From a virus, in the IMG/VR virus record IMGVR_UViG_3300021373_001471, positions 1 through 49,246 of that record: DNA of 49,246 nt. One strand, written 5' to 3'. Under the pieces are notes generated by a model. The model saw nothing but the letters and a program-made list of their open reading frames with translations, was not told the DNA's origin and ran no database searches. The position numbers and the translations under genes were made by a program. This document shows, one piece after another, positions 1-49,246 of this stretch (positions are counted from its first letter, which is position 1; each line of letters opens with the position of its first letter).

Positions 1-3000
1 TTTGCATTTGGTTTTAAATTAGTTGCATCAACTTCAATAGTTCTCGCTCTCATGAAAGGTACTATTGAAATACTTACAACTCTATCGTTTCTTGTTTCTA
101 CAAAGTCTTCAACAACACTTGTTGTCACACCTGTTCTTGTTTGTGTTTCTACAGTCTCGGTTATTTCTCTTGTGACTTGTAAACCTGCAACCCATTCACC
201 ACCTTGTGTTGGGTCTCCACTCCATGAACCGTTAGAAGTTGCTTGAACTTCTGTTGATACAACATTAGGTTCTCCTACCCATGTTGTCTGCCATGAGTTC
301 CATACAGTACCCAAAGAGTTTTGATTTTCTGCAAGAACAGCGTCAAAGTTTCCTTCTCTGTTTATTCTGACTTCAGGTAATTGTTCTGTATCGTTCCATA
401 TATCAGTTTCAGGTGTAAGTTTTACTGTACCAAAGAAGTTGAATACGTGATATGGGTTTACGTTAATTGTTCTCGATGCTTTATCTTGATTTACGTATGT
501 GACTTGGTTGTATGGTAATGTAATTAAATCACCAGTTTTTTGATAATTAGAAGACAATGATTGATTAAATTCGATATCAAAAAATTGTGAATAGGATTTA
601 GGTCTCATTGCACCAAGTTTAGTATCAATACTTATTTCATAGTCGGGGTGATTTACGTCACCAACTCTATGACCTCTAAAATTGTCTACTAAGAAACCTG
701 ATTTAAATCTATCAAAACCGTCTGCATCTAAAATCTGTTTTGTTTGTGTATCTCTTTCTAATAAAGATAATGCAGTAATTCTTTCCAAGTTTGTGACACG
801 GTTATTAATTTTACCAATGTCTTTCATAGTGAATCTTCTATGGTCTTGTGTTCTAACTCTTATATTTTTTAGATTCTTTGTATACGCAGGAATCTGAAGT
901 TCAAATAATTCTATTGCATCATCTATTGCTTTTGGTTTTGTAGGTGATAATGCAGGAATACCTGCAGAAGTTTGGAATGAACCTGACTTATGTAAGAATA
1001 CTTTATCGATTCTTCCAACATAAAAAGAAATATCACCAACAACACTTGAACCAGTCACTGGTGTATCGTTTGCACTTGCACCAGTAGATGTGATACCAAC
1101 TCTAGAAGAACTAAAGTCTCTACCTGTATCATATCCAAACGGTGCATAAACAGCACCCTCTGTACCATCTGATAGGTTTACTGGGTTAGTTGGGTCTTGT
1201 GTATTTGTTGTACCGAATGTTGAAGTACCTATAATTTGTCCTGCAACTGGTCTAAAGTCAATTGCATCTGAAAGTTCAAATGTTCCATCGGGTTCTAGAC
1301 CACCTAAGTCAACTCTACTTGGAGAGTATACAGGAATATCTTGATATGGAATCGAAGTATATGATTCAACATCAAAGAAGTCTCCACTATCTGAAGTGAA
1401 GTAATCGAATACAATTAATATTTTTCCTGAAGGAACTGGTTCTCCAACCTTTCTTGTAATTTTTGCAAGGTCATAAAAACCATCTCTTTGTCCGTTGTCA
1501 AAGAAGAATCTAGACTTGATATCGGGTGAACCTTGTGATACACTAGTAATTGTTGCAACTGCATTTGAAGTTTGTCCAACAACACTTTCACCTTCTGTAA
1601 AAGTCCCTGATACTATTCTATAGTATGAAGTTGCAAGTGAACCATTATATGTAATTAAAACTGCACGTGCATCTGATGTTTGACCAACGATTGTTTCGTA
1701 AATTTGGAATGTTCCACTGTCAACTGCAAAATATGATGAAGGTGGTAGAGGTGTTGTTCCTCCTACTCCTTCATATATTGCATGAATTTTATGAACGTCT
1801 GCAACACCTAGTGTAATTTCTTTATCATCATATGCAGTTCCATAGAAACCACCAGCACTTCTTGCACTTTCAACACCAAGTAATCTTGATTGTCTTAGTG
1901 TCTTATTTCTAGAATTAGGATTTGTTCTATTTACTGTAAATGTGACTTTAAGTTTTGCACCATCATTATTTGCAATACTCTTAGTAAGTGTTTGTCCTGT
2001 TCCACCATCTGATGTAGGGTCACCTGTAAAATCTTCTATGTTTAATAGGTCACCTAAATCGTATGCACTTGAGTCTGAAGATTCATCAACAACTGCAATT
2101 GTAAAGTTATCTGTATTAATTGCACCGAATGTTGCATTTGAACCAGTAGTGATTGTAAATGAACCACCTGATACGTCAACTACTTGTTGTCTTCTTACTT
2201 GGATAGAATCACATGAGTGTGTTTTTACCCAGTCTCTTGGCCATGCGAATATAGATGCAGTTTGGTCTTGGTCATAAATCTTTGCACGTTTTCTTGTGAC
2301 ATTACCATTATATGAAGCACCTGCATTTCCTGTAAGTGTAAGTGTAGTATCATCAGTGACACTTGAAACTATTAATTCTTCATTAGAGTTTGCAGGGTTT
2401 ACAATTATATCACCTTCTTTTAACTCTGTTGTAAACGATGTTGCAAAACCAGTGACACTAGATGAACTGTTCGTAAATGTGACTGTTCCCAATAAAGTTT
2501 TTGAACCATCTACTACAACATTTGCAGTAAATATTGTGGAACCTGCATCTGCAGGGTCTTGTGATACACCTCTTGCACGGTCAATGTTGTAGTTTCTTAC
2601 TGCAGTGACTGTTGTTGTTCCACTAGTTGTACCATTAGTTGTAATTGCATCACCAACTACGAATGTACCTACTACGTCATGAACATATAACTGACCACTT
2701 GCAGTATATGAAACAATACCAGTTGCACCTGAAGTACCACCAACAACTTGGTCTCCTTCTGTAAATGTTCCACTAAGTGTACCACTTAGTTTTGTTAACA
2801 TCTTAATGTCAAACAGATATAAGTTCCATGTGGAACTTGCATCATATTCTTGTGAAGATGCAGAACCACTTTGTAAATCTATATTTCTTAATCTTGCAAA
2901 ACCAATCTTTCCACTTGTTGGTTCTGTTCCGTCACTTGAAATTGTTGAATCCCATAGTGTGACTTCTTTGAAAGGTGTAATACTTGCATCACCAGTTTCA

Positions 3001-4226
3001 TTACCAAACTCGGGTAATGAGTGTACGTTTGTAATTCTTAATTTGTTTCCTATTCTAACTGGTGTGTTTGTGTTGTCTAATGATACTGTTGACCTTGCCT
3101 TACTGATAGATATTGGTGTTGTTCCAATCTTATCTATCTCGTATCCTTTTACATATGCTTTACCAGGCGATATTTGCATGACAAACTTATCTACATTTCC
3201 ACCGTTTGTTGCAGTGTAGTATCCTCTGTTTGTAGTATCGTCTAAGTGTTCTCTTAAACTATGTGTAAATTGTCTTACAACAAAATCACCGTTTGCATCG
3301 AATGTTCTCCTTGCAAGTGTGTTTTCTATTTCATTGTATATCGGTCTTGTAATTTTTAATTCGATAATACCCTGATTTACTCTGACAAGTTCTATGAAAT
3401 CTGTATCGTTTGTAGTGTCAAGTGTAAATTTAGATAATGTAAAATCTAATTTAAGTCTATCTGCACCTGCAGCGTTTTCGTTTGTAGTACCTGAAGAGTT
3501 GTCTAGTAAAGATGTATCATCTGCAGAAGATAAAAGACTTTCTGTAATGTTAAGACCTACTCTATAAGTTGGTTTACCTGAATACTTTTCTAAAATTAAT
3601 GTTTGTGCATCAACCTTACAAAAGAATCCTCTTGCAAACACTACACCTTCTGATATACTTGCAATAGAAGAACGACCAATTGGACTATCTGTTTTTGGTT
3701 TTACTGTAAATTCATTTGCATTTGCAGAGTTTACAGTCACTGTACCATCTTCACCTAGTGTACATTCTTGTAATTCTTCACCTGAATAGAATACTATTGA
3801 GTTAAACTCATCTGTACCTTGTGAGTGGAATTTTACAAATAAAGTGATAGGGTCATCTGATGTTTCTGCACTTGACTCAAAAACTTTACCTACAACACCT
3901 GAAGACTTACCTCTTAAGAATTTACCATGAAAAGAAGTTCGGTAATCTTCAACACTTGCATCACCACCTGAATTAGGGTTTGCAGAATCTACCTTTACAT
4001 AGAATATATCTAAATCTACATCTGACTCTGCACCAGTGACTAAAGAACCTTCTTCAAACATATGTGAACCAAATCTTTCGATTTGATTCTGTAGTATAGT
4101 TTGAGATTGAGTTAATTCTCTAGACTGTAAAGGACGACCTGCTCTAAAAAGAACTTTTTGGAACTTCTTATCTTCGGAGAAGTCATCGTAATATGGTGCT
4201 ATATTTAAATCAGTTTTTTCTGGCAT
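1..4226 (-). CDS. DUF4815-type virion structural protein (C-terminus off window)
   Basis: Open without a stop from the ATG at 4226 to the left edge (about 1408 codons seen), so the gene is 3'-truncated by the window. Residues 20-53 carry the FQKVLFRAGRPLQSRELTQS...ILQNQIERFG block that marks the DUF4815 family of T4-like marine phages. The middle is built of repeated beta-rich stretches with recurring FTEGDQVVGGTSGA-like and VVGQTSNA-like segments, as in other baseplate or fibre proteins. Near the cut end, VVSISIVPFMRARTIEV resembles the conserved end of the family. An AAGGA lies just before the ATG. It is the distal gene of the minus-strand baseplate operon, immediately after gp8, where T4 has gp9-gp10. 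I infer a peripheral baseplate or tail-fibre-attachment role; the exact T4 equivalent is not evident. Confidence 0.85.
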   Translation of the reverse strand, partial: MPEKTDLNIAPYYDDFSEDKKFQKVLFRAGRPLQSRELTQSQTILQNQIERFGSHMFEEGSLVTGAESDVDLDIFYVKVDSANPNSGGDASVEDYRTSFHGKFLRGKSSGVVGKVFESSAETSDDPITLFVKFHSQGTDEFNSIVFYSGEELQECTLGEDGTVTVNSANANEFTVKPKTDSPIGRSSIASISEGVVFARGFFCKVDAQTLILEKYSGKPTYRVGLNITESLLSSADDTSLLDNSSGTTNENAAGADRLKLDFTLSKFTLDTTNDTDFIELVRVNQGIIELKITRPIYNEIENTLARRTFDANGDFVVRQFTHSLREHLDDTTNRGYYTATNGGNVDKFVMQISPGKAYVKGYEIDKIGTTPISISKARSTVSLDNTNTPVRIGNKLRITNVHSLPEFGNETGDASITPFKEVTLWDSTISSDGTEPTSGKIGFARLRNIDLQSGSASSQEYDASSTWNLYLFDIKMLTKLSGTLSGTFTEGDQVVGGTSGATGIVSYTASGQLYVHDVVGTFVVGDAITTNGTTSGTTTVTAVRNYNIDRARGVSQDPADAGSTIFTANVVVDGSKTLLGTVTFTNSSSSVTGFATSFTTELKEGDIIVNPANSNEELIVSSVTDDTTLTLTGNAGASYNGNVTRKRAKIYDQDQTASIFAWPRDWVKTHSCDSIQVRRQQVVDVSGGSFTITTGSNATFGAINTDNFTIAVVDESSDSSAYDLGDLLNIEDFTGDPTSDGGTGQTLTKSIANNDGAKLKVTFTVNRTNPNSRNKTLRQSRLLGVESARSAGGFYGTAYDDKEITLGVADVHKIHAIYEGVGGTTPLPPSSYFAVDSGTFQIYETIVGQTSDARAVLITYNGSLATSYYRIVSGTFTEGESVVGQTSNAVATITSVSQGSPDIKSRFFFDNGQRDGFYDLAKITRKVGEPVPSGKILIVFDYFTSDSGDFFDVESYTSIPYQDIPVYSPSRVDLGGLEPDGTFELSDAIDFRPVAGQIIGTSTFGTTNTQDPTNPVNLSDGTEGAVYAPFGYDTGRDFSSSRVGITSTGASANDTPVTGSSVVGDISFYVGRIDKVFLHKSGSFQTSAGIPALSPTKPKAIDDAIELFELQIPAYTKNLKNIRVRTQDHRRFTMKDIGKINNRVTNLERITALSLLERDTQTKQILDADGFDRFKSGFLVDNFRGHRVGDVNHPDYEISIDTKLGAMRPKSYSQFFDIEFNQSLSSNYQKTGDLITLPYNQVTYVNQDKASRTINVNPYHVFNFFGTVKLTPETDIWNDTEQLPEVRINREGNFDAVLAENQNSLGTVWNSWQTTWVGEPNVVSTEVQATSNGSWSGDPTQGGEWVAGLQVTREITETVETQTRTGVTTSVVEDFVETRNDRVVSISIVPFMRARTIEVDATNLKPNA

Positions 4227-4241
4227 ATTCCTTAACCTGTT

Positions 4242-4262
4242 GTGGGGACACTAAGTCCCCAT
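4242..4262 (-). other. Intergenic hairpin between gp8 and the DUF4815 gene
   Basis: GGGGAC (4244-4249) and GTCCCC (4255-4260) form a perfect 6-bp GC stem with a 5-nt loop, extendable by one A-T and one G-U pair. It sits between the gp8 stop and the next start. On the minus strand it is followed by ACAACAGG, not a T-run, so it does not look like a full Rho-independent terminator. An mRNA-end or processing element that lowers distal expression is an inference. Confidence 0.5.
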
Positions 4263-4265
4263 AAA

Positions 4266-5729
4266 TTACATTTCAATAATTAATTTGATGTCTTCTATTT
4301 GGTCTGCAGCTCTAGTCACAGCACCTCTGTTTTCAATGTAGAGGATATTACCTGTAAATCTTTCAACTTCAGGGAATGCAGAATCCAATGAATCTGCATT
4401 ACCAATTACTGCACCATTCTTATAAACAGTATCATCTTGTGCAAAGTTTACATATCCACCTTCACTATTTGCGATTGGTTGGTGTGATACAACTGAACCG
4501 TTGATAGATACTATTCTTGATACTGCAACTCCACTACCGTCTGAAGATGCATTTAGAATGATATCGTCTACTGATAAACCTGATACACTTGATAAAGTCA
4601 TTTTATAGTATGCACCAAGTGTAGTTGCAGTTGCAACTGTTGTTGTTCCTGCAGTGAAAGGGTCTTGTAATAGACCGATTCTTCTGAAATCGTTATCTGT
4701 TGGGAAGTCACCTGAACCTTCGTTGAACTCAAATCTTGAGTTTACGATGATATAGTTTCCACCTAGTTCTTCAACTGGGTCTGCACCATGTCCGTTCATA
4801 GGTGAAATGATTGGTGTTAATACTGCACTTGAACCACTTCCAATTCCTGATATACTTGCAACGTCAATAGATGCACGGTTATAACCTGAACCATATGCAC
4901 TTGTAGTCACTGCAACAGAAGTAATTGCACCACCAGCACCAACAGTCACTGAACAAGTTGCACTTGAACCGTCACCATCGATAGGTACTGCAGTATATGT
5001 TCCAGGCGTATAACCTGAACCACCGTTATCTACTCTTACGTGGTAGATTGCACCTGCAGTTGCAGAGTTTTCTACATCCCACAATGAAGATGAATCGTTG
5101 TCTGCACTTGAACCTAACTGACCGTTAGTTCCAGTACCTGCAACAGCAGTTTTTGCACCCAATGTTTTAACTGGGATAAAGTCTGAGGTGACGTATTTAA
5201 TAGTATCTGCAGCTGATACAGTGTACATGTATTTCCAAATATATCCTTGAGCAGCACCAGTGTCTGAGGTATACACTAGGTCTGTTGCACTTGTTCCTGT
5301 TGGTTTAACAGTTGAGGCAACTGTTGCACCTGAAGAATTTCTTCCAGTTCTGATACATTTATAAACATTATAGTCGTCTGTTAAGACAAAAAACTTTGAA
5401 TCAAAAAGATTGTTTGCAGAAGTGCCTGGACTTGTATTTGATGAACTATAATCATGTGCATATTCGTCATATGTAGTTCCTGTTGTCCAGTCATATCTTG
5501 TTAATGCATGAGAAACGTCTGCAGTAGACACTTTCTTCATAGAAAGCATGTCTGAAAATGCATCCATTTCCTCACTTGTTCCGTTTACAGGAACAGGTGG
5601 AGACGTATCATCCGTCCAAGGATGTGAACGTCCTATAAAAATATATGTTGATGAAGCGGATTCACCAAAGTCCTCTTTAAATTGTTTCGCATTGTGTGTT
5701 CGAAACTTTTCCGTTATAATTGCTGCCAT
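4266..5729 (-). CDS. 8: Baseplate wedge subunit gp8
   Basis: A 487-residue homologue of T4 gp8, a homodimeric wedge protein that bridges gp7, gp6 and gp10 in the baseplate. The N-terminus (TEKFRTHNAKQF, then YIFIGRSHPW) matches the T4 TSKFRTEKMLNF...FITFGRSEPW segment. The extreme C-terminus (GNILYIENRGAVTRAADQIE) matches T4 GEMIYMENRPPIIMAMDQTE. It is longer than T4 gp8 (334 aa). The extra length is a glycine/serine-rich beta insertion at about residues 225-300 (VDNGGSGYTPGTYT...) of a type common in marine phages. The start has a strong GAGGAG ribosome-binding site and two late promoters just upstream. Order gp6-gp7-gp8 is as in T4. Confidence 0.92.
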   Translation of the reverse strand: MAAIITEKFRTHNAKQFKEDFGESASSTYIFIGRSHPWTDDTSPPVPVNGTSEEMDAFSDMLSMKKVSTADVSHALTRYDWTTGTTYDEYAHDYSSSNTSPGTSANNLFDSKFFVLTDDYNVYKCIRTGRNSSGATVASTVKPTGTSATDLVYTSDTGAAQGYIWKYMYTVSAADTIKYVTSDFIPVKTLGAKTAVAGTGTNGQLGSSADNDSSSLWDVENSATAGAIYHVRVDNGGSGYTPGTYTAVPIDGDGSSATCSVTVGAGGAITSVAVTTSAYGSGYNRASIDVASISGIGSGSSAVLTPIISPMNGHGADPVEELGGNYIIVNSRFEFNEGSGDFPTDNDFRRIGLLQDPFTAGTTTVATATTLGAYYKMTLSSVSGLSVDDIILNASSDGSGVAVSRIVSINGSVVSHQPIANSEGGYVNFAQDDTVYKNGAVIGNADSLDSAFPEVERFTGNILYIENRGAVTRAADQIEDIKLIIEM

Positions 5730-5747
5730 TTTAAGTATCTCCTCAGA

Positions 5748-5755
5748 TATTTATA
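5748..5755 (-). promoter_or_regulatory. T4-type late promoter (TATAAATA) for gp8, proximal copy
   Basis: A perfect TATAAATA on the minus strand, upstream of the gp8 ribosome-binding site and in the short gap after the gp7 stop. T4-type late promoters consist of this octamer and need the phage sigma factor gp55 and the co-activator gp33, which this window encodes. Confidence 0.75.
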
Positions 5756-5758
5756 TAC

Positions 5759-5766
5759 TATTTATA
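5759..5766 (-). promoter_or_regulatory. T4-type late promoter (TATAAATA) for gp8, distal copy
   Basis: A second perfect TATAAATA 11 bp upstream of the first in the same orientation, immediately after the gp7 stop codon. The tandem pair suggests that gp8 and the DUF4815 gene are boosted relative to the rest of the wedge operon. Confidence 0.7.
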
Positions 5767-5769
5767 ACA

Positions 5770-8700
5770 TTATGCAGACTTTACGTATGCACTATATGTA
5801 ATATTTGTTCTTTTTAACTCTCTTTTTTCAAATTCAGGAATGAATAGGTTAGGATAGTAATCATTTAAGTCACTGACTCGTAAACCTTCGGGTTCGGATT
5901 CCTCACTTAAGATATTTCCATAACCATCTTCCATTAAAATATCGTCCTCATCAGTCTCGTCTTTGAGATAATATGATATTTTATAGGTTCTTTGACCTGT
6001 AATTGTATTTAGGGATTTGAAATTTGTTCCAAAAGATGCAAAAGTTGTTGGAGGAACAGAAGAATCAGAAGATTGTTCGTCAATCATTGCACTATTATCT
6101 TCAAATACAATTCTATTCCCATCTTCAAACAATGTATACTTGTCATTTAAGTCGGGATTTCTCTCTGATACAAAGTATTGCACTTCTTCTGTAGTTGTTG
6201 CAGTCTCTAATCTTATCAAAGTCTCTCCGTCTTCAGATATTATTCTATCTCCTACTTCACCTTTTACTTCTGCATGTACTCTTTCTTCAAATCTCATGAT
6301 ACATGCTTCTTCTTCAAGTTCTATTCGACTTCCGTCTTCCATAATTAGAATTTCTTCAGTTGGTTGATACAAATCTTGTATCTTTCCTTGGTCTGCTGCT
6401 ACAAACTTTCTATTTTGGTAGTCTAATGTAATCTGATTATCCATTAAATTAATTGAACCTACAGAACGAATAACACCTCTTACATTGTCCGTCCTTACTG
6501 AAGGAATTGATTTGTTGACAATTTTCAGAATGTTCATGTGTCGGTTTCTCATTTTTGAGTCACCGTATTCTGTATCGGGTTCTGTAATTGAACCACCAGT
6601 TCTAGGGTCTGTATTATATGTTGGTTGACCCGCTTCATCCAATGTTAATAGACCAATACCACCTTCAGGCCCCGTTGCAGTCATATCTGCATGGAGTAAG
6701 TATGTTCTTAATGAGTTTGCGAATGCATTCGATACAGAAAGAACAGGTTCCATTACCATAATAATTGTTGGTTGGAATCTTGAAGTTCTTGTTTGACCAC
6801 TAATTGAATTTTCTAGTGCAACCTCACCAAAGAATATGTGTCCTGCAGGGTGCAATAAGTCCTTGACAACTGACCTATATTTGTTTATACTTTCACCAAC
6901 TTTAATTACGTATGAGTGTGTTTGGTAATATCTACTATCTTGTAAATTAGATGCAGCTGCGTTTACGTGTCCTTTGTCGGTCACAAATTGTTCTTGTATA
7001 ATACCTTCACCACCAAACTTACCTCTTGCGTTATAAGGATTAGACCTTAATATAGTAAACTGGTCGGTGTTTTGGTAAGTGACAACTTCGTCTATTAAGA
7101 AGTGTCCATCTAAATTTGTATATTTTAATATGTGTCTATCTGCATCATAGTCAACTACTTCTGCAGTTGTTCCTGATGCTTGACCTGTAATTACAACACC
7201 TTTGTTTAATGTATTTGTTGGTGTGGTAATTAACATAGGGAATACAGAAGAGTTTGATACAACTGAATCTGAAGTGTAGTCCCTACCTTGTTCTATAATG
7301 TTAATTGATTTTACACCACCTATCTCGTCTGAGAAACAGAATATTTTACCACCTGTTCCACTCGATACACTTACTTGTGTGTTTGCACGTGCAGTAAGAG
7401 ATGTACCACCATTAATTGTTTCACCGTTTTGGAATGCACCTGTATCGGTTGATAGTCTTTTAACAACTAGTCTTTTCTTGTCTTTTTCTATACGTACAAT
7501 AGTTGCAGTTGCATTTGATATACCACCAGTCACAACTTCATCTTCTACGAAACCAGTAAGGTCATTAAAATAGATATATCCGCCTGGGAATGCAGTTGGT
7601 ACTGATTGATAACCTGCACCACCACTTAATATCTTTATACTTCTAATATTACCAACGGTAGTCTCTAAGTTTATCTCTTCTCCACTTTCATATAACAACT
7701 GATTAAACTCAGTATACATGTCAACTCTCTGACCAGCAGTAAGTGGAGTTGAAAATGTGACTCTATCATTTTTGTGTGAATAGTCGTGTGTAGTGTAAGA
7801 AGTGTTTGGTGTCTGTAATACGTCATCAACAAATACTTTAAGTGTGTTATCATTAAATATAATTAGATTACCATTATCATCTCTAACACCTGGCCCACCT
7901 ACTAAAGTTTGACCTGCAGTTGCAGTGACTTCATAGTGTCCAAATGTAGAACCACCTTCGAGTAATACTTCATCTCCTACTGAACCGATTACGGCTTCTG
8001 CACCACCACCTTGTGTACCTGCATTTTCAAATACAATTAGGTCTCCACCTTCATAGTCTTGACCACCTTCTTCAATGTAGATATGTGTAATACCACCCTT
8101 AGATAAACCGTCAACTCTTGCTTGACATTCTGATGCATCCGTGTTATTCTTACTACCTGAGAATAGAATCTTATCGTTAAAAGAGTATAATGAACCTAGT
8201 GAAGATTCTTCTAACAATAAACCACCATCAAAAGTAGATTCTGTATTTGATTGAGTTCCATCATAGGTACCATCATATACTGCTGGTTGACCTGATTCTA
8301 AAAGAATGTCTCCACTATCATCATGCGATATATAAGTTGATGATGATTCGTCTGATACATTATTCACCACACCTATAACGGTTCCTGTATATTCTGTTAA
8401 ACCATCACGGTCTATAAATGTGACCGTAGAACCTTGTGTAAATTCACCTATGTGATTGTCTGTAATCTCGATTGAATACTTTCTATCTTCAACAGAATCT
8501 ACGAATACATTTTCTATTACTGATTCTGCTTCTACTGTTTTGGTTCCACTTGTATATTGTATTATTCTATCTGTTGCTTGTGGAGGTGCAGAGTTCACTT
8601 GAACTCTCATTCTTCTTACTTGACTATAATCAGATTCGTTAAGATAGATTGTTTCGTTATCGGGATATCTAATTGTTGCATCTTGACCGTACAACAATCT

Positions 8701-9360
8701 CATTAAGAACTGAACAGACTCTGCAGTTCCTTTTGTTTGATATAAATCTTTAATGTGTTTTATTGTTAACCTACGGTCAACAGTAGAACCTATGTCTAAT
8801 GATGGTATAAAATCATTTTGGAAGTATTGTAAAAATTCTTCTGAGGTTCTATCGATATCAGAGTAGTCTAATAGTTTATTACTTGCAAGAACAGAGTTCT
8901 GTTTAAAGTTTCCGACTACACCTGATTGTTTTGATTCTCTACCAGTAATAGTTTCACCTTTTAAGAAACCATTCCCTGATATAGTATCGACATAAATTTT
9001 ATCACCAACTACAATGTCTATTCTTGCAACTGATTTAGATTTACTACCAACAACAAATTCACCCTTTGTAAAAGGTGATGCATTTAGTGTTGGATTTAAA
9101 ACTGATTGTTCTGTAATAATTTTAGATGATTCTGCATTTGGAGAGAAGTCTGTCTCGGTTTCCAATAGTAGGTCACCGAGACCGTCTTCCAAACTTAAAT
9201 TATCAAGAACTGATTGTGAAGATAATGTAATTATCTCCGACTCTAAGTATTCAAAATATGACTTAATGAATGCCTCAAGTGCAGGACTCTCCTCTCTTAC
9301 AAATTCAGGTAAGAGATTTGGAAGTCTTGAACTTAGACTATCAGTTGCATATTCCTTCAT
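5770..9360 (-). CDS. 7: Baseplate wedge subunit gp7
   Basis: 1196 residues, between gp6 and gp8 as in T4, where gp7 (1032 aa) is the central wedge scaffold. Three blocks align by eye with the C-terminal part of T4 gp7. These are LLPEFVREESPALEAFIKSY near the N-terminus (T4 ...SNFEAFCEAYIQYL), LYQTKGTAESVQFLMRLLYG at about 210-230 (T4 FYSTKGIEASYKFLFKVLYN), and SYVIKV...LHPAGHIFFGE late in the protein (T4 SYYVMKI...VHPVGFGFIA). The N-terminal beta-propeller region of T4 gp7 is not recognisable. Instead, beta-rich inserts lie between the conserved blocks. It starts 8 bp after the stop of the preceding gene. Assignment rests on block similarity plus gene order. Confidence 0.85.
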   Translation of the reverse strand: MKEYATDSLSSRLPNLLPEFVREESPALEAFIKSYFEYLESEIITLSSQSVLDNLSLEDGLGDLLLETETDFSPNAESSKIITEQSVLNPTLNASPFTKGEFVVGSKSKSVARIDIVVGDKIYVDTISGNGFLKGETITGRESKQSGVVGNFKQNSVLASNKLLDYSDIDRTSEEFLQYFQNDFIPSLDIGSTVDRRLTIKHIKDLYQTKGTAESVQFLMRLLYGQDATIRYPDNETIYLNESDYSQVRRMRVQVNSAPPQATDRIIQYTSGTKTVEAESVIENVFVDSVEDRKYSIEITDNHIGEFTQGSTVTFIDRDGLTEYTGTVIGVVNNVSDESSSTYISHDDSGDILLESGQPAVYDGTYDGTQSNTESTFDGGLLLEESSLGSLYSFNDKILFSGSKNNTDASECQARVDGLSKGGITHIYIEEGGQDYEGGDLIVFENAGTQGGGAEAVIGSVGDEVLLEGGSTFGHYEVTATAGQTLVGGPGVRDDNGNLIIFNDNTLKVFVDDVLQTPNTSYTTHDYSHKNDRVTFSTPLTAGQRVDMYTEFNQLLYESGEEINLETTVGNIRSIKILSGGAGYQSVPTAFPGGYIYFNDLTGFVEDEVVTGGISNATATIVRIEKDKKRLVVKRLSTDTGAFQNGETINGGTSLTARANTQVSVSSGTGGKIFCFSDEIGGVKSINIIEQGRDYTSDSVVSNSSVFPMLITTPTNTLNKGVVITGQASGTTAEVVDYDADRHILKYTNLDGHFLIDEVVTYQNTDQFTILRSNPYNARGKFGGEGIIQEQFVTDKGHVNAAASNLQDSRYYQTHSYVIKVGESINKYRSVVKDLLHPAGHIFFGEVALENSISGQTRTSRFQPTIIMVMEPVLSVSNAFANSLRTYLLHADMTATGPEGGIGLLTLDEAGQPTYNTDPRTGGSITEPDTEYGDSKMRNRHMNILKIVNKSIPSVRTDNVRGVIRSVGSINLMDNQITLDYQNRKFVAADQGKIQDLYQPTEEILIMEDGSRIELEEEACIMRFEERVHAEVKGEVGDRIISEDGETLIRLETATTTEEVQYFVSERNPDLNDKYTLFEDGNRIVFEDNSAMIDEQSSDSSVPPTTFASFGTNFKSLNTITGQRTYKISYYLKDETDEDDILMEDGYGNILSEESEPEGLRVSDLNDYYPNLFIPEFEKRELKRTNITYSAYVKSA

Positions 9361-9368
9361 CTTCTATC

Positions 9369-9842
9369 TTACTGTACTGTTGCACCGAAAACAGAAATTG
9401 GGTACCAGTTTGAACCGTCCCAAATACAAATCACAGCTTCACCTTGTGCATCTAGTACAATCTCAGTACCTGAAGTTGAAGAATAACCCCAACTTGTCAC
9501 TTCGATATTTGCACTGTATGAACTTGCAGGTTCAGTTTTTGCATAAATGATTTTAATTTGACCAACATCTGTTCCGTCATCCAATGTAAATGAAACTGAC
9601 CCAGTCCATGCAGAACCGTCAATCGCAGAAACGAATGATGATGCAAGGTTTGATGCAGTTGCAGTTAATGTAGTAATATCGTTTACTGCTAAATGAGTAG
9701 GGATATTTTCAAACAACTGACCAATGGTCATTTTTTTATTTACTGGTGTACCGCCAGGATTGTCAACGATATGCAATAAATCATCAGCACCGATTTCTGA
9801 ATCTGATACTGCTGTTAAAGCACTAATTTTTTTATCTGCCAT
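9369..9842 (-). CDS. Small virion structural protein (ADKKISALT family)
   Basis: 157 residues. The N-terminus MADKKISALTAVSDSEIGAD followed by DDLLHIVDNPGGTPVNKKMT is a motif shared by many phage structural proteins, often at the base of fibre or tail proteins. The rest is a beta-rich domain that ends in IWDGSNWYPISVFGATVQ, the kind of C-terminus seen in trimeric fibre-like proteins. It lies between gp6 and gp7 in the baseplate operon with an AGGAGAAAAAA ribosome-binding site. I infer a baseplate- or fibre-associated virion component. No T4 homologue recognised. Confidence 0.7.
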   Translation of the reverse strand: MADKKISALTAVSDSEIGADDLLHIVDNPGGTPVNKKMTIGQLFENIPTHLAVNDITTLTATASNLASSFVSAIDGSAWTGSVSFTLDDGTDVGQIKIIYAKTEPASSYSANIEVTSWGYSSTSGTEIVLDAQGEAVICIWDGSNWYPISVFGATVQ

Positions 9843-9880
9843 TTTTTTCTCCTATAAAATCCAAATAAATGGGAAACTAC

Positions 9881-9895
9881 TCGGGGGACTCCCGA
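9881..9895 (-). other. GC-rich intergenic hairpin upstream of the small structural gene
   Basis: TCGGG (9881-9885) and CCCGA (9891-9895) form a stem with a 5-nt loop in the 71-bp gap between gp6 and the ADKKISALT gene. Reading leftward it is followed by TTTTATAGGAG (9850-9859 core), which contains the next gene's ribosome-binding site. The same TTTTATAGGA element follows GC-rich gaps at 32997-33006 and 39125-39134. Confidence 0.4.
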
Positions 9896-9913
9896 CCACT
9901 TTCTTCATAACGA

Positions 9914-11785
9914 TTAATAACTACTGGAGGAGGTTGATGTATAACCAACTCCAGCACTCGATTCACCACTTGCGATGGTGTCTATTTCACCTTTCACCGT
10001 AATAGATTGTTGGTCGATATCAACTAGATTACCTCTAGTTGCAACCACATCCAAACTATTAGGGATAACGGTAAAGTCAATCGTACTATCTACATTCACC
10101 ACTGAGGTGAAGAAGATAGAGTTGATTGATATTTTTCCAGTTGCATAATCTACAGTACCTGCAGAATTATCCTGATAGATTCTTGTTGACCCTGAAAGGT
10201 AATATCTTCTTAGATTTCCTTCACCGTCATCATCGAAATACTGAGTATTTACTGAATCTCCTGAAACTTTGAAACCAGTGGTGACTATAATACCACCACC
10301 CATTTTATTATGACCTACGTGAGGGTTGAAGAGTCCGTTTCCAAACTCAACAGTCACACCTCTTGCAGTGTCTGTAAAAACTTTTTGTGATTTTTTCAAT
10401 CTTATGTTTGTTGTGTTAGATAAGATTGCATCGTTTGATTCATCTATAGTCTTAATTAGATTTGAATGTCTAAAGATAGAATCAAAATTACTTAAATTCT
10501 GATTATCAAAAGTATTAATTGCATTAATTACAACTGTTTCTAATTCACCTTGTGATAAAGTTGTTGCGTTTGCATTGTATTTAAATGTTGAAGATATAAG
10601 TATCTTAATAATTTCGGGGTCGACAATAGTTGGTCTTACTGTTAACATGTTCAATGCATTTAGTTTTCTGACCACTTCTTTCTTTTCTGTATTGGATAAG
10701 TAATCAGAGTTTTTAGGTTTAAGTGCAACAAAGATTTTACCATACTCAGGTGGGTTGTTATCTTCACCACCCCACACTGCAACTGCATCTGCATTTGGAT
10801 AATATTCTGATACTTTTGCTTTATAGTCGTTGAGTGTCACAAGTCTGTTTTGTGAAGTATAGAATTTGTTTGCTTTAAATTTGATAGACTCTATCGATTC
10901 TTTTTCTGCACCACCTTGTGCAATTGAGGTTGCAACTGTTTGAACATTTGAAAAACCATTAATTGCATTAATCATTGCAAATGTTCTAGCACCATTTGCA
11001 TGAGTTGGGTCTACTACGATATATGTGACTGTAATAATATCACCGTCTAATAATTGTTGACCTAATACACCATCACCAAAATAGATTTCTCTAAACCCGT
11101 CTTCGTTCTCTTGTTCATAAAACACTTTAGATGTTGTTGTGATATTAGATATGTTAGTGGACAATGCATAAGTTGAAGTCACCCCATTTGAATTTACAGA
11201 GACTTGTATTCTAGATTTGTCTACTCTTTTGTTAGTGAGTACAAACTTCGGATTAGGAAGTTGTGTATCATAAACAAAAGTATCTGATGCATAAGTACCT
11301 TGTACTAATTGTACGTTGTTATAAATGTATGTGTCTCCACTTTGTGTTGGTTTGATTGTTGTTGGAACTATGAAATCGTATGTAGTCCCATCAAAAGTAG
11401 ATTGAAATAGTGAACCTCTGTTTAATGACATTTCAACTGTTGTTGGATAAGTGTCATCAGGATTTTTTACACCACTAAGTGTAATATCTACAATTGCAGT
11501 TGCACCTGTTTCTGATTGAGGAACAAACCCTAAATCTTTTGCACGGGAAACAACGTTCTTTCTAATTTGTGCAGAGTCTAAGAATAACTCTGAAGCTGCA
11601 ATGTTTGTGTTCACTGCACCTATGTGTGATGCATATGCAAGTAAGTCTACCAATATGGACATAGAAGAACCATCAAAGTCATAGTCCTTAAATTGGTCTT
11701 GTCCTTTTAGATAATTTCTAAGATTTAAAGAAATATCCTCAAAATCTAAATCTGTAATATTTAATTGTGAACTTTTAACTGCCAT
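9914..11785 (-). CDS. 6: Baseplate wedge subunit gp6
   Basis: 623 residues, close to T4 gp6 (660 aa), the dimer that joins neighbouring wedges in the baseplate ring (baseplate J family). The N-terminal LRNYLKGQDQFKDYDFDGSS followed by LVDLLAYASHIGAVNTNIAA matches T4 LIEWLNGQNEFLDYDFEGSR. Further matches are REIYFGDGVLG (T4 TEFYFGEGEIS), LNDYKAKVSEYYPNADAVAV (T4 ATDYDTFVSERFGSIIQAVQ) and FVALKPKNSDYLS. The ATG overlaps the gp25 stop by one base (TAATG), which indicates translational coupling. Serine-rich tail at the C-terminus. Confidence 0.95.
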   Translation of the reverse strand: MAVKSSQLNITDLDFEDISLNLRNYLKGQDQFKDYDFDGSSMSILVDLLAYASHIGAVNTNIAASELFLDSAQIRKNVVSRAKDLGFVPQSETGATAIVDITLSGVKNPDDTYPTTVEMSLNRGSLFQSTFDGTTYDFIVPTTIKPTQSGDTYIYNNVQLVQGTYASDTFVYDTQLPNPKFVLTNKRVDKSRIQVSVNSNGVTSTYALSTNISNITTTSKVFYEQENEDGFREIYFGDGVLGQQLLDGDIITVTYIVVDPTHANGARTFAMINAINGFSNVQTVATSIAQGGAEKESIESIKFKANKFYTSQNRLVTLNDYKAKVSEYYPNADAVAVWGGEDNNPPEYGKIFVALKPKNSDYLSNTEKKEVVRKLNALNMLTVRPTIVDPEIIKILISSTFKYNANATTLSQGELETVVINAINTFDNQNLSNFDSIFRHSNLIKTIDESNDAILSNTTNIRLKKSQKVFTDTARGVTVEFGNGLFNPHVGHNKMGGGIIVTTGFKVSGDSVNTQYFDDDGEGNLRRYYLSGSTRIYQDNSAGTVDYATGKISINSIFFTSVVNVDSTIDFTVIPNSLDVVATRGNLVDIDQQSITVKGEIDTIASGESSAGVGYTSTSSSSY

Positions 11786-12204
11786 TATCGTGTCCTTGTA
11801 AGTACATATTCTAATTCTTCTGTTTCTAAACTGTTTATAACTTTAAAACTTATCTGCATACTCAGTTCATTACGATTCACTTCGTTTAATACTACCTTTA
11901 CATTTCTTACTCTAGGTTCGTGAATTTCTATCTGACGTGCAATATCATTTGCAACACGTCCTTTTCCGAATACAGATGTATCCAATTCAAACAATTTATT
12001 TCTTAAATTTACACCAAAATTGGGTTTAAATGGTCTCTCGTATGAATTAGTAGAGACTATATTTCTTACTGACCTTTTTACTGCATCTACATCAGTCTTT
12101 CTTGTAATATCACCCGTGATTGGATGTGGTGTAAATGAAAGATTCAAATCTGAATAGATATTTTCAGAGGAAACTGTTTTTCCGTTGTTTACATATTCGG
12201 TCAT
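11785..12204 (-). CDS. 25: Baseplate wedge subunit gp25 (gp25/lysozyme-like family)
   Basis: 139 residues, typical for gp25 (132 aa in T4), which sits at the inner baseplate and primes sheath assembly. The family signature is visible: DLNLSFTPHPITGDITRKTD, VKRSVRNIVSTNSYERPFKP with FGVNLR, then RQIEIHEPRVRNVKVVL. Despite the family name it has no catalytic role in T4. The start is unusual: the ATG is exactly 5 nt after a TATAAATA late promoter and has no Shine-Dalgarno sequence. This predicts a leaderless late mRNA from that promoter; read-through from upstream is the alternative. Confidence 0.95.
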   Translation of the reverse strand: MTEYVNNGKTVSSENIYSDLNLSFTPHPITGDITRKTDVDAVKRSVRNIVSTNSYERPFKPNFGVNLRNKLFELDTSVFGKGRVANDIARQIEIHEPRVRNVKVVLNEVNRNELSMQISFKVINSLETEELEYVLTRTR

Positions 12205-12209
12205 AATAC

Positions 12210-12217
12210 TATTTATA
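12210..12217 (-). promoter_or_regulatory. T4-type late promoter (TATAAATA) at gp25, leaderless arrangement
   Basis: A perfect TATAAATA on the minus strand followed by 5 nt and then the gp25 ATG. T4 late transcripts start about 6 nt after the octamer, so the predicted +1 is the A of the start codon. The same 5-nt spacing is found at 18476-18489 and 34524-34537. Confidence 0.75.
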
Positions 12218-12235
12218 CAGTTGTAAGAACTGTAA

Positions 12236-13702
12236 TTACCTAATTACTGAAATTAATGCACCTTGTTCAGGAGTGTTTCTAAATCTTACCTGTCCGTCCA
12301 TAAAAAATACTTGTCCAAACCCTGCAAAGACTGTTTGTCTGACTCCGTCTTTAAATACATACACATCTCCACTACCACTTGGGAGATTGAATCTATCTGT
12401 ATTACCGTCTGCAGTGTAAACTGCAAGTCCTTCATCGTTTCCTTCGTCTGTTGCACTAATATAATTTGATTGACCACCTTCTCTTAGAGTTGCAGTATCT
12501 ATTTCATTTAGTCTATCTGTAATATCATTATTTGGAAATGTATTTTCAACAGTCATGACACCTGCAATTGTTGGTATCGCAGGTATAGAAGGAGGGAATC
12601 CTAATAGTTTTAAGAAATCGCAAAATGTAAAGAACAACCATTTGAATATACTACCTAAACCAATTGCACTGAAGAACTTTTTAACAATCTTCACCCAATC
12701 AAAGAGTAATTTCTTTTGCCAGTTTTGCATGAAGTCTTCAAATGCAAGTTTGATTTCTGCAATTTTTTGTTCTAACATTTCAACAGTAGTATCAATTTTA
12801 CCACCAATGATTGAAACTATATTAAATCCAAATACTGATATCTTATCTAATGCTTCACCAATTTTTTCACTAATTTTTTCGTACTCTTCTATTAGTTTTT
12901 CTCTTGCAAGTTGTGTGAGACTTGTATCTTTTAATTTTTCTAAGATTTCACGTCTCTTTTCCATAAAACTTTGTATCGCATTGTTGATAAGTGTTGCAAT
13001 ATCAGGCATGGTTAATAAACCTACAAGACTTGGTAAACCCAATAAGTCCCATATCTCGTCAAAAATATCAATCAGTTTTCCAAACACTGCATGAAGTGTA
13101 TTGTTTAGATACTTAGATATTTCTGTTTTGATATATGACCAAGTTAATTTTGCTTTCCACTCATTACATAATATACCAAACTCTTCATTCCAACCTTTAA
13201 TTTTATTTGGAACAAGATTAAAAAAGTAATCAATCCTTTCTGCAATTTGAGCTCTTATTTCTGATTGATATGTTGGGTCAAAGATTCTAATAATGTTAAT
13301 TGCAAGACCACCAAACTTAAATATCAAATCTATTGGAACTAATTTCATTATGAGTTCTGCAATCTTTGTTGGTATGTAAGTGTGAAACTCTTTTATGATT
13401 TCATCGAATGCATCTGCGGCTTCTTTTTGCCATTCTCGTATTTTTCCTGCACTCCAATAAGGACTGAGAAGTTTTTGAACTTTGTCTATAAAGTCTTCGA
13501 CCTTTTTTATGACTGCGTTTATTTCATCAATTACATCTTGTGCAAGTTCTTTTCCATGTTGCACTAGATACACTCTAAGTTTACTTGGAATTTGTGCAAT
13601 CTTATTAAATGCATTTACTAATTCTTCTTTTGTTGGTAAAGAAAAGATAGTATCAGGTGGACACCCGAATGCAGTTGGAGTTTGTACTGTAAATTCTGAC
13701 AT
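12236..13702 (-). CDS. Baseplate-operon helical structural protein
   Basis: 488 residues. After an N-terminal segment with FGCPPDTIFSLPTKEELVNA, residues about 25-360 are almost wholly helical, amphipathic and rich in K/E/I/F (for example IDEINAVIKKVEDFIDKVQK and EKRREILEKLKDTS), suggesting coiled coils. The C-terminal 110 residues are glycine/beta-rich and contain SGSGDVYVFKDGVRQTV, a repeat typical of phage fibre or spike proteins. It lies between gp5 and gp25 and overlaps gp5 by 1 nt. Similar proteins sit at this position in T4-like marine phages. I infer a virion component near the hub; no T4 homologue recognised. Confidence 0.65.
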   Translation of the reverse strand: MSEFTVQTPTAFGCPPDTIFSLPTKEELVNAFNKIAQIPSKLRVYLVQHGKELAQDVIDEINAVIKKVEDFIDKVQKLLSPYWSAGKIREWQKEAADAFDEIIKEFHTYIPTKIAELIMKLVPIDLIFKFGGLAINIIRIFDPTYQSEIRAQIAERIDYFFNLVPNKIKGWNEEFGILCNEWKAKLTWSYIKTEISKYLNNTLHAVFGKLIDIFDEIWDLLGLPSLVGLLTMPDIATLINNAIQSFMEKRREILEKLKDTSLTQLAREKLIEEYEKISEKIGEALDKISVFGFNIVSIIGGKIDTTVEMLEQKIAEIKLAFEDFMQNWQKKLLFDWVKIVKKFFSAIGLGSIFKWLFFTFCDFLKLLGFPPSIPAIPTIAGVMTVENTFPNNDITDRLNEIDTATLREGGQSNYISATDEGNDEGLAVYTADGNTDRFNLPSGSGDVYVFKDGVRQTVFAGFGQVFFMDGQVRFRNTPEQGALISVIR

Positions 13703-14715
13703 TATGAATTAAGTTTTATTACATTACCATATAATTTGATATTGGGTGCAGTAAATGTCATATCTTCTATAGATGTGACATTTGTTTTACCAGTCACGTC
13801 CATTGTTGCATCTCCACCAACATCTATTTTTGCATCTCCAAGTATTTTTACATTGACCTTTCCACCAATATAAACTTCATCGTCCTTACATACTATAGTA
13901 TATCTATCGTTTACAATTCTACTTACTTGAGAACCATCAGGATGAATTTCTGTAAATGTTCCTGACCTATGTTCAACTGCAATTCTTTCTGCATCTCTAG
14001 TATCATCAATTTCTATTACGTGACCTGATTCAGATTCTAAAACTTTGTTGTATGGATAAACTGGTTTTGCGTTTGACTTGATACCGTTTGCACTACTAGT
14101 GTCTCTCGAAGTGTAATCCTCTTCACCTCTTGCATACTTTGATATATCTGATTCATCAACATAGAGAGGATAATGGGGTAAGTCTTTTTCAGTAAGTGTT
14201 GGGTTTGTGATAGTAGAACCTTTACCGTCATATTTTATTTCTACTTTTTCAGGTTTAATAGGTGCAGTGTCTAAACCATGTTCCAATCCAAAAGGTCTTT
14301 TACCACCTGACTCGTCTGAGTTTTTACCATCGGGTGTTGAATTATATGCACCTGAAGATAATCGTCTAGGGTCATTAAAACCATCATCAGGCTTTCTATC
14401 TTTCAATTCATCTTTTTCATCCTCTAAATATCCCTTTGCAGGAATACCTGCAACTGACCCTAAGACAATAAAGTCTTGCATATCAGTTTCATCTCTAAAG
14501 AAACCTACGACTGTAGACCCCTCAACTAAACCGTGTTGTGTTCCAAATCCTGAAAGTCCTGCAGAGGTTGTAGGAAGAATCACTTGAGACCATGGAAGGT
14601 CGGGTGTTGCAATTAGTGATTTATTTTCTGTATGTAAACCATGAATACGAACTCTTACTCTTCCTATTTCAAGAGGGTCATTTCTATCTTCAACTATTCC
14701 GTAATAATGTATCAT
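13702..14715 (-). CDS. 5: Baseplate central spike gp5, without lysozyme domain
   Basis: 337 residues against 575 in T4. Residues 1-95 form the OB-fold domain (YYGIVEDRNDPLEIGRVRVR, then LPWSQVILPTT and GSTVVGFFRDETDMQDFIVL). The C-terminal 70 residues are the beginning of the triple-stranded beta-helix, with the regular VxxGxKxVxVxG-type repeats (YIGGKVNVKILGDAKIDVGG). The T4 lysozyme domain (E-D/C-T triad) that lies between these two parts is absent; the linker is acidic and low-complexity instead. A gp5 lacking lysozyme is also typical of T4-like cyanophages. The protein would form the membrane-piercing needle but not digest peptidoglycan. It overlaps gp27 by 4 nt (ATGA). Confidence 0.88.
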   Translation of the reverse strand: MIHYYGIVEDRNDPLEIGRVRVRIHGLHTENKSLIATPDLPWSQVILPTTSAGLSGFGTQHGLVEGSTVVGFFRDETDMQDFIVLGSVAGIPAKGYLEDEKDELKDRKPDDGFNDPRRLSSGAYNSTPDGKNSDESGGKRPFGLEHGLDTAPIKPEKVEIKYDGKGSTITNPTLTEKDLPHYPLYVDESDISKYARGEEDYTSRDTSSANGIKSNAKPVYPYNKVLESESGHVIEIDDTRDAERIAVEHRSGTFTEIHPDGSQVSRIVNDRYTIVCKDDEVYIGGKVNVKILGDAKIDVGGDATMDVTGKTNVTSIEDMTFTAPNIKLYGNVIKLNS

Positions 14716-16115
14716 GTTTGTCCTGCTATTGTTATTTCTTTCACTAATTCGGTAGTGTCAATATCTCCCTTAATTACTCTACTTTCTTTTGAACATTCTA
14801 GATTTGTAGTCCCTGATTTTGTAATTGCATTTATATGTGTTGCAAGAGACATAATTAAATAAGTTGAATCTTCAACTAGTTTTGACTTTGATTCACCAAC
14901 AGACACTTGTCCTAATGGTAATGCAAATTGTATTTTTTGTCCTACCTGAATTTCTGTTTGTAAAGGAACTATTACTTCTATAAGATTTTGTTGTAATACA
15001 CCCATTAATGAATGTCTTTCTAAACGACTGTTATCTTTATTTTTAACACCTTCGATTGATTCGTTATCTGTTAATTTCTTAGAATTACTAAATGCGTGAG
15101 TTGTTGTGTAATCATTTAAAATAGTTGTATTAAATTTTCTCTTTGTAAAAGGTTTTTCTCCATAACGACCTGTATCTTCATCTGAAGAAACAAGAGGTTT
15201 AATTACAGAACCCTTAGTTTCTGAGTCTGCAGTACTTTCACTCACTTCATTTCTTCTATTTGCAGTATCTTTAATATCATAAACATTTATCTCTTCTATC
15301 TTTCTTATAGGGTCGTAGACTTTTAACATAGAAGAATACGTACCAGTGGAGACACCATGTAATGTGTCAAACTCTTGTGGTTTTGTAATTTGTAAAATTG
15401 TACGATTTTTTTCTTCTTCAGATAAATTAGTGTTATTAATTTTTGGTGTGTGACTGAACACATGTGGATATGTTTCTCTTATCATAGTATTGATAGATTT
15501 AAAATGATACCCTCCATCTAAAGTTTGATATAAAAACATAGAATTTTTATAACTATCTTTATTTACAGGACTTGCATTATTTACTATCCAATCAAGTGTT
15601 TTATTGATAGACCAATTTGGAACTATAAACTGATTTTTATCACCTTCAGTTTCCTCTATGTTTTGTACTTCTTCAGATATTTCTAAATCTGTAAATAGAG
15701 ATTCAATCATATCTTTATGTGAACCTCTAAGAGTTTTACTTATTCTTTCTTCTTTACTTCTAAATGCATTTGAATCGCAGAAGTGTATATTATATAGCTG
15801 TAGTATTTCGTCTGCCTTTACTATTTCTGAAATTTTATAAATTCTAAACTTTCTATCTATTACTTCTGAATTATAAGGTAATTTGTATCTTACTTTAATA
15901 ATTTCTTGACCAATTAAAGAAAGGTTCTTAATTAAATTTCTTCCGTCAATCACTGATATATATCCAGTAGTATATTTACTGTATATACTTTCATACAAAG
16001 ATAGACTATTTGCAAGAGGTAAAATATCTATTTTATCTTCTTCTTGATTTTGATACTGTATCGAAATCTCTTCTAAAACGACTTTACCATATTCTTGATG
16101 GTTTACTGTTTCCAT
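14712..16115 (-). CDS. 27: Baseplate hub subunit gp27
   Basis: 467 residues; T4 gp27 has 391. T4 gp27 is the trimeric torus that holds the gp5 spike. The N-terminal half has the tail-tube-like domain layout (LANSLSLYESIYSKYTTGYI, then IIKVRYKLPYN and RKFRIYKISEI...YNIHFCD). A helical region follows (NKTLDWIVNNASPV), then the second beta domain with VPLQTEIQVGQKIQFALP near the C-terminus, which matches the hub fold. Its position directly upstream of gp5 and downstream of gp53 supports the call. Sequence identity to T4 is low, so the name rests on fold-like pattern plus synteny. Confidence 0.82.
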   Translation of the reverse strand: METVNHQEYGKVVLEEISIQYQNQEEDKIDILPLANSLSLYESIYSKYTTGYISVIDGRNLIKNLSLIGQEIIKVRYKLPYNSEVIDRKFRIYKISEIVKADEILQLYNIHFCDSNAFRSKEERISKTLRGSHKDMIESLFTDLEISEEVQNIEETEGDKNQFIVPNWSINKTLDWIVNNASPVNKDSYKNSMFLYQTLDGGYHFKSINTMIRETYPHVFSHTPKINNTNLSEEEKNRTILQITKPQEFDTLHGVSTGTYSSMLKVYDPIRKIEEINVYDIKDTANRRNEVSESTADSETKGSVIKPLVSSDEDTGRYGEKPFTKRKFNTTILNDYTTTHAFSNSKKLTDNESIEGVKNKDNSRLERHSLMGVLQQNLIEVIVPLQTEIQVGQKIQFALPLGQVSVGESKSKLVEDSTYLIMSLATHINAITKSGTTNLECSKESRVIKGDIDTTELVKEITIAGQT

Positions 16116-16116
16116 A

Positions 16117-16854
16117 TTAAATTGACATTAATTTTTCAAATTCTGTAATGACTCTTGATATTGAACTTGGTTTTATAATTTTTATTTTTCGTTTTTCTTC
16201 GTTTAGGTCAAACTCTCTTTGCCACAACGATACACTTGAATATCCACTAGTTGGTACATTAGTTTTCATACCCTCTGAGTTTTCATAATGTGATATAACG
16301 TCTCTAGGTTCTATAACACTTACGATTTGAGAAGATTTATTTTTACCCACTAATGTCTCACCACTTTCCCATAGACTACTTTCAACTCTTACTCTTTTAT
16401 TTAAAGGGTCAACCTCTAAGATATGTCCAGTCCCTTTTAGTGTTGTGACTTTTTCACCTAATAGGTATTTTCGTGTGTTGAGTAGATTCCCTTGATTATC
16501 AAAGTTTGGATATTGAACAACATCTTCTCTGTTTGCAAAGGTTAAGTATTGACCTTTGTAAAACGAATCAATATGATTTTCAAATTCTTCTGAACTTAGA
16601 TACCAATCATAATAATTTTCCATATCATTTACTAAGAAAAGAACCCAGTGTAAATCACCGTCACCATATAATTTAGTTGCAACTACATCAGGTCTATCAC
16701 CTTCAGATAATTCATAATATTCATAATCTACAACACTAGACATACTAAATGAGGATATCTTTGCTTTTCTAAAAAAGTCCTTTATAGTGACTAACTTACC
16801 ATTAGATAATCTATATGGAATAGTAGGAAAATTTTCATATAACTTATTTGACAT
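16117..16854 (-). CDS. 53: Baseplate wedge subunit gp53
   Basis: 245 residues (T4 gp53: 196), the LysM-like clamp that locks wedges around gp25 and gp6. The key segment YYELSEGDRPDVVATKLYGD, with DLHWVLFLVNDMENYYDW directly after, matches T4 YYIKGSPRPEELANAIYGNP and LYWVLLMCNDNYDPYYGW. The C-terminus KRKIKIIKPSSISRVITEF matches T4 LRQIKIIAKSDINSFMNDL. A central insertion of about 50 residues (residues ~105-160) accounts for the extra length. Starts 1 nt before the gp48 stop region and ends 2 nt before gp27: part of a tightly coupled operon. Confidence 0.93.
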   Translation of the reverse strand: MSNKLYENFPTIPYRLSNGKLVTIKDFFRKAKISSFSMSSVVDYEYYELSEGDRPDVVATKLYGDGDLHWVLFLVNDMENYYDWYLSSEEFENHIDSFYKGQYLTFANREDVVQYPNFDNQGNLLNTRKYLLGEKVTTLKGTGHILEVDPLNKRVRVESSLWESGETLVGKNKSSQIVSVIEPRDVISHYENSEGMKTNVPTSGYSSVSLWQREFDLNEEKRKIKIIKPSSISRVITEFEKLMSI

Positions 16855-18005
16855 TAGTCACCTCCTCCCTCAAAATCTAAACTCCCATCTTCACTGACTG
16901 GTGTACCTTCTGTAAAATAATCTGCTTCTCTACCGTCTGTTATCGCACCACCCTGTTTTATAGTTTTCTTTGCATTCAAGTCAACACCAAATTCTTTATT
17001 GGTAAGTTGATATTGTTCTTGAGTCATAACTACATTTTCTTGGAAACTTAAAGTCATGTCTATAATTAAAGGAGTTCCATCATCAAATGTTTCTATTTTA
17101 CTACCACCGTTATATGTGACATTACATGCAGTTAAAAAAGAAGGTAAAAATCCGTCTATCTTGTCACTTATAGGCCCGACATATTCAATCTCAAATAAAT
17201 TCGGAGTGTTAAAATAGTTTTCTGAAAATTCTTCCGAAGCAGCACCTAACCCTCCTGATTCTTTTGAAATGTTAAATGTGTCTGGCAACATTGCAGTTTT
17301 AAGTGTGTATATTATTTCTCTTACAACATTTGACTCCTCTACACTATTTGGTCTAAACTGGAACTGCATATCAAAAGTTCTGAATGTCATACCATCAAAC
17401 ATTATTTCTAATTGAGGGTTAAATGCTCTTGCATTCGCAAAATCTCTAGTTTGAAATTGTAGTGCATTAGAAGCTCTAACAAATGCTTCGTTTATTTCAG
17501 CACCTAGACCAGCTGCCATATCTCTACTAATGAATTTTTCAGAATTTAATAGTGCCCTTGAAAAATTACCAAATTCTACATTTTTATAATTAACGTTTGG
17601 TGCATTATTTTGAACGTTAGGTGCATACATGTAGATATGAGTATCAGAACCACTTAATGCATTTTTACCAGTGTCACCATTTCTTGTTTGTCTCTTTTTT
17701 ATTATAAAATGAATATAATTATCGACCTTATAGTCTCTTGGATAAACTAATTCCTTCCCAACAACATCTTCGGGTGGTTTTCTTTTTGATTCTTTTCTAG
17801 ATAATGCAGTAATGTTTGAACTACCCTCTTTAAGTGCTTTAGCTCTTGTTGCAAGATTAGTTTGGTATTCTAATGAATCTTGTTCAAACTTACTAACGTC
17901 TGACTGATATCCTGTTCCAAAAATCTTACTTGAGATTCCTTTTACAGATTTGATTGCAGTTGTTGCTTGATTGATTTTTGATAATAATTTGTTTACAGAT
18001 GACAT
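16854..18005 (-). CDS. 48: Baseplate tail-tube cap gp48
   Basis: 383 residues (T4 gp48: 364). gp48 caps the hub and starts the tail tube together with gp54. Recognisable parts are the disordered N-terminus, then LEIMFDGMTFRTFDMQFQFR (T4 FTWDLTPRSTEDLMAIINIY region), then FEIEYVGPISDKIDGFLPSF and FLTACNVTYNG, IDMTLSFQE, which is the tube-fold core shared with gp54. First gene of the leftward virion operon, with divergent late promoters between it and gp4. The ATG at 18005 is 6 nt from a plus-strand TATAAATA. Confidence 0.88.
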   Translation of the reverse strand: MSSVNKLLSKINQATTAIKSVKGISSKIFGTGYQSDVSKFEQDSLEYQTNLATRAKALKEGSSNITALSRKESKRKPPEDVVGKELVYPRDYKVDNYIHFIIKKRQTRNGDTGKNALSGSDTHIYMYAPNVQNNAPNVNYKNVEFGNFSRALLNSEKFISRDMAAGLGAEINEAFVRASNALQFQTRDFANARAFNPQLEIMFDGMTFRTFDMQFQFRPNSVEESNVVREIIYTLKTAMLPDTFNISKESGGLGAASEEFSENYFNTPNLFEIEYVGPISDKIDGFLPSFLTACNVTYNGGSKIETFDDGTPLIIDMTLSFQENVVMTQEQYQLTNKEFGVDLNAKKTIKQGGAITDGREADYFTEGTPVSEDGSLDFEGGGD

Positions 18006-18006
18006 G

Positions 18007-18014
18007 TATAAATA
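18007..18014 (+). promoter_or_regulatory. T4-type late promoter for gp4 (rightward)
   Basis: A perfect TATAAATA on the plus strand, 29 nt before the gp4 start codon at 18044, in the divergent gap between gp48 and gp4. Likely start of the rightward late operon. Confidence 0.7.
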
Positions 18015-18038
18015 CCTTTAAATTACTTATTTATTATC

Positions 18039-18046
18039 TATTTATG
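18039..18046 (-). promoter_or_regulatory. Late promoter-like CATAAATA for gp48 (leftward)
   Basis: CATAAATA on the minus strand, one mismatch from the late octamer, about 33 bp upstream of the gp48 start. It overlaps the gp4 start codon on the other strand. An AATAAATA also lies within the gap. One of them probably drives the leftward baseplate operon. Confidence 0.45.
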
Positions 18047-18475
18047 TCATACAGTGGTAAGTTCAAACCGAAGAACTATAAAAAATATAAAGGTGACCCA
18101 ACTAAAATCTTTTACCGTTCATTATGGGAAAGAAGGTTTATGGTTTATTGTGATAATAATCCCAACATTATTGAATGGGGTTCTGAAGAACTTATCATAC
18201 CTTACATATCTCCACTCGATAAAAAACCACATAGATACTTCCCTGACTTCTATATCAAGTATGTCAATGGTAAAGGACAAACGGTAAGAGAAGTAATTGA
18301 AGTCAAACCAAAGAAACAACTCAAACCCCCCAAAGAACCCAAAAGAAGAACTAAACGATATCTCGGTGAAGTGCAAACATACATGATAAACCAAGCAAAG
18401 TTCAGAGCCGCAGAAGAGTTCTGTAAAGATAGGAGATTAAAATTCAGAATATTGACTGAAGACCACCTAACATAA
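18044..18475 (+). CDS. 4: Head completion protein gp4
   Basis: 143 residues from the ATG at 18044; a longer reading from 17978 would run back across the divergent promoters into gp48 and is rejected. T4 gp4 (gp50/gp65 group, 150 aa) is needed to finish DNA-filled heads before tail joining, and the family has a nuclease-like fold. Matching blocks: FKPKNYKKYKGDPTKIFYRS then WERRFMVYCD, SEELIIPYISPLDKKPHRYF, PDFYIKY, VIEVKPKKQLKPPKEPKRRT and INQAKFRAAEEFC. The D-F-Y (PDF) plus E-V-K (IEVK) pair is compatible with a PD-(D/E)XK nuclease core. Confidence 0.93.
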   Translation: MSYSGKFKPKNYKKYKGDPTKIFYRSLWERRFMVYCDNNPNIIEWGSEELIIPYISPLDKKPHRYFPDFYIKYVNGKGQTVREVIEVKPKKQLKPPKEPKRRTKRYLGEVQTYMINQAKFRAAEEFCKDRRLKFRILTEDHLT

Positions 18476-18483
18476 TATAAATA
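18476..18483 (+). promoter_or_regulatory. T4-type late promoter (TATAAATA), leaderless arrangement
   Basis: A perfect TATAAATA directly after the gp4 stop, followed by GTATT and then the ATG at 18489. The 5-nt spacing puts the expected transcription start on the start codon. There is no Shine-Dalgarno sequence in the gap. Confidence 0.72.
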
Positions 18484-18488
18484 GTATT

Positions 18489-19088
18489 ATGGTTAATCTA
18501 GTCACACGTTTTTCTAAAATGTCTCCTGAAGAGATTGAAAGAAATACAAAGGAGTCATTTAATTGGTTTAGACGTGCAATAGGTTCCATGACGGTTTCTG
18601 ATAGACAAAGAGGACTCATAGAAGACACTTACGCAAACAAACCAAAACCACTTATAGGTGGTATGTTTATGTTTCAGTATGTTGCAAAATGGAAAAATAT
18701 TTTACCATACTACGATAGGTTTCCATTAGTAATTCCATTTCAATTTACAAGAGATGGATTCTATGGTTTGAATTTACACTATATTCACCCTATGAGAAGA
18801 GTTGAATTATTGTCTGAGTTGTTGAGATACGCAAGAGACTATGATGGACAAGATGATGTTGATACTAGAATACAAATGAGTTATCAACTGATTAAGAAAT
18901 CGTCTAGATTAAAATGGGCTAGACCATGTATCAAAAGATACTTAACTACTGAAATACAAAGTAGTATAAAAGAAGTTCCATATGATGATTGGGATGTAAT
19001 AAGTTTACTTCCAACATATAATTTTACAAATAAAACAAATGCAAATACCGTCTACAGAGATAGTAGACTAAAAGTAGAGAGTTATTAA
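18489..19088 (+). CDS. Conserved T4-like phage protein, probable virion assembly role
   Basis: 199 residues. The core KWKNILPYYDRFPLVIPFQF followed by GFYGLNLHYIHPMRRVELL is a widely shared phage motif (KxxLPYYDxFPLV...GxNLHYL). I recognise the family but cannot assign a proven function. Position between gp4 and gp54, in a late transcript, suggests a head or tail completion role; T4 has gp2 (DNA end protector) next to gp4, but I see no convincing match to gp2. The second half is basic and helical (YQLIKKSSRLKWARPCIKRY). Start lies 5 nt from a late promoter. Confidence 0.75.
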   Translation: MVNLVTRFSKMSPEEIERNTKESFNWFRRAIGSMTVSDRQRGLIEDTYANKPKPLIGGMFMFQYVAKWKNILPYYDRFPLVIPFQFTRDGFYGLNLHYIHPMRRVELLSELLRYARDYDGQDDVDTRIQMSYQLIKKSSRLKWARPCIKRYLTTEIQSSIKEVPYDDWDVISLLPTYNFTNKTNANTVYRDSRLKVESY

Positions 19089-19089
19089 T

Positions 19090-20100
19090 ATGTCCTTTAA
19101 AAAATACGATTTCTCACTTCCGAAACAAACTCAAGCCTTTCTTGATACATTAAATGTAGGAAAAGATATAAAAGTTCCAACTGTTGATAATTATCTAGAA
19201 AATTCTAAGGACACTGGAAGTGAACCTTGGAATGATGAGGAGTGGAGAAAGGAACTTGCAGATACTGTTGCTGAAGGACGTAGAGAAAATTTTTCTGTAG
19301 ATAAACTGATTGCAAATCTCAGTGCTCCTGCAATGTCTAATCAGTTTGAGGTGGATTTCTTCCACCCCCTATCATTAGTTAAATTGGAAGGTGTAAGATG
19401 TAGAAATGCATCACTACCATCTAGAACAATTGACGTTGATGGATATTCTCCAATGGGTAAAACTAGAATGATGCCGACTGGTTCTGTAAATGACTTACAC
19501 CAAATGGAGATATCATTCTACTGTGATACAGATTTTTTAGATAGACGAATATTACAATTTTGGATGGACGATATTACAAATACCGATACTACTCTTAAAC
19601 AGTCAACAGATTCTGTAGAAACAAGTTCTAAACCATTATTTAAATATCCTGACCAATATGCAGGAACTGTACTCATAAGACATTTAAGAAGAGATGCAAA
19701 AAGAAGTGGTGGTAAGGCAAGTATTACAGTAGAAAATACATTACATAATGCATTCCCAGTTTCAATTAATCAACAATCTCTGTCTATGGATAGTTCTGAC
19801 ATGTTATTGTTTACAGTCACAATTGCATATCAACATTTTACAACAAAGTATAGTCAAGGAAATGCAGTAGGAAGTTTATCACAATTACATAACGTATACA
19901 ATGGTAAAAATAAAGTATCTCCTGCAGGACTAAATAGTGGGAGAAGATTTTTTGATGGTATTCAAGATGCACTTGGACTCGCAGCTAGATTTGGTGACGA
20001 TGGTGCAGAAAAATATCTTAAGAAATTCAATAAATATGATACACAAGTAAGTAGACTAAAAAACTCTTTGAGAGATTTTAGTAGTTTATTTGGTGGTTAA
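19090..20100 (+). CDS. 54: Baseplate tail-tube initiator gp54
   Basis: 336 residues (T4 gp54: 320). gp54 sits on gp48 and forms the first tube-like ring on which gp19 polymerises. The tube-fold strands are visible: FEVDFFHPLSLVKLEGVRCR, ASLPSRTIDVDGYSPMGKTR, QMEISFYCDTDFLDRRILQF then WMDDI, and a C-terminal NQQSLSMDSSDMLLFTVTIA then YQHFTTKY. These correspond to T4 VKMPENRLSYETDWNY..., DPLVISFRMDSEACNYRAMQ and ITTFDVTFAYRVM. Acidic, disordered first 80 residues. Starts 1 nt after the previous stop. Confidence 0.9.
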   Translation: MSFKKYDFSLPKQTQAFLDTLNVGKDIKVPTVDNYLENSKDTGSEPWNDEEWRKELADTVAEGRRENFSVDKLIANLSAPAMSNQFEVDFFHPLSLVKLEGVRCRNASLPSRTIDVDGYSPMGKTRMMPTGSVNDLHQMEISFYCDTDFLDRRILQFWMDDITNTDTTLKQSTDSVETSSKPLFKYPDQYAGTVLIRHLRRDAKRSGGKASITVENTLHNAFPVSINQQSLSMDSSDMLLFTVTIAYQHFTTKYSQGNAVGSLSQLHNVYNGKNKVSPAGLNSGRRFFDGIQDALGLAARFGDDGAEKYLKKFNKYDTQVSRLKNSLRDFSSLFGG

Positions 20101-20118
20101 TAAAATATGGAGTAAATT

Positions 20119-20820
20119 ATGGGATTACCAATCCAAACTGCACCAACATATGTGTGCAATTTAAGTGATGGGAGAGAGGTAAAATATAGACCTTTCTTAG
20201 TTAAAGAACAAAAGTATCTTTTAATTGCAAAAGAAAGTGAGAGTTCAGTAGATATTGCAAATGCACTTATCCAACTGATAGATAGCACAACTTTCGGTAA
20301 AGTTGATGCAAAAAAACTTCCTTTATTTGATATAGAATATTTGTTTTTACAAATAAGAACTAAATCAGTTGGAGAAACTACAAAGGTTAGATACTTATGT
20401 GAAGTGACTGATTGTGAAGGTAGTGGAGAAGCAACTATAGATTTAAATAGTGTTGAACTCACAAAAAATGATAGTGACAATAAGTTAATGTTAACTGATA
20501 CATTAGGTGTAATATTAGATTACCCAAGTATAAGTGAATTATCTAAAATCGAAGAGATTGAAGATGCACAAGACCGTTTAATTGCAACTATAATGTATGG
20601 ATTAAATACAATTTTCGATGAAAACGAAGTGTATGAATCTAAAGATATCAAAGATTCTGATTTAAAAGAGTTTGTTGAAAGTCTAACACTAGAACAATTA
20701 GATAAAATAGAAAGATATTACATTAACACACCGTCATTAGAAAAAACGATAGAGTATTCATGCGAAGTGTGTGGAACTCAACAAGAAAGAATTTTAAGGG
20801 GTCTAAACTCTTTTTTTTAG
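20119..20820 (+). CDS. 26: Baseplate hub assembly protein gp26 family (0-frame product)
   Basis: 233 residues, a member of the T4 baseplate protein family that contains gp26. The family pattern is YRPFLVKEQKYLLIAKES at the N-terminus, then a Cys pair (CEVTDCEG), VELTKNDSDNKL...LGVILDYPS, and a C-terminal helix with LTLEQLDKIERYYINTPSLE followed by YSCEVCGTQQ. The two CxxxxC/CxxC pairs (about 94-99 and 215-218) could bind zinc. A GGAG ribosome-binding site precedes the ATG. The gene ends TCT TTT TTT TAG, an ideal -1 slippery site abutting the stop, which would extend some copies by 61 residues (see 20817-21002). Confidence 0.85.
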   Translation: MGLPIQTAPTYVCNLSDGREVKYRPFLVKEQKYLLIAKESESSVDIANALIQLIDSTTFGKVDAKKLPLFDIEYLFLQIRTKSVGETTKVRYLCEVTDCEGSGEATIDLNSVELTKNDSDNKLMLTDTLGVILDYPSISELSKIEEIEDAQDRLIATIMYGLNTIFDENEVYESKDIKDSDLKEFVESLTLEQLDKIERYYINTPSLEKTIEYSCEVCGTQQERILRGLNSFF

Positions 20821-20839
20821 TAGCTCTTTCTCATGAAAG
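20811..20839 (+). promoter_or_regulatory. Probable -1 programmed ribosomal frameshift signal
   Basis: Slippery heptamer T TTT TTT at 20811-20817 in the gp26 frame, followed at once by the TAG stop (20818-20820). Downstream after 8 nt is a small hairpin, CTTTC (20826-20830) and GAAAG (20835-20839) with a 4-nt loop, at the distance usual for stimulators of -1 slippage. The -1 frame is open for 61 further codons. Confidence 0.65.
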
Positions 20840-21002
20840 TTTAGTTGGTTATTATCAATCTAACTTTCAGTTAATGCAGGAACACAAGTACTCATTAACA
20901 GAATTGGAAGATATGATGCCATGGGAGAGAGAGATATATGTTCAACTCTTAGTACAACACTTAGAGGAAGAAAGAGAAAGGATTAGACAACAGAATAGTT
21001 AA
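20817..21002 (+). CDS. -1 frameshift extension of gp26: tail-chaperone-like domain
   Basis: After a -1 slip at 20811-20817 translation continues from base 20817 (re-read) for 61 residues, giving a 294-residue gp26 fusion. The segment LSHESLVGYYQSNFQLMQEH then KYSLTELEDMMPWEREIYVQ has the ExxYxLxELExMxxWEREIY pattern typical of the T part of G-GT tail assembly chaperones in long-tailed phages. It then becomes a charged helix. The frame has no ATG with a credible ribosome-binding site: the only long ORF start (20760) lies inside gp26 without a Shine-Dalgarno. It sits just upstream of the tape-measure candidate, as G/GT genes do in siphophages and P2-like phages. Independent initiation is the alternative. 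Confidence 0.65.
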   Translation, partial: LVALSHESLVGYYQSNFQLMQEHKYSLTELEDMMPWEREIYVQLLVQHLEEERERIRQQNS

Positions 21003-21046
21003 CTTTCGTTATGTTTACGTGATTCATAATATAGAGGACACAAATT

Positions 21047-21436
21047 ATGAGTGATGAAAAGAAAGTAAGTACTGGTAATGTCGAGATAGACGTTGCAAAG
21101 TATACAGAAATGGTCTTGAAGTTAGACGAAGCTCAAGACAAAATTAAAGAGATGGAGAAGTTATCTAAGGAATTGCAGATTGCAACTGCAGCTGCAAAAC
21201 CTAAAGAGAAGTTTTCTATAGGTTCGTTGTTTAGAGATGAAAATGATATCAATGAGAAATCAATTATCGGTTTTATTTCATTCTTTTTAATGGTAGTGTT
21301 CGGAGTGTGTGATTTAATCACTGCATTTTGGGGACAAGACCTACTAATATCTGATACAATTTACACTTCATTTGTCGTAGTGACACTTGGTGCATTCGGT
21401 ATATCAGAAGCTGGTAAAGCATTCGGTAAACAATAA
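21047..21436 (+). CDS. Small membrane protein with two TM helices
   Basis: 129 residues. The N-terminal 60 are charged and helical (AKYTEMVLKLDEAQDKIKEM, coiled-coil potential). Two hydrophobic segments follow: about residues 74-97 (IIGFISFFLMVVFGVCDLIT) and 104-122 (IYTSFVVVTLGAFGISEAGK). It has a good ribosome-binding site (GAGGACACAAATT then ATG) and lies between the gp26/frameshift gene and the tape measure in the late operon. The topology (soluble N-terminus plus hairpin) would suit a holin, or a protein at the distal tail that contacts the inner membrane. Neither function can be shown from sequence. Confidence 0.7.
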   Translation: MSDEKKVSTGNVEIDVAKYTEMVLKLDEAQDKIKEMEKLSKELQIATAAAKPKEKFSIGSLFRDENDINEKSIIGFISFFLMVVFGVCDLITAFWGQDLLISDTIYTSFVVVTLGAFGISEAGKAFGKQ

Positions 21437-21444
21437 GGTAAAAT

Positions 21445-23844
21445 ATGGCAGACGATAGCATATATCTTCAACAAAGACAAAAAGAACAAGAGATTCTTAA
21501 GACAACTGAACAATTCAGTAAGAAATTTAAGAATGTCATAGGTAATTTACAAGAAGTAAACACCCCTCTTGCAAAAACTATTGCAGATTTGAGGGAAACT
21601 ACCAAAGGTTCTTTTAAAGCAGCTGCGAATGCCAAAGAATTACAACAATTTACCACAAAAATTGCAAAAGCAACTTCCGATAGTGCAGATACAACCACTA
21701 AATCATATCAAAAACTATCAGAAGGGTTAGATAGACTCAGTGGAACTAGTGGTTTTCTCGACCAACTCAAGCTTGCACAAGATAATTACAGTCTTAATCA
21801 ATCAAAAGTGATGCAACTTGAACAAGATATCGCAGATACAGAGTTTAAAAACCGTAAATCAATTCAAGACTTCAGAGATAAGATTGCAAAATTAGAATTA
21901 GACCGTATTCGTGCAGAAGGTTTAGGTCAAGAAGAGAATCTTAAAAAGATTACTACAGAAAAAGAGAAACAAGAGAAAGCACTTACCAAATTTGAAACTC
22001 AAATCTTTGATACAAAGAGAGAAGAACTTGAAATTCAAAAAAATCTTTTAGATACTTCTAAATCTAACCTAGAAAAACTCAACGAAACAGTAGACAAACA
22101 AGCAAAAGAGATAGCAGACCAAGATACTAAGTTCACTATGTTCGGTCAAGGACTAAAAGAACTTACTGGTTTTGATTTGTTAGGAACACTTGACACTGTA
22201 GTTGATAAAGTAGATGCAGTTGGTAAGATATTTGGTAATAAAGATTTATCGGGAACGATTGCAAGTGCATTTTCTTTTGGTGGAAATGACGATGTCATAC
22301 CTTCAATCGCAGGTGAATCTCAAGAAATAGACCCTGCAATTAAAATTGCAAAGAAAGAACTAAAAGAAACTGAAGAGATGGGTGATGATGTCGGTGATAT
22401 AAAAAGATTATTACAGGCGGGTTTTGCAAAAGATAGAGTAGTTCCTAATAATGAAGGAGGTGGGTTTGGTTTTAACTTTATTGGAGGAGACATATTAAAG
22501 AAAATAGGTGGACTCACAATTGGTGGTTATACCTTAAAACAAATTTTTAGTAAAGATAGTGCTAAAAAAGGTGGTAAAGGACTTTTAGGTGCTGTTATTG
22601 CAACTGCAGTTATTTCTGCATTGAACGATAGTTTTAAAGACCTTGGTGATATGGGTAATAGAGGAACAGACGACCCAGCAGTCGACCCTGATTCAACTGG
22701 TGCAAATACAACAACAAATGTAGGTTCATATTTAGGTGCTCAAGAAAAGACCACTTCTAAATTTAATAAAATTGATGCTTTAGCGAAAGTTGAAGAATTA
22801 AGATTTAAGGATGATGGAACACTTGATAGAAGAACTGGAGGATATAAGGACTTAGTAAAAGGACTAAAAACTGCAGAAAATCCACCAAAATATATGAGGA
22901 ATAAACAAGTACCAAATAAAAGATTATTACAAGAACTCTATAAAATCACTGGAACAAAAAATTTAGATGATTTACTAGATAGTCCAAAACTTAATGCTAC
23001 TAATATAGAAAAAGCATTTGCAAGAGCTCCAAGAAGTGCATTAGCACTTTCATTAAAACTAGATAAAGCTTTAAAAGCAGCTCCTGCAATAACTGGTGTT
23101 GTAGATGGAGTCTTAGACTTAAATGCCCAAAAAGACCAACAATCTTTTATCAGTAGTGTATTCGATATTGATACTATGGATGGTGAAACAACATTTGATG
23201 AAGAGACAACTAAATTAATAAACGATGTTTTTACAAAAAATCAACAAGGTTCAGTTGGAAGAGGTATTGGTTCTACAGTAGGTGCATCTACAGGTATCTA
23301 TTTAACTGGTAAAGGTATCGAAAAATCAGCAAGCTTCATTCCAGCTGGAACTATACCATCTGCAATAGCTAAGGGTGCTACACTGATAGCTGGTATAGGA
23401 ATATCATCTATAGGTGCAGCTCTTGGTGGTAATGTTGGAGATGAACTTGCAACATTTGATAAAAATGCACAAAAACTTCAAACCGAATTAGCAAATATTG
23501 CTTATCATTACCAACAAAATCCTCTTTCTGACATATATCAAAATGATAAATTAATGCAGAAAGCAGTCGATGCTGCAGTAATGAGATATAGAAATAATGT
23601 TCCAGTTGATAATGGTCAAGGTAGTGATATTGGTGGAAAGTTGCAAGAAAATAAGAATAATGAATTAGAACAGAAACATTCAAATGATAAGTACTTAAGA
23701 AATAAAAATGGTATTATAGATAAAGAAGTTTCTTCATTGAATAACTTTAAAAGTAATATTACAACCAATCATAATCATTACGGTAGGTCATCATTTCAAA
23801 ATCCCGATGCATCTGCAAGGATTTTAGACGTTAAATATTCTTAA
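21445..23844 (+). CDS. Putative tail tape-measure protein (gp29 position)
   Basis: 799 residues, the longest gene of the rightward arm. Residues 1-230 are an extended charged coiled coil (ILKTTEQFSKKFKNVIGNLQ, then EQDIADTEFKNRKSIQDFRD, KEKQEKALTKFETQIF). The rest alternates helical parts with glycine-rich hydrophobic segments: FGFNFIGGDILKKIGGLTIG (~345), GGKGLLGAVIATAVISALND (~378) and GTIPSAIAKGATLIAGIGIS with SIGAALGGNVGDE (~640). Coiled coils plus membrane-insertable Gly/Ala segments are characteristic of tape measures, which T4 gp29 (590 aa) represents. Placement after the gp26/frameshift pair supports the role. No direct sequence match to T4 gp29 is apparent. Confidence 0.65.
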   Translation: MADDSIYLQQRQKEQEILKTTEQFSKKFKNVIGNLQEVNTPLAKTIADLRETTKGSFKAAANAKELQQFTTKIAKATSDSADTTTKSYQKLSEGLDRLSGTSGFLDQLKLAQDNYSLNQSKVMQLEQDIADTEFKNRKSIQDFRDKIAKLELDRIRAEGLGQEENLKKITTEKEKQEKALTKFETQIFDTKREELEIQKNLLDTSKSNLEKLNETVDKQAKEIADQDTKFTMFGQGLKELTGFDLLGTLDTVVDKVDAVGKIFGNKDLSGTIASAFSFGGNDDVIPSIAGESQEIDPAIKIAKKELKETEEMGDDVGDIKRLLQAGFAKDRVVPNNEGGGFGFNFIGGDILKKIGGLTIGGYTLKQIFSKDSAKKGGKGLLGAVIATAVISALNDSFKDLGDMGNRGTDDPAVDPDSTGANTTTNVGSYLGAQEKTTSKFNKIDALAKVEELRFKDDGTLDRRTGGYKDLVKGLKTAENPPKYMRNKQVPNKRLLQELYKITGTKNLDDLLDSPKLNATNIEKAFARAPRSALALSLKLDKALKAAPAITGVVDGVLDLNAQKDQQSFISSVFDIDTMDGETTFDEETTKLINDVFTKNQQGSVGRGIGSTVGASTGIYLTGKGIEKSASFIPAGTIPSAIAKGATLIAGIGISSIGAALGGNVGDELATFDKNAQKLQTELANIAYHYQQNPLSDIYQNDKLMQKAVDAAVMRYRNNVPVDNGQGSDIGGKLQENKNNELEQKHSNDKYLRNKNGIIDKEVSSLNNFKSNITTNHNHYGRSSFQNPDASARILDVKYS

Positions 23845-24025
23845 GTTTCTTACGATTGTATTTTGTTTTGTCCGAGTGGACTTGAGTTGCACCTTGACTA
23901 GGTGTCTTTTTTCTTACCTTTAATTCGGGTTCTTTCTTACCAAAGATTTTTTCCCAGTTATCTGCATAGAGTTTTTCATCAGAGTTCCTTCTCTTAGAAC
24001 CCTTACCACCGTGCCAATTACTCAT
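23831..24025 (-). CDS. Small basic protein of unknown function
   Basis: 64 residues, very basic, beginning MSNWHGGKGSKRRNSDEKLY and then NWEKIFGKK, ending in lysine-rich KTKYNRKKLKN. The GGKGSKRR start is a recurrent phage small-protein motif. It overlaps the preceding bS21 gene by 4 nt (ATGA-type coupling) and runs tail-to-tail into the tape-measure gene with a 14-bp overlap. Coupled expression with bS21 suggests an RNA- or ribosome-related role, but that is inference. Confidence 0.7.
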   Translation of the reverse strand: MSNWHGGKGSKRRNSDEKLYADNWEKIFGKKEPELKVRKKTPSQGATQVHSDKTKYNRKKLKNI

Positions 24026-24258
24026 CTTACTTTTCTATAAGATGCAGACTGAGACCTTTTTAAATTGAGTTTCTTTCTACGTTTCAAATCTTGATTTTTT
24101 TGATTACGTGTATCGTTAGGTTTCTCATGATACTTTCTATCCCTGCACTCTTGCACGATACCTGCACGGTCACATTCCTTTTTAAAACGTCTTAACATTC
24201 TATCGAATGGTTCTTCGTTTCTAGTTTTTCTATCAATTCTTGGTTTTACTTCTGGCAT
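24022..24258 (-). CDS. rpsU: Ribosomal protein bS21
   Basis: 78 residues. NEEPFDRMLRRFKKECDRAG followed by IVQECRDRKYHEKP is the bS21 signature (E. coli [20 protein letters not shown] then VLAEVRRREFYEKP), with the usual basic C-terminal helix (RNQKNQDLKRRKKLNLKRS). bS21 binds the 30S platform near the anti-Shine-Dalgarno and helps initiation. Phage-encoded bS21 is known from marine T4-like phages infecting Pelagibacter. It could replace host bS21 and bias translation. The start is preceded by AAGAGAA inside a potential alternative hairpin (see the leader, 24259-24432), separated from gp32 by a terminator. Confidence 0.93.
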   Translation of the reverse strand: MPEVKPRIDRKTRNEEPFDRMLRRFKKECDRAGIVQECRDRKYHEKPNDTRNQKNQDLKRRKKLNLKRSQSASYRKVR

Positions 24259-24432
24259 AATATTCTCTTAATAATAAGTGTTAAGTCGCCCCGTCACTTT
24301 ACAGCATTCCCGCTCTTAACCGATACTTCCGCTTTGACCCCAAGTACCTTTCCCTTACTGATTGACCCCATTCCTACGTCACCAGTTTGATATTGACTAC
24401 ACGGACACATAATGTAATATCAATATCCCCTC
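24259..24432 (-). promoter_or_regulatory. GC-richer non-coding leader of bS21 with mutually exclusive stems
   Basis: 174 bp without an ORF, noticeably richer in G/C than the flanks. Two direct copies of TTGACCCCA (plus strand 24334-24342 and 24362-24370) and an inverted GATATTG/CAATATC pair are present. Near the start codon, minus-strand CTTAAC (24285-24280) can pair either with GTTAAG upstream (24320-24315) or, as CTTAA, with TTAAG (24271-24267), which overlaps the AAGAGAA ribosome-binding site. That geometry is what a translational switch looks like. It may also hold the promoter for bS21. Function is inferred only from sequence. Confidence 0.5.
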
Positions 24433-24461
24433 AAAAGAAACTAGTCTTGTGCTAGTTTCTT
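24433..24461 (-). terminator. Rho-independent terminator overlapping the gp32 stop
   Basis: AAGAAACTAG (24435-24444) and CTAGTTTCTT (24452-24461) make a perfect 10-bp stem with a 7-nt loop; on the minus strand it ends in a short TTTT. The gp32 stop codon (24441-24443) lies inside the stem. It would end or attenuate the gp32 transcript before bS21. Confidence 0.7.
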
Positions 24462-25331
24462 AAAGTAATCCATCGCATCCTCATCCTCAGATGGTGAGGT
24501 TGATTCTGCTGATGAGATTACAGGTTCGTCTGCAACAGACTCAGTGTTGACATTAGACCATGGCACTTCTTCCAAGTCTTCTGCAACAGATTCTGCTGTA
24601 GATGTACTTACTGAACCAGTTAATCCAAGTACTCTATCGAGTTTCTCTTTGAGTTCCTCGTAAGTTTTGAATTCACTTGGTGCAATAATGTCTGTTAAAG
24701 AATAAGCAGAACTAAATGTTTCGTTCAACTTATCTTCGTCTTCAAACAACGGTGCGACACTATCGAACTCTGACTTGTCATAGTTCCAGTATCCATCAAC
24801 CTTTCTGATTTTGATTTTGAAGTTTGCACCTTCTCTCAAATCGAAAGGATTGATTGCAGCTTCATCTTCAAATGCAGGTGAGATTGCTTCTTTGAGTTGT
24901 TCAAAGATTTTCTTACCATATTTATAAAGGAAGACCTTTCCTTCATTATCAGGATTTTTAGGGTCTGAAACAACGTAGACGTTAGAAACATAGTGGAGTC
25001 TTCTCTTCTGTTTTCTAGCAATCTCTTTGTTTGCTTCTATACCAGTATTCCATAACTGAGTATTATATTCAGACACTGGGTCTTTCTTGTTAAGAGTAGT
25101 CAAAGACTTCTCTATATACCATCCACCTGGCCCTTGGAACCCGTGGTCAAAATAACTGACCCAAGGCATTTCTTCGTTTTGTGGGGTTGGTAGAAAACGA
25201 ACAACTGCAAATCCATTCCCAGTTTTATCTAGTTCAGGTTTCCAGTATCTATCGTCACTGTAGGACTTTTTTGCACCTTCTGTAGGTGATGCAGATTCCA
25301 TAGCTGCACGTAATTTATCTAATGATGACAT
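24441..25331 (-). CDS. 32: Single-stranded DNA-binding protein gp32
   Basis: 296 residues (T4: 301). gp32 coats ssDNA and organises replication, recombination and repair. Matches: DKTGNGFAVVRFLPTPQNEE (T4 [20 protein letters not shown]), FDHGFQGPGGWYIE (T4 NHGFKKNGKWYIE), PDNEGKVFLYKYGKKIF (T4 PENEGKVFKYRFGKKIW), LREGANFKIKIRKVDGYWNY, and an acidic C-terminal tail (SPSEDEDAMDYFKKLAQD). The T4 zinc-ribbon cysteines (CPVC region) are replaced by DPVS and no replacement Cys set is visible, so this gp32 probably folds without zinc. Regulated by the leader hairpin and promoters at 25363-25448. Confidence 0.95.
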   Translation of the reverse strand: MSSLDKLRAAMESASPTEGAKKSYSDDRYWKPELDKTGNGFAVVRFLPTPQNEEMPWVSYFDHGFQGPGGWYIEKSLTTLNKKDPVSEYNTQLWNTGIEANKEIARKQKRRLHYVSNVYVVSDPKNPDNEGKVFLYKYGKKIFEQLKEAISPAFEDEAAINPFDLREGANFKIKIRKVDGYWNYDKSEFDSVAPLFEDEDKLNETFSSAYSLTDIIAPSEFKTYEELKEKLDRVLGLTGSVSTSTAESVAEDLEEVPWSNVNTESVADEPVISSAESTSPSEDEDAMDYFKKLAQD

Positions 25332-25362
25332 TGTATTCTCCTATTGTATTACATTGTATCGC

Positions 25363-25387
25363 ATTATATCAAGACTCCGAAGAGTCC
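25363..25387 (-). promoter_or_regulatory. gp32 leader: extended -10 and UUCG hairpin
   Basis: Minus strand GGACTC-TTCG-GAGTCT (25387-25372) forms a 6-bp stem (one G-U) closed by a C(UUCG)G tetraloop, an exceptionally stable RNA hairpin. It is followed by TTGATATAATG, an extended -10 (TGATATAAT; hexamer 25368-25363). If the upstream promoter (25419-25448) is used, the hairpin lies in the 5' UTR, where gp32 of T4 binds its own mRNA to repress translation. If the extended -10 is used, it lies in the spacer as a DNA inverted repeat. Confidence 0.5.
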
Positions 25388-25418
25388 ACCACTCACTATT
25401 TTCATAATAAGAACATTC

Positions 25419-25448
25419 ATTATACTCTATTTTTACTCTCTATGTCTA
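25419..25448 (-). promoter_or_regulatory. sigma70 promoter upstream of gp32
   Basis: TAGACA (25448-25443), 18-bp spacer, TATAAT (25424-25419) on the minus strand in the gp59-gp32 gap. One mismatch from the -35 consensus and none in the -10. The 18-bp spacing matches the other strong promoters of this genome, though the spacer lacks their T-rich block. A CATAAATA late-like element lies at 25486-25493. Confidence 0.6.
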
Positions 25449-25493
25449 GAGGGTTTTTTAAAATAAATGAATATTTTGTAATAGTATTTATGT

Positions 25494-26084
25494 CTACTGA
25501 CATAACTCTATTGTTTTATTTTTATACTTTTTAAAATCAAAATCTATAAATGATTTATACTTTTGAATCTTAATATGTATATCGGGATACACTATCTTTT
25601 CAGATATAAGTCTCTCCCAATCGGAACTGAATCCGATAATGGAATCCATGATACATAGTGTTTCAAGTGAAACATTTTTTGCCATGTATTCCTTCAAGAG
25701 TATTGGATGTTGTCCATTTTTTACTTCCAATACTTTTTGAATATTTCTTTTAAGTAGGATATCAGAGACTTCTGTTTCATACAGATATGACAATTTTTGT
25801 TGTCTCTTCTTCCAGTCTTTATAAACTCGTTCACATTCATTGTCTAACAAGTCTCCTGCCCAACTATCTTTAAGACTTAGATTTGCAATGTAGAAATCTT
25901 GTAAGTCTTGTTTGTATGTTTTAAATAATTTACCGAAATGAAATTTATCTTTTCTTTTTAAGAAAGAGTTGATGTCACTCTTCACCTTACCATTGTATTT
26001 TATAAAGTCGTAATCCTTTGTATAGAAGTGCAACTTTATTCCAAGATAAAGAGTGTATGCATCATATCCTTCTCTACTCGTCAT
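25494..26084 (-). CDS. 59: Replicative helicase loader gp59
   Basis: 196 residues (T4 gp59: 217). gp59 binds fork DNA and gp32 and loads the gp41 helicase. The N-terminus EGYDAYTLYLGIKLHFYTKD followed by YDFIKYNGKVKSDINSFLKR and KDKFHFGKL matches T4 GKSVYKLYLMIKQHMNGK and YDVIKYNWCMRVSDAAYQKR then RDKYFFQKL. The second half (KNGQHPILLKEYMAKNVSLE, LCIMDSIIGF) matches the T4 C-terminal domain (SSYIFKLLQSNIISFE, ILLDSFLNI). Basic, all-helical. Overlaps the next upstream gene by one base and is linked to gp33 as in T4. Confidence 0.92.
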   Translation of the reverse strand: MTSREGYDAYTLYLGIKLHFYTKDYDFIKYNGKVKSDINSFLKRKDKFHFGKLFKTYKQDLQDFYIANLSLKDSWAGDLLDNECERVYKDWKKRQQKLSYLYETEVSDILLKRNIQKVLEVKNGQHPILLKEYMAKNVSLETLCIMDSIIGFSSDWERLISEKIVYPDIHIKIQKYKSFIDFDFKKYKNKTIELCQ

Positions 26085-26380
26085 TAAGTTGTGACGATAG
26101 TAGGTGTTTTGGATGGAGTGACAATTGAACCAGTTGCTTCTTGGTAGTGACCTGCAATTTTTTCATTTGTTGGTACCACAAAAATATAATTACTGAATGT
26201 GACTGAAGTAGGATTCTCTTCTCCAGTGACTGCAATACCTCTTGCAAATCCCATACCACCATCGTCTGCTCTTAGAATCATTCTAGGGTCTTCTAGTGTA
26301 AGACCACCCTCTGATGATTTGAACTTACCAACGTATTCACCACTTTGTGCAATGACCGTGACTATATCATTTACTTCCAT
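26084..26380 (-). CDS. Small conserved protein, possible Sm-like beta barrel
   Basis: 98 residues. VNDIVTVIAQSGEYVGKFKS then SEGGLTLEDPRMILRADDGG and GMGFARGIAVTGEEN has the strand pattern of a small Sm/LSm barrel: DxVxVxxxxGExVGK, then xLxxPRxI, then a second strand pair. It is located between gp33 and gp59, where T4-like marine phages often carry such a gene. An Sm-like fold would suggest RNA or protein binding; this is a fold guess, not a known function. Threonine-rich tail. Confidence 0.6.
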   Translation of the reverse strand: MEVNDIVTVIAQSGEYVGKFKSSEGGLTLEDPRMILRADDGGMGFARGIAVTGEENPTSVTFSNYIFVVPTNEKIAGHYQEATGSIVTPSKTPTIVTT

Positions 26381-26382
26381 AA

Positions 26383-26622
26383 TTAATCCTCATAAAATCG
26401 TGTGATTGTCCCTTGACTAGTCCTACCACGATTGATTAGGTTTAGTCCTTGTGCTTCTGCTTCTAACTTTTCCTTTAGAGGTGGTGTTAAAAGTCTCTTT
26501 GCACTTTCGGGTTCTAAATTGTTATTCTCACATACTTTAATAATTGCAGACATTACATCTACACCTTTACCACGTGATAGAATTTTTTCAACTTGTTCAG
26601 TAAATTCTTTTCTACTTATCAT
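26383..26622 (-). CDS. 33: Late transcription co-activator gp33
   Basis: 79 residues, shorter than T4 gp33 (112) but like marine T4-like versions. In T4, gp33 binds the RNA polymerase beta flap and connects the gp45 clamp and the late sigma gp55. The core GVDVMSAIIKVCENNNLEPE followed by SAKRLLTPPLKEKLEAEAQG matches the T4 pattern NGFIIEKMVEEFGMSYLEA...AKFIPSGIIEKIQSEAIDEN. The gp59-gp33 neighbourhood is conserved with T4. Its presence agrees with the TATAAATA promoters in this window. Confidence 0.82.
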   Translation of the reverse strand: MISRKEFTEQVEKILSRGKGVDVMSAIIKVCENNNLEPESAKRLLTPPLKEKLEAEAQGLNLINRGRTSQGTITRFYED

Positions 26623-26972
26623 TATATTAAATTTATTGGAGCGTGTTCTACTTCCTCACCATCATCAAAGTTTTCAATCCAATCCATCATGACTCTATAG
26701 TATGCATAGTATGTTGGACTATGTCCATTCATATCCATACCTTGTCCATCTTCTGAATAAGGTGTTTCTAAGTAATCAATAAGTGCTTGACATTCGTCTA
26801 AGTGGACTTCAGTAAGTTCTTCTTCACTTCCTATTTCAAGATACTCTAACATATTGTCATATGCACTATCGTATGCTTGTTGATGAATCCAATCATCTGC
26901 TTTATGAAATATCTTACCCCAATTCCAATCTTGTTTTAGAGTAAACTTCTCTTCGTTATAAAAATCTGCCAT
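26622..26972 (-). CDS. Acidic hypothetical protein
   Basis: 116 residues, acidic and aromatic-rich (NWGKIFHKADDWIHQQAYDS, then YLEIGSEEELTEVHLDECQA and YYAYYRVMMDWIENF). No membrane segment or known motif. Shares a one-base overlap with gp33 downstream and lies 2 nt after the next acidic protein, so it is co-transcribed with the replication/late-switch genes. Function not recognised. Confidence 0.7.
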   Translation of the reverse strand: MADFYNEEKFTLKQDWNWGKIFHKADDWIHQQAYDSAYDNMLEYLEIGSEEELTEVHLDECQALIDYLETPYSEDGQGMDMNGHSPTYYAYYRVMMDWIENFDDGEEVEHAPINLI

Positions 26973-26973
26973 A

Positions 26974-27432
26974 TTAAAACCTCAAGTTATATCTGTTCTC
27001 AGGGTCAACTTCATCTACTTGTAATGGTAAATTAAAGAAGTGTTCTGCATCCCACGAATCATAATTATTTTCCCAAAACCAGTCGTGTCCTTCTTCTTCG
27101 ACACCTTCTAGTATTGCATCTTCGTCTGCTTCACTACCTTCTGCAAGGTGAACATAAACATCACGTCCACACTCATCAAAAGACTCCACAAATTCATTCT
27201 CTTCAAACTCACAAGGTTCCATAAAATCCTGTTGTGAATCTTCTGACATATATCCTTCTAACAATTCTTTTTCTTCTTCATTAGTAATCTTTATGATATA
27301 TGCACCACTTCTCCAAAGTGATTCAATGACAACTCTATCTTCACTATCGTTATCTTTAAACACTTCACGTTCAGTATACGACTTTTTAAATTTAGGATAT
27401 ATCGTATACTCTTTTCCTACTTCTATTTCCAT
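26974..27432 (-). CDS. Highly acidic hypothetical protein
   Basis: 152 residues with very many Glu/Asp in the second half (EEKELLEGYMSEDSQQDFME, GSEADEDAILEGVEEEGHDW). The first 45 residues look like a beta strand/turn domain (VGKEYTIYPKFKKSYTERE). Strongly negative phage proteins of this size often mimic DNA to block host nucleases or polymerase factors; that is speculation here. Located directly after the RecB-like nuclease gene (1-nt gap). Confidence 0.68.
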   Translation of the reverse strand: MEIEVGKEYTIYPKFKKSYTEREVFKDNDSEDRVVIESLWRSGAYIIKITNEEEKELLEGYMSEDSQQDFMEPCEFEENEFVESFDECGRDVYVHLAEGSEADEDAILEGVEEEGHDWFWENNYDSWDAEHFFNLPLQVDEVDPENRYNLRF

Positions 27433-27433
27433 A

Positions 27434-28102
27434 TTATACTCCGTGTAAATTTCTATATCGATTTCTTAAATCGTATAGTTTGTCTACATAATCTAAAGGG
27501 TCTGCATCAAAGATTTGAACCCCACCACCGTCAACTGCTACAATTGCAACAATATCCTCAACAACTTCTCCAGTAAGTTCCTCAACCATGATTGCATATG
27601 CAGTCATCTGATGGAACCATGGGTCTGCCATGTATTCTTCTTTATATTTTGAACTTGTTTTAAAATCTATTATGCAAAGTCTACTATCTAGTATACCAAC
27701 ACAATCCACTTGTCCTGCCATTTGTAGTGAGTCACTATACATACCTGCTTCTAATGCAAAAGGTGTTATCTCATCTAGTATAGGTTGAACTGCATTGAAC
27801 ATAGATTTATCTAATACATTTTCAAACACTAGTTCTTCTTCTTGTCTTAGATATTGTTCAAAAAGAGAATGCATTTTAGTTCCTCTTTTTGCTGCTTGGG
27901 TTGATATTTTGTTTGCAGTCTCTTCACCTACTCGTTCTCTCCACAACTTAATGTGGTCTCTTGTAAGTAGTCCAGTGACTGTAGTGACACTTGGATATCT
28001 CTGACCTTCGGGAGTCTGATAGAAACGTTTACCGTTCTCCTGCACACGAGTCATTGACTCCTGTAGACTTTCTAAGTCATATAATGATAATTGATTTTCC
28101 AT
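27434..28102 (-). CDS. PD-(D/E)XK exonuclease, RecB/Cas4-like
   Basis: 222 residues with the full motif series of RecB-type nucleases: RGTKMHSLFE (73-82, the His before the core), GQVDCVGI (130-137, catalytic Asp133), IIDFKTSS (144-151, Asp146 and Lys148) and QMTAYAIMVEE (165-175, the QxxxY motif). Such single-domain nucleases act on DNA ends in phage recombination, packaging or host DNA turnover. The N-terminal 40 residues (RFYQTPEGQRYPSVTTVTGL) resemble the typical start of this phage family. Sits in the replication operon upstream of gp33/gp59. Confidence 0.85.
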   Translation of the reverse strand: MENQLSLYDLESLQESMTRVQENGKRFYQTPEGQRYPSVTTVTGLLTRDHIKLWRERVGEETANKISTQAAKRGTKMHSLFEQYLRQEEELVFENVLDKSMFNAVQPILDEITPFALEAGMYSDSLQMAGQVDCVGILDSRLCIIDFKTSSKYKEEYMADPWFHQMTAYAIMVEELTGEVVEDIVAIVAVDGGGVQIFDADPLDYVDKLYDLRNRYRNLHGV

Positions 28103-28120
28103 AATATAGATTACAGTATA

Positions 28121-28429
28121 CTACTTGATACCCTGTAAGTCAACATGTTTTTTGATTGTTTCTCTAGTCTTGACTTCTTTACTAGATTTTCTATGATACC
28201 TTTCACCCATAGGTGAATCGACATGATTAGAACCAATTTTTTGTAGAACGTCATTGAATCCACCGTCAACTTTTACTCGGTCACCATGTCCGTGAACGGT
28301 CACTGGTGAACTTAATATCTGTTGTTTTAAGTGTGGATTATTTTCTTTGAATTCATCTAACTTAGTGTAAGACATTATATGTTCTTCAACTTCGTTTGTT
28401 TCGGTATTTAAAAAATCGTATGCAGGCAT
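28121..28429 (-). CDS. Conserved T4-like marine phage protein (MPxYDFxNTET family)
   Basis: 102 residues. The start MPAYDFLNTETNEVEEHIMS resembles the FmdB-type zinc-ribbon N-terminus in spacing, but no CxxC is present, so a zinc ribbon is unlikely. The C-terminal half GFNDVLQKIGSNHVDSPMGE and KSSKEVKTRETIKKH is conserved in many T4-like cyanophage proteins that I recognise as a family of unknown function. Overlaps the upstream gene by one base. Confidence 0.72.
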   Translation of the reverse strand: MPAYDFLNTETNEVEEHIMSYTKLDEFKENNPHLKQQILSSPVTVHGHGDRVKVDGGFNDVLQKIGSNHVDSPMGERYHRKSSKEVKTRETIKKHVDLQGIK

Positions 28430-28968
28430 TATGTGTTCATAAATTGTGGGACTGGTCTATCAGTCCATTTTGCAAAGTCTTTTTTGTAGACTGCATAGTA
28501 TTTATGGTATGCAGAAAGAGAGTCATTTTTAACTTTGACATCGTCAGGCATACACTGAGGTGGTTCTGACCATTCACCTAGTGTAATGTTCTTAGGTAAT
28601 TGGTCAAGTAAATCTCTGAGTTTAGTATCAGTCATATGAACCTTACCATATCGATAAGTGTATTCGTCACATAGATTAGTAAACATATCGTATGCATACT
28701 GATACTGAATCGCATTCTCTCTGACCCAACGTGTAGATGGGTGATTGATATGTGATGCTTTGTATAAGACACCGTCCATATTTGAGTTAGGTAATCTCCA
28801 CCTTTGAATTCTACGTCCACTAGATGAATCAGTGTATTGAGTTCCGTCTAACATTCTATGTGCAGTCGATAACATTTGTGCATATTCGATAATCATCTTT
28901 ACTACGTGTTTGTCACAATGTAGTGTTGCAGATACTTTAGGTTCTTCGTGTAAGTAAAATAAATTCAT
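28429..28968 (-). CDS. Conserved phage protein of unknown function (CDKHVVKM family)
   Basis: 179 residues. The N-terminal block LHCDKHVVKMIIEYAQMLST with AHRML, then INHPSTRWVRENAIQYQYAY, is found in many large phages of diverse hosts. It contains conserved His, Cys, Asp and Lys residues that could form an active site (C18-D19-K20-H21). The second half has PPQCMPDDVK...SAYHKYYAVYKKDFAKW. No function is established as far as I know. Overlaps the lysin gene by 4 nt. Confidence 0.78.
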   Translation of the reverse strand: MNLFYLHEEPKVSATLHCDKHVVKMIIEYAQMLSTAHRMLDGTQYTDSSSGRRIQRWRLPNSNMDGVLYKASHINHPSTRWVRENAIQYQYAYDMFTNLCDEYTYRYGKVHMTDTKLRDLLDQLPKNITLGEWSEPPQCMPDDVKVKNDSLSAYHKYYAVYKKDFAKWTDRPVPQFMNT

Positions 28969-29495
28969 TTGTAAAATACATGTTCGTTAATAACTACAGT
29001 CTCATTCAATGAGTCTGCCCAATATGGATATACCCATGTTGCATGATAGTGAGTCGCACCTTCAGTAATATCTCCATACTTAGATTGTACCACATCCCTT
29101 GCAATGTGCATAGAGGATAACCACGTTGCACTATCCACTGGTTCGTCTGACTTACCATCGCAGAACCAACTGAACTGACATTGATTCCTTATAGGAACCA
29201 TATTACCTTTCCAGTTTTCTTTCCACTTTGCATCATACACTACACCACATACGGTATCAGGATATGCATAATGTTCTACTCTATTGAGTACAACTTGTGA
29301 TACTGCAATCTTACCTGCAAGGGGTTGATTACCAGCTTCAAAATAAATGTTTTGTGCAAGACAATATATCTCATTGTTTTCATCGAATGCATGAACTTTA
29401 CTTGGTAAGAGTAAAACAAACATTAAGAAACCACCAAAAAACATTCCTGCAAGAAATGATTTATATAATGATTTTTCTTCGTGATAATATTTCAT
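28965..29495 (-). CDS. SleB-type cell wall hydrolase (endolysin) with N-terminal signal/anchor
   Basis: 176 residues. Residues 13-36 form a hydrophobic segment (SFLAGMFFGGFLMFVLLLPS) ending KVHA, a plausible signal or signal-anchor sequence. From 43 on is a Hydrolase_2/SleB domain: CLAQNIYFEAGNQPLAGKIA then VSQVVLNRV (probable catalytic Glu53), QCQFSWFCDGKSD, ATHYHATWVYPYWA. SleB-like enzymes are lytic transglycosylases acting on peptidoglycan. Export by the host secretion system would let it lyse without a classical holin, as in SAR-type endolysins. Because gp5 lacks its lysozyme domain, this is the only muralytic enzyme in the window. Confidence 0.88.
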   Translation of the reverse strand: MKYYHEEKSLYKSFLAGMFFGGFLMFVLLLPSKVHAFDENNEIYCLAQNIYFEAGNQPLAGKIAVSQVVLNRVEHYAYPDTVCGVVYDAKWKENWKGNMVPIRNQCQFSWFCDGKSDEPVDSATWLSSMHIARDVVQSKYGDITEGATHYHATWVYPYWADSLNETVVINEHVFYK

Positions 29496-29496
29496 A

Positions 29497-29676
29497 TTAC
29501 ACTCCCATTGTCATATGTTCATATCCATCGGGACAATCTTCTATCTTGTCTCCACAAATACAATACTCTTCCTCTTCACGAGTTGGAGCACCCATCATAG
29601 ACCTTACTTGGTCTTCAGTGAGTGTTTGTTCACCGTTTACTATTGATTGTTTTGCAAGTAATTTGTAAGTATTCAT
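29497..29676 (-). CDS. Small protein with CxC...C motif
   Basis: 59 codons from the ATG at 29676 to TAA at 29497: starts MNTYKLLAKQSIVNGEQTLT and ends EEEYCICGDKIEDCPDGYEH then MTMGV. An AGGAG box 6 nt upstream of the ATG decides the start. Cysteines at 39, 41 and 48 could bind a metal. Lies between the lipoprotein and lysin genes with 1-nt spacing upstream. Not recognised, but the ribosome-binding site and tight packing make it a real gene. Confidence 0.7.
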   Translation of the reverse strand: MNTYKLLAKQSIVNGEQTLTEDQVRSMMGAPTREEEEYCICGDKIEDCPDGYEHMTMGV

Positions 29677-29677
29677 A

Positions 29678-31408
29678 TTAGTCTCCTATTAAAGTTAAAC
29701 ATTCGTTTAGGGAATTATTCCCACTTGTATATGATACGGTATTTCTCGTAGCATTGTCAAGTGTTAAACAGTATTCACCAACAGTAGTAAAACTGTATAC
29801 GTAAGTGTAAGTAGTGTCAACCTTTTCTATCTGAAGTTCATCACCACCGTAAATATAACTCTGTAATGTATTTACATTATCTATTCCTTTAGGAATTGCA
29901 CTCAACTCAGAATACAAATCCATCACTTGAGTCAAGTCTCCATTCATTACAATGTTTTCTATATCATAATTTAAAAGATTGTTAGATGCATTCTTAATAA
30001 TCAAAACAGTATTGAGAGTAGGTTGGTCGGTATACCAATCTCTTATTCTAATTTGTTTACTTGTTTCGTTAAGAGATACTTGTCTATCGAATTGAGAATT
30101 AGTTTCTCTATCAGAGAACAATATAATCTCCTCTTCAACAGTTCTTAAATTACCATCTACATCATAGTCTTGTATTATAGAATCCTTAAGTGTAATGTCT
30201 ATGTCATCGTCAATGTAGTTTTCTGCAAACAGGTTAAGTGATTCCTCATAGAAATCTGCACTTTCAACTACGTTAATTAAATCCATAGACATGGGTTGGT
30301 TGTTTCTATCTAAAAGATTACCTTCACCATCAATAGTGATATTGTGAAAATAGAATCTTAAGATTTGTTGAAAGTTATCGATTGTGATACTACCATCTTC
30401 TTCATAGAAGATATCAGTTTCTAAACTAGTAAAGTTTGGATTAGATAACACGGTATCAATCATACCCTTACCCATGTATTGTTTAAGAGGTGAGTTTACA
30501 TTATCCTGTATGAGAGACTTGAGTGTCTCTGCAGTAGATAATATATCAACTATATTTTCTGCAATTGTTTGTTTATCAGTATCACCGTTTAATATAAAGT
30601 CATCATAAAAATAGATTGGGTCAATTCCATATGCATTTGATAATTGATTCATGACACCATCCATCTTTAGAAGAAGTTCTGACATCAAATCATTTGCATA
30701 TGCATCACAACTCTCATTGAATGGAAATGGTTGAACATTGAGTTCTTCTATAAAGTATTCTAACAAACTCAAAAAAGGTGTAATGTTAAAATCAACATCG
30801 GGTCTCCACCCACCGTATTCATAAAATGGAATATATGCCATTTCATATGCAGTTTCTACATAACCTCTCTCTGAATCGTATGCACCTATTGGAACTTCTG
30901 CTCTTATGAGTTTTTTACCATAATAACAACTTCCATCAATACCCTCATTCCATGGAGTGACATTATAAGTCTCCCACCATGGTGCAGGAGGATTGTCTCC
31001 ATAATGTCCTAGACTTTTGTAGTAGTTATAATCTTCTACTGTTTTTTTATCAAGAAACCAATAGTAATTGTCGGGTGGGTCTACAGTAATCTCTTGAGTG
31101 CAACCATTTTCATCTGCCTCAATACACTGTTGAAAAGGTTCAGTGACCCCAGTCCAAAATGCACTTTGTTCATTTTCGTCTTGGACACCGTTAAAATTCA
31201 AATCAACATAAACGTTTGCACCTTCAACATAACCGTCAATCACGGTAATCTTATTTACATGTTCATGTATATTAAAATTATTTACACTTGTAGACACTGG
31301 TGGACTTGAACTATTGTCAACTGGTGTAAGTGTTAACCCACCAGCACTTCCACCTCCACCACAACCTACTAACAAGAGTAGGGTAAGTAAACTAAACTGC
31401 TTCATCAT
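29678..31408 (-). CDS. Large phage-encoded lipoprotein
   Basis: 576 residues from the ATG at 31408, chosen because GGAG lies 7 nt upstream; a start at 31453 would put 15 extra residues before the signal peptide. MMKQFSLLTLLLLVGC is a classical lipoprotein signal with lipobox LVGC (Cys16), followed by a Gly/Ser linker. Residues about 56-83 (VIDGYVEGANVYVDLNFNGV then QDENE) match a repeat of proteobacterial surface lipoproteins, with a Ca-binding-like DxNxNGxxDxxE. The remaining ~490 residues are acidic with several Cys and no recognised domain; the C-terminus is beta-rich. The +2 residue is Gly, compatible with outer-membrane sorting. Such a gene could alter receptors or block superinfection; that role is inferred. 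Confidence 0.82.
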   Translation of the reverse strand: MMKQFSLLTLLLLVGCGGGGSAGGLTLTPVDNSSSPPVSTSVNNFNIHEHVNKITVIDGYVEGANVYVDLNFNGVQDENEQSAFWTGVTEPFQQCIEADENGCTQEITVDPPDNYYWFLDKKTVEDYNYYKSLGHYGDNPPAPWWETYNVTPWNEGIDGSCYYGKKLIRAEVPIGAYDSERGYVETAYEMAYIPFYEYGGWRPDVDFNITPFLSLLEYFIEELNVQPFPFNESCDAYANDLMSELLLKMDGVMNQLSNAYGIDPIYFYDDFILNGDTDKQTIAENIVDILSTAETLKSLIQDNVNSPLKQYMGKGMIDTVLSNPNFTSLETDIFYEEDGSITIDNFQQILRFYFHNITIDGEGNLLDRNNQPMSMDLINVVESADFYEESLNLFAENYIDDDIDITLKDSIIQDYDVDGNLRTVEEEIILFSDRETNSQFDRQVSLNETSKQIRIRDWYTDQPTLNTVLIIKNASNNLLNYDIENIVMNGDLTQVMDLYSELSAIPKGIDNVNTLQSYIYGGDELQIEKVDTTYTYVYSFTTVGEYCLTLDNATRNTVSYTSGNNSLNECLTLIGD

Positions 31409-31787
31409 ATCTTTCTCCATTATGATTGATACCATTTTGATTATAGTTATCAAGAATCATATCAACCACATCAGTTGCATAGATGGATTTACCACCTACG
31501 TGCCAGTCATACTCTTCTAATGGAGTTCCACTGGTTTTCCAATTATAGATAGTGACGGTCTCATATTCCCAATCGTCTCTATCGATTTCCTCAACGGTAT
31601 TTGCATCATACCACTTCGCATCTATGACCCATTCAGTCTGAACCTTCTCATAAGGGTCACCACTAGAAAAGGTTGGTGGGCCTAAGACTTCTCTAAGTCT
31701 ACTGTAAGTAGTAGTCTTATAACCCTGTAAACTAGTTCCACCCGAACACATATCGGGAGAACACACTTCGTAATCTTTTATTATCAT
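31392..31787 (-). CDS. Conserved phage hypothetical protein
   Basis: 131 residues; TYSRLREVLGPPTFSSGDPY, then EYETVTIYNWKTSGTPLEEY, DWHVGGKSIYATDVVDMIL. The WxVDxKW...TIYNWK...WHVGGKS pattern is shared by small proteins of many phages and looks like a compact beta-alpha fold, but no function is known to me. It has AGGAGAC before its ATG and its end overlaps the lipoprotein start by 17 nt, so the two are co-expressed. Confidence 0.72.
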   Translation of the reverse strand: MIIKDYEVCSPDMCSGGTSLQGYKTTTYSRLREVLGPPTFSSGDPYEKVQTEWVIDAKWYDANTVEEIDRDDWEYETVTIYNWKTSGTPLEEYDWHVGGKSIYATDVVDMILDNYNQNGINHNGERYDEAV

Positions 31788-31981
31788 ACTAAAAAGTCTC
31801 CTATTAAATTATTATAAATCTCATCTATTTTTTCGTGTGAGTACCAATCCTTACTAAAAGTCATAGTACTATTTGGAGTGGATATTACCCACTTCTCTGC
31901 AATCTCATGAACACATTGTAGATTGGATAACACGGTATGACCAAGTGTGTATCCAAACTCTGACCTAAGAATTGAAACCAT
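31784..31981 (-). CDS. Small hypothetical protein
   Basis: 65 residues, MVSILRSEFGYTLGHTVLSN then LQCVHEIAEKWVISTPNSTM. Overlaps both neighbours by 4 and 1 nt. It is part of the short operon started by the sigma70 promoter at 32376-32405. No motif recognised. Confidence 0.62.
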   Translation of the reverse strand: MVSILRSEFGYTLGHTVLSNLQCVHEIAEKWVISTPNSTMTFSKDWYSHEKIDEIYNNLIGDFLV

Positions 31982-32346
31982 TATGCAACCTCCTCTAGAT
32001 TGTTTATCTCAGAGACAAGGTCTTCTTCTGTACCTCTCCATGTTGGATGGTCGGGTGTATCAAAAGGTGAGTCTACCACCTTGATATCTGTAATGTAATC
32101 AAACGAACCTCTAAGTCCATTATATCTATTGACATGTTTCATGACAAGAGCAGCGACTGACGCTTCTGTAAGAGAGGGAACCTCATACATATATTCATCG
32201 TCCCAAGGTTCTTGAGTGACTTCAAAGTACACACAATACTCTGACCCACCTTTGAACTTATGGAAGTTAGTTCCATACTCCTCAAGGTTTTGGGTTTGAA
32301 TAATATACCATCTGGCATTTCCGTCTTTGATTGTCTGTAAACTCAT
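31981..32346 (-). CDS. Hypothetical early protein
   Basis: 121 residues, MSLQTIKDGNARWYIIQTQN and FKGGSEYCVYFEVTQEPWDD, with a C-terminal acidic helix. Preceded by GGAGACAAT and the strong promoter at 32376-32405, so it is probably expressed early. No known domain recognised. Confidence 0.65.
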   Translation of the reverse strand: MSLQTIKDGNARWYIIQTQNLEEYGTNFHKFKGGSEYCVYFEVTQEPWDDEYMYEVPSLTEASVAALVMKHVNRYNGLRGSFDYITDIKVVDSPFDTPDHPTWRGTEEDLVSEINNLEEVA

Positions 32347-32375
32347 ATTGTCTCCTTATTTCTCATCATGTTTAT

Positions 32376-32405
32376 AGTATACAAAAAAGTGCATAGCATT
32401 GTCAA
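32376..32405 (-). promoter_or_regulatory. Strong sigma70 promoter (early family)
   Basis: TTGACA (32405-32400), 18-bp spacer ending in CACTTTTTTG, TATACT (32381-32376) on the minus strand. Drives the 31981-32346 gene and probably the operon down to the lipoprotein. Spacer composition is shared with the promoters at 32821, 33438, 41299, 48379 and 47690. Confidence 0.85.
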
Positions 32406-32409
32406 GTGT

Positions 32410-32793
32410 TTACCTCAAGTAATCAGGGCCGTAAATTCTCATCGAATTAGGATTGATATCATACCCTTTGAAAAGGTTTCCTCTTGGTGCATTCAAGGCA
32501 GGAGTATTCCAACCTGCACACTTGAGAACGTCACCACTTTTGAAAGTGATTCCTGCAAGTCCTTTTTTGAATTCTTTTTTGTTAATAAAACCCCATGCAG
32601 AAGAAGGTCTTCCATCCTCTATAGAATAGATACGTATATATTTTCTTCCTTCAGAATAACCATGGGTTGTTCTACCACGAGTGTGTTCCCATCTTTCATG
32701 CATCGCATTTGTTAAGTCATCACATAGTTTTCCAACCAATAACATTAAGTCTTGTTCTTGGTTTACTTCATTTACTAGTTCTGATAATTTCAT
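32410..32793 (-). CDS. Hypothetical early protein
   Basis: 127 residues, MKLSELVNEVNQEQDLMLLV then GRKYIRIYSIEDGRPSSAWG, FKSGDVLKCAGWNTPALNAP. The central YIRIY...SAWGFINKKEFKKG stretch resembles small phage proteins of unknown function. AAGGAGACATT precedes the ATG and its own strong promoter (32821-32850) is upstream. Ends 5 nt from the next promoter, indicating a single-gene early unit. Confidence 0.68.
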   Translation of the reverse strand: MKLSELVNEVNQEQDLMLLVGKLCDDLTNAMHERWEHTRGRTTHGYSEGRKYIRIYSIEDGRPSSAWGFINKKEFKKGLAGITFKSGDVLKCAGWNTPALNAPRGNLFKGYDINPNSMRIYGPDYLR

Positions 32794-32820
32794 AATGTCT
32801 CCTTAATTTTCTATACTATT

Positions 32821-32850
32821 AGTATACAAAAAAGTGACACCCATTGTCAA
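32821..32850 (-). promoter_or_regulatory. Strong sigma70 promoter (early family)
   Basis: TTGACA (32850-32845), 18-bp spacer ending CACTTTTTTG, TATACT (32826-32821) on the minus strand. The last 10 bp of the spacer are identical to those of the promoter at 32376-32405. Confidence 0.85.
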
Positions 32851-32854
32851 GTTT

Positions 32855-32989
32855 TTAGAGACCTAATTTATCTTTTATTTTATCAATTAAACCGTCTTCT
32901 TCCCAAAACATTGGGGTGTTCATATGTGTTCCTACATATACCATTGAGACCATTAATAATCCCAAGAATGTAAAAAATAATGTTTCCAT
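32855..32989 (-). CDS. Small single-pass membrane protein
   Basis: 44 residues, from the ATG at 32989 (GGAGAGAAAG upstream) to TAA at 32855. METLFFTFLGLLMVSMVYVG is one hydrophobic helix, followed by an acidic/basic tail (FWEEDGLIDKIKDKLG). Too small for standard ORF calling. The ribosome-binding site, the hydrophobic segment and its fit between a promoter and a GC-rich leader support it. Function unknown; small phage membrane peptides often inhibit host proteins or modulate lysis. Confidence 0.65.
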   Translation of the reverse strand: METLFFTFLGLLMVSMVYVGTHMNTPMFWEEDGLIDKIKDKLGL

Positions 32990-33092
32990 CTTTCTCTCCT
33001 ATAAAAAGGGGGGTTGGGTCTCACACATCAATCGTGTAATACTTGTGGATTTTGTGATACTTGACCCTCACCCGTCCCCGAGTCTTGCGACC
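32990..33092 (-). other. Non-coding GC-rich leader
   Basis: About 100 bp between the 33093-33329 gene and the 44-residue gene, with no ORF and several G/C runs (GGGGACGGGTGAGGGTC on the minus strand; GGGTC can pair with GACCC near its end). Its 3' side reads CCCCCCTTTTTATAGGAG, where the TTTTATAGGA element (33006-32997) includes the next ribosome-binding site. Could be a terminator with read-through or a processed leader. Confidence 0.4.
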
Positions 33093-33329
33093 CTAAACTT
33101 TACCATCGAGATATCTAAGAACTGCAGTCTTTTCTATCTCATTAAAATCTTCTGTTGATTTAAACTTAGTCCATGTAGTTCCGAAGGTTATCATCTTATT
33201 ACCTGCAGTCACAGCTGCATTCCATAGTGTGAGAGACTCTTCGTCTTGACCATTAAATATCTCATTGTTCTCACATAGTGTGATAAGTTTTCTTCCTAGT
33301 TCTACATATGCCTTTTCAGTCGCATTCAT
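33093..33329 (-). CDS. Small hypothetical protein
   Basis: 78 residues, MNATEKAYVELGRKLITLCE then FGTTWTKFKSTEDFNEIEKT, helical, no motif recognised. AAGGAT lies before the ATG. It is immediately downstream of tRNA-Glu and probably shares its promoter. Confidence 0.62.
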   Translation of the reverse strand: MNATEKAYVELGRKLITLCENNEIFNGQDEESLTLWNAAVTAGNKMITFGTTWTKFKSTEDFNEIEKTAVLRYLDGKV

Positions 33330-33344
33330 TATCTATCCTTAAAT

Positions 33345-33419
33345 TGGTACCCTGTAGGAGAATCGAACTCCTGTTGCATGGATGAAAACCATGTGTCCTA
33401 ACCACTAGACGAACAGGGC
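33345..33419 (-). tRNA. tRNA-Glu (anticodon UUC)
   Basis: Complete cloverleaf on the minus strand. The acceptor GCCCTGT pairs with ACAGGGT. The D arm contains CGTCTAGTGGTTAGGACA. The anticodon stem is CATGG/CCATG with loop TTTTCAT (anticodon TTC), and the T arm is AGGAG/CTCCT with loop TTCGATT. It is 72 nt without and 75 nt with the encoded 3' CCA (33345-33347). GAA is a very frequent codon in these acidic, AT-rich phage genes, so the tRNA would support late translation. It has its own strong promoter at 33438-33467. Confidence 0.95.
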
Positions 33420-33437
33420 ATGTTTTATTACTCTGTT

Positions 33438-33467
33438 AGTATAGTAAAAAGTGAAGGGGATTGTAAA
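33438..33467 (-). promoter_or_regulatory. Strong sigma70 promoter for tRNA-Glu
   Basis: TTTACA (33467-33462), 18-bp spacer with CACTTTTTAC, TATACT (33443-33438) on the minus strand, ending about 18 bp before the tRNA 5' end. Same spacer type as the other early promoters. Confidence 0.8.
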
Positions 33468-33474
33468 GGGGTTT

Positions 33475-34266
33475 TTAAATTTTTTTTATTTGTTTGATAA
33501 TCTCTTGTGTAGTTCCCACAAAGATTCTATTTGGATTTCTGATATTAAAATCAGCAGACTCTAAACTTGCACCATCTAATTGTGCAATGAAATAATTATT
33601 GTCTTTGTTCTTGTCGCAATAATCATCTGCATCATTTACAAAGTGTGTTGCTTCTATCTTTACATTGTCACCATGACCACCACCATGTTTACAATACTTT
33701 TGAAACACCCAAAAGTTTTTACCTTTGTAAGTTCCCATAGTGTCAATATCCTTTCTCTTAAACTTTACTTTTGGTATAGTGTCACCATAGATATCAACTA
33801 CTCTACCCTTAAGACATTTCTTGTATGTCTCTTTATCAATCAGTCTACTTCCATAAACATAAGTGATGGGTGAACACTTCTTGAATACACTTTTACCAAA
33901 GGTATCATTTAGAATATCTCTTTGTATGTTTTCGTCTAATCCTTGTCTAGTAGAATCCTTACAAAAATTTATCTGCAACCATTTAGGTGCATCCAAATAA
34001 TACTGTACTAGTTTGAATATATGTCTCCACTTGATATCGTTAGGAGTCTTTATACCATAATGGATATAGTTTTTTCTGAGACGGGAAGGAAGTGTATTGA
34101 CAACAAGATTCTCTAAATCTTTATCGTCTGATTTGAATAGTGTGTAATCGGGAAAAAGTTTAGTATCTATCTTTAGAATTTTTCTCCACACTTTTTTTGC
34201 ATCTTTCAAATTTTCTATATTTGCAAGTTGCCTATGATAATCTATAATATTGTTCGCATTGTCCAT
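33475..34266 (-). CDS. Hypothetical protein
   Basis: 263 residues, basic (KDAKKVWRKILKIDTKLFPD, KWLQINFCKDSTRQGLDENI, then VVDIYGDTIPKVKFKRKDID). The C-terminal part contains FWVFQKYCKHGGGHGDNVKI then EATHFVNDADDYC, with a Cys/His-rich KYCKHGGGH stretch. A His/Asp/Glu cluster (HGDNVKIEATHF) might be a metal site. No family recognised; its size and position next to the tRNA suggest an accessory gene, perhaps nuclease-like, but that is weak. Confidence 0.65.
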   Translation of the reverse strand: MDNANNIIDYHRQLANIENLKDAKKVWRKILKIDTKLFPDYTLFKSDDKDLENLVVNTLPSRLRKNYIHYGIKTPNDIKWRHIFKLVQYYLDAPKWLQINFCKDSTRQGLDENIQRDILNDTFGKSVFKKCSPITYVYGSRLIDKETYKKCLKGRVVDIYGDTIPKVKFKRKDIDTMGTYKGKNFWVFQKYCKHGGGHGDNVKIEATHFVNDADDYCDKNKDNNYFIAQLDGASLESADFNIRNPNRIFVGTTQEIIKQIKKI

Positions 34267-34275
34267 AATTAAAAC

Positions 34276-34524
34276 TTATAAAGTTTTTTGTATTTCATCT
34301 AACTCTGTAATTTTCTTGTTGATAATGTCAACTCGATTAGGCCAGTAGATGTAATCTTTGTCTGAGTCTTTTGCAAGATTCTCTAACAAAGGTCTAATGA
34401 AGTTATCTAAGTTTTTGATTACTTCAGTAGCAGTTGTGGTTTTCTCAACTATCTTAGTATCAACAGATGCAAGTTCATCTGCATCCATAGCTGTAAAACC
34501 GAAATCGTTATATTCTATACTCAT
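34276..34524 (-). CDS. Conserved T4-like phage small protein
   Basis: 82 residues. The C-terminal block DNFIRPLLENLAKDSDKDYI followed by YWPNRVDIINKKITELDEIQ is a well-conserved helical motif of a small T4-like phage protein of unknown function. The ATG is 5 nt after a perfect TATAAATA late promoter and has no Shine-Dalgarno, predicting a leaderless late transcript. Confidence 0.8.
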   Translation of the reverse strand: MSIEYNDFGFTAMDADELASVDTKIVEKTTTATEVIKNLDNFIRPLLENLAKDSDKDYIYWPNRVDIINKKITELDEIQKTL

Positions 34525-34529
34525 AGTAT

Positions 34530-34537
34530 TATTTATA
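34530..34537 (-). promoter_or_regulatory. T4-type late promoter (TATAAATA), leaderless arrangement
   Basis: A perfect TATAAATA on the minus strand, then AATAC... of 5 nt to the ATG at 34524. The stop codon (TAA) of the upstream SDR gene is embedded in the octamer. Confidence 0.72.
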
Positions 34538-35132
34538 CCTCTTGGTTTGGATATCTAACGTATCTCTCTAAATCTTTAAGTGTCTCTTTATCGTCTTGGA
34601 CTTCCATATAGTTTGCTCTATGTTGCATAGTAATCTCAGGAAACTCAATAGAAGGATATGCAGTGACCAACTTATACACTAAGTGTGCAATGTCATTGTT
34701 CTTTAGACTTGGAAGGTCTCCATGTTCAATCAATCCTAAATTGATTGTAGTCATTTTGTATTTCTTTTTGGAGTTGTAAGTAAGATTGTTTGAGAGGTGA
34801 TTTAGTTGTGCCTTCTCACTTGCATACTTGTATCCTTTAGATATGTTTGGTTGACTTGCACGACTAGAGAAGTTAATAATCATTTTACTTCCTTCGTTCA
34901 ACCACGCCTCATGTGCAATGGATAGAATCTCTGCTTGGTCTTGGTGTGCAAAGTTTAGTAATACATCACACGGACTATGTCCGTTGAATATCCAACAGTT
35001 TACACCGTTAGACGTTATGTCTTCACAACGAATCGGTGTGACTTCAAATGTTTTACCTGCATGTGGTGTTGCTTCGAACACATCTTTAATTGTTTTTGCA
35101 AGTCCACTACTCCCTGTAATCGCCAATCTCAT
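34533..35132 (-). CDS. Short-chain dehydrogenase/reductase-like protein
   Basis: 199 residues. The N-terminal MRLAITGSSGLAKTIKDVF has the nucleotide-binding TGxxGLA loop (6-12), and the active-site set is visible as INFSSRAS (Ser89/90) and YKYASEKA with Tyr103-x3-Lys107. The protein is shorter than classical SDRs (about 250), and the C-terminal substrate part is reduced, ending at MTTINLGLIEHGDLPSLKNN. Substrate unknown. It is grouped with FkbM, APS-kinase-like and radical SAM genes, which suggests a sugar or small-molecule modification cassette. Confidence 0.78.
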   Translation of the reverse strand: MRLAITGSSGLAKTIKDVFEATPHAGKTFEVTPIRCEDITSNGVNCWIFNGHSPCDVLLNFAHQDQAEILSIAHEAWLNEGSKMIINFSSRASQPNISKGYKYASEKAQLNHLSNNLTYNSKKKYKMTTINLGLIEHGDLPSLKNNDIAHLVYKLVTAYPSIEFPEITMQHRANYMEVQDDKETLKDLERYVRYPNQEV

Positions 35133-35259
35133 ATGCTATATAAACTCCTGTTGCACACATTAAAAGAAATATGATTATGATTATAATTCCCTCCAGTAGG
35201 GAATCTTCTTTTACTCCTAACTTATGTAATAAGTAAGGAATGTAATCTTGTGGCATCAT
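35107..35259 (-). CDS. Small single-pass membrane protein
   Basis: 50 residues from ATGATG at 35259 to TAG at 35107. MMPQDYIPYLLHKLGVKEDS precedes a strong hydrophobic helix (EGIIIIIIFLLMCATGVYIA). Its start lies inside the 3' end of the kinase-like gene (38-nt overlap) and its end overlaps the SDR start by 26 nt. No strong ribosome-binding site, so translation would rely on coupling. The very hydrophobic stretch in an otherwise polar genome makes a real product likely, but this is the least certain of the small membrane genes. Confidence 0.5.
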   Translation of the reverse strand: MMPQDYIPYLLHKLGVKEDSLLEGIIIIIIFLLMCATGVYIAYEIGDYRE

Positions 35260-35668
35260 TTAAATATTCTTCTAAACCGTGTATTCCTCTTTTGTATTTT
35301 TCTATTGTTTTCCTTAGTGTCTCTAAACATAAATGTTCAGTGACTCGTATATTGTATTTAGTTGGTTCTTCAAACACTTTATTAGTGTCTTCAAATCTAC
35401 CTTCCTTTATAGTATCCAGCCAAACTACATAATCTGCATCGACTATCTTTCTCATTTTCTTTAGAGGACAAATAAAGTCCATGATACCAAACTCACAAAA
35501 GGACATTCTATAGGCTTGTCTCATTCTTCCTTCTTCTGTAAAGTCCCAGTCGTTGTGTTTATCTCTTAACGTATCTGCATTATATAATGGTACACAAAAA
35601 TGATATGCAAGTTCTCTACCGATTGTAGTTTTACCTGAACCAGGCAGACCCATTATTAATACTCTCAT
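35222..35668 (-). CDS. APS-kinase-like P-loop nucleotide kinase
   Basis: 148 residues. GLPGSGKTT at 7-15 is a Walker A motif. YNADTLRDKHNDWDFTEEGR then MRQAYRM matches the DGDNxRxxxxxDLGFSxExR region of adenylylsulfate kinases (CysC). DYVVWLDTI with RFEDTNKVFEEP corresponds to the IYVDxPLExCExRD...YEPP end. APS kinase makes PAPS; phage members could instead phosphorylate a sugar or nucleotide. Next to an FkbM methyltransferase and a radical SAM enzyme, it may supply an activated or modified sugar. The ATG overlaps the FkbM stop by one base. Confidence 0.8.
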   Translation of the reverse strand: MRVLIMGLPGSGKTTIGRELAYHFCVPLYNADTLRDKHNDWDFTEEGRMRQAYRMSFCEFGIMDFICPLKKMRKIVDADYVVWLDTIKEGRFEDTNKVFEEPTKYNIRVTEHLCLETLRKTIEKYKRGIHGLEEYLNDATRLHSLLIT

Positions 35669-36522
35669 TACCTCTCAAAAAAATATTCTAACCATCTATC
35701 TCTACCACTCTCTTCTCTATATGCATGAACAGAGTCTGTAAGTTCTTGGTTAATTCTAAAACCTAAATCAAATAACTTTTGTTTTGTATTCTCATAATTA
35801 GGATTGTCATTTACAACTTCAATCATAATGTGTTTTACACTTTCTTCGATACACTTCCAACCACCTTCTATTATCAATGAATCATCTGTACCATCTACGT
35901 CAATTTTTAAAATGGTAGGAGAAGGAAGTTTATGTGTATACACTAGATTGTCTAGTGTCTCTTGCACTGTTCCAATTCTTACTCCTGTATCATTTTTATG
36001 AAACTCACTTGAGAAACCAATACCACCAAGTGAATTAGAAAACCATGACTTGTATGATACTTCATTTGATACTGGAACATTCATGGGTATAATTACATCT
36101 TCCAAATCATTTACTATTACGTTCTCTATAAGATAACTAAAGTTTCTTACGTTTGGTTCAAATGCATAAACATTTTTACAACCTAACTTTGCAGAGTATA
36201 AACTATACTGACCACAATTTGCACCTATGTCATAGAACACACTATCCTCTTCTATGATATTTTGCAACCATAGGTTTGTCCAAGGTTCCTTTACAAAAAT
36301 AGTTTCTCCACGTTGTCTTACTATTGCATCGATATCATGTTTGGGATACACAAAAATTATTTTTATATCTGTTTCTGATTCAGTTCGTTCTTTCAAAGTC
36401 CACGGTAAAAAAGTTTCCCAGTCTTCTACCATACCACGATAACTACACTTAGTGTAAATCTCTTTAGTTTCTTCTAAAGATAAAACACGAATTTTGTTTT
36501 TATTTTTTACGAAGTTTATCAT
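35668..36522 (-). CDS. FkbM-family methyltransferase
   Basis: 284 residues. SAM-binding motif I is YDIGANCGQYSLYSAK (97-112), then YAFEPN (119-124), and the C-terminal ILKIDVDGTDDSLIIEGGWK (204-223) with HIMIEV is the FkbM signature. These enzymes O-methylate sugars or natural products, often in O-antigen or capsule synthesis. In phages they usually accompany glycan-modifying genes. The first 80 residues are a helical extension. It overlaps the radical SAM gene by 23 nt, so the two are translated together. Confidence 0.88.
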   Translation of the reverse strand: MINFVKNKNKIRVLSLEETKEIYTKCSYRGMVEDWETFLPWTLKERTESETDIKIIFVYPKHDIDAIVRQRGETIFVKEPWTNLWLQNIIEEDSVFYDIGANCGQYSLYSAKLGCKNVYAFEPNVRNFSYLIENVIVNDLEDVIIPMNVPVSNEVSYKSWFSNSLGGIGFSSEFHKNDTGVRIGTVQETLDNLVYTHKLPSPTILKIDVDGTDDSLIIEGGWKCIEESVKHIMIEVVNDNPNYENTKQKLFDLGFRINQELTDSVHAYREESGRDRWLEYFFER

Positions 36523-37426
36523 AGTATTCTGTAATTAAATCAAACGAAGGTTTTCCAAATAACGAACCGTCCACACTACACTTATTACAAGGAGAGTGAC
36601 TTCTATCTCCCCTCATTAATCTCTTACGAATCTTAGTCATAGGTTTACTAAACCATACGTCATGTAAACTTTGTTGCATAAGATTACCCACAACATGTTC
36701 TCGTCCCCAATCGTTGGAACAAAATAATACATCACCATTCCAGTCAACAAACATTTTATAGAAAGGGTAGTGACATGGTTTACCTTTCAAATTCTCTACA
36801 CTATCATTCTCAATTCCTACCCAATCGATAACACCACTCCTATTGTTTAGTATCAATCCATGTTTTTCAAAATCACCCCAATGCATTCTGAATTTGTATT
36901 GGTCTTCTCTTATTCTTGCATCTGACATCATAGTGTCGAAGTGTTCCATCTGATGTATACCATCATATAGATTTACATACAATAAATCTAAACCATTCTT
37001 AAACAATCTTTTCACATAATCAACATCTAACTTATCACCATTAGTATTACACTCTAGTGTTGCTTGTGGTAAACTAAATCTAAACTCCTTTACGATTTCA
37101 GGGAAATGTGGATTCAATAAGTTCTCACCAAATCCACTAAAAGATATTTTACCTTGAAAATTATTGTCACCTAACTCTTCTGCAATAGTGTTTGCACCTT
37201 TAATAGTCATGTGTAGATTTCTATTTGGGAATACTTTGGGGTCGTGTCGAGGACAAAACACACAAGTTCGATTACAGAGTTCAGTGGTATTTACTTCAAC
37301 AGTAAGAATTGATTCAAGAGGATTATTACCTTGTTTATCTTTCCAGTGTTTCTTTTCTTGTTCTCTACGGTGTTCTAAGAAGTCGTACTGGTCAACTGCA
37401 GTGATTGGTATGTTTCTATTACTCAT
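36500..37426 (-). CDS. Radical SAM/SPASM-domain enzyme
   Basis: 308 residues. ELCNRTCVFCPRHDP gives the radical SAM CxxxCxxC (Cys51, 55, 58), binding a 4Fe-4S cluster and SAM. FSGFGENLLNPHF at 96-108 is the GGE-type motif. A C-terminal SPASM-like region carries Cys218, Cys236 (MFVDWNGDVLFCSNDWG), Cys280 and Cys283 for auxiliary clusters. SPASM enzymes modify peptides or sugars and related small molecules. The neighbours (FkbM, APS-kinase-like, SDR) point to a carbohydrate or cofactor pathway, but a peptide substrate encoded by one of the tiny ORFs cannot be excluded. Confidence 0.9.
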   Translation of the reverse strand: MSNRNIPITAVDQYDFLEHRREQEKKHWKDKQGNNPLESILTVEVNTTELCNRTCVFCPRHDPKVFPNRNLHMTIKGANTIAEELGDNNFQGKISFSGFGENLLNPHFPEIVKEFRFSLPQATLECNTNGDKLDVDYVKRLFKNGLDLLYVNLYDGIHQMEHFDTMMSDARIREDQYKFRMHWGDFEKHGLILNNRSGVIDWVGIENDSVENLKGKPCHYPFYKMFVDWNGDVLFCSNDWGREHVVGNLMQQSLHDVWFSKPMTKIRKRLMRGDRSHSPCNKCSVDGSLFGKPSFDLITEYYDKLRKK

Positions 37427-37847
37427 GTGAACAAATTACGTGACGTTCAATGTCACCTTCCTCTTTGACGTATTTATAGACTACCTTATCACCCTCAGTA
37501 AAAGGTGAAAAGTATTTTGGTATTGCAAAGAACTGTTGGTCTTCGTATTCACTTAGTTCTGTTGAACGAGGGAAACCTTTATGTTTGTAGAGAAAGGGTT
37601 TAAGGCAAATACTTTCACCCATATCCATATCGAATGCAGAGAAGACAAGTGTATCGTCTACTCTATGTAAAAAGATTTTGTTTATGTCGTGGAAAAAACC
37701 GAGAAGTATAGAATACTCTTCGGGAAAGTTATGTCTAAGGACATCACTATGAATGTCCTTAAAATATTCTTTGTAGATTGGACTTAGTTTATTTAAATCA
37801 ATAGAGTCAACGGTTCCTTCCTTAGAAGTATCCACCGTCTCTGACAT
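37419..37847 (-). CDS. Hypothetical protein
   Basis: About 142 residues from the ATG at 37847 (MSETVDTSKEGTVDSIDLNK); in-frame ATGs at 37853 and 37883 are alternatives. The body is FKDIHSDVLRHNFPEEYSIL, then FHDINKIFLHRVDDTLVFSA and YSPF-like FFAIPKYFSPFTEGDKVVYK. Ends KEEGDIERHVICSHE. It overlaps the upstream acidic protein by 26 nt and the radical SAM gene by 8 nt. No family recognised. Confidence 0.62.
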   Translation of the reverse strand: MSETVDTSKEGTVDSIDLNKLSPIYKEYFKDIHSDVLRHNFPEEYSILLGFFHDINKIFLHRVDDTLVFSAFDMDMGESICLKPFLYKHKGFPRSTELSEYEDQQFFAIPKYFSPFTEGDKVVYKYVKEEGDIERHVICSHE

Positions 37848-39114
37848 CGTCATTCTTGTCATTATCACCCTCATCACTTGCACTTACGAATTCACCACTA
37901 TCTTGTAGGTCTTGTATTAACTCTTGTGTTTGTTCTAAGAATGATTGAATCATGACATCTTTAGTATCAGTAGTTGATAATTTAAAACCAAGTTCTTTAC
38001 CTGCAGATTGAATTTGTTTCTTAGTCATATTCTCTAGTTCGTCTGAACTAGGGATTACAATCTCGTCATACTCCTCTACCTCTTCTTGTTTCTTTGCATC
38101 TATTTTGTCTTGAACTGCATTCAAGAGTTCTTCTTCTGAATCATAGACTGCAGAAACTTTTTGAGGTGCAGAAACTTGTCCTTTTAGATTTGGTGCATTA
38201 CCACCTGTAATAGGGAAAGTAGGTTGAGTTGTTGTATCTTCTTCTGCAACCTTTAACTCTTCTTCAAACAAATCTAAATCATCTACTGGTAAATCTTCTA
38301 ACTCTTCGTCTAGGAAGTTTTGTTCTTCTTCATCGAAATCTTCTTCAGGTATTAATTCTTCTGACTCTTCTTCTACCTTTGCAACTTCTTTAAAAAAGTC
38401 TTCAGTTCCTTTTGCATCTTCAGGAACATCTAATACAATTTCTTCTTGAGATTCTTCCCATTCCTTAAACGACTTTTTAGTCTCTTCAACCTTTTCTAAT
38501 AACTCTTTATCTTCTGAAATAGATTCTTTTTCGTTTACAGGATTCAATGCACGTGCAGCTGCGAATGCAGGAGAAGTCTTGCCTGGCACTTTAGGTTTAG
38601 GTTGTAAATTTGGTTCGGGTTTTTCTCCAGTGACACTTGGTGCATTTCCACCACTTGTGATTGGTGCAGAGGTGACATTACCTTGAACATTAGAAAGTGC
38701 ATCGAGTTGTGCCTTTACAAGTCTTAATTCCTCTTCTGCTTTCTTACGGTTTTGTCTCTCTTCAGTCATTCTATTGAAGAGTTCGTTTTGTGCATCTTCT
38801 CTTTCTTTTACAATCCTTGCAGTTTCTTCTTCCTGTAATTCTTGTAATCTTCTTTGTGCAACTTGGACTTGAGTTTGATATTCAATCAATCCTTTGTTTA
38901 CTTCTTCTCTAATAGAAACTAAAGAGTCTAGTTCAGAAAGTTTAAAGTTTCCTTTTGCAAGACCTAGTTCTAATATACTAGAAATAGTTTGTGCATTGTT
39001 TGGTGTGACTGAAATAGTATAATTTGCAATACGTTCTTGCACCATTTCAAACTCTGATTTTTGAGGTGGTTCGACTACTTGTTGTGCGAACTCTGATTTA
39101 ACTTCATCTGCCAT
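37822..39114 (-). CDS. Acidic coiled-coil protein with repeated GGNAP motifs
   Basis: 430 residues. Residues about 75-140 are a charged coiled coil (YQTQVQVAQRRLQELQEEET, RQNRKKAEEELRLVKAQLDA). Two linker repeats, PITSGGNAPSVTG (~151) and FPITGGNAPNLKG (~301), flank a very acidic middle region (EEDFDEEEQNFLDEELEDLP). A small helical module MTKKQIQSAGKELGFKLSTT then KDVMIQSFLE resembles a SAP/HeH-type nucleic-acid-binding motif. Found in T4-like marine phages as a protein of unknown role. Scaffold-like or DNA-mimic behaviour is possible; no catalytic motif seen. Confidence 0.7.
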   Translation of the reverse strand: MADEVKSEFAQQVVEPPQKSEFEMVQERIANYTISVTPNNAQTISSILELGLAKGNFKLSELDSLVSIREEVNKGLIEYQTQVQVAQRRLQELQEEETARIVKEREDAQNELFNRMTEERQNRKKAEEELRLVKAQLDALSNVQGNVTSAPITSGGNAPSVTGEKPEPNLQPKPKVPGKTSPAFAAARALNPVNEKESISEDKELLEKVEETKKSFKEWEESQEEIVLDVPEDAKGTEDFFKEVAKVEEESEELIPEEDFDEEEQNFLDEELEDLPVDDLDLFEEELKVAEEDTTTQPTFPITGGNAPNLKGQVSAPQKVSAVYDSEEELLNAVQDKIDAKKQEEVEEYDEIVIPSSDELENMTKKQIQSAGKELGFKLSTTDTKDVMIQSFLEQTQELIQDLQDSGEFVSASDEGDNDKNDDVRDGGYF

Positions 39115-39238
39115 AATATATCTATCCTATAAAAAATAACCCATGGGGGAGTGTGCGACTAGAAAGGTTCCAACATCGGAAAGTGCATCTGACCTTTCCA
39201 TATAATTTCTATGTATAGTCTCGAACTCCTACCTATAT
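39115..39238 (-). other. Non-coding GC-rich gap with hairpins
   Basis: 124 bp between genes without an ORF. On the minus strand GGAAAG...CTTTCC (10-nt loop) competes with GAAAGGT...ACCTTTC. Further on, CCCATGGG precedes TTATTTTTTATAGGATAG, i.e. the TTTTATAGGA element (39134-39125) just before the next start. Plausible terminator/leader; compare 9843-9913 and 32990-33092. Confidence 0.4.
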
Positions 39239-39757
39239 TTAGTTAAAAACAACTTCGGGAAATGCCTTTTCAACAATATTTTTTGTAATATTTTTGAACG
39301 GCCAGATTCCGTCTTTTACTAAATCTATTAACTCTGCTTCCTTTGCAGGAATACCTTCTAACATTTGTATCCACATATGTTCTCTCTTAGTTGCAGGTAT
39401 CTGTTCAGTCACAAAGTATTTAAACGTTTTAAATTCAAATCTAAGACTTGTTTCTGCAAGGTCTGATGCAGGTGCATCATTCTCACCGTATGGTGTTTTA
39501 CCTTCAGGTAGTGTTGACTTTATATTGTCGTCAAATGCCCATTGTAAAACAGGTTTGATTGCACCGTTTCTTTGACTGAATACTTGGAGTCCTTGAACTG
39601 CAAGGTCTTCAGATTCTTCTGCAACGATATTTGCTTGACATAGTATTTCGTATACGTCTGCATTATTGGTTAGTTCAACTCTCTCAGTCACTAACTCCAT
39701 CTTAGGTTTGTTTGGAGCACCCTTCGGTCTCCCTCTTCCTTTTTTCTTTTCTGTCAT
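39239..39757 (-). CDS. Conserved T4-like phage protein with AT-hook-like N-terminus
   Basis: 172 residues. The start MTEKKKGRGRPKGAPNKPKM contains GRGRPKG, an AT-hook core able to bind AT-rich minor groove. The rest (VFSQRNGAIKPVLQWAFDDN, LRFEFKTFKYFVTEQIPATK, MWIQMLEGIPAKEAELI) belongs to a conserved T4-like family of unknown function. It abuts RNase H with a 4-nt overlap. A role in DNA or replication is suggested by context only. Confidence 0.75.
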   Translation of the reverse strand: MTEKKKGRGRPKGAPNKPKMELVTERVELTNNADVYEILCQANIVAEESEDLAVQGLQVFSQRNGAIKPVLQWAFDDNIKSTLPEGKTPYGENDAPASDLAETSLRFEFKTFKYFVTEQIPATKREHMWIQMLEGIPAKEAELIDLVKDGIWPFKNITKNIVEKAFPEVVFN

Positions 39758-40590
39758 AATGTAAAATCCTCTACATGATTTAATAACTCATTTAAACGAT
39801 GAGATACTAGATAGTCAAATACTTTACCTTTGACTACTTTGGTTTTATCAAACTCTTCTAAGATACGGTCTTCGATATCTTGTGGTATGAAGTCCAAGTC
39901 TATAAGAGTTTGGTTTCTTAAATAATTACGATAGTATTTATCGTCCTTTTCAATAGTGATTCTGAGATACTTTTCTAGTATCGGTTTTCTCAATGGTGTT
40001 TGTCTAATACCCAATTCAAAACAATCATCATTAGATAGAATGTTTGGTATACCGTCTGACTTATCACCTTTAAGTATATGTTCTTTTAAGAATAGGTCGG
40101 GGTCTTCACACTCAACCATTCTGTTTAGATTTGGTGACCATTGAGTCACATCATCATATTTATGGAGTTGTTGAAAGTCTTTATCTCCACTAATAATAAG
40201 AACAGGTTCTTTAGATTGTTTAGTAAGAACTGCAATGATATCATCTGCTTCACAATTCTCTACATACATATATCTGTATGGGAAGTTATCACGTATCTCT
40301 TCTTTAACTTTCTGTAGAGTATTGAATAACATAGTCCAATCTAAATCAGATGCTTCTCTTGTTTTCTTTCTACCTGCTTTGTAGAGAGGATAATAATCAC
40401 GTCTCCATGGATGAGCTGCATCCGTGCAAAGAACTATCTCTCCATAGTCTCTTGCATATTTCTTTTGGTAATTTCTAACGGAATTGATAATCATGTGTCT
40501 CAACATATCTTCTGAGACCTCACCACCGTTCATTTTCATTTGTGCCATCAGACCTGCAATTATGGTCTGAGTAAAATCTATAAGTATCAT
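39754..40590 (-). CDS. rnh: Ribonuclease H / 5'-3' exonuclease (T4 RNase H, FEN family)
   Basis: 278 residues (T4 RNase H: 305). T4 RNase H removes RNA primers and adjoining DNA from lagging strands. FEN motifs visible: MILIDFTQTII (N-terminal Asp5), YGEIVLCTDAAHPWRRDYYP then LYKAGRK, VENCEADDIIAVLTKQSKEP (metal-binding Glu/Asp-Asp), VLIISGDKDFQQL and ILKGDKSDGIPNIL. Composition and length agree with the family. The ATG of the next gene overlaps by 4 nt. Confidence 0.94.
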   Translation of the reverse strand: MILIDFTQTIIAGLMAQMKMNGGEVSEDMLRHMIINSVRNYQKKYARDYGEIVLCTDAAHPWRRDYYPLYKAGRKKTREASDLDWTMLFNTLQKVKEEIRDNFPYRYMYVENCEADDIIAVLTKQSKEPVLIISGDKDFQQLHKYDDVTQWSPNLNRMVECEDPDLFLKEHILKGDKSDGIPNILSNDDCFELGIRQTPLRKPILEKYLRITIEKDDKYYRNYLRNQTLIDLDFIPQDIEDRILEEFDKTKVVKGKVFDYLVSHRLNELLNHVEDFTL

Positions 40591-41291
40591 TTAATCACTT
40601 TTATTAATAATGTATTTTTGGTAAGTAAATCGTTTCCTTCTTTTAGTTTGGAGCGAGGAATCTCATCCATGAAATTCTTCGCAATTATATTACCACCTTT
40701 ATACAGTCTATCAAGTAGTTTCTCATCTGTCAAGGTCTTTTCTTCACAAACATTATAATCTGTAATTCTAGAACCTTTTACTGATAAACCACCGAAGGTA
40801 TCAAACTTAGTTAACTTCTTAGAAGAAGTGTTATAAGTAAATAACGTTCTTGCACGTATAATCTCTTCAGGGTCTATAGATTCAAAACCTTTATACCTTT
40901 CTAAGTAAGGTAGTTTCTTCACTAACTGTTTAGGTGTTTTAATTCTTACTTTTCTGACTGGTTTGTATTCTTCTACAAACTTATCAATATCTTTCTCCAT
41001 ACCTTTTAAAGTTTTGATTACTCTTTTCTTTGTAGTAGGGGAGAGGAAGGAATATGCTTCTTCTAACTGTTCGCAACCTTCTTTGTTCTCAAGTTCGTAT
41101 ACAGTGTCTTCTGTAAAACCTTTCATATATGCAACAACCTTTCCACTATAGTCTAGTTGTTTTAAATATTTGTACATAGAAAAATCAGACTTACCTTCGT
41201 CCATAAGTCTATCGATTTGTGCTTCTACAACATCTAAAGCAAGAATCGCTTTATTTTGCATTCGTTTCTGTATAGATATTTTTTGTGTCAT
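40587..41291 (-). CDS. Hypothetical protein, leaderless early gene
   Basis: 234 residues, basic and helical (MTQKISIQKRMQNKAILALD, then KKRVIKTLKGMEKDIDKFVE and RKVRIKTPKQLVKKLPYLER). Contains YKGFESIDPEEIIRARTLFT then YNTSSKKLTKFDTFGG. No family assigned. The -10 TATACT of the promoter at 41299-41328 ends 7 nt before the ATG, so the mRNA would have a leader of about one nucleotide. It is upstream of and co-transcribed with RNase H. Confidence 0.68.
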   Translation of the reverse strand: MTQKISIQKRMQNKAILALDVVEAQIDRLMDEGKSDFSMYKYLKQLDYSGKVVAYMKGFTEDTVYELENKEGCEQLEEAYSFLSPTTKKRVIKTLKGMEKDIDKFVEEYKPVRKVRIKTPKQLVKKLPYLERYKGFESIDPEEIIRARTLFTYNTSSKKLTKFDTFGGLSVKGSRITDYNVCEEKTLTDEKLLDRLYKGGNIIAKNFMDEIPRSKLKEGNDLLTKNTLLIKVIK

Positions 41292-41298
41292 GATGAAT

Positions 41299-41328
41299 AG
41301 TATATAGAAAAGTTTATACCTTTGTCAA
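41299..41328 (-). promoter_or_regulatory. Strong sigma70 promoter (early family), near-leaderless
   Basis: TTGACA (41328-41323), 18-bp spacer with AACTTTTCTA, TATACT (41304-41299) on the minus strand. The expected transcription start falls at or one base before the ATG at 41291. Confidence 0.82.
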
Positions 41329-41329
41329 G

Positions 41330-42742
41330 TTATTTTTTCTCGATATCGTGAAGTTCCTTTGTTTCTATAAAATCAGTCACCACAAAATTCCTTGCTGGGT
41401 TGACCATTACATTTGCTCTCTTCATAAATCTCTGATTCATTAAACACTTAGTGGTCTTATGAGTTCTATCGTCTAAGATGAACTCTGCATCCTCATAGTC
41501 ATTACCATTAAACGAAACTCTGAAGTGTATCATAGGTCTCTCAAAGACCTTAGCATTAACTGCTCCTCTCTCAAACTTAACCATCTTAACTAGGTCATGA
41601 ACAAATTTATGTCCGTTCACTTCCCAGTGAACTTTCCTACCTTTGACTTCAAACTTCTCTGCATGTAAAGAACACTTAGCACTATTACCTGTATCAAAGT
41701 TTGCAAGTATTCTCCCTACACCTTCAATGTATATCTGTTCGAACTTACCAATTTGGGTTGGAGTCCTTCTCCAGTTTGCACGGTCTTCATAATATTCTAT
41801 AACAGTCTTTGCAACATTGATACCTGTTGCATCTTCAAATCCATCCGTGCCAGGTGAACTGTTTACTTCTAAACAATAGGGTGTTCCATCTTTATCTAAA
41901 ATAAAATCTACTGCAGTCCAGTCTCCGTTGACTGACTTATGAGCATCTAAACATAGTTTGATTTCTTCTTCATTTAACTTATAAGGTTTACCTTCTGCAC
42001 CTTGTGATATGTTAGAACGAAAGTCTCCCTTAATCTGCATACGTTTCATTGCACCAAGAATCTCACCACCAAGAACTTGAACACGAACATCACCATCGGA
42101 TTCAATAAACTGTTGAACGATGAACTCGACATCGGGGTCTAACTTATACAACATCGCAACCAAAGCCTTAAGAGACCTTTCCGATTCAATGAACATTACA
42201 CCCACACCCTTAGACCCTCTAAGGGTTTTTAGTATAAAGGGATAGTCTAGGTCAATACTTTCAATAGACTCCTGTAGAGTCTCCTTAGAACGCACTAATG
42301 CACTTCTAGGTTGAGTCACTCCAACTTCTCTAAGTTTAATTGAACTCCAGTATTTGTCTGCACACATCATAACCGTCTCACGGTTATTGACACATGGGAC
42401 ATTCATCTTCTCTAATTGAGAAACTAAATCCATGTATGAATCTTTACTTGCAGCAGAACCACGAATAATTGCAATTACGTTTTCGTCTATTACCCACTCT
42501 TTATCTGAATCATGATTAGAAATAGAAGTAATGTCTTTATCTTTAGTAATAATTGCATCTTCGATGTGAGCAATGAAACAGTCGAGTCCTTTTTTCTTAC
42601 ACTCATCTTGTAATCTTCCTGCAGTGATAAATGGTTTCTTACCCTTATGGTCATTCTTTGCAGAGACAACAAGCAACCGTATAGGTGCTTTGTTCTTTTT
42701 TACTTTTTCTTTCTTTTCTACAATTTCTAAAAAGGATTTCAT
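41330..42742 (-). CDS. RimK-type ATP-grasp ligase fused to RimB-like aspartyl protease domain
   Basis: 470 residues in two domains. Residues about 20-305 are RimK-like: LKTLRGSKGVGVMFI (ATP-grasp loop), FIVQQFIESDGDVRVQVLGG then GAMKRMQIKGDFRSNISQGA, and AVDFILDKDGTPYCLEVNSS with PG (metal-binding Asp/Glu/Asn). RimK adds glutamates to the C-terminus of ribosomal protein S6. Residues about 330-455 match the RimK-associated ATP-dependent zinc/retropepsin-like protease (RimB): ILANFDTGNSAKCSLHAEKF with the DTG active-site triplet, then AEFILDDRTHKTTKCLMNQR. Fusion of writer and trimmer in one phage protein is unusual. With phage bS21 it suggests ribosome modification, though another protein target is possible. 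Confidence 0.88.
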   Translation of the reverse strand: MKSFLEIVEKKEKVKKNKAPIRLLVVSAKNDHKGKKPFITAGRLQDECKKKGLDCFIAHIEDAIITKDKDITSISNHDSDKEWVIDENVIAIIRGSAASKDSYMDLVSQLEKMNVPCVNNRETVMMCADKYWSSIKLREVGVTQPRSALVRSKETLQESIESIDLDYPFILKTLRGSKGVGVMFIESERSLKALVAMLYKLDPDVEFIVQQFIESDGDVRVQVLGGEILGAMKRMQIKGDFRSNISQGAEGKPYKLNEEEIKLCLDAHKSVNGDWTAVDFILDKDGTPYCLEVNSSPGTDGFEDATGINVAKTVIEYYEDRANWRRTPTQIGKFEQIYIEGVGRILANFDTGNSAKCSLHAEKFEVKGRKVHWEVNGHKFVHDLVKMVKFERGAVNAKVFERPMIHFRVSFNGNDYEDAEFILDDRTHKTTKCLMNQRFMKRANVMVNPARNFVVTDFIETKELHDIEKK

Positions 42743-43071
42743 TTCTTTTGCAATTCCACAAAGTGTTCTGCATCGACAACCACTAATGGTTTATGTCGAT
42801 TACGTTTTATTACTACGAGTGGTTCGTATCCCTTACAGTTCTCTGACGCTTGTTCGTATGCTTTCCAAACGTTGACTGCTTCTTGATTCTTACACTCAAC
42901 ACTGTAGGGAAAAATATCTCTAGATTGTTTTCCAAGGATTATATCTTCTCCTTGAGAACCCATAGGACGGGACTCAAGGTCGTCACGGTCAAGTCCTAAT
43001 CCTTCGACTAGAACATTTGCAAACCACTGTTGTAGTTTACGTCCCTTCGCTTTCGCTGACGATGTCTTCAT
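42739..43071 (-). CDS. Hjc-like PD-(D/E)XK nuclease (Holliday-junction resolvase type)
   Basis: 110 residues. The N-terminal SSAKAKGRKLQQWFANVLVE is the basic helix typical of Hjc/VRR-like nucleases. RPMGSQGEDIIL supplies Asp43 and YSVECKNQEAVNVW the Glu59-x-Lys61 of the active site, then a K/R-rich PLVVIKRNRHKPLVVVD end. Small stand-alone nucleases like this resolve branched DNA before packaging. The gene overlaps the RimK-fusion gene by 4 nt and the upstream IscA-like gene by 35 nt. Confidence 0.82.
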   Translation of the reverse strand: MKTSSAKAKGRKLQQWFANVLVEGLGLDRDDLESRPMGSQGEDIILGKQSRDIFPYSVECKNQEAVNVWKAYEQASENCKGYEPLVVIKRNRHKPLVVVDAEHFVELQKK

Positions 43072-43516
43072 TATCTTCTTCTACAGTAGTATTATTTAGT
43101 AGAGATTCGATATCTAAGGGTTCTTTCTTTTCAATTCCTGCAAATTTACAATTATCAAACTCGTGTGCAGTTCCACAACCACAAGTAGTTTCAAACTCAT
43201 CGTTAGGATTCATAAAGTCTAATCTTTTTTGTAATCCTTCTTCACGATAGTCTATGTGTAAACCGTTTACAAGTTGTGCATGTTCTTGGTGAACTAAAAT
43301 AATATAATCAGTAAAGTCAAGTGTAATATCACCCACTTGCCATGTGTCTTCAAAAAATAAATATTTGTACCCACCCCATTTTTCTTGATAGTCTTGTACA
43401 CCTAATCTTGCATGAGGTACATTACCTCTACCTACTATTTCATTAGTAGAACGTGGTAAGTGTTCGTCTAAATCTTTTTTAATATACGAATGTGCCTTTT
43501 CACTTATTGTAATCAT
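43037..43516 (-). CDS. A-type Fe-S carrier (IscA/HesB)-like protein, first Cys missing
   Basis: 159 residues. The beginning MITISEKAHSYIKKDLDEHL and the block IDYREEGLQKRLDFMNPNDE with TTCGCGTAHEF match IscA (E. coli ...[25 protein letters not shown]). The C-terminal CGCG pair (Cys112, Cys114) is kept. The third ligand, Cys35 in GVRTSGCSG, is replaced within GVQDYQEKWGGYKYLFF. An acidic tail follows (LLNNTTVEEDNEDIVSESEG). It may carry a cluster with altered ligation or act as a scaffold for the radical SAM enzyme of this genome; that link is inferred. Confidence 0.8.
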   Translation of the reverse strand: MITISEKAHSYIKKDLDEHLPRSTNEIVGRGNVPHARLGVQDYQEKWGGYKYLFFEDTWQVGDITLDFTDYIILVHQEHAQLVNGLHIDYREEGLQKRLDFMNPNDEFETTCGCGTAHEFDNCKFAGIEKKEPLDIESLLNNTTVEEDNEDIVSESEGT

Positions 43517-44103
43517 GATATATCCTTGTTATGTATTAGTTCAATCGGTATTACTATATCTTGGTCTTCGGGTACATACAATTGATTTATCTCTGAACGA
43601 TTACAAGTATCGATTGCATCAAAGATAGTTTCAACTAATGCATCACCACCTAAATTAAAAGACGTATTGAATATCATAGGGACTCCAGTTCTTTCGTAGA
43701 ACCCTTTGATAAGATTATAGTAATTCGGATTTTGTTCTTCAGTGACTGTTTGTATTCTACAGGTTCCGTCTGCATGAACAAGAGAAGGAACTTTTTCATA
43801 TGCAATGTCTTTCGCTTTAATTGCAAATGACATCCATGGAGATTCTTTAAGTTGCAACATTTCAAAGTATTCGTCTGCATGTTCTAACATGACACTACCT
43901 GCAAAAGGTCTATAAGATTCTCTCTTCTTTACTTGGTTAACGATTTGTTTTGCTTCAGGGTGACGTGGGTCAAACATTATAGAACGATTACCCAATGCAC
44001 GAGGCCCCCATTCACCTTCACCTTGGAAGATTGCAACAATCTGTTGTTCGTCAATAATTAAATCTAAACACTCGTCCAAGTCTCTAATAATATTAGTTCT
44101 CAT
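43513..44103 (-). CDS. Carbamoyltransferase, C-terminal domain (split NodU/CmcH family)
   Basis: 196 residues matching the C-terminal domain of NodU/CmcH/TobZ-type carbamoyltransferases: FQGEGEWGPRALGNRSIMFD then PRHPEAKQIVNQVKKRESYR PFAGSVM, and PMIFNTSFNLGGDALVETIF then DAIDT. The domain binds carbamoyl phosphate/adenylate and completes the active site with the N-terminal part encoded at 44169-45389. The two halves are separate genes joined by a small helical ORF. Carbamoylation of a sugar, nucleoside or tRNA-type threonyl group is the family reaction; the substrate here is unknown. Confidence 0.88.
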   Translation of the reverse strand: MRTNIIRDLDECLDLIIDEQQIVAIFQGEGEWGPRALGNRSIMFDPRHPEAKQIVNQVKKRESYRPFAGSVMLEHADEYFEMLQLKESPWMSFAIKAKDIAYEKVPSLVHADGTCRIQTVTEEQNPNYYNLIKGFYERTGVPMIFNTSFNLGGDALVETIFDAIDTCNRSEINQLYVPEDQDIVIPIELIHNKDIS

Positions 44104-44197
44104 TTTTTATTTCCTTTACCTCTTCTCTTAATTTTTTTATTTCTGCAAGAAGTTCATCAATTGCATTTTTAATCTGACTGTTCGTTGGATGTCCCAT
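44093..44197 (-). CDS. 34-residue helical peptide encoded at the carbamoyltransferase junction
   Basis: From the ATG at 44197 (AGAGGAAAGAA upstream, a good ribosome-binding site) to TAA at 44093. The product MGHPTNSQIKNAIDELLAEI followed by KKLREEVKEIKNEN has a clear heptad pattern (I-x3-L/I), i.e. a short leucine-zipper-like helix. It overlaps the 3' end of the N-terminal carbamoyltransferase gene by 29 nt and the 5' end of the C-terminal gene by 11 nt. The three are translationally coupled. It may dimerise or bridge the two enzyme halves. Confidence 0.65.
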   Translation of the reverse strand: MGHPTNSQIKNAIDELLAEIKKLREEVKEIKNEN

Positions 44198-45389
44198 TTC
44201 TTTCCTCTACAGTAATTTCACCTTCGTTTATTTTTTCGTTCAACCATAATCCTGCACCAACAGCAGTTCCACCATCATGAGGAACAGGGTCAACAAAGAA
44301 TTGATAGTCGGGATATGCTTCTAGGTACTTGTAGTTGTTAGTACAGTTCAATGAATAACCACCACTTAACACTATGTTCTTAGTGTCGGGATTTCTTTCG
44401 ATTGCATTGTCAATAATCTTACACGTCCAATCAAATGAATCCAACTCACACTGTTGTGCAACGGTAAACCTATTGAAAACATTTTTTCTGACTCTACCGT
44501 AAGATGCCATACCCATGACTTTACCTGCGGCTCTTCCTTCTTCATCGGTTCCCAATGCAGCTGATAGGTTAGAAAAGTTCATACCGTTAGAAGGTTCGGA
44601 GGTAAAGACATAGTCCACCTCGTCTCCTGTCGCATTGTCTACGAGTTTTTCTTCAAAGTCTTCTAAACAGTTCGCACAATCGTCTAACTCGTTAGGAAAC
44701 GCATTAGAGAGGTCGGAAATGAGTCTATGATTACTCAATCTCTGCCACTGGAGTGTTGCAAGTTTGTCGGGAGTGCAAGAATAGATAGATTCTATCTCTT
44801 GATACCCTGCATATTCGTCATAAAAAGGTTGACCACCTCCACCGTCTTGCACAATACAGATTGCATTCTCACCGTCTTTGTAAAACGGAGATAATTTATA
44901 CCCACAATATGCATGGTATAGGTGGTGAAAGTCACGGTTGAAGAATTCAGTCCCTTCACGACCAGTAAATTGATGTCGCATAATGTCGTTGATGACTGCT
45001 TTATCACTGGTGATGTCTACAGAAGTCCAAGAAATATTTTTATCATCAAATTTTTCTTGTAATTCTTGCATACGAGAGTGAGTAAGGGGTTTTGCACTGA
45101 CATCTGCAAGAAAATCTCTTGCATTCATACGATTAAAGATTAAAGTATCGTCTTGTAGATTAAATTTCATGTTTCTACGGTCAAAACTTGCAAAAATTAT
45201 CGCATCCCAGTCATCCGTACACAATTTATGTTCGATACAATCGTAAATACAGGACTCGTCTCCACCGTAATCGGGTGCCCAGTACTTATTTCTTCTGAAA
45301 CGTGCTTCGTCATAGACGAATGTCACTTCACCGTCTACGATACCTGCAACAGAAGCATCGTGTGATATATTAATTCCTAGTATTTTCAT
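44169..45389 (-). CDS. Carbamoyltransferase, N-terminal domain (split NodU/CmcH family)
   Basis: 406 residues from the ATG at 45389; the longer reading begins with TTG at 45398 and is less likely. MKILGINISHDASVAGIVDG is the family's N-terminal nucleotide-binding (ASKHA) start, followed by DEARFRRNKYW, HHLYHAYCGYKLSPF, the IVQDGGGGQPFYD loop, MGMASYGRV, and NIVLSGGYSLNCTNNYKYLE then PHDGGTAVGAGLWLNE. The canonical family is a single chain of 550-600 residues; here the chain stops after the N-terminal domain and the rest is in 43513-44103. Confidence 0.9.
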   Translation of the reverse strand: MKILGINISHDASVAGIVDGEVTFVYDEARFRRNKYWAPDYGGDESCIYDCIEHKLCTDDWDAIIFASFDRRNMKFNLQDDTLIFNRMNARDFLADVSAKPLTHSRMQELQEKFDDKNISWTSVDITSDKAVINDIMRHQFTGREGTEFFNRDFHHLYHAYCGYKLSPFYKDGENAICIVQDGGGGQPFYDEYAGYQEIESIYSCTPDKLATLQWQRLSNHRLISDLSNAFPNELDDCANCLEDFEEKLVDNATGDEVDYVFTSEPSNGMNFSNLSAALGTDEEGRAAGKVMGMASYGRVRKNVFNRFTVAQQCELDSFDWTCKIIDNAIERNPDTKNIVLSGGYSLNCTNNYKYLEAYPDYQFFVDPVPHDGGTAVGAGLWLNEKINEGEITVEERNGTSNEQSD

Positions 45390-45552
45390 TCTTTCCAATC
45401 ACCTTATTTTTTAAATCTTTAAGACTAAAGAGTTTAAAGTCTATTAAATCTTCTAACATTTCACCTCGTCCATACTTGTATCCTGCTTTCCAACTGAAAT
45501 AGACACAAGCACCAATAAATCCTAGGTGAATTAAATATAATTCTATTGTCAT
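45370..45552 (-). CDS. Small single-pass membrane protein
   Basis: 60 residues: MTIELYLIHLGFIGACVYFS then WKAGYKYGRGEMLEDLIDFK. One hydrophobic helix near residues 4-22 followed by a basic/acidic cytoplasmic tail. Overlaps its upstream neighbour by ATGA and the carbamoyltransferase start by 20 nt. Function not recognised. Confidence 0.62.
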   Translation of the reverse strand: MTIELYLIHLGFIGACVYFSWKAGYKYGRGEMLEDLIDFKLFSLKDLKNKVIGKNENTRN

Positions 45553-45752
45553 AGTATATAGTCCTCGGGTTCTTCGTATTTTTTTGTTTGTTTTTTAGAA
45601 AAATACTTAAATACGTTTATATCTCTCCAAGTAAATTTATCTTTGACACTATAGTGTATCCACATAACAATTGTGAACCACACCATTAACGAAAATAGAT
45701 ATTTAAACATCCAACCCAATAAGGTATAGGGTAATAAAAATAGTTCCCACAT
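45549..45752 (-). CDS. Small membrane protein, two hydrophobic segments
   Basis: 67 residues from the ATG at 45752, chosen because a perfect GGAGG lies 6 nt upstream; a longer reading to 45794 would overlap the oxygenase by 40 nt. MWELFLLPYTLLGWMFKYLF then SLMVWFTIVMWIHYS are two hydrophobic, Trp-rich segments, followed by a charged tail (KYFSKKQTKKYEEPEDY). Function unknown. Confidence 0.68.
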   Translation of the reverse strand: MWELFLLPYTLLGWMFKYLFSLMVWFTIVMWIHYSVKDKFTWRDINVFKYFSKKQTKKYEEPEDYIL

Positions 45753-45754
45753 AC

Positions 45755-46501
45755 TTACCTCCACCTTGGGCCTTGCATCCAGTTGACTAGACAATAACGT
45801 TCACCACTCTCAATCGGAGTGACTCTATGGTGAGCGAAAGACGAAAATAAAATTGCAGTCCCTTGTTGTCTCATTATTTTTGCAAGTTGTTTATTAGTAA
45901 TATTTTCACCTGTTTTTGCATTGACCCCTGCATTTTTTATATCACCCGTCATAAACTTTGCATGGTCGGGAAATTCTAAATTACACCCCGTATATGCATC
46001 ACCCTTAGATAACTGTAGGGACATACTTAACTTACGGTCAAAAGGAGTATTACGTGCAAGGATAGAAGAATCTATGTGCCAATCGTAATGGTCTTTTATT
46101 TCTGCATCCTCATGAAAGGTATAATGAGTATATTGAATCGGTTCAGGTCTCCACACTTCAAACCCATAATAGGAATGATTTATCTGAGTCATAATTTCAT
46201 TACATTGTTGTATGACTTCTGAGGTAAACTTATCGGTTGCCATTATCCATGACACCTCACAACTACGGATGCTGGTATTAGTGGGAATACCATCTTCATT
46301 TACTTTTAAATCAGGAGTCTCTTTTTCTAGTTTTTTTACATCCTTTGGTTCAAGACCACCAACACCACCACTGGTAGTGTTTATGGAATTATAACGTTTC
46401 ATATATTCAACAATTGCATTACACCTTTGTTCAGGTACTACATTTTCTGCAATGATAATGTTATTACAAACAAAGATATTGGGTTGTGCAGGTGGTATCA
46501 T
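45755..46501 (-). CDS. 2-oxoglutarate/Fe(II)-dependent oxygenase (prolyl-4-hydroxylase-like)
   Basis: 248 residues. The iron-binding facial triad appears as HYDWHIDSS (His142-x-Asp144) and FAHHRVTPIESGERY (His225), with Arg235 for 2-oxoglutarate, in the order and spacing of PKHD/P4H-type enzymes. The N-terminal part (FVCNNIIIAENVVPEQRCNA) is the usual helical lead. Such oxygenases are common in T4-like marine phages and may hydroxylate a phage or host protein. ATG preceded by GGAGAAACT. The C-terminus ends LVNWMQGPRWR. Confidence 0.88.
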   Translation of the reverse strand: MIPPAQPNIFVCNNIIIAENVVPEQRCNAIVEYMKRYNSINTTSGGVGGLEPKDVKKLEKETPDLKVNEDGIPTNTSIRSCEVSWIMATDKFTSEVIQQCNEIMTQINHSYYGFEVWRPEPIQYTHYTFHEDAEIKDHYDWHIDSSILARNTPFDRKLSMSLQLSKGDAYTGCNLEFPDHAKFMTGDIKNAGVNAKTGENITNKQLAKIMRQQGTAILFSSFAHHRVTPIESGERYCLVNWMQGPRWR

Positions 46502-46526
46502 AGTTTCTCCATAATAATAATTGTAT

Positions 46527-46616
46527 TTATTGTGACCATAACATTAAAAGCATAAATGCAAATGTAATGTACAAAGGACTAAAGTTCAAATGAAAGTTCT
46601 TATCAAATTTATTCAT
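46527..46616 (-). CDS. Tiny membrane peptide (29 residues)
   Basis: ATG at 46616 to TAA at 46527: MNKFDKNFHLNFSPLYITFA then FMLLMLWSQ. GGAGA is 5 nt upstream. The C-terminal half is hydrophobic. The flanking sequence CAATAAATACAAT occurs both just before this ribosome-binding site and, with TAA inside it, at the end of the ORF before the oxygenase gene, so the ORF is bracketed by a direct repeat. Real product likely but unproven. Confidence 0.5.
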   Translation of the reverse strand: MNKFDKNFHLNFSPLYITFAFMLLMLWSQ

Positions 46617-46631
46617 TTTTCTCCATTGTAT

Positions 46632-46913
46632 TTATTGTGTTCCTAAGAACAATATATTTATAAGGGTACGTAATAAAAATAATAAACCGACAACATTTAA
46701 TATAATTAATGCACGGTCATTCCACATAAAGGATACAATCACCCACCCAGTAATTCCTATAGTCGATAAGACTAAATCATAAAACTCGTATCCCTCGACA
46801 CCACGAAGAGACATGGCACAAAGGACGAAAAAGGATGCAACCCATTTAATATACCAGTCAAGGGTGTAAAAAGGAGTCTCGGATTTAATTTTAGTAGTAG
46901 TCTCTTTACTCAT
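46632..46913 (-). CDS. Small integral membrane protein (three TM segments)
   Basis: 93 residues from the ATG at 46913, whose start overlaps the end of the HNH gene. MSKETTTKIKSETPFYTLDW is followed by hydrophobic segments at YIKWVASFFVLCAMSLRGVE, YDLVLSTIGITGWVIVSFMW and RALIILNVVGLLFLLRTLIN. Comparable small 3-TM proteins occur in T4-like marine phages. Function unknown. Confidence 0.72.
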   Translation of the reverse strand: MSKETTTKIKSETPFYTLDWYIKWVASFFVLCAMSLRGVEGYEFYDLVLSTIGITGWVIVSFMWNDRALIILNVVGLLFLLRTLINILFLGTQ

Positions 46914-47358
46914 TCCATTTCTCATGGTATTTAATTGCATTCTTTAGTGTATTCACATTCTCATTAAAACCGTTAGACCCGTATGCAATATTACAGTGTT
47001 GACAAATATAATCACGAGGTTCACCAGTATCATGGTCATGGTCTAATACCCAAACATTATTCTTTTGCCATCCGTTATGGTCACCACGTAATTCAATCTC
47101 ATTTCTTTCGCATATGGGACACACATGGTTTACGGGACATTTTCCTGCTTTCTTTTTTGCAATGCGAGTTTGTCTATTTAATTCTTTCTTACATTCACTG
47201 CATTCATTACGTCTATTCTGTTTAGTGTGAAGGAAGTCCTCTTTACACCCACTCCTTAATCCAAACTCATGAATATGTTTCTCTTTTCCACATATACAAC
47301 AAATCTTAGTATCATGTCTCTCAATTTCACCGTATACATTTCTTACTTCCAAAACCAT
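46906..47358 (-). CDS. HNH / recombination endonuclease VII-like nuclease
   Basis: 150 residues. N-terminal zinc knuckle C20-C21-x-C23 with NECSECKKE at 51-59. The nuclease core has CPICERNEIELRGD (Cys80, Cys83), VWVLDHDHDTGEPRDYICQH (DHDH 106-109, Cys119, Cys122) and CNIAYGSNGFN. This is the endonuclease VII fold (T4 gp49: LDHDHELNG...VRGLLCNLCN). It may resolve branched DNA, but freestanding copies in T4-like phages are frequently homing endonucleases. The ATG is 6 nt after an extended -10 (47365-47373), so the mRNA should be leaderless. Confidence 0.85.
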   Translation of the reverse strand: MVLEVRNVYGEIERHDTKICCICGKEKHIHEFGLRSGCKEDFLHTKQNRRNECSECKKELNRQTRIAKKKAGKCPVNHVCPICERNEIELRGDHNGWQKNNVWVLDHDHDTGEPRDYICQHCNIAYGSNGFNENVNTLKNAIKYHEKWNE

Positions 47359-47364
47359 GGTATC

Positions 47365-47373
47365 AGTATATCA
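47365..47373 (-). promoter_or_regulatory. Extended -10 promoter for the HNH gene, leaderless
   Basis: TGATATACT on the minus strand (TGn at 47373-47371, TATACT 47370-47365), followed by 6 nt and then ATG. A weak -35-like TTGTAG lies 17 bp upstream. No ribosome-binding site is present between +1 and the start codon. Confidence 0.6.
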
Positions 47374-47512
47374 TAGTGTATAAAATCCTACAAGTGGTTT
47401 TTTTACCCGAAAAAAAATTTTTGGATGACACTTATATTTCCGTTGAGAATATTTGAGGTGGGGGGTTGACTCGTCTCTCAGAACCCATAGGAGTCCCGTA
47501 GCACTGTTTTAC

Positions 47513-47737
47513 TCAGATATCCTCTGAGACGCTCTTAGACGGTCTCCAAGACACCTCTACGACACACCCCTTCTCCTCATACTGGGAGGCGACTCTGAAC
47601 GCCTCTGAGACGGTCTCAAAGGTTCTCTCAAACCAATACCGAGACCCATCTATATTAAATAAATTCTTATAGAAATATCGGATGGACGCTTGACAATCCT
47701 GTTCGCTTTTTGTTATAATAGGATACCCCCTGTACAT
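47513..47737 (-). CDS. Hypothetical protein
   Basis: 74 residues: MYRGYPIITKSEQDCQASIR, then YWFERTFETVSEAFRVASQY and EEKGCVVEVSWRPSKSVSED. The alternating strand-helix-strand pattern looks like a folded small domain. GC-richer than neighbours because of repeated CCTCTGAG/GTCTC words. No Shine-Dalgarno upstream, and a plus-strand promoter (47690-47719) lies inside its first codons, so expression may be antisense-controlled. Confidence 0.5.
   Translation of the reverse strand: MYRGYPIITKSEQDCQASIRYFYKNLFNIDGSRYWFERTFETVSEAFRVASQYEEKGCVVEVSWRPSKSVSEDI
47690..47719 (+). promoter_or_regulatory. Strong plus-strand sigma70 promoter (early family)
   Basis: TTGACA (47690-47695), 18-bp spacer ending GCTTTTTGT, TATAAT (47714-47719) on the plus strand. 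The spacer type is that of the minus-strand early promoters. It points rightward into a region with no plus-strand gene for 1 kb, so it would yield a non-coding or antisense RNA starting near 47726. Confidence 0.7.
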
Positions 47738-47913
47738 ACATACAGTAAAAACTAGTGGTCTCTCTCACTCCCACTTTGAGGTTCTCCGTGTTTCTAACGT
47801 CTATCCCTACTTAAGAGGTCTATGAGAGTTTTCTGATGGATAGAGTCTGTACTCTCATACTCTAAGAATCCCCGACTGTATAGTAGTTTGGTTCTTATAC
47901 TTCTATTATACTA
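47738..47913. ncRNA. Candidate non-coding / antisense RNA region
   Basis: 176 bp without a convincing ORF between two opposed promoters: plus-strand start near 47726, minus-strand start near 47898. A perfect 9-bp inverted repeat, TATGAGAGT ... ACTCTCATA with a 22-nt loop, lies at about 47819-47858. The two RNAs would be complementary over about 170 nt, and the plus RNA would cover the leader and first codons of the 47513-47737 gene. Confidence 0.4.
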
Positions 47914-47933
47914 CTAATGAAACGTTTTGACAA
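47905..47933 (-). promoter_or_regulatory. sigma70-like promoter reading leftward
   Basis: TTGTCA (47933-47928), 17-bp spacer, TATAAT (47910-47905) on the minus strand, overlapping the end of the 47914-48135 gene. It would transcribe the 47738-47913 stretch and the 47513-47737 gene. Confidence 0.5.
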
Positions 47934-48135
47934 CCCCATTTAGTATAATCTTTTCAATATCTACTTGATTAATTATCTCAACACCTGTACGTTTATACAG
48001 TAGGTGCATCGCCTTCTCCCAGTTATCATTGATATTCCCAGTGGGCGCATTAATCAACATTAATTCTTTCTTACTCAGGTCAACCTCTACGGGATAACCA
48101 GTCGCAATATGAGTACCTATTAAACCATTAACCAT
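47914..48135 (-). CDS. Small hypothetical early protein
   Basis: 73 residues, MVNGLIGTHIATGYPVEVDL then NWEKAMHLLYKRTGVEIINQ. AAGGTGACGTATA upstream provides a weak ribosome-binding site. The first codons overlap the preceding 41-residue gene by 8 nt. Third gene of a short early operon from the promoter at 48379-48408. No family recognised. Confidence 0.6.
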   Translation of the reverse strand: MVNGLIGTHIATGYPVEVDLSKKELMLINAPTGNINDNWEKAMHLLYKRTGVEIINQVDIEKIILNGVVKTFH

Positions 48136-48253
48136 TATACGTCACCTTTACGTTATTAATACCATTCTTACTGACTGCAATATGAAAGGCCTTCCTTGCA
48201 TCTTTCATGTTATCATAGAGGTAAACAATATCACCAATAATTACTTTAAACAT
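48128..48253 (-). CDS. 41-residue hypothetical protein
   Basis: From the ATG at 48253 (overlapping the previous stop as TAATG) to TAA at 48128: MFKVIIGDIVYLYDNMKDAR then KAFHIAVSKNGINNVKVTYN. The strand-helix-strand layout is compatible with a small folded protein. Translationally coupled to both neighbours; unknown function. Confidence 0.6.
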   Translation of the reverse strand: MFKVIIGDIVYLYDNMKDARKAFHIAVSKNGINNVKVTYNG

Positions 48254-48348
48254 TATAACACCTTCCCTGCAGTAATTAATACTAATACAGATAACAGAGG
48301 TAGTACAAAGTCTGCATCTAAAAGTCCGTGTTGTTTAATGAATTTCAT
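48253..48348 (-). CDS. 31-residue membrane peptide
   Basis: ATG at 48348 (AGGAGACAAT upstream) to TAA at 48253: MKFIKQHGLLDADFVLPLLS then VLVLITAGKVL. A single hydrophobic segment at residues 14-27. First gene after the strong promoter at 48379-48408. Early phage peptides of this kind often act on the host membrane or enzymes; not testable here. Confidence 0.58.
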   Translation of the reverse strand: MKFIKQHGLLDADFVLPLLSVLVLITAGKVL

Positions 48349-48378
48349 ATTGTCTCCTATATTTCTCATTATGACTAT

Positions 48379-48408
48379 AGTATAACAAAAAGTGGGATGC
48401 ATTGTCAA
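48379..48408 (-). promoter_or_regulatory. Strong sigma70 promoter (early family)
   Basis: TTGACA (48408-48403), 18-bp spacer ending CACTTTTTGT, TATACT (48384-48379) on the minus strand. Drives the three small genes at 48348-47914. Confidence 0.85.
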
Positions 48409-48758
48409 CTATTAGGAATCAATAGTTGCACACTCAGAAACCCTATAAGAATGGGGTCTCAGAGGACGTTTCATTTACCTTGTCGCATTCTTGTCGCACT
48501 GGGGGGTGCTCTGAAACCCTTACTGGCACTGCGTTTCAGAGGTGCTCTCAACATACTCAGAGGCTTGACTCCCGACAAAAACTCGTGTTTAGACCCCCGA
48601 ACATACGCACCAAAACCCAAAATAATCACTCTCAGACCATATCTCAGAATTCCTATTATTTTACACACTATTACACACTTTCCCACACTAATATATTAAT
48701 TTCACCATGACCCACCTCTGAATTATATTAAAACCCTCTATACATACCCTCTCTCAGG
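48409..48758. other. Intergenic region between divergent transcription units
   Basis: About 350 bp with no gene I can support. It is GC-richer in its first half and contains scattered CTCAGAGG/CTCAGA words (near 48458, 48533, 48557, 48630, 48650) that also occur, inverted as CCTCTGAG, at about 47528 and 47602. An open frame exists on the minus strand (48471-48686, 71 codons), but it lacks a ribosome-binding site and its product looks like a low-information basic sequence. No tRNA or clear terminator seen. It could hold an origin or regulatory sites. Confidence 0.5.
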
Positions 48759-48767
48759 TGGTATAAT
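48759..48767 (+). promoter_or_regulatory. Extended -10 promoter for the PLP-enzyme gene, leaderless
   Basis: TGGTATAAT on the plus strand (TGn then TATAAT at 48762-48767), followed by exactly 6 nt and the ATG at 48774. The expected +1 is the A of the start codon. No good -35 is visible. Confidence 0.6.
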
Positions 48768-48773
48768 AGACCC

Positions 48774-49246
48774 ATGACCACCGAATATACACCGATTCAC
48801 CTCAGAAATGGTATTCATTTTAAACGTGAAGACCTATATGCACCTTATGGTGAGTCATTTATCAGTGGTGGTAAGATAAGACAATGTCGTGATTTAGTGG
48901 AGAATAACCTTACATATATCATAGAGGAGTGCGATTCTACCATTGCAACTGCAGCGTCTATCCACTCTCCTCAGTCTCCGATTGTTTCCCGTGTTGCACA
49001 AGAGTTTAATTTAAAGTCTATTATAGGGTTTGGAAATACCACCGTAGCAAAGTCTCTTCGAAATATTCCTATGCAATGGTGTCATGATATGGGGAGTGAG
49101 TTGGTCGTATTGAGTGAATCTCAAGGGTTTAATAATGTGTTATATGCGAATTTGAATAGATTAAGGGAGACTCGTAAATTCTTTCCTATACTCTTTGGGT
49201 ATGCAGCTCAGACTCATAGGGAGTCTATTGTAGACCGTATTAGTGA
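48774..49246 (+). CDS. PLP-dependent enzyme of the ACC deaminase / desulfhydrase fold (3' end off window)
   Basis: 157 codons are open to the right edge. FKREDLYAPYGESFISGGKI then RQCRDLVENN matches the type II PLP-enzyme motif KREDL...GGNKxRKL, where the Lys of GGK would bind PLP. Next, STIATAASIHSPQSPIVSRV then AQEFNLKSIIGFG corresponds to the substrate loop GxxxSNHxxxxAxxAxxxG. QWCHDMGSELVVLSESQGFN and LFGYAAQTHRESIVDRIS continue the fold. Related phage proteins are known but the reaction (D-cysteine desulfhydrase, ACC deaminase or a lyase on another amino acid) cannot be told. It is the only plus-strand gene of the right-hand region. Confidence 0.72.
   Translation, partial: MTTEYTPIHLRNGIHFKREDLYAPYGESFISGGKIRQCRDLVENNLTYIIEECDSTIATAASIHSPQSPIVSRVAQEFNLKSIIGFGNTTVAKSLRNIPMQWCHDMGSELVVLSESQGFNNVLYANLNRLRETRKFFPILFGYAAQTHRESIVDRIS

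Follow-up and report, generated by a model that had tools for sequence, protein, structure and literature searches.

A conserved slippery site and a -1 frame gp51 domain at the end of gene 26 suggest a frameshifted tail-assembly chaperone in T4-like phages

The gp26 gene and its -1 frame extension

The window analyzed here is the whole 49,246-nucleotide stretch of viral DNA, and gp26 is found on its plus strand at positions 20119..20820, after a gp54/tube-like gene. The gene encodes a predicted short tail-assembly chaperone of 233 aa, with full-length profile matches to PF12322 (E=6e-51) and phrog_150 (E=4e-56) and an hhalign match to T4 gp26 (E=1e-18). Its predicted model (pLDDT 89) agrees with those of T4-like gp26 proteins. 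The 3' end of gp26 reads AAC TCT TTT TTT TAG, so that a slippery heptamer, T_TTT_TTT (20811..20817, plus strand), directly abuts the zero-frame stop TAG (20818..20820, plus strand), exactly as the first-pass annotation of this DNA had described. The heptamer sits inside a T8 run (20811-20818), of which the window contains only two. Amongst the 13,428 codons of the whole window, in-phase T_TTT_TTN occurs eight times, and besides gp26 just one of these has a stop within four codons; its -1 frame stays open for just two codons. This second site, a T_TTT_TTT four codons before the stop of a minus-strand gene at 35668-36522, looks incidental.

Past the heptamer, the -1 frame is open on the plus strand over 20817..21002, comprising 61 codons (20817-20999), the length first reported for it, and a stop (21000-21002). 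The junction between the gp26 C-terminus and the extension reads ...GLNSFF|LVALSHES..., the extension itself runs LVALSHES...RQQNS, and the predicted fusion is 294 residues long, with GLNSFFLVALSHESLVGYYQSNFQLMQEHK as the predicted junction-spanning peptide of the window phage. The extension matches phrog_634 (E=2e-27), a family annotated as gp51, the "baseplate hub assembly catalyst" of T4-like phages, and aligns with the C-terminus of T4 gp51. The initial proposal that its residue pattern resembles the T extension of lambda-type chaperones was replaced by a named gp51 domain, and no relationship to lambda gpT was found. Pfam matches of the extension to MobI, Stealth_CR2 and RE_HaeIII were rejected as sub-threshold noise, and no useful match came from NCBIfam.

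At the local stop frequency, a 60-codon open frame would arise by chance with a probability of about 1.25%. Within the extension, dN/dS was 0.075 in the -1 frame versus 1.2 and 2.8 in the other two frames; these values come from 1,474 informative pairs that are not independent, yet the contrast between frames is large. Substitutions numbered 13,773, 6,909 and 28,014 by codon position. Because of the contrast in dN/dS, the comparative data indicate that the extension is evolving as a protein, under purifying selection in the -1 frame alone.

Downstream of the chaperone lies an ORF of 129 aa (21047-21436) that probably contains a membrane segment and matched no family convincingly; it is followed on the plus strand by a long protein of 799 aa (21445..23844) that is a tape-measure candidate by position and length only. 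Profile searches of the latter against Pfam and PHROGs gave no family match. Sister loci carry ORFs of 105-130 aa and 620-800 aa, respectively, at these two places. The fusion had initially been placed just upstream of the tape-measure candidate; it is upstream, but the 129-aa ORF intervenes. The 799-aa protein is the probable client of the chaperone.

Conservation of the slip site and of an upstream Shine-Dalgarno-like element

Homologues were gathered from IMG/VR and from annotated phages, giving 170 loci with a complete gp26 end, which were aligned, and a non-redundant subset of 111 divergent loci that was used for the codon, start and anti-Shine-Dalgarno (anti-SD) tests. The set included uncultivated marine phages, the cyanophages S-PM2, P-SSM3, S-CAM1 and DSL-LC03, Vibrio jumbo T4-likes, and Rhizobium, Stenotrophomonas and Acidovorax phages. 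An in-phase T_TTT_TTN was found 0 or 3 nt before the gp26 stop in 169 of the 170 aligned loci, the stop following the heptamer directly in 57 loci and one codon later in 112. Conservation of the slip site and the -1 frame in related phages, which the first-pass annotation had proposed as its check, was thus observed, and it is more decisive against a chance arrangement than the length of the open frame. The lone exception, which has a local frame change, is a near-copy of Stenotrophomonas phage Mendera. In that locus (L175, IMGVR_UViG_2974778117), gp26 enters another frame near the slip site and extends to 280 aa, possibly through a single-base change or an assembly error.

Positions 1-6 of the heptamer are fixed, and the last is free (C in 90 loci, T in 57, A in 20 and G in 2). 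The first Phe codon is TTT in all 111 non-redundant loci against a background of 0.70, and the codon before it varies (AGT, TCT, GAT, AAT, GCT or GGT). Around the slip site, the zero-frame residues vary and the T positions are constant.

An internal Shine-Dalgarno-like (SD-like) element, AAGGGG, is located at 20796..20801 on the plus strand, with a 9-nt spacer to the heptamer; the first-pass annotation did not mention it. Scanning the loci for anti-SD pairing revealed a single dominant peak in 8-nt windows whose first base lies 16 to 14 nt before the heptamer, with a lowest mean of -6.7 kcal/mol versus -0.84 +/- 0.95 over all positions, and the peak was at that position in about 92% of the 111 loci. 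The element overlaps conserved Glu/Arg/Lys-Gly codons, where Glu is encoded by GAG 58 times versus the 28.3 expected from the codon usage of the individual genes (z=7.2, an upper bound given that the loci are related). Because of this excess of GAG, the SD-like nucleotide sequence itself appears to be under selection.

The small hairpin that had been noticed 8 nt downstream of the heptamer (CTTTC-TCAT-GAAAG, 5 bp; 20826..20839, plus strand) is present but weak, and its conservation ends with the clade, which makes it a doubtful stimulator. Amongst 22 clade sequences, 93.6% of cells were paired and no compensatory changes were detected; no consensus fold was detected downstream of the slip site in 50 loci outside the clade; and the mean folding z of the downstream windows was a modest -1.25. 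The hairpin was consequently rejected as a conserved stimulator, and the alignments support the upstream SD-like element in that role.

Frameshifting and alternative routes to the gp51 domain

Altogether, the aligned loci demonstrate that the slip site, the SD-like element and the extension are conserved and that many loci have no separate start. On this evidence it is very probable that gp26 and the -1 frame constitute one gene with two products made through -1 frameshifting, and the fusion originally suggested for this locus has strong comparative evidence in the conserved slip site and extension. The majority of ribosomes would terminate at 20818 and release the 233-aa short chaperone (TAC-N, gp26). 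A minority would stall over T_TTT_TTT, helped by 16S anti-SD pairing with AAGGGG and by the adjacent stop codon, and both tRNA-Phe would slip back one base in tandem, giving the 294-aa long form gp26-gp51 (TAC-NC). If the two products act as lambda G and GT do, the short one would coat the tape-measure protein, the C-terminal domain of the long one would recruit tail tube or hub subunits, and neither would remain in the virion. We infer that frameshifting occurs, as well as its efficiency and, from the lambda analogy, the chaperone roles of the two forms.

GenBank annotation instead treats gp51 as a separate short protein, which would have to be made by termination-reinitiation or from its own start. 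In S-PM2, Vibrio CZ01, Rhizobium RHph_I34 and Stenotrophomonas Mendera, an ATG stands at the gp26 stop or shortly after it (overlapping it in the Vibrio, Rhizobium and Mendera phages), and in lineages with such an overlap reinitiation, and with it separate synthesis of gp51, is possible. However, 24 of the 111 loci, including the nearest sister lineage of the window kept in that set, contain no ATG, GTG or TTG from the upstream -1 stop to residue 9 of the extension; 43 of the 111 lack an ATG in the same interval; and the start positions, where any exist, are not conserved. Separate initiation therefore cannot be the general mechanism. The earlier statement that the -1 frame has no credible start of its own was strengthened by the start-less loci and needs one qualification, since the window has a non-conserved -1 frame ATG at 20760, with the heptamer 51 nt downstream of it. 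A separate gp51 would additionally leave the slip site and the internal SD unexplained, and in T4 gp51 the domain is joined to a gp26-like part, all of which makes this route highly improbable as a general account.

An identical fusion protein would result if RNA polymerase slipped on the T8 run and added one U, so that some mRNAs encoded the fusion by ordinary translation. The window's clade has the T8, but most relatives keep only a T6 bounded by C, A or G, in the same phase, and T6 is short for polymerase slippage. The relatives also keep the SD-like element, which acts on ribosomes and would not be needed upstream of a transcriptional slip. Overall, polymerase slippage seems very unlikely, although a shade less so than a separately made gp51; judged from sequence alone, it may still occur in the window's clade. 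That the two frames are a single gene that decayed or was mis-assembled would fit the error-prone nature of T runs and the frame change near the site in the Mendera near-copy. This reading is already refuted by conservation as judged from the alignments, and its probability is close to negligible: three independent contigs (L001, L002 and L006), with gp26 identical to that of the window, share the T8 and the -1 frame, and 111 divergent loci preserve the arrangement.

Ackermannviridae, the T4 gene pair and known frameshift systems

In Ackermannviridae, gp26 keeps a conserved -1 extension with an MPWHL motif (Vi01, locus L089, 1938-2900; also L186 and L189), and the extension has no start of its own in Vi01, PhaxI and UPM2146. 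The canonical heptamer is absent from all five Ackermannviridae loci examined and from two more Vibrio phages of the same layout. The Ackermannviridae site without the canonical heptamer is ATTTTCATTTAA; enterobacterial and Dickeya phages have ATT TTC ATT TAA there, and the Vibrio ones CTT TTT or CTT TTC. One guess is that these frames are joined by single-codon slippage on TTC or TTT.

In T4, gene 26 (208 aa, minus strand) adjoins gene 51 (249 aa, plus strand), and both products are listed as hub assembly chaperones (PMC3004832). The two systems share their protein families, with the short product corresponding to gp26 and the long one to gp51 with the same C-terminal domain; they differ in that T4 has two genes on opposite strands, whereas the locus studied here has one gene with a -1 slip site. 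By tblastn, residues 13-284 of the fusion, used as the query, aligned to the one-ORF gp51 found in T4-type phages. By hhalign, the window gp26 matched the T4-type gp51 profile (E=2.5e-8), and T4 gp26-type and gp51-type profiles matched each other (E=3e-8). PHROGs places both T4 gp26 and gp51 in phrog_150 and the gp51 C-terminus in phrog_634. T4 gp26 ends GLKEFFELL, of which GLKEFF resembles the gp26 ends described here, with a broken slip site (GAG TTC TTT GAG), and T4 gp51 reads through into the segment equivalent to YYQSNFQLMQEHKYSLTELEDMMPWER. The predicted model of T4-like gp51 was of low confidence (pLDDT 66) and was left out of the comparisons. At E=9e-4, T4 gp26 (locus L081, 30803-31429) also matches phrog_1140 (gp28, the distal subunit of the baseplate hub), which may point to a third relative.

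Sullivan et al. (2010) described cyanophage and vibriophage gp51 without the first ~200 residues (PMC3037559). Sequence comparison indicates that the "truncated" cyanophage gp51 is the tail that frameshifting adds in a gp26-gp51 fusion, the absent residues being gp26, and the frameshift fusion with gp26 would therefore account for the missing ~200 residues. A wider proposal, possible but rather doubtful, is that T4-likes outside the T4 group mainly make the chaperone pair, and originally made it, from one frameshifted gene that has T_TTT_TTN and a conserved internal SD, that T4 genes 26 and 51 arose afterwards by duplication with loss of the slip site, and that this is undescribed for cyanophages and their marine relatives.

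According to a 2016 review (PMC5009743), G-T frameshifting is conserved widely amongst long-tailed phages, T4 being the exception. In later papers that cite their work, Vladimirov, Gautam and Davidson (2022) are credited by the PRFect paper (PMC10885494) with the finding that some T4-likes have separate short and fused long chaperone genes, and by the Adele paper (PMC12846349) with poly-T slip sites in the chaperone genes of T4-likes; the latter paper also reports a similar GTTTTT case in other families. Judging from those citations, the T4 26/51 pairing is already known and the T4-like slip site is probably known in part, so the first-pass remark that frameshifting was not known as a described gp26 feature in T4-likes was too strong. 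None of the papers searched was found to describe the internal SD, the loci without a start for the extension, or the present explanation of truncated gp51. Marine T4-like phages would join the G/GT rule that T4 was said to break (PMC5009743), the annotation of hundreds of phage records would be corrected, and the phages would offer a natural comparison of frameshifting with gene duplication for setting a chaperone ratio.

Of the known systems, the TAC-N genes of Vandenendeviridae and Andersonviridae with GTTTTT (PMC12846349) likewise end a short chaperone gene in a poly-T -1 slip site, with the downstream frame annotated as a separate hypothetical gene; they belong to other phage families, and the site described here is an in-phase T_TTT_TTN accompanied by an SD-like element. 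Like the present locus, lambda gpG/gpGT is a late tail gene that yields a short and a long form through -1 slippage close to its 3' end; here, a tape-measure candidate is nearby. It differs in its slip site (G_GGA_AAG versus T_TTT_TTN), and the present locus has no detectable homology to it, a stop directly after the heptamer in the window, and a conserved upstream SD-like element. PDB sequence and fold searches (fold at E<=0.001) gave no match, and thus no link to lambda-type G or solved TACs; the gene would work like a G/GT chaperone by analogy, and descent from G/GT has no fold or sequence match behind it. In E. coli dnaX, too, an internal SD precedes a homopolymer-like slip heptamer, at a distance of about 10 nt that is similar to the 9-nt spacing in the window. 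In dnaX, the heptamer is A_AAA_AAG, a strong hairpin lies downstream, and frameshifting makes a shorter, not a longer, product.

Follow-up and report, generated by a model that had tools for sequence, protein, structure and literature searches.

The lipoprotein Llp of phage T5 is made early in lytic infection, blocks the receptor FhuA, and prevents both superinfection and adsorption to debris (PMC9586334). The same paper gives the structure entry of Llp (8A60) and describes exclusion lipoproteins as 'small phage lipoproteins' (PMC9586334). An earlier note on the DNA analyzed here, written from the sequence alone, had singled out a phage lipoprotein larger than these, and at 576 aa it does exceed the size class described there (PMC9586334). 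The DNA, hereafter the window, is an IMG/VR fragment of 49,246 bases. To judge from its gene content, the window is a fragment of a T4-like phage, which agrees with the phage origin assumed earlier: it encodes a helicase loader, a gp32-like ssDNA-binding protein, an exonuclease, and a DNA end protector. One structural gene is related to Pelagibacter phages, and the gp32-like protein is 54-56% identical to those of Pelagibacter phages Mosig and HTVC008M and Methylophilales phage Melnitz. The window also contains a Nol-like carbamoyltransferase at 43513-45398, which falls into two neighboring frames, one at 44169-45398 and one, recognized by eye, at 43513-44103, and a phage ATP-grasp protein resembling ribosomal protein S6 glutaminyl transferase (41330-42742). 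The candidate late promoter TATAAATA was uninformative in the window, with 9 occurrences seen and 6.64 expected.

The features of the locus are listed in Table 1. The 576-residue frame previously read at 29678-31408 was confirmed on the minus strand with its start at ATG 31408; the plus strand of this interval has many stops. The longest open frame, from a TTG at 31453, has 591 aa. The ATG is preceded by GGAG, 6 nt upstream, and a positive residue stands just before the hydrophobic stretch. The mature lipoprotein has 561 aa and a pI of 4.05 (94 D/E versus 27 K/R), and is thus as acidic as had been supposed. Homologs of the upstream gene adjoin the corresponding slot in related phages, and 182 bases separate the lipoprotein gene from the downstream hydrolase gene. 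The hydrolase has an N-terminal hydrophobic stretch of its own, a possible signal anchor.

Table 1. Coordinates of the lipoprotein gene, its parts, and nearby features in the window
Feature	Position	Strand	Remarks
Lipoprotein gene	29678..31408	minus	576 aa; coordinates include the stop codon
Signal peptide and lipobox, residues 1-16 (MMKQFSLLTLLLLVGC)	31361..31408	minus	Cys16, predicted lipid site
Gly-rich, then Ser/Pro/Thr-rich linker, residues 17-43	31280..31360	minus	Predicted disordered; pLDDT < 50 (residues 1-43)
Single EF-hand-like loop DLNFNGVQDENE, residues 69-80	31169..31204	minus	Predicted calcium site
Shared module, residues ~55-350	30359..31246	minus	In SAR86 multi-unit surface proteins
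C-terminal domain, residues 351-576	29681..30358	minus	Large antiparallel beta sheet and helices; pLDDT mostly 85-96
Upstream gene, 131 aa	31392..31787	minus	Overlaps the lipoprotein start by 17 bases
SleB-type cell wall hydrolase, 176 aa	28965..29495	minus	PF07486, E 5.3e-24
tRNA-Glu (TTC)	33345..33419	minus	Closest to SAR86 tRNA-Glu

The N-terminus reads MMKQFSLLTLLLLVGC-GGGGSAGG, and its lipobox (LVGC, residues 13-16) fits the pattern [LVI][ASTVI][GAS]C. The N-terminal lipobox pattern appeared in 17 of 20,000 shuffles of the protein, and one other window frame of at least 60 aa, an unlikely frame of 73 aa, has a similar pattern. Conservation is stronger evidence for the lipobox than these shuffles and pattern counts: in alignment A4, all 33 rows keep the lipid-site Cys, even where identity falls to about 20%. 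The signal peptide, LVGC lipobox, and Gly linker of the earlier note are confirmed. A lipobox was recognized in all 31 phage lineages defined below, in 30 by pattern and in L117 by eye using an upstream Met. Cys161, Cys234, Cys547, and Cys570 are likewise invariant in the 33 rows, and the conservation of Cys16 together with these four is as expected of an exported disulfide protein. In enteric bacteria, Gly at position +2 allows the Lol system to bring a lipoprotein to the outer membrane; the Gly, rather than Asp, that follows Cys16 suggests the same destination here. Asp69, Asn71, and Glu80 of the EF-hand-like loop (positions 1, 3, and 12) are invariant in A4, and positions 5 and 9 are kept in 32 of 33 rows. 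The motif DxNxNGxxDxxE, typical of SdrD B-like and EF-hand-type surface proteins, had been described as a repeat; it is present, but in one copy only.

Used alone as a query, the window protein gave no match among 50,697 named phage records or, by peptide seeds, in IMG/VR, and it matched no Pfam family at E up to 1 and no PHROG below 0.24. The SAR86 protein, used by itself against IMG/VR, likewise brought up no relative. Relatives were reached only through loci fetched by the neighboring hydrolase and then by alignments and profiles. A relative lies upstream of the hydrolase in 9 of 23 such loci (32-69% identical); profile searches next reached 20 viral loci and later 81, 80 of which were kept. 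Cut or short frames were left out of clustering, and the 70 full frames among the kept loci, together with the window protein, form 31 clusters (lineages) at 85% in IMG/VR. Alignment A4 comprises these 31 phage proteins, the SAR86 protein L124, and a protein (L125) encoded on a short contig that belongs to a metagenome bin labeled Longimicrobiales. Among named phages, a relative is present only in Vibrio phages K566 and K567 (2 of 50,697 records, with other members as queries), which constitute one lineage beyond the 31.

Scans of the 33 members against Pfam, PHROGs, and PADLOC found no shared family, with at most 1/33 members per family; the best E value among the PADLOC anti-phage defense profiles was 0.0038. 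An NCBIfam scan limited to 11 members gave at most 1/11 per family (best E 0.019). SdrD B-like PF17210 did not match the window protein at E up to 1 and matched one of 11 relatives at E 0.037. No publication on this lipoprotein family was found among open-license PMC papers. L123, initially returned as a relative, was dropped because only the signal peptide is common, and L126 and L127-L134 have only the N-terminus or a DGY loop in common. The L123 frame (L123:4995-6515) begins with LVGCGGGG, as in the window, and continues into an unrelated body with FG-GAP-like Asp-rich repeats recognized by eye; these phages may commonly encode large lipoproteins. The window protein has the features of the family, namely full-length similarity that includes the C-terminal domain and four invariant Cys residues beyond the lipid site. 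These comparisons delineate a previously unnamed family of lipoproteins of about 475-580 aa, common to T4-like marine phages and SAR86 chromosomes and with remoter members in Vibrio and Aeromonas. The window protein is very probably a host-related lipoprotein.

A profile scan of 84,980 species genomes returned 11 loci, and the only full-length and clearly chromosomal one was from the SAR86 single cell AG-390-J18 (L124:163-1821). Its product is 31% identical to the window protein over residues 7-572 and scored 2.4e-199 against the A2 profile, which included L124. The gene lies between chromosomal genes on a 98-kb single-cell contig, and its flanks were named by eye as flavin monooxygenase-like, SPFH-like, and alanine dehydrogenase-like. 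Matches were found in 34 of 203 genomes of the order of AG-390-J18 (E up to 1e-5). Three of these proteins are near-full and single-unit (G001, G066, and G098), one is cut by a contig end (G146), many are frames of 900-2,500 aa with one or more copies of the shared module, and the rest match at the N-terminus or loop only. SAR86 relatives other than L124 are L139, L140, and the partial L141. Relatives of the single-unit kind were found in Vibrio as well (THAF190c and THAF191d, two in tandem) and in Aeromonas caviae KAM479; lipoproteins of these two genera contain the first half of the shared module. In a draw of 369 genomes of the class, three had a match at E up to 1e-8, and the match is full-length in G001 only.

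Host evidence independent of the lipoprotein comes from the phage tRNA-Glu. Over 73 of its 75 bases, it shares 92% identity (105 bits) with sequences in 17 of 121 SAR86-order genomes; 40 of the 121, including G001, have no tRNA-Glu match at that threshold. The best score in 240 Alphaproteobacteria and 229 class genomes was 80.6 bits (90% over 59), and the best phage tRNAs are about 84-85% identical. The host is therefore probably SAR86 (Gammaproteobacteria) or a close relative, and SAR86 is the likely source group of the gene. The marine Alphaproteobacteria, where the earlier note had proposed to search for cellular homologs, are not supported as the source: 1 of 385 drawn genomes matched, over 39 residues of a 7,940-aa frame. 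An alphaproteobacterial host is disfavored by this result and by the better tRNA-Glu match in SAR86.

Phylogenetic analysis points to exchange between phages and cells. A first tree of 25 proteins requires four phage/cell changes, all of them forced. The tree of 43 proteins requires five, all forced by well supported (starred) branches, although some may be less sure than the stars say because the tree has long branches (L247, L249, K566, SAR86_L124, and others) and two long-branch joins; such counts cannot give the direction of transfer. SAR86 L124 is nested with L185 and L188 in a phage trio (100/100). MAG_L125 groups with phage L213/L219, and its 3.6-kb contig could itself be viral. The K566 protein groups with Vibrio and Aeromonas cell proteins (100/99), suggesting a separate acquisition. 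The interleaving of phage and cell genes indicates several transfers between cellular and phage genomes, and such recurrent movement is well supported. Together with the full-length chromosomal relatives in SAR86, it supports the acquisition of a host surface gene that had been listed among the possible roles.

The phage copies occupy at least seven genomic settings. In 7 of 31 lineages (the window clade), the gene is at most two genes upstream of the hydrolase gene and overlaps it in some. In 18 lineages, it is flanked upstream by dnaB/uvsX or polynucleotide-kinase-like genes, downstream by a phrog_455 gene or by conserved small genes, or on both sides in this way. The remaining six comprise two by a deoxyribonucleotidase and a 2OG oxygenase, two by QueC and a 2OG oxygenase, one after gp32, and one in an unlike setting; the K566 gene adjoins radical SAM genes. 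The closeness to a lysin reported earlier thus holds for the window clade, but not for the other 24 lineages. Replication and recombination genes are the neighbors in the window and in most other lineages, which would fit expression in the early or middle phase, comparable to that of T5 Llp; the early-type operon proposed before is consistent with this gene content. A conserved charged protein of about 57 aa (cl1; L195:1513-1686 and relatives) follows the lipoprotein, usually directly, in 13 lineages, overlaps its stop in some, and is a possible partner. In L226, a 71-aa lipoprotein-like frame (4491-4706; LSACGSW) lies two genes after the large lipoprotein and is nearer in size to the classical exclusion lipoproteins.

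Presence and sequence both vary among close relatives. The lipoprotein is absent from all 19 relatives of the window phage that were fetched by the DenV-like gene and have the hydrolase and an upstream marker, and L082 has a slot without it between flanking genes that are 86-88% identical. In L114, the lipoprotein is 31% identical to that of the window (local alignment), versus 84-100% for 11 of 18 other shared genes. Eight of these are at 96-100% (gp32, in part, helicase loader, g26084, g26383, g26622, g32410, DenV-like, and g34533), and the others are g26974 (91%), a radical SAM gene (90%), and g31392 (84%). This mosaic is not unique to the lipoprotein, since seven other genes are also low, at 45-78%: g34276 (78%), g28121 (75%), exonuclease (72%), hydrolase (66%), g37419 (61%), g33093 (56%), and g37822 (45%). 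Across lineage pairs, which are not independent, lipoprotein identity is below that of dnaB in 91/91, uvsX in 55/55, and cl1 in 67/78, but below that of the neighbor cluster cl4 in only 1/44. The cl4 neighbor diverges even more than the lipoprotein, being not above it in 43/44 pairs. Any protein that is dispensable or exposed would also be expected to diverge fast. The presence/absence pattern and allele divergence mark the gene as an accessory, replaceable piece in a mosaic.

Two AlphaFold2 models were obtained, one from 11 rows (pLDDT 73.3) and one from 33 rows (pLDDT 83.4, pTM 0.77). In the latter, residues 1-43 have low confidence, as for a flexible linker, and the predicted fold consists of an N-terminal mixed module, long helices (236-260 and 277-304), and a large antiparallel sheet (328-471 and 524-562) with helices between. 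Full-length relatives of the C-terminal domain are present only in phages and among SAR86-type proteins. With Foldseek, neither model had a PDB match at E up to 0.001, and the first had no BFVD match; the family profile matched no PDB chain at E up to 1 in a search that can miss short divergent proteins. VIA-align returned mostly outer-membrane and organelle barrels (Z 7.9-9.4, rmsd ~4-9 over 133-195 residues, covering 292-569), scores that, against a stated background of 7-8, may reflect only a common meander. We do not claim a barrel because the Z scores are near background and many strands carry charges. No solved fold convincingly matched the model.

We propose, with a probability of roughly 45%, that the protein mainly alters the surface of the infected cell, for superinfection exclusion or receptor shielding, by acting in relation to a same-family host surface protein. 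The lipoprotein would be made in the infected cell during the replication phase of infection, exported by Sec, and lipidated at Cys16. Its disulfide-bonded, calcium-binding body would face the periplasm or the outside, where the lipoprotein would replace, or bind a partner of, the same-family host surface protein. Further phages would then fail to adsorb or inject. Exclusion or receptor masking is a reasonable function to infer by likeness to T5 Llp, and that task would account for a lipoprotein that is accessory, divergent, and host-derived. Accessory presence and divergent alleles in closely related backbones favor this reading, whereas the size, unlike that of the small exclusion lipoproteins, counts against it. 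A bolder version, which we regard as rather unlikely, holds that the diverging, exchangeable alleles form an immunity coat of lytic T4-like phages of SAR86 and other marine Gammaproteobacteria, the gene being taken up repeatedly from the host and each allele marking the infected cell and shutting out particular competitors. If so, this locus would set superinfection groups among abundant ocean phages.

The main rival is an auxiliary cargo that serves the host, keeping or improving a surface function (nutrient, polymer, or surface binding) and giving no exclusion. In SAR86, Vibrio, and Aeromonas, the relatives are encoded by ordinary genes of the chromosome, the module recurs in the multi-unit surface proteins of SAR86, and several of the phage settings contain known auxiliary genes (2OG-Fe oxygenase, QueC, and deoxyribonucleotidase). 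Such a role is nearly as open as exclusion. The patchy presence among close relatives and strong allele divergence suit conflict genes better, however, and with no ligand or enzyme signature and no solved relative we hold this reading as tentative. The full-length similarity to a host surface lipoprotein and the allele replacement in closely related backbones would also suit a phage copy of a host receptor that is shed or carried on vesicles or debris, where it soaks up competitors or protects progeny from debris. No family member is known to be a receptor, and this decoy or release factor seems improbable.

The abutting hydrolase first suggested a lysis cassette, with the lipoprotein as an accessory of the SleB-type enzyme, for example as an outer-membrane spanin-like partner. 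The gene adjoins the hydrolase or is one gene from it in 7/7 window-clade lineages, overlapping in some. This endolysin neighbor is nevertheless peculiar to the window clade: the gene is elsewhere in 24/31 lineages, mostly by dnaB/uvsX, close relatives keep the hydrolase without the lipoprotein, and bacteria have chromosomal relatives. With linkage to lysis in 7/31 lineages rather than constant, we rejected the cassette and consider a lysis role quite unlikely. Least probable of all is a virion component, such as a tail fiber or decoration protein with a lipobox-like N-terminus. The C-terminal domain is generically beta-rich and the weak Foldseek rows include tail proteins, none below E 0.001, but the export signal and cysteines are conserved, the gene lies away from structural genes in most lineages, and cellular relatives exist.

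This locus delineates a family of large lipoproteins encoded by phages, one not named in any of the libraries scanned. It also links one group of T4-like marine phages to the abundant ocean group SAR86; the searches made here found no isolated phage of SAR86. The presence of a member in named Vibrio phages opens the role of large phage lipoproteins to laboratory testing.

Among the counterparts of the window protein, SAR86 L124, L139, and L140 belong to the same family over nearly the full length, with a lipid-type signal and the same motifs and cysteines; they differ in being chromosomal, in the varied lipobox residues of L124 (SSC-S), and, for L139 and L140, in having no insert bearing Cys95 and Cys103. 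The SAR86 multi-unit surface lipoproteins (900-2,500 aa) have at least one copy of the shared module, but are longer chains, some of them with several units, and differ in the third part. VPHK566_0302 of Vibrio phage K566 (and K567), with 475 aa, has the lipobox LAGCGGGG and the same N-terminal module, whereas its C-terminal half is different and it groups with Vibrio/Aeromonas cell proteins. The likeness to SdrD B-like (PF17210) and EF-hand-type surface proteins lies in the DxNxNGxxDxxE loop, of which the window protein has one and no repeat array. With T5 Llp and the small coliphage exclusion lipoproteins, it shares a lytic phage background and its predicted nature as a phage-encoded outer-membrane lipoprotein; unlike the small Llp, it is an acidic protein of 576 aa with a calcium-loop motif, conserved Cys residues, and full-length chromosomal relatives.
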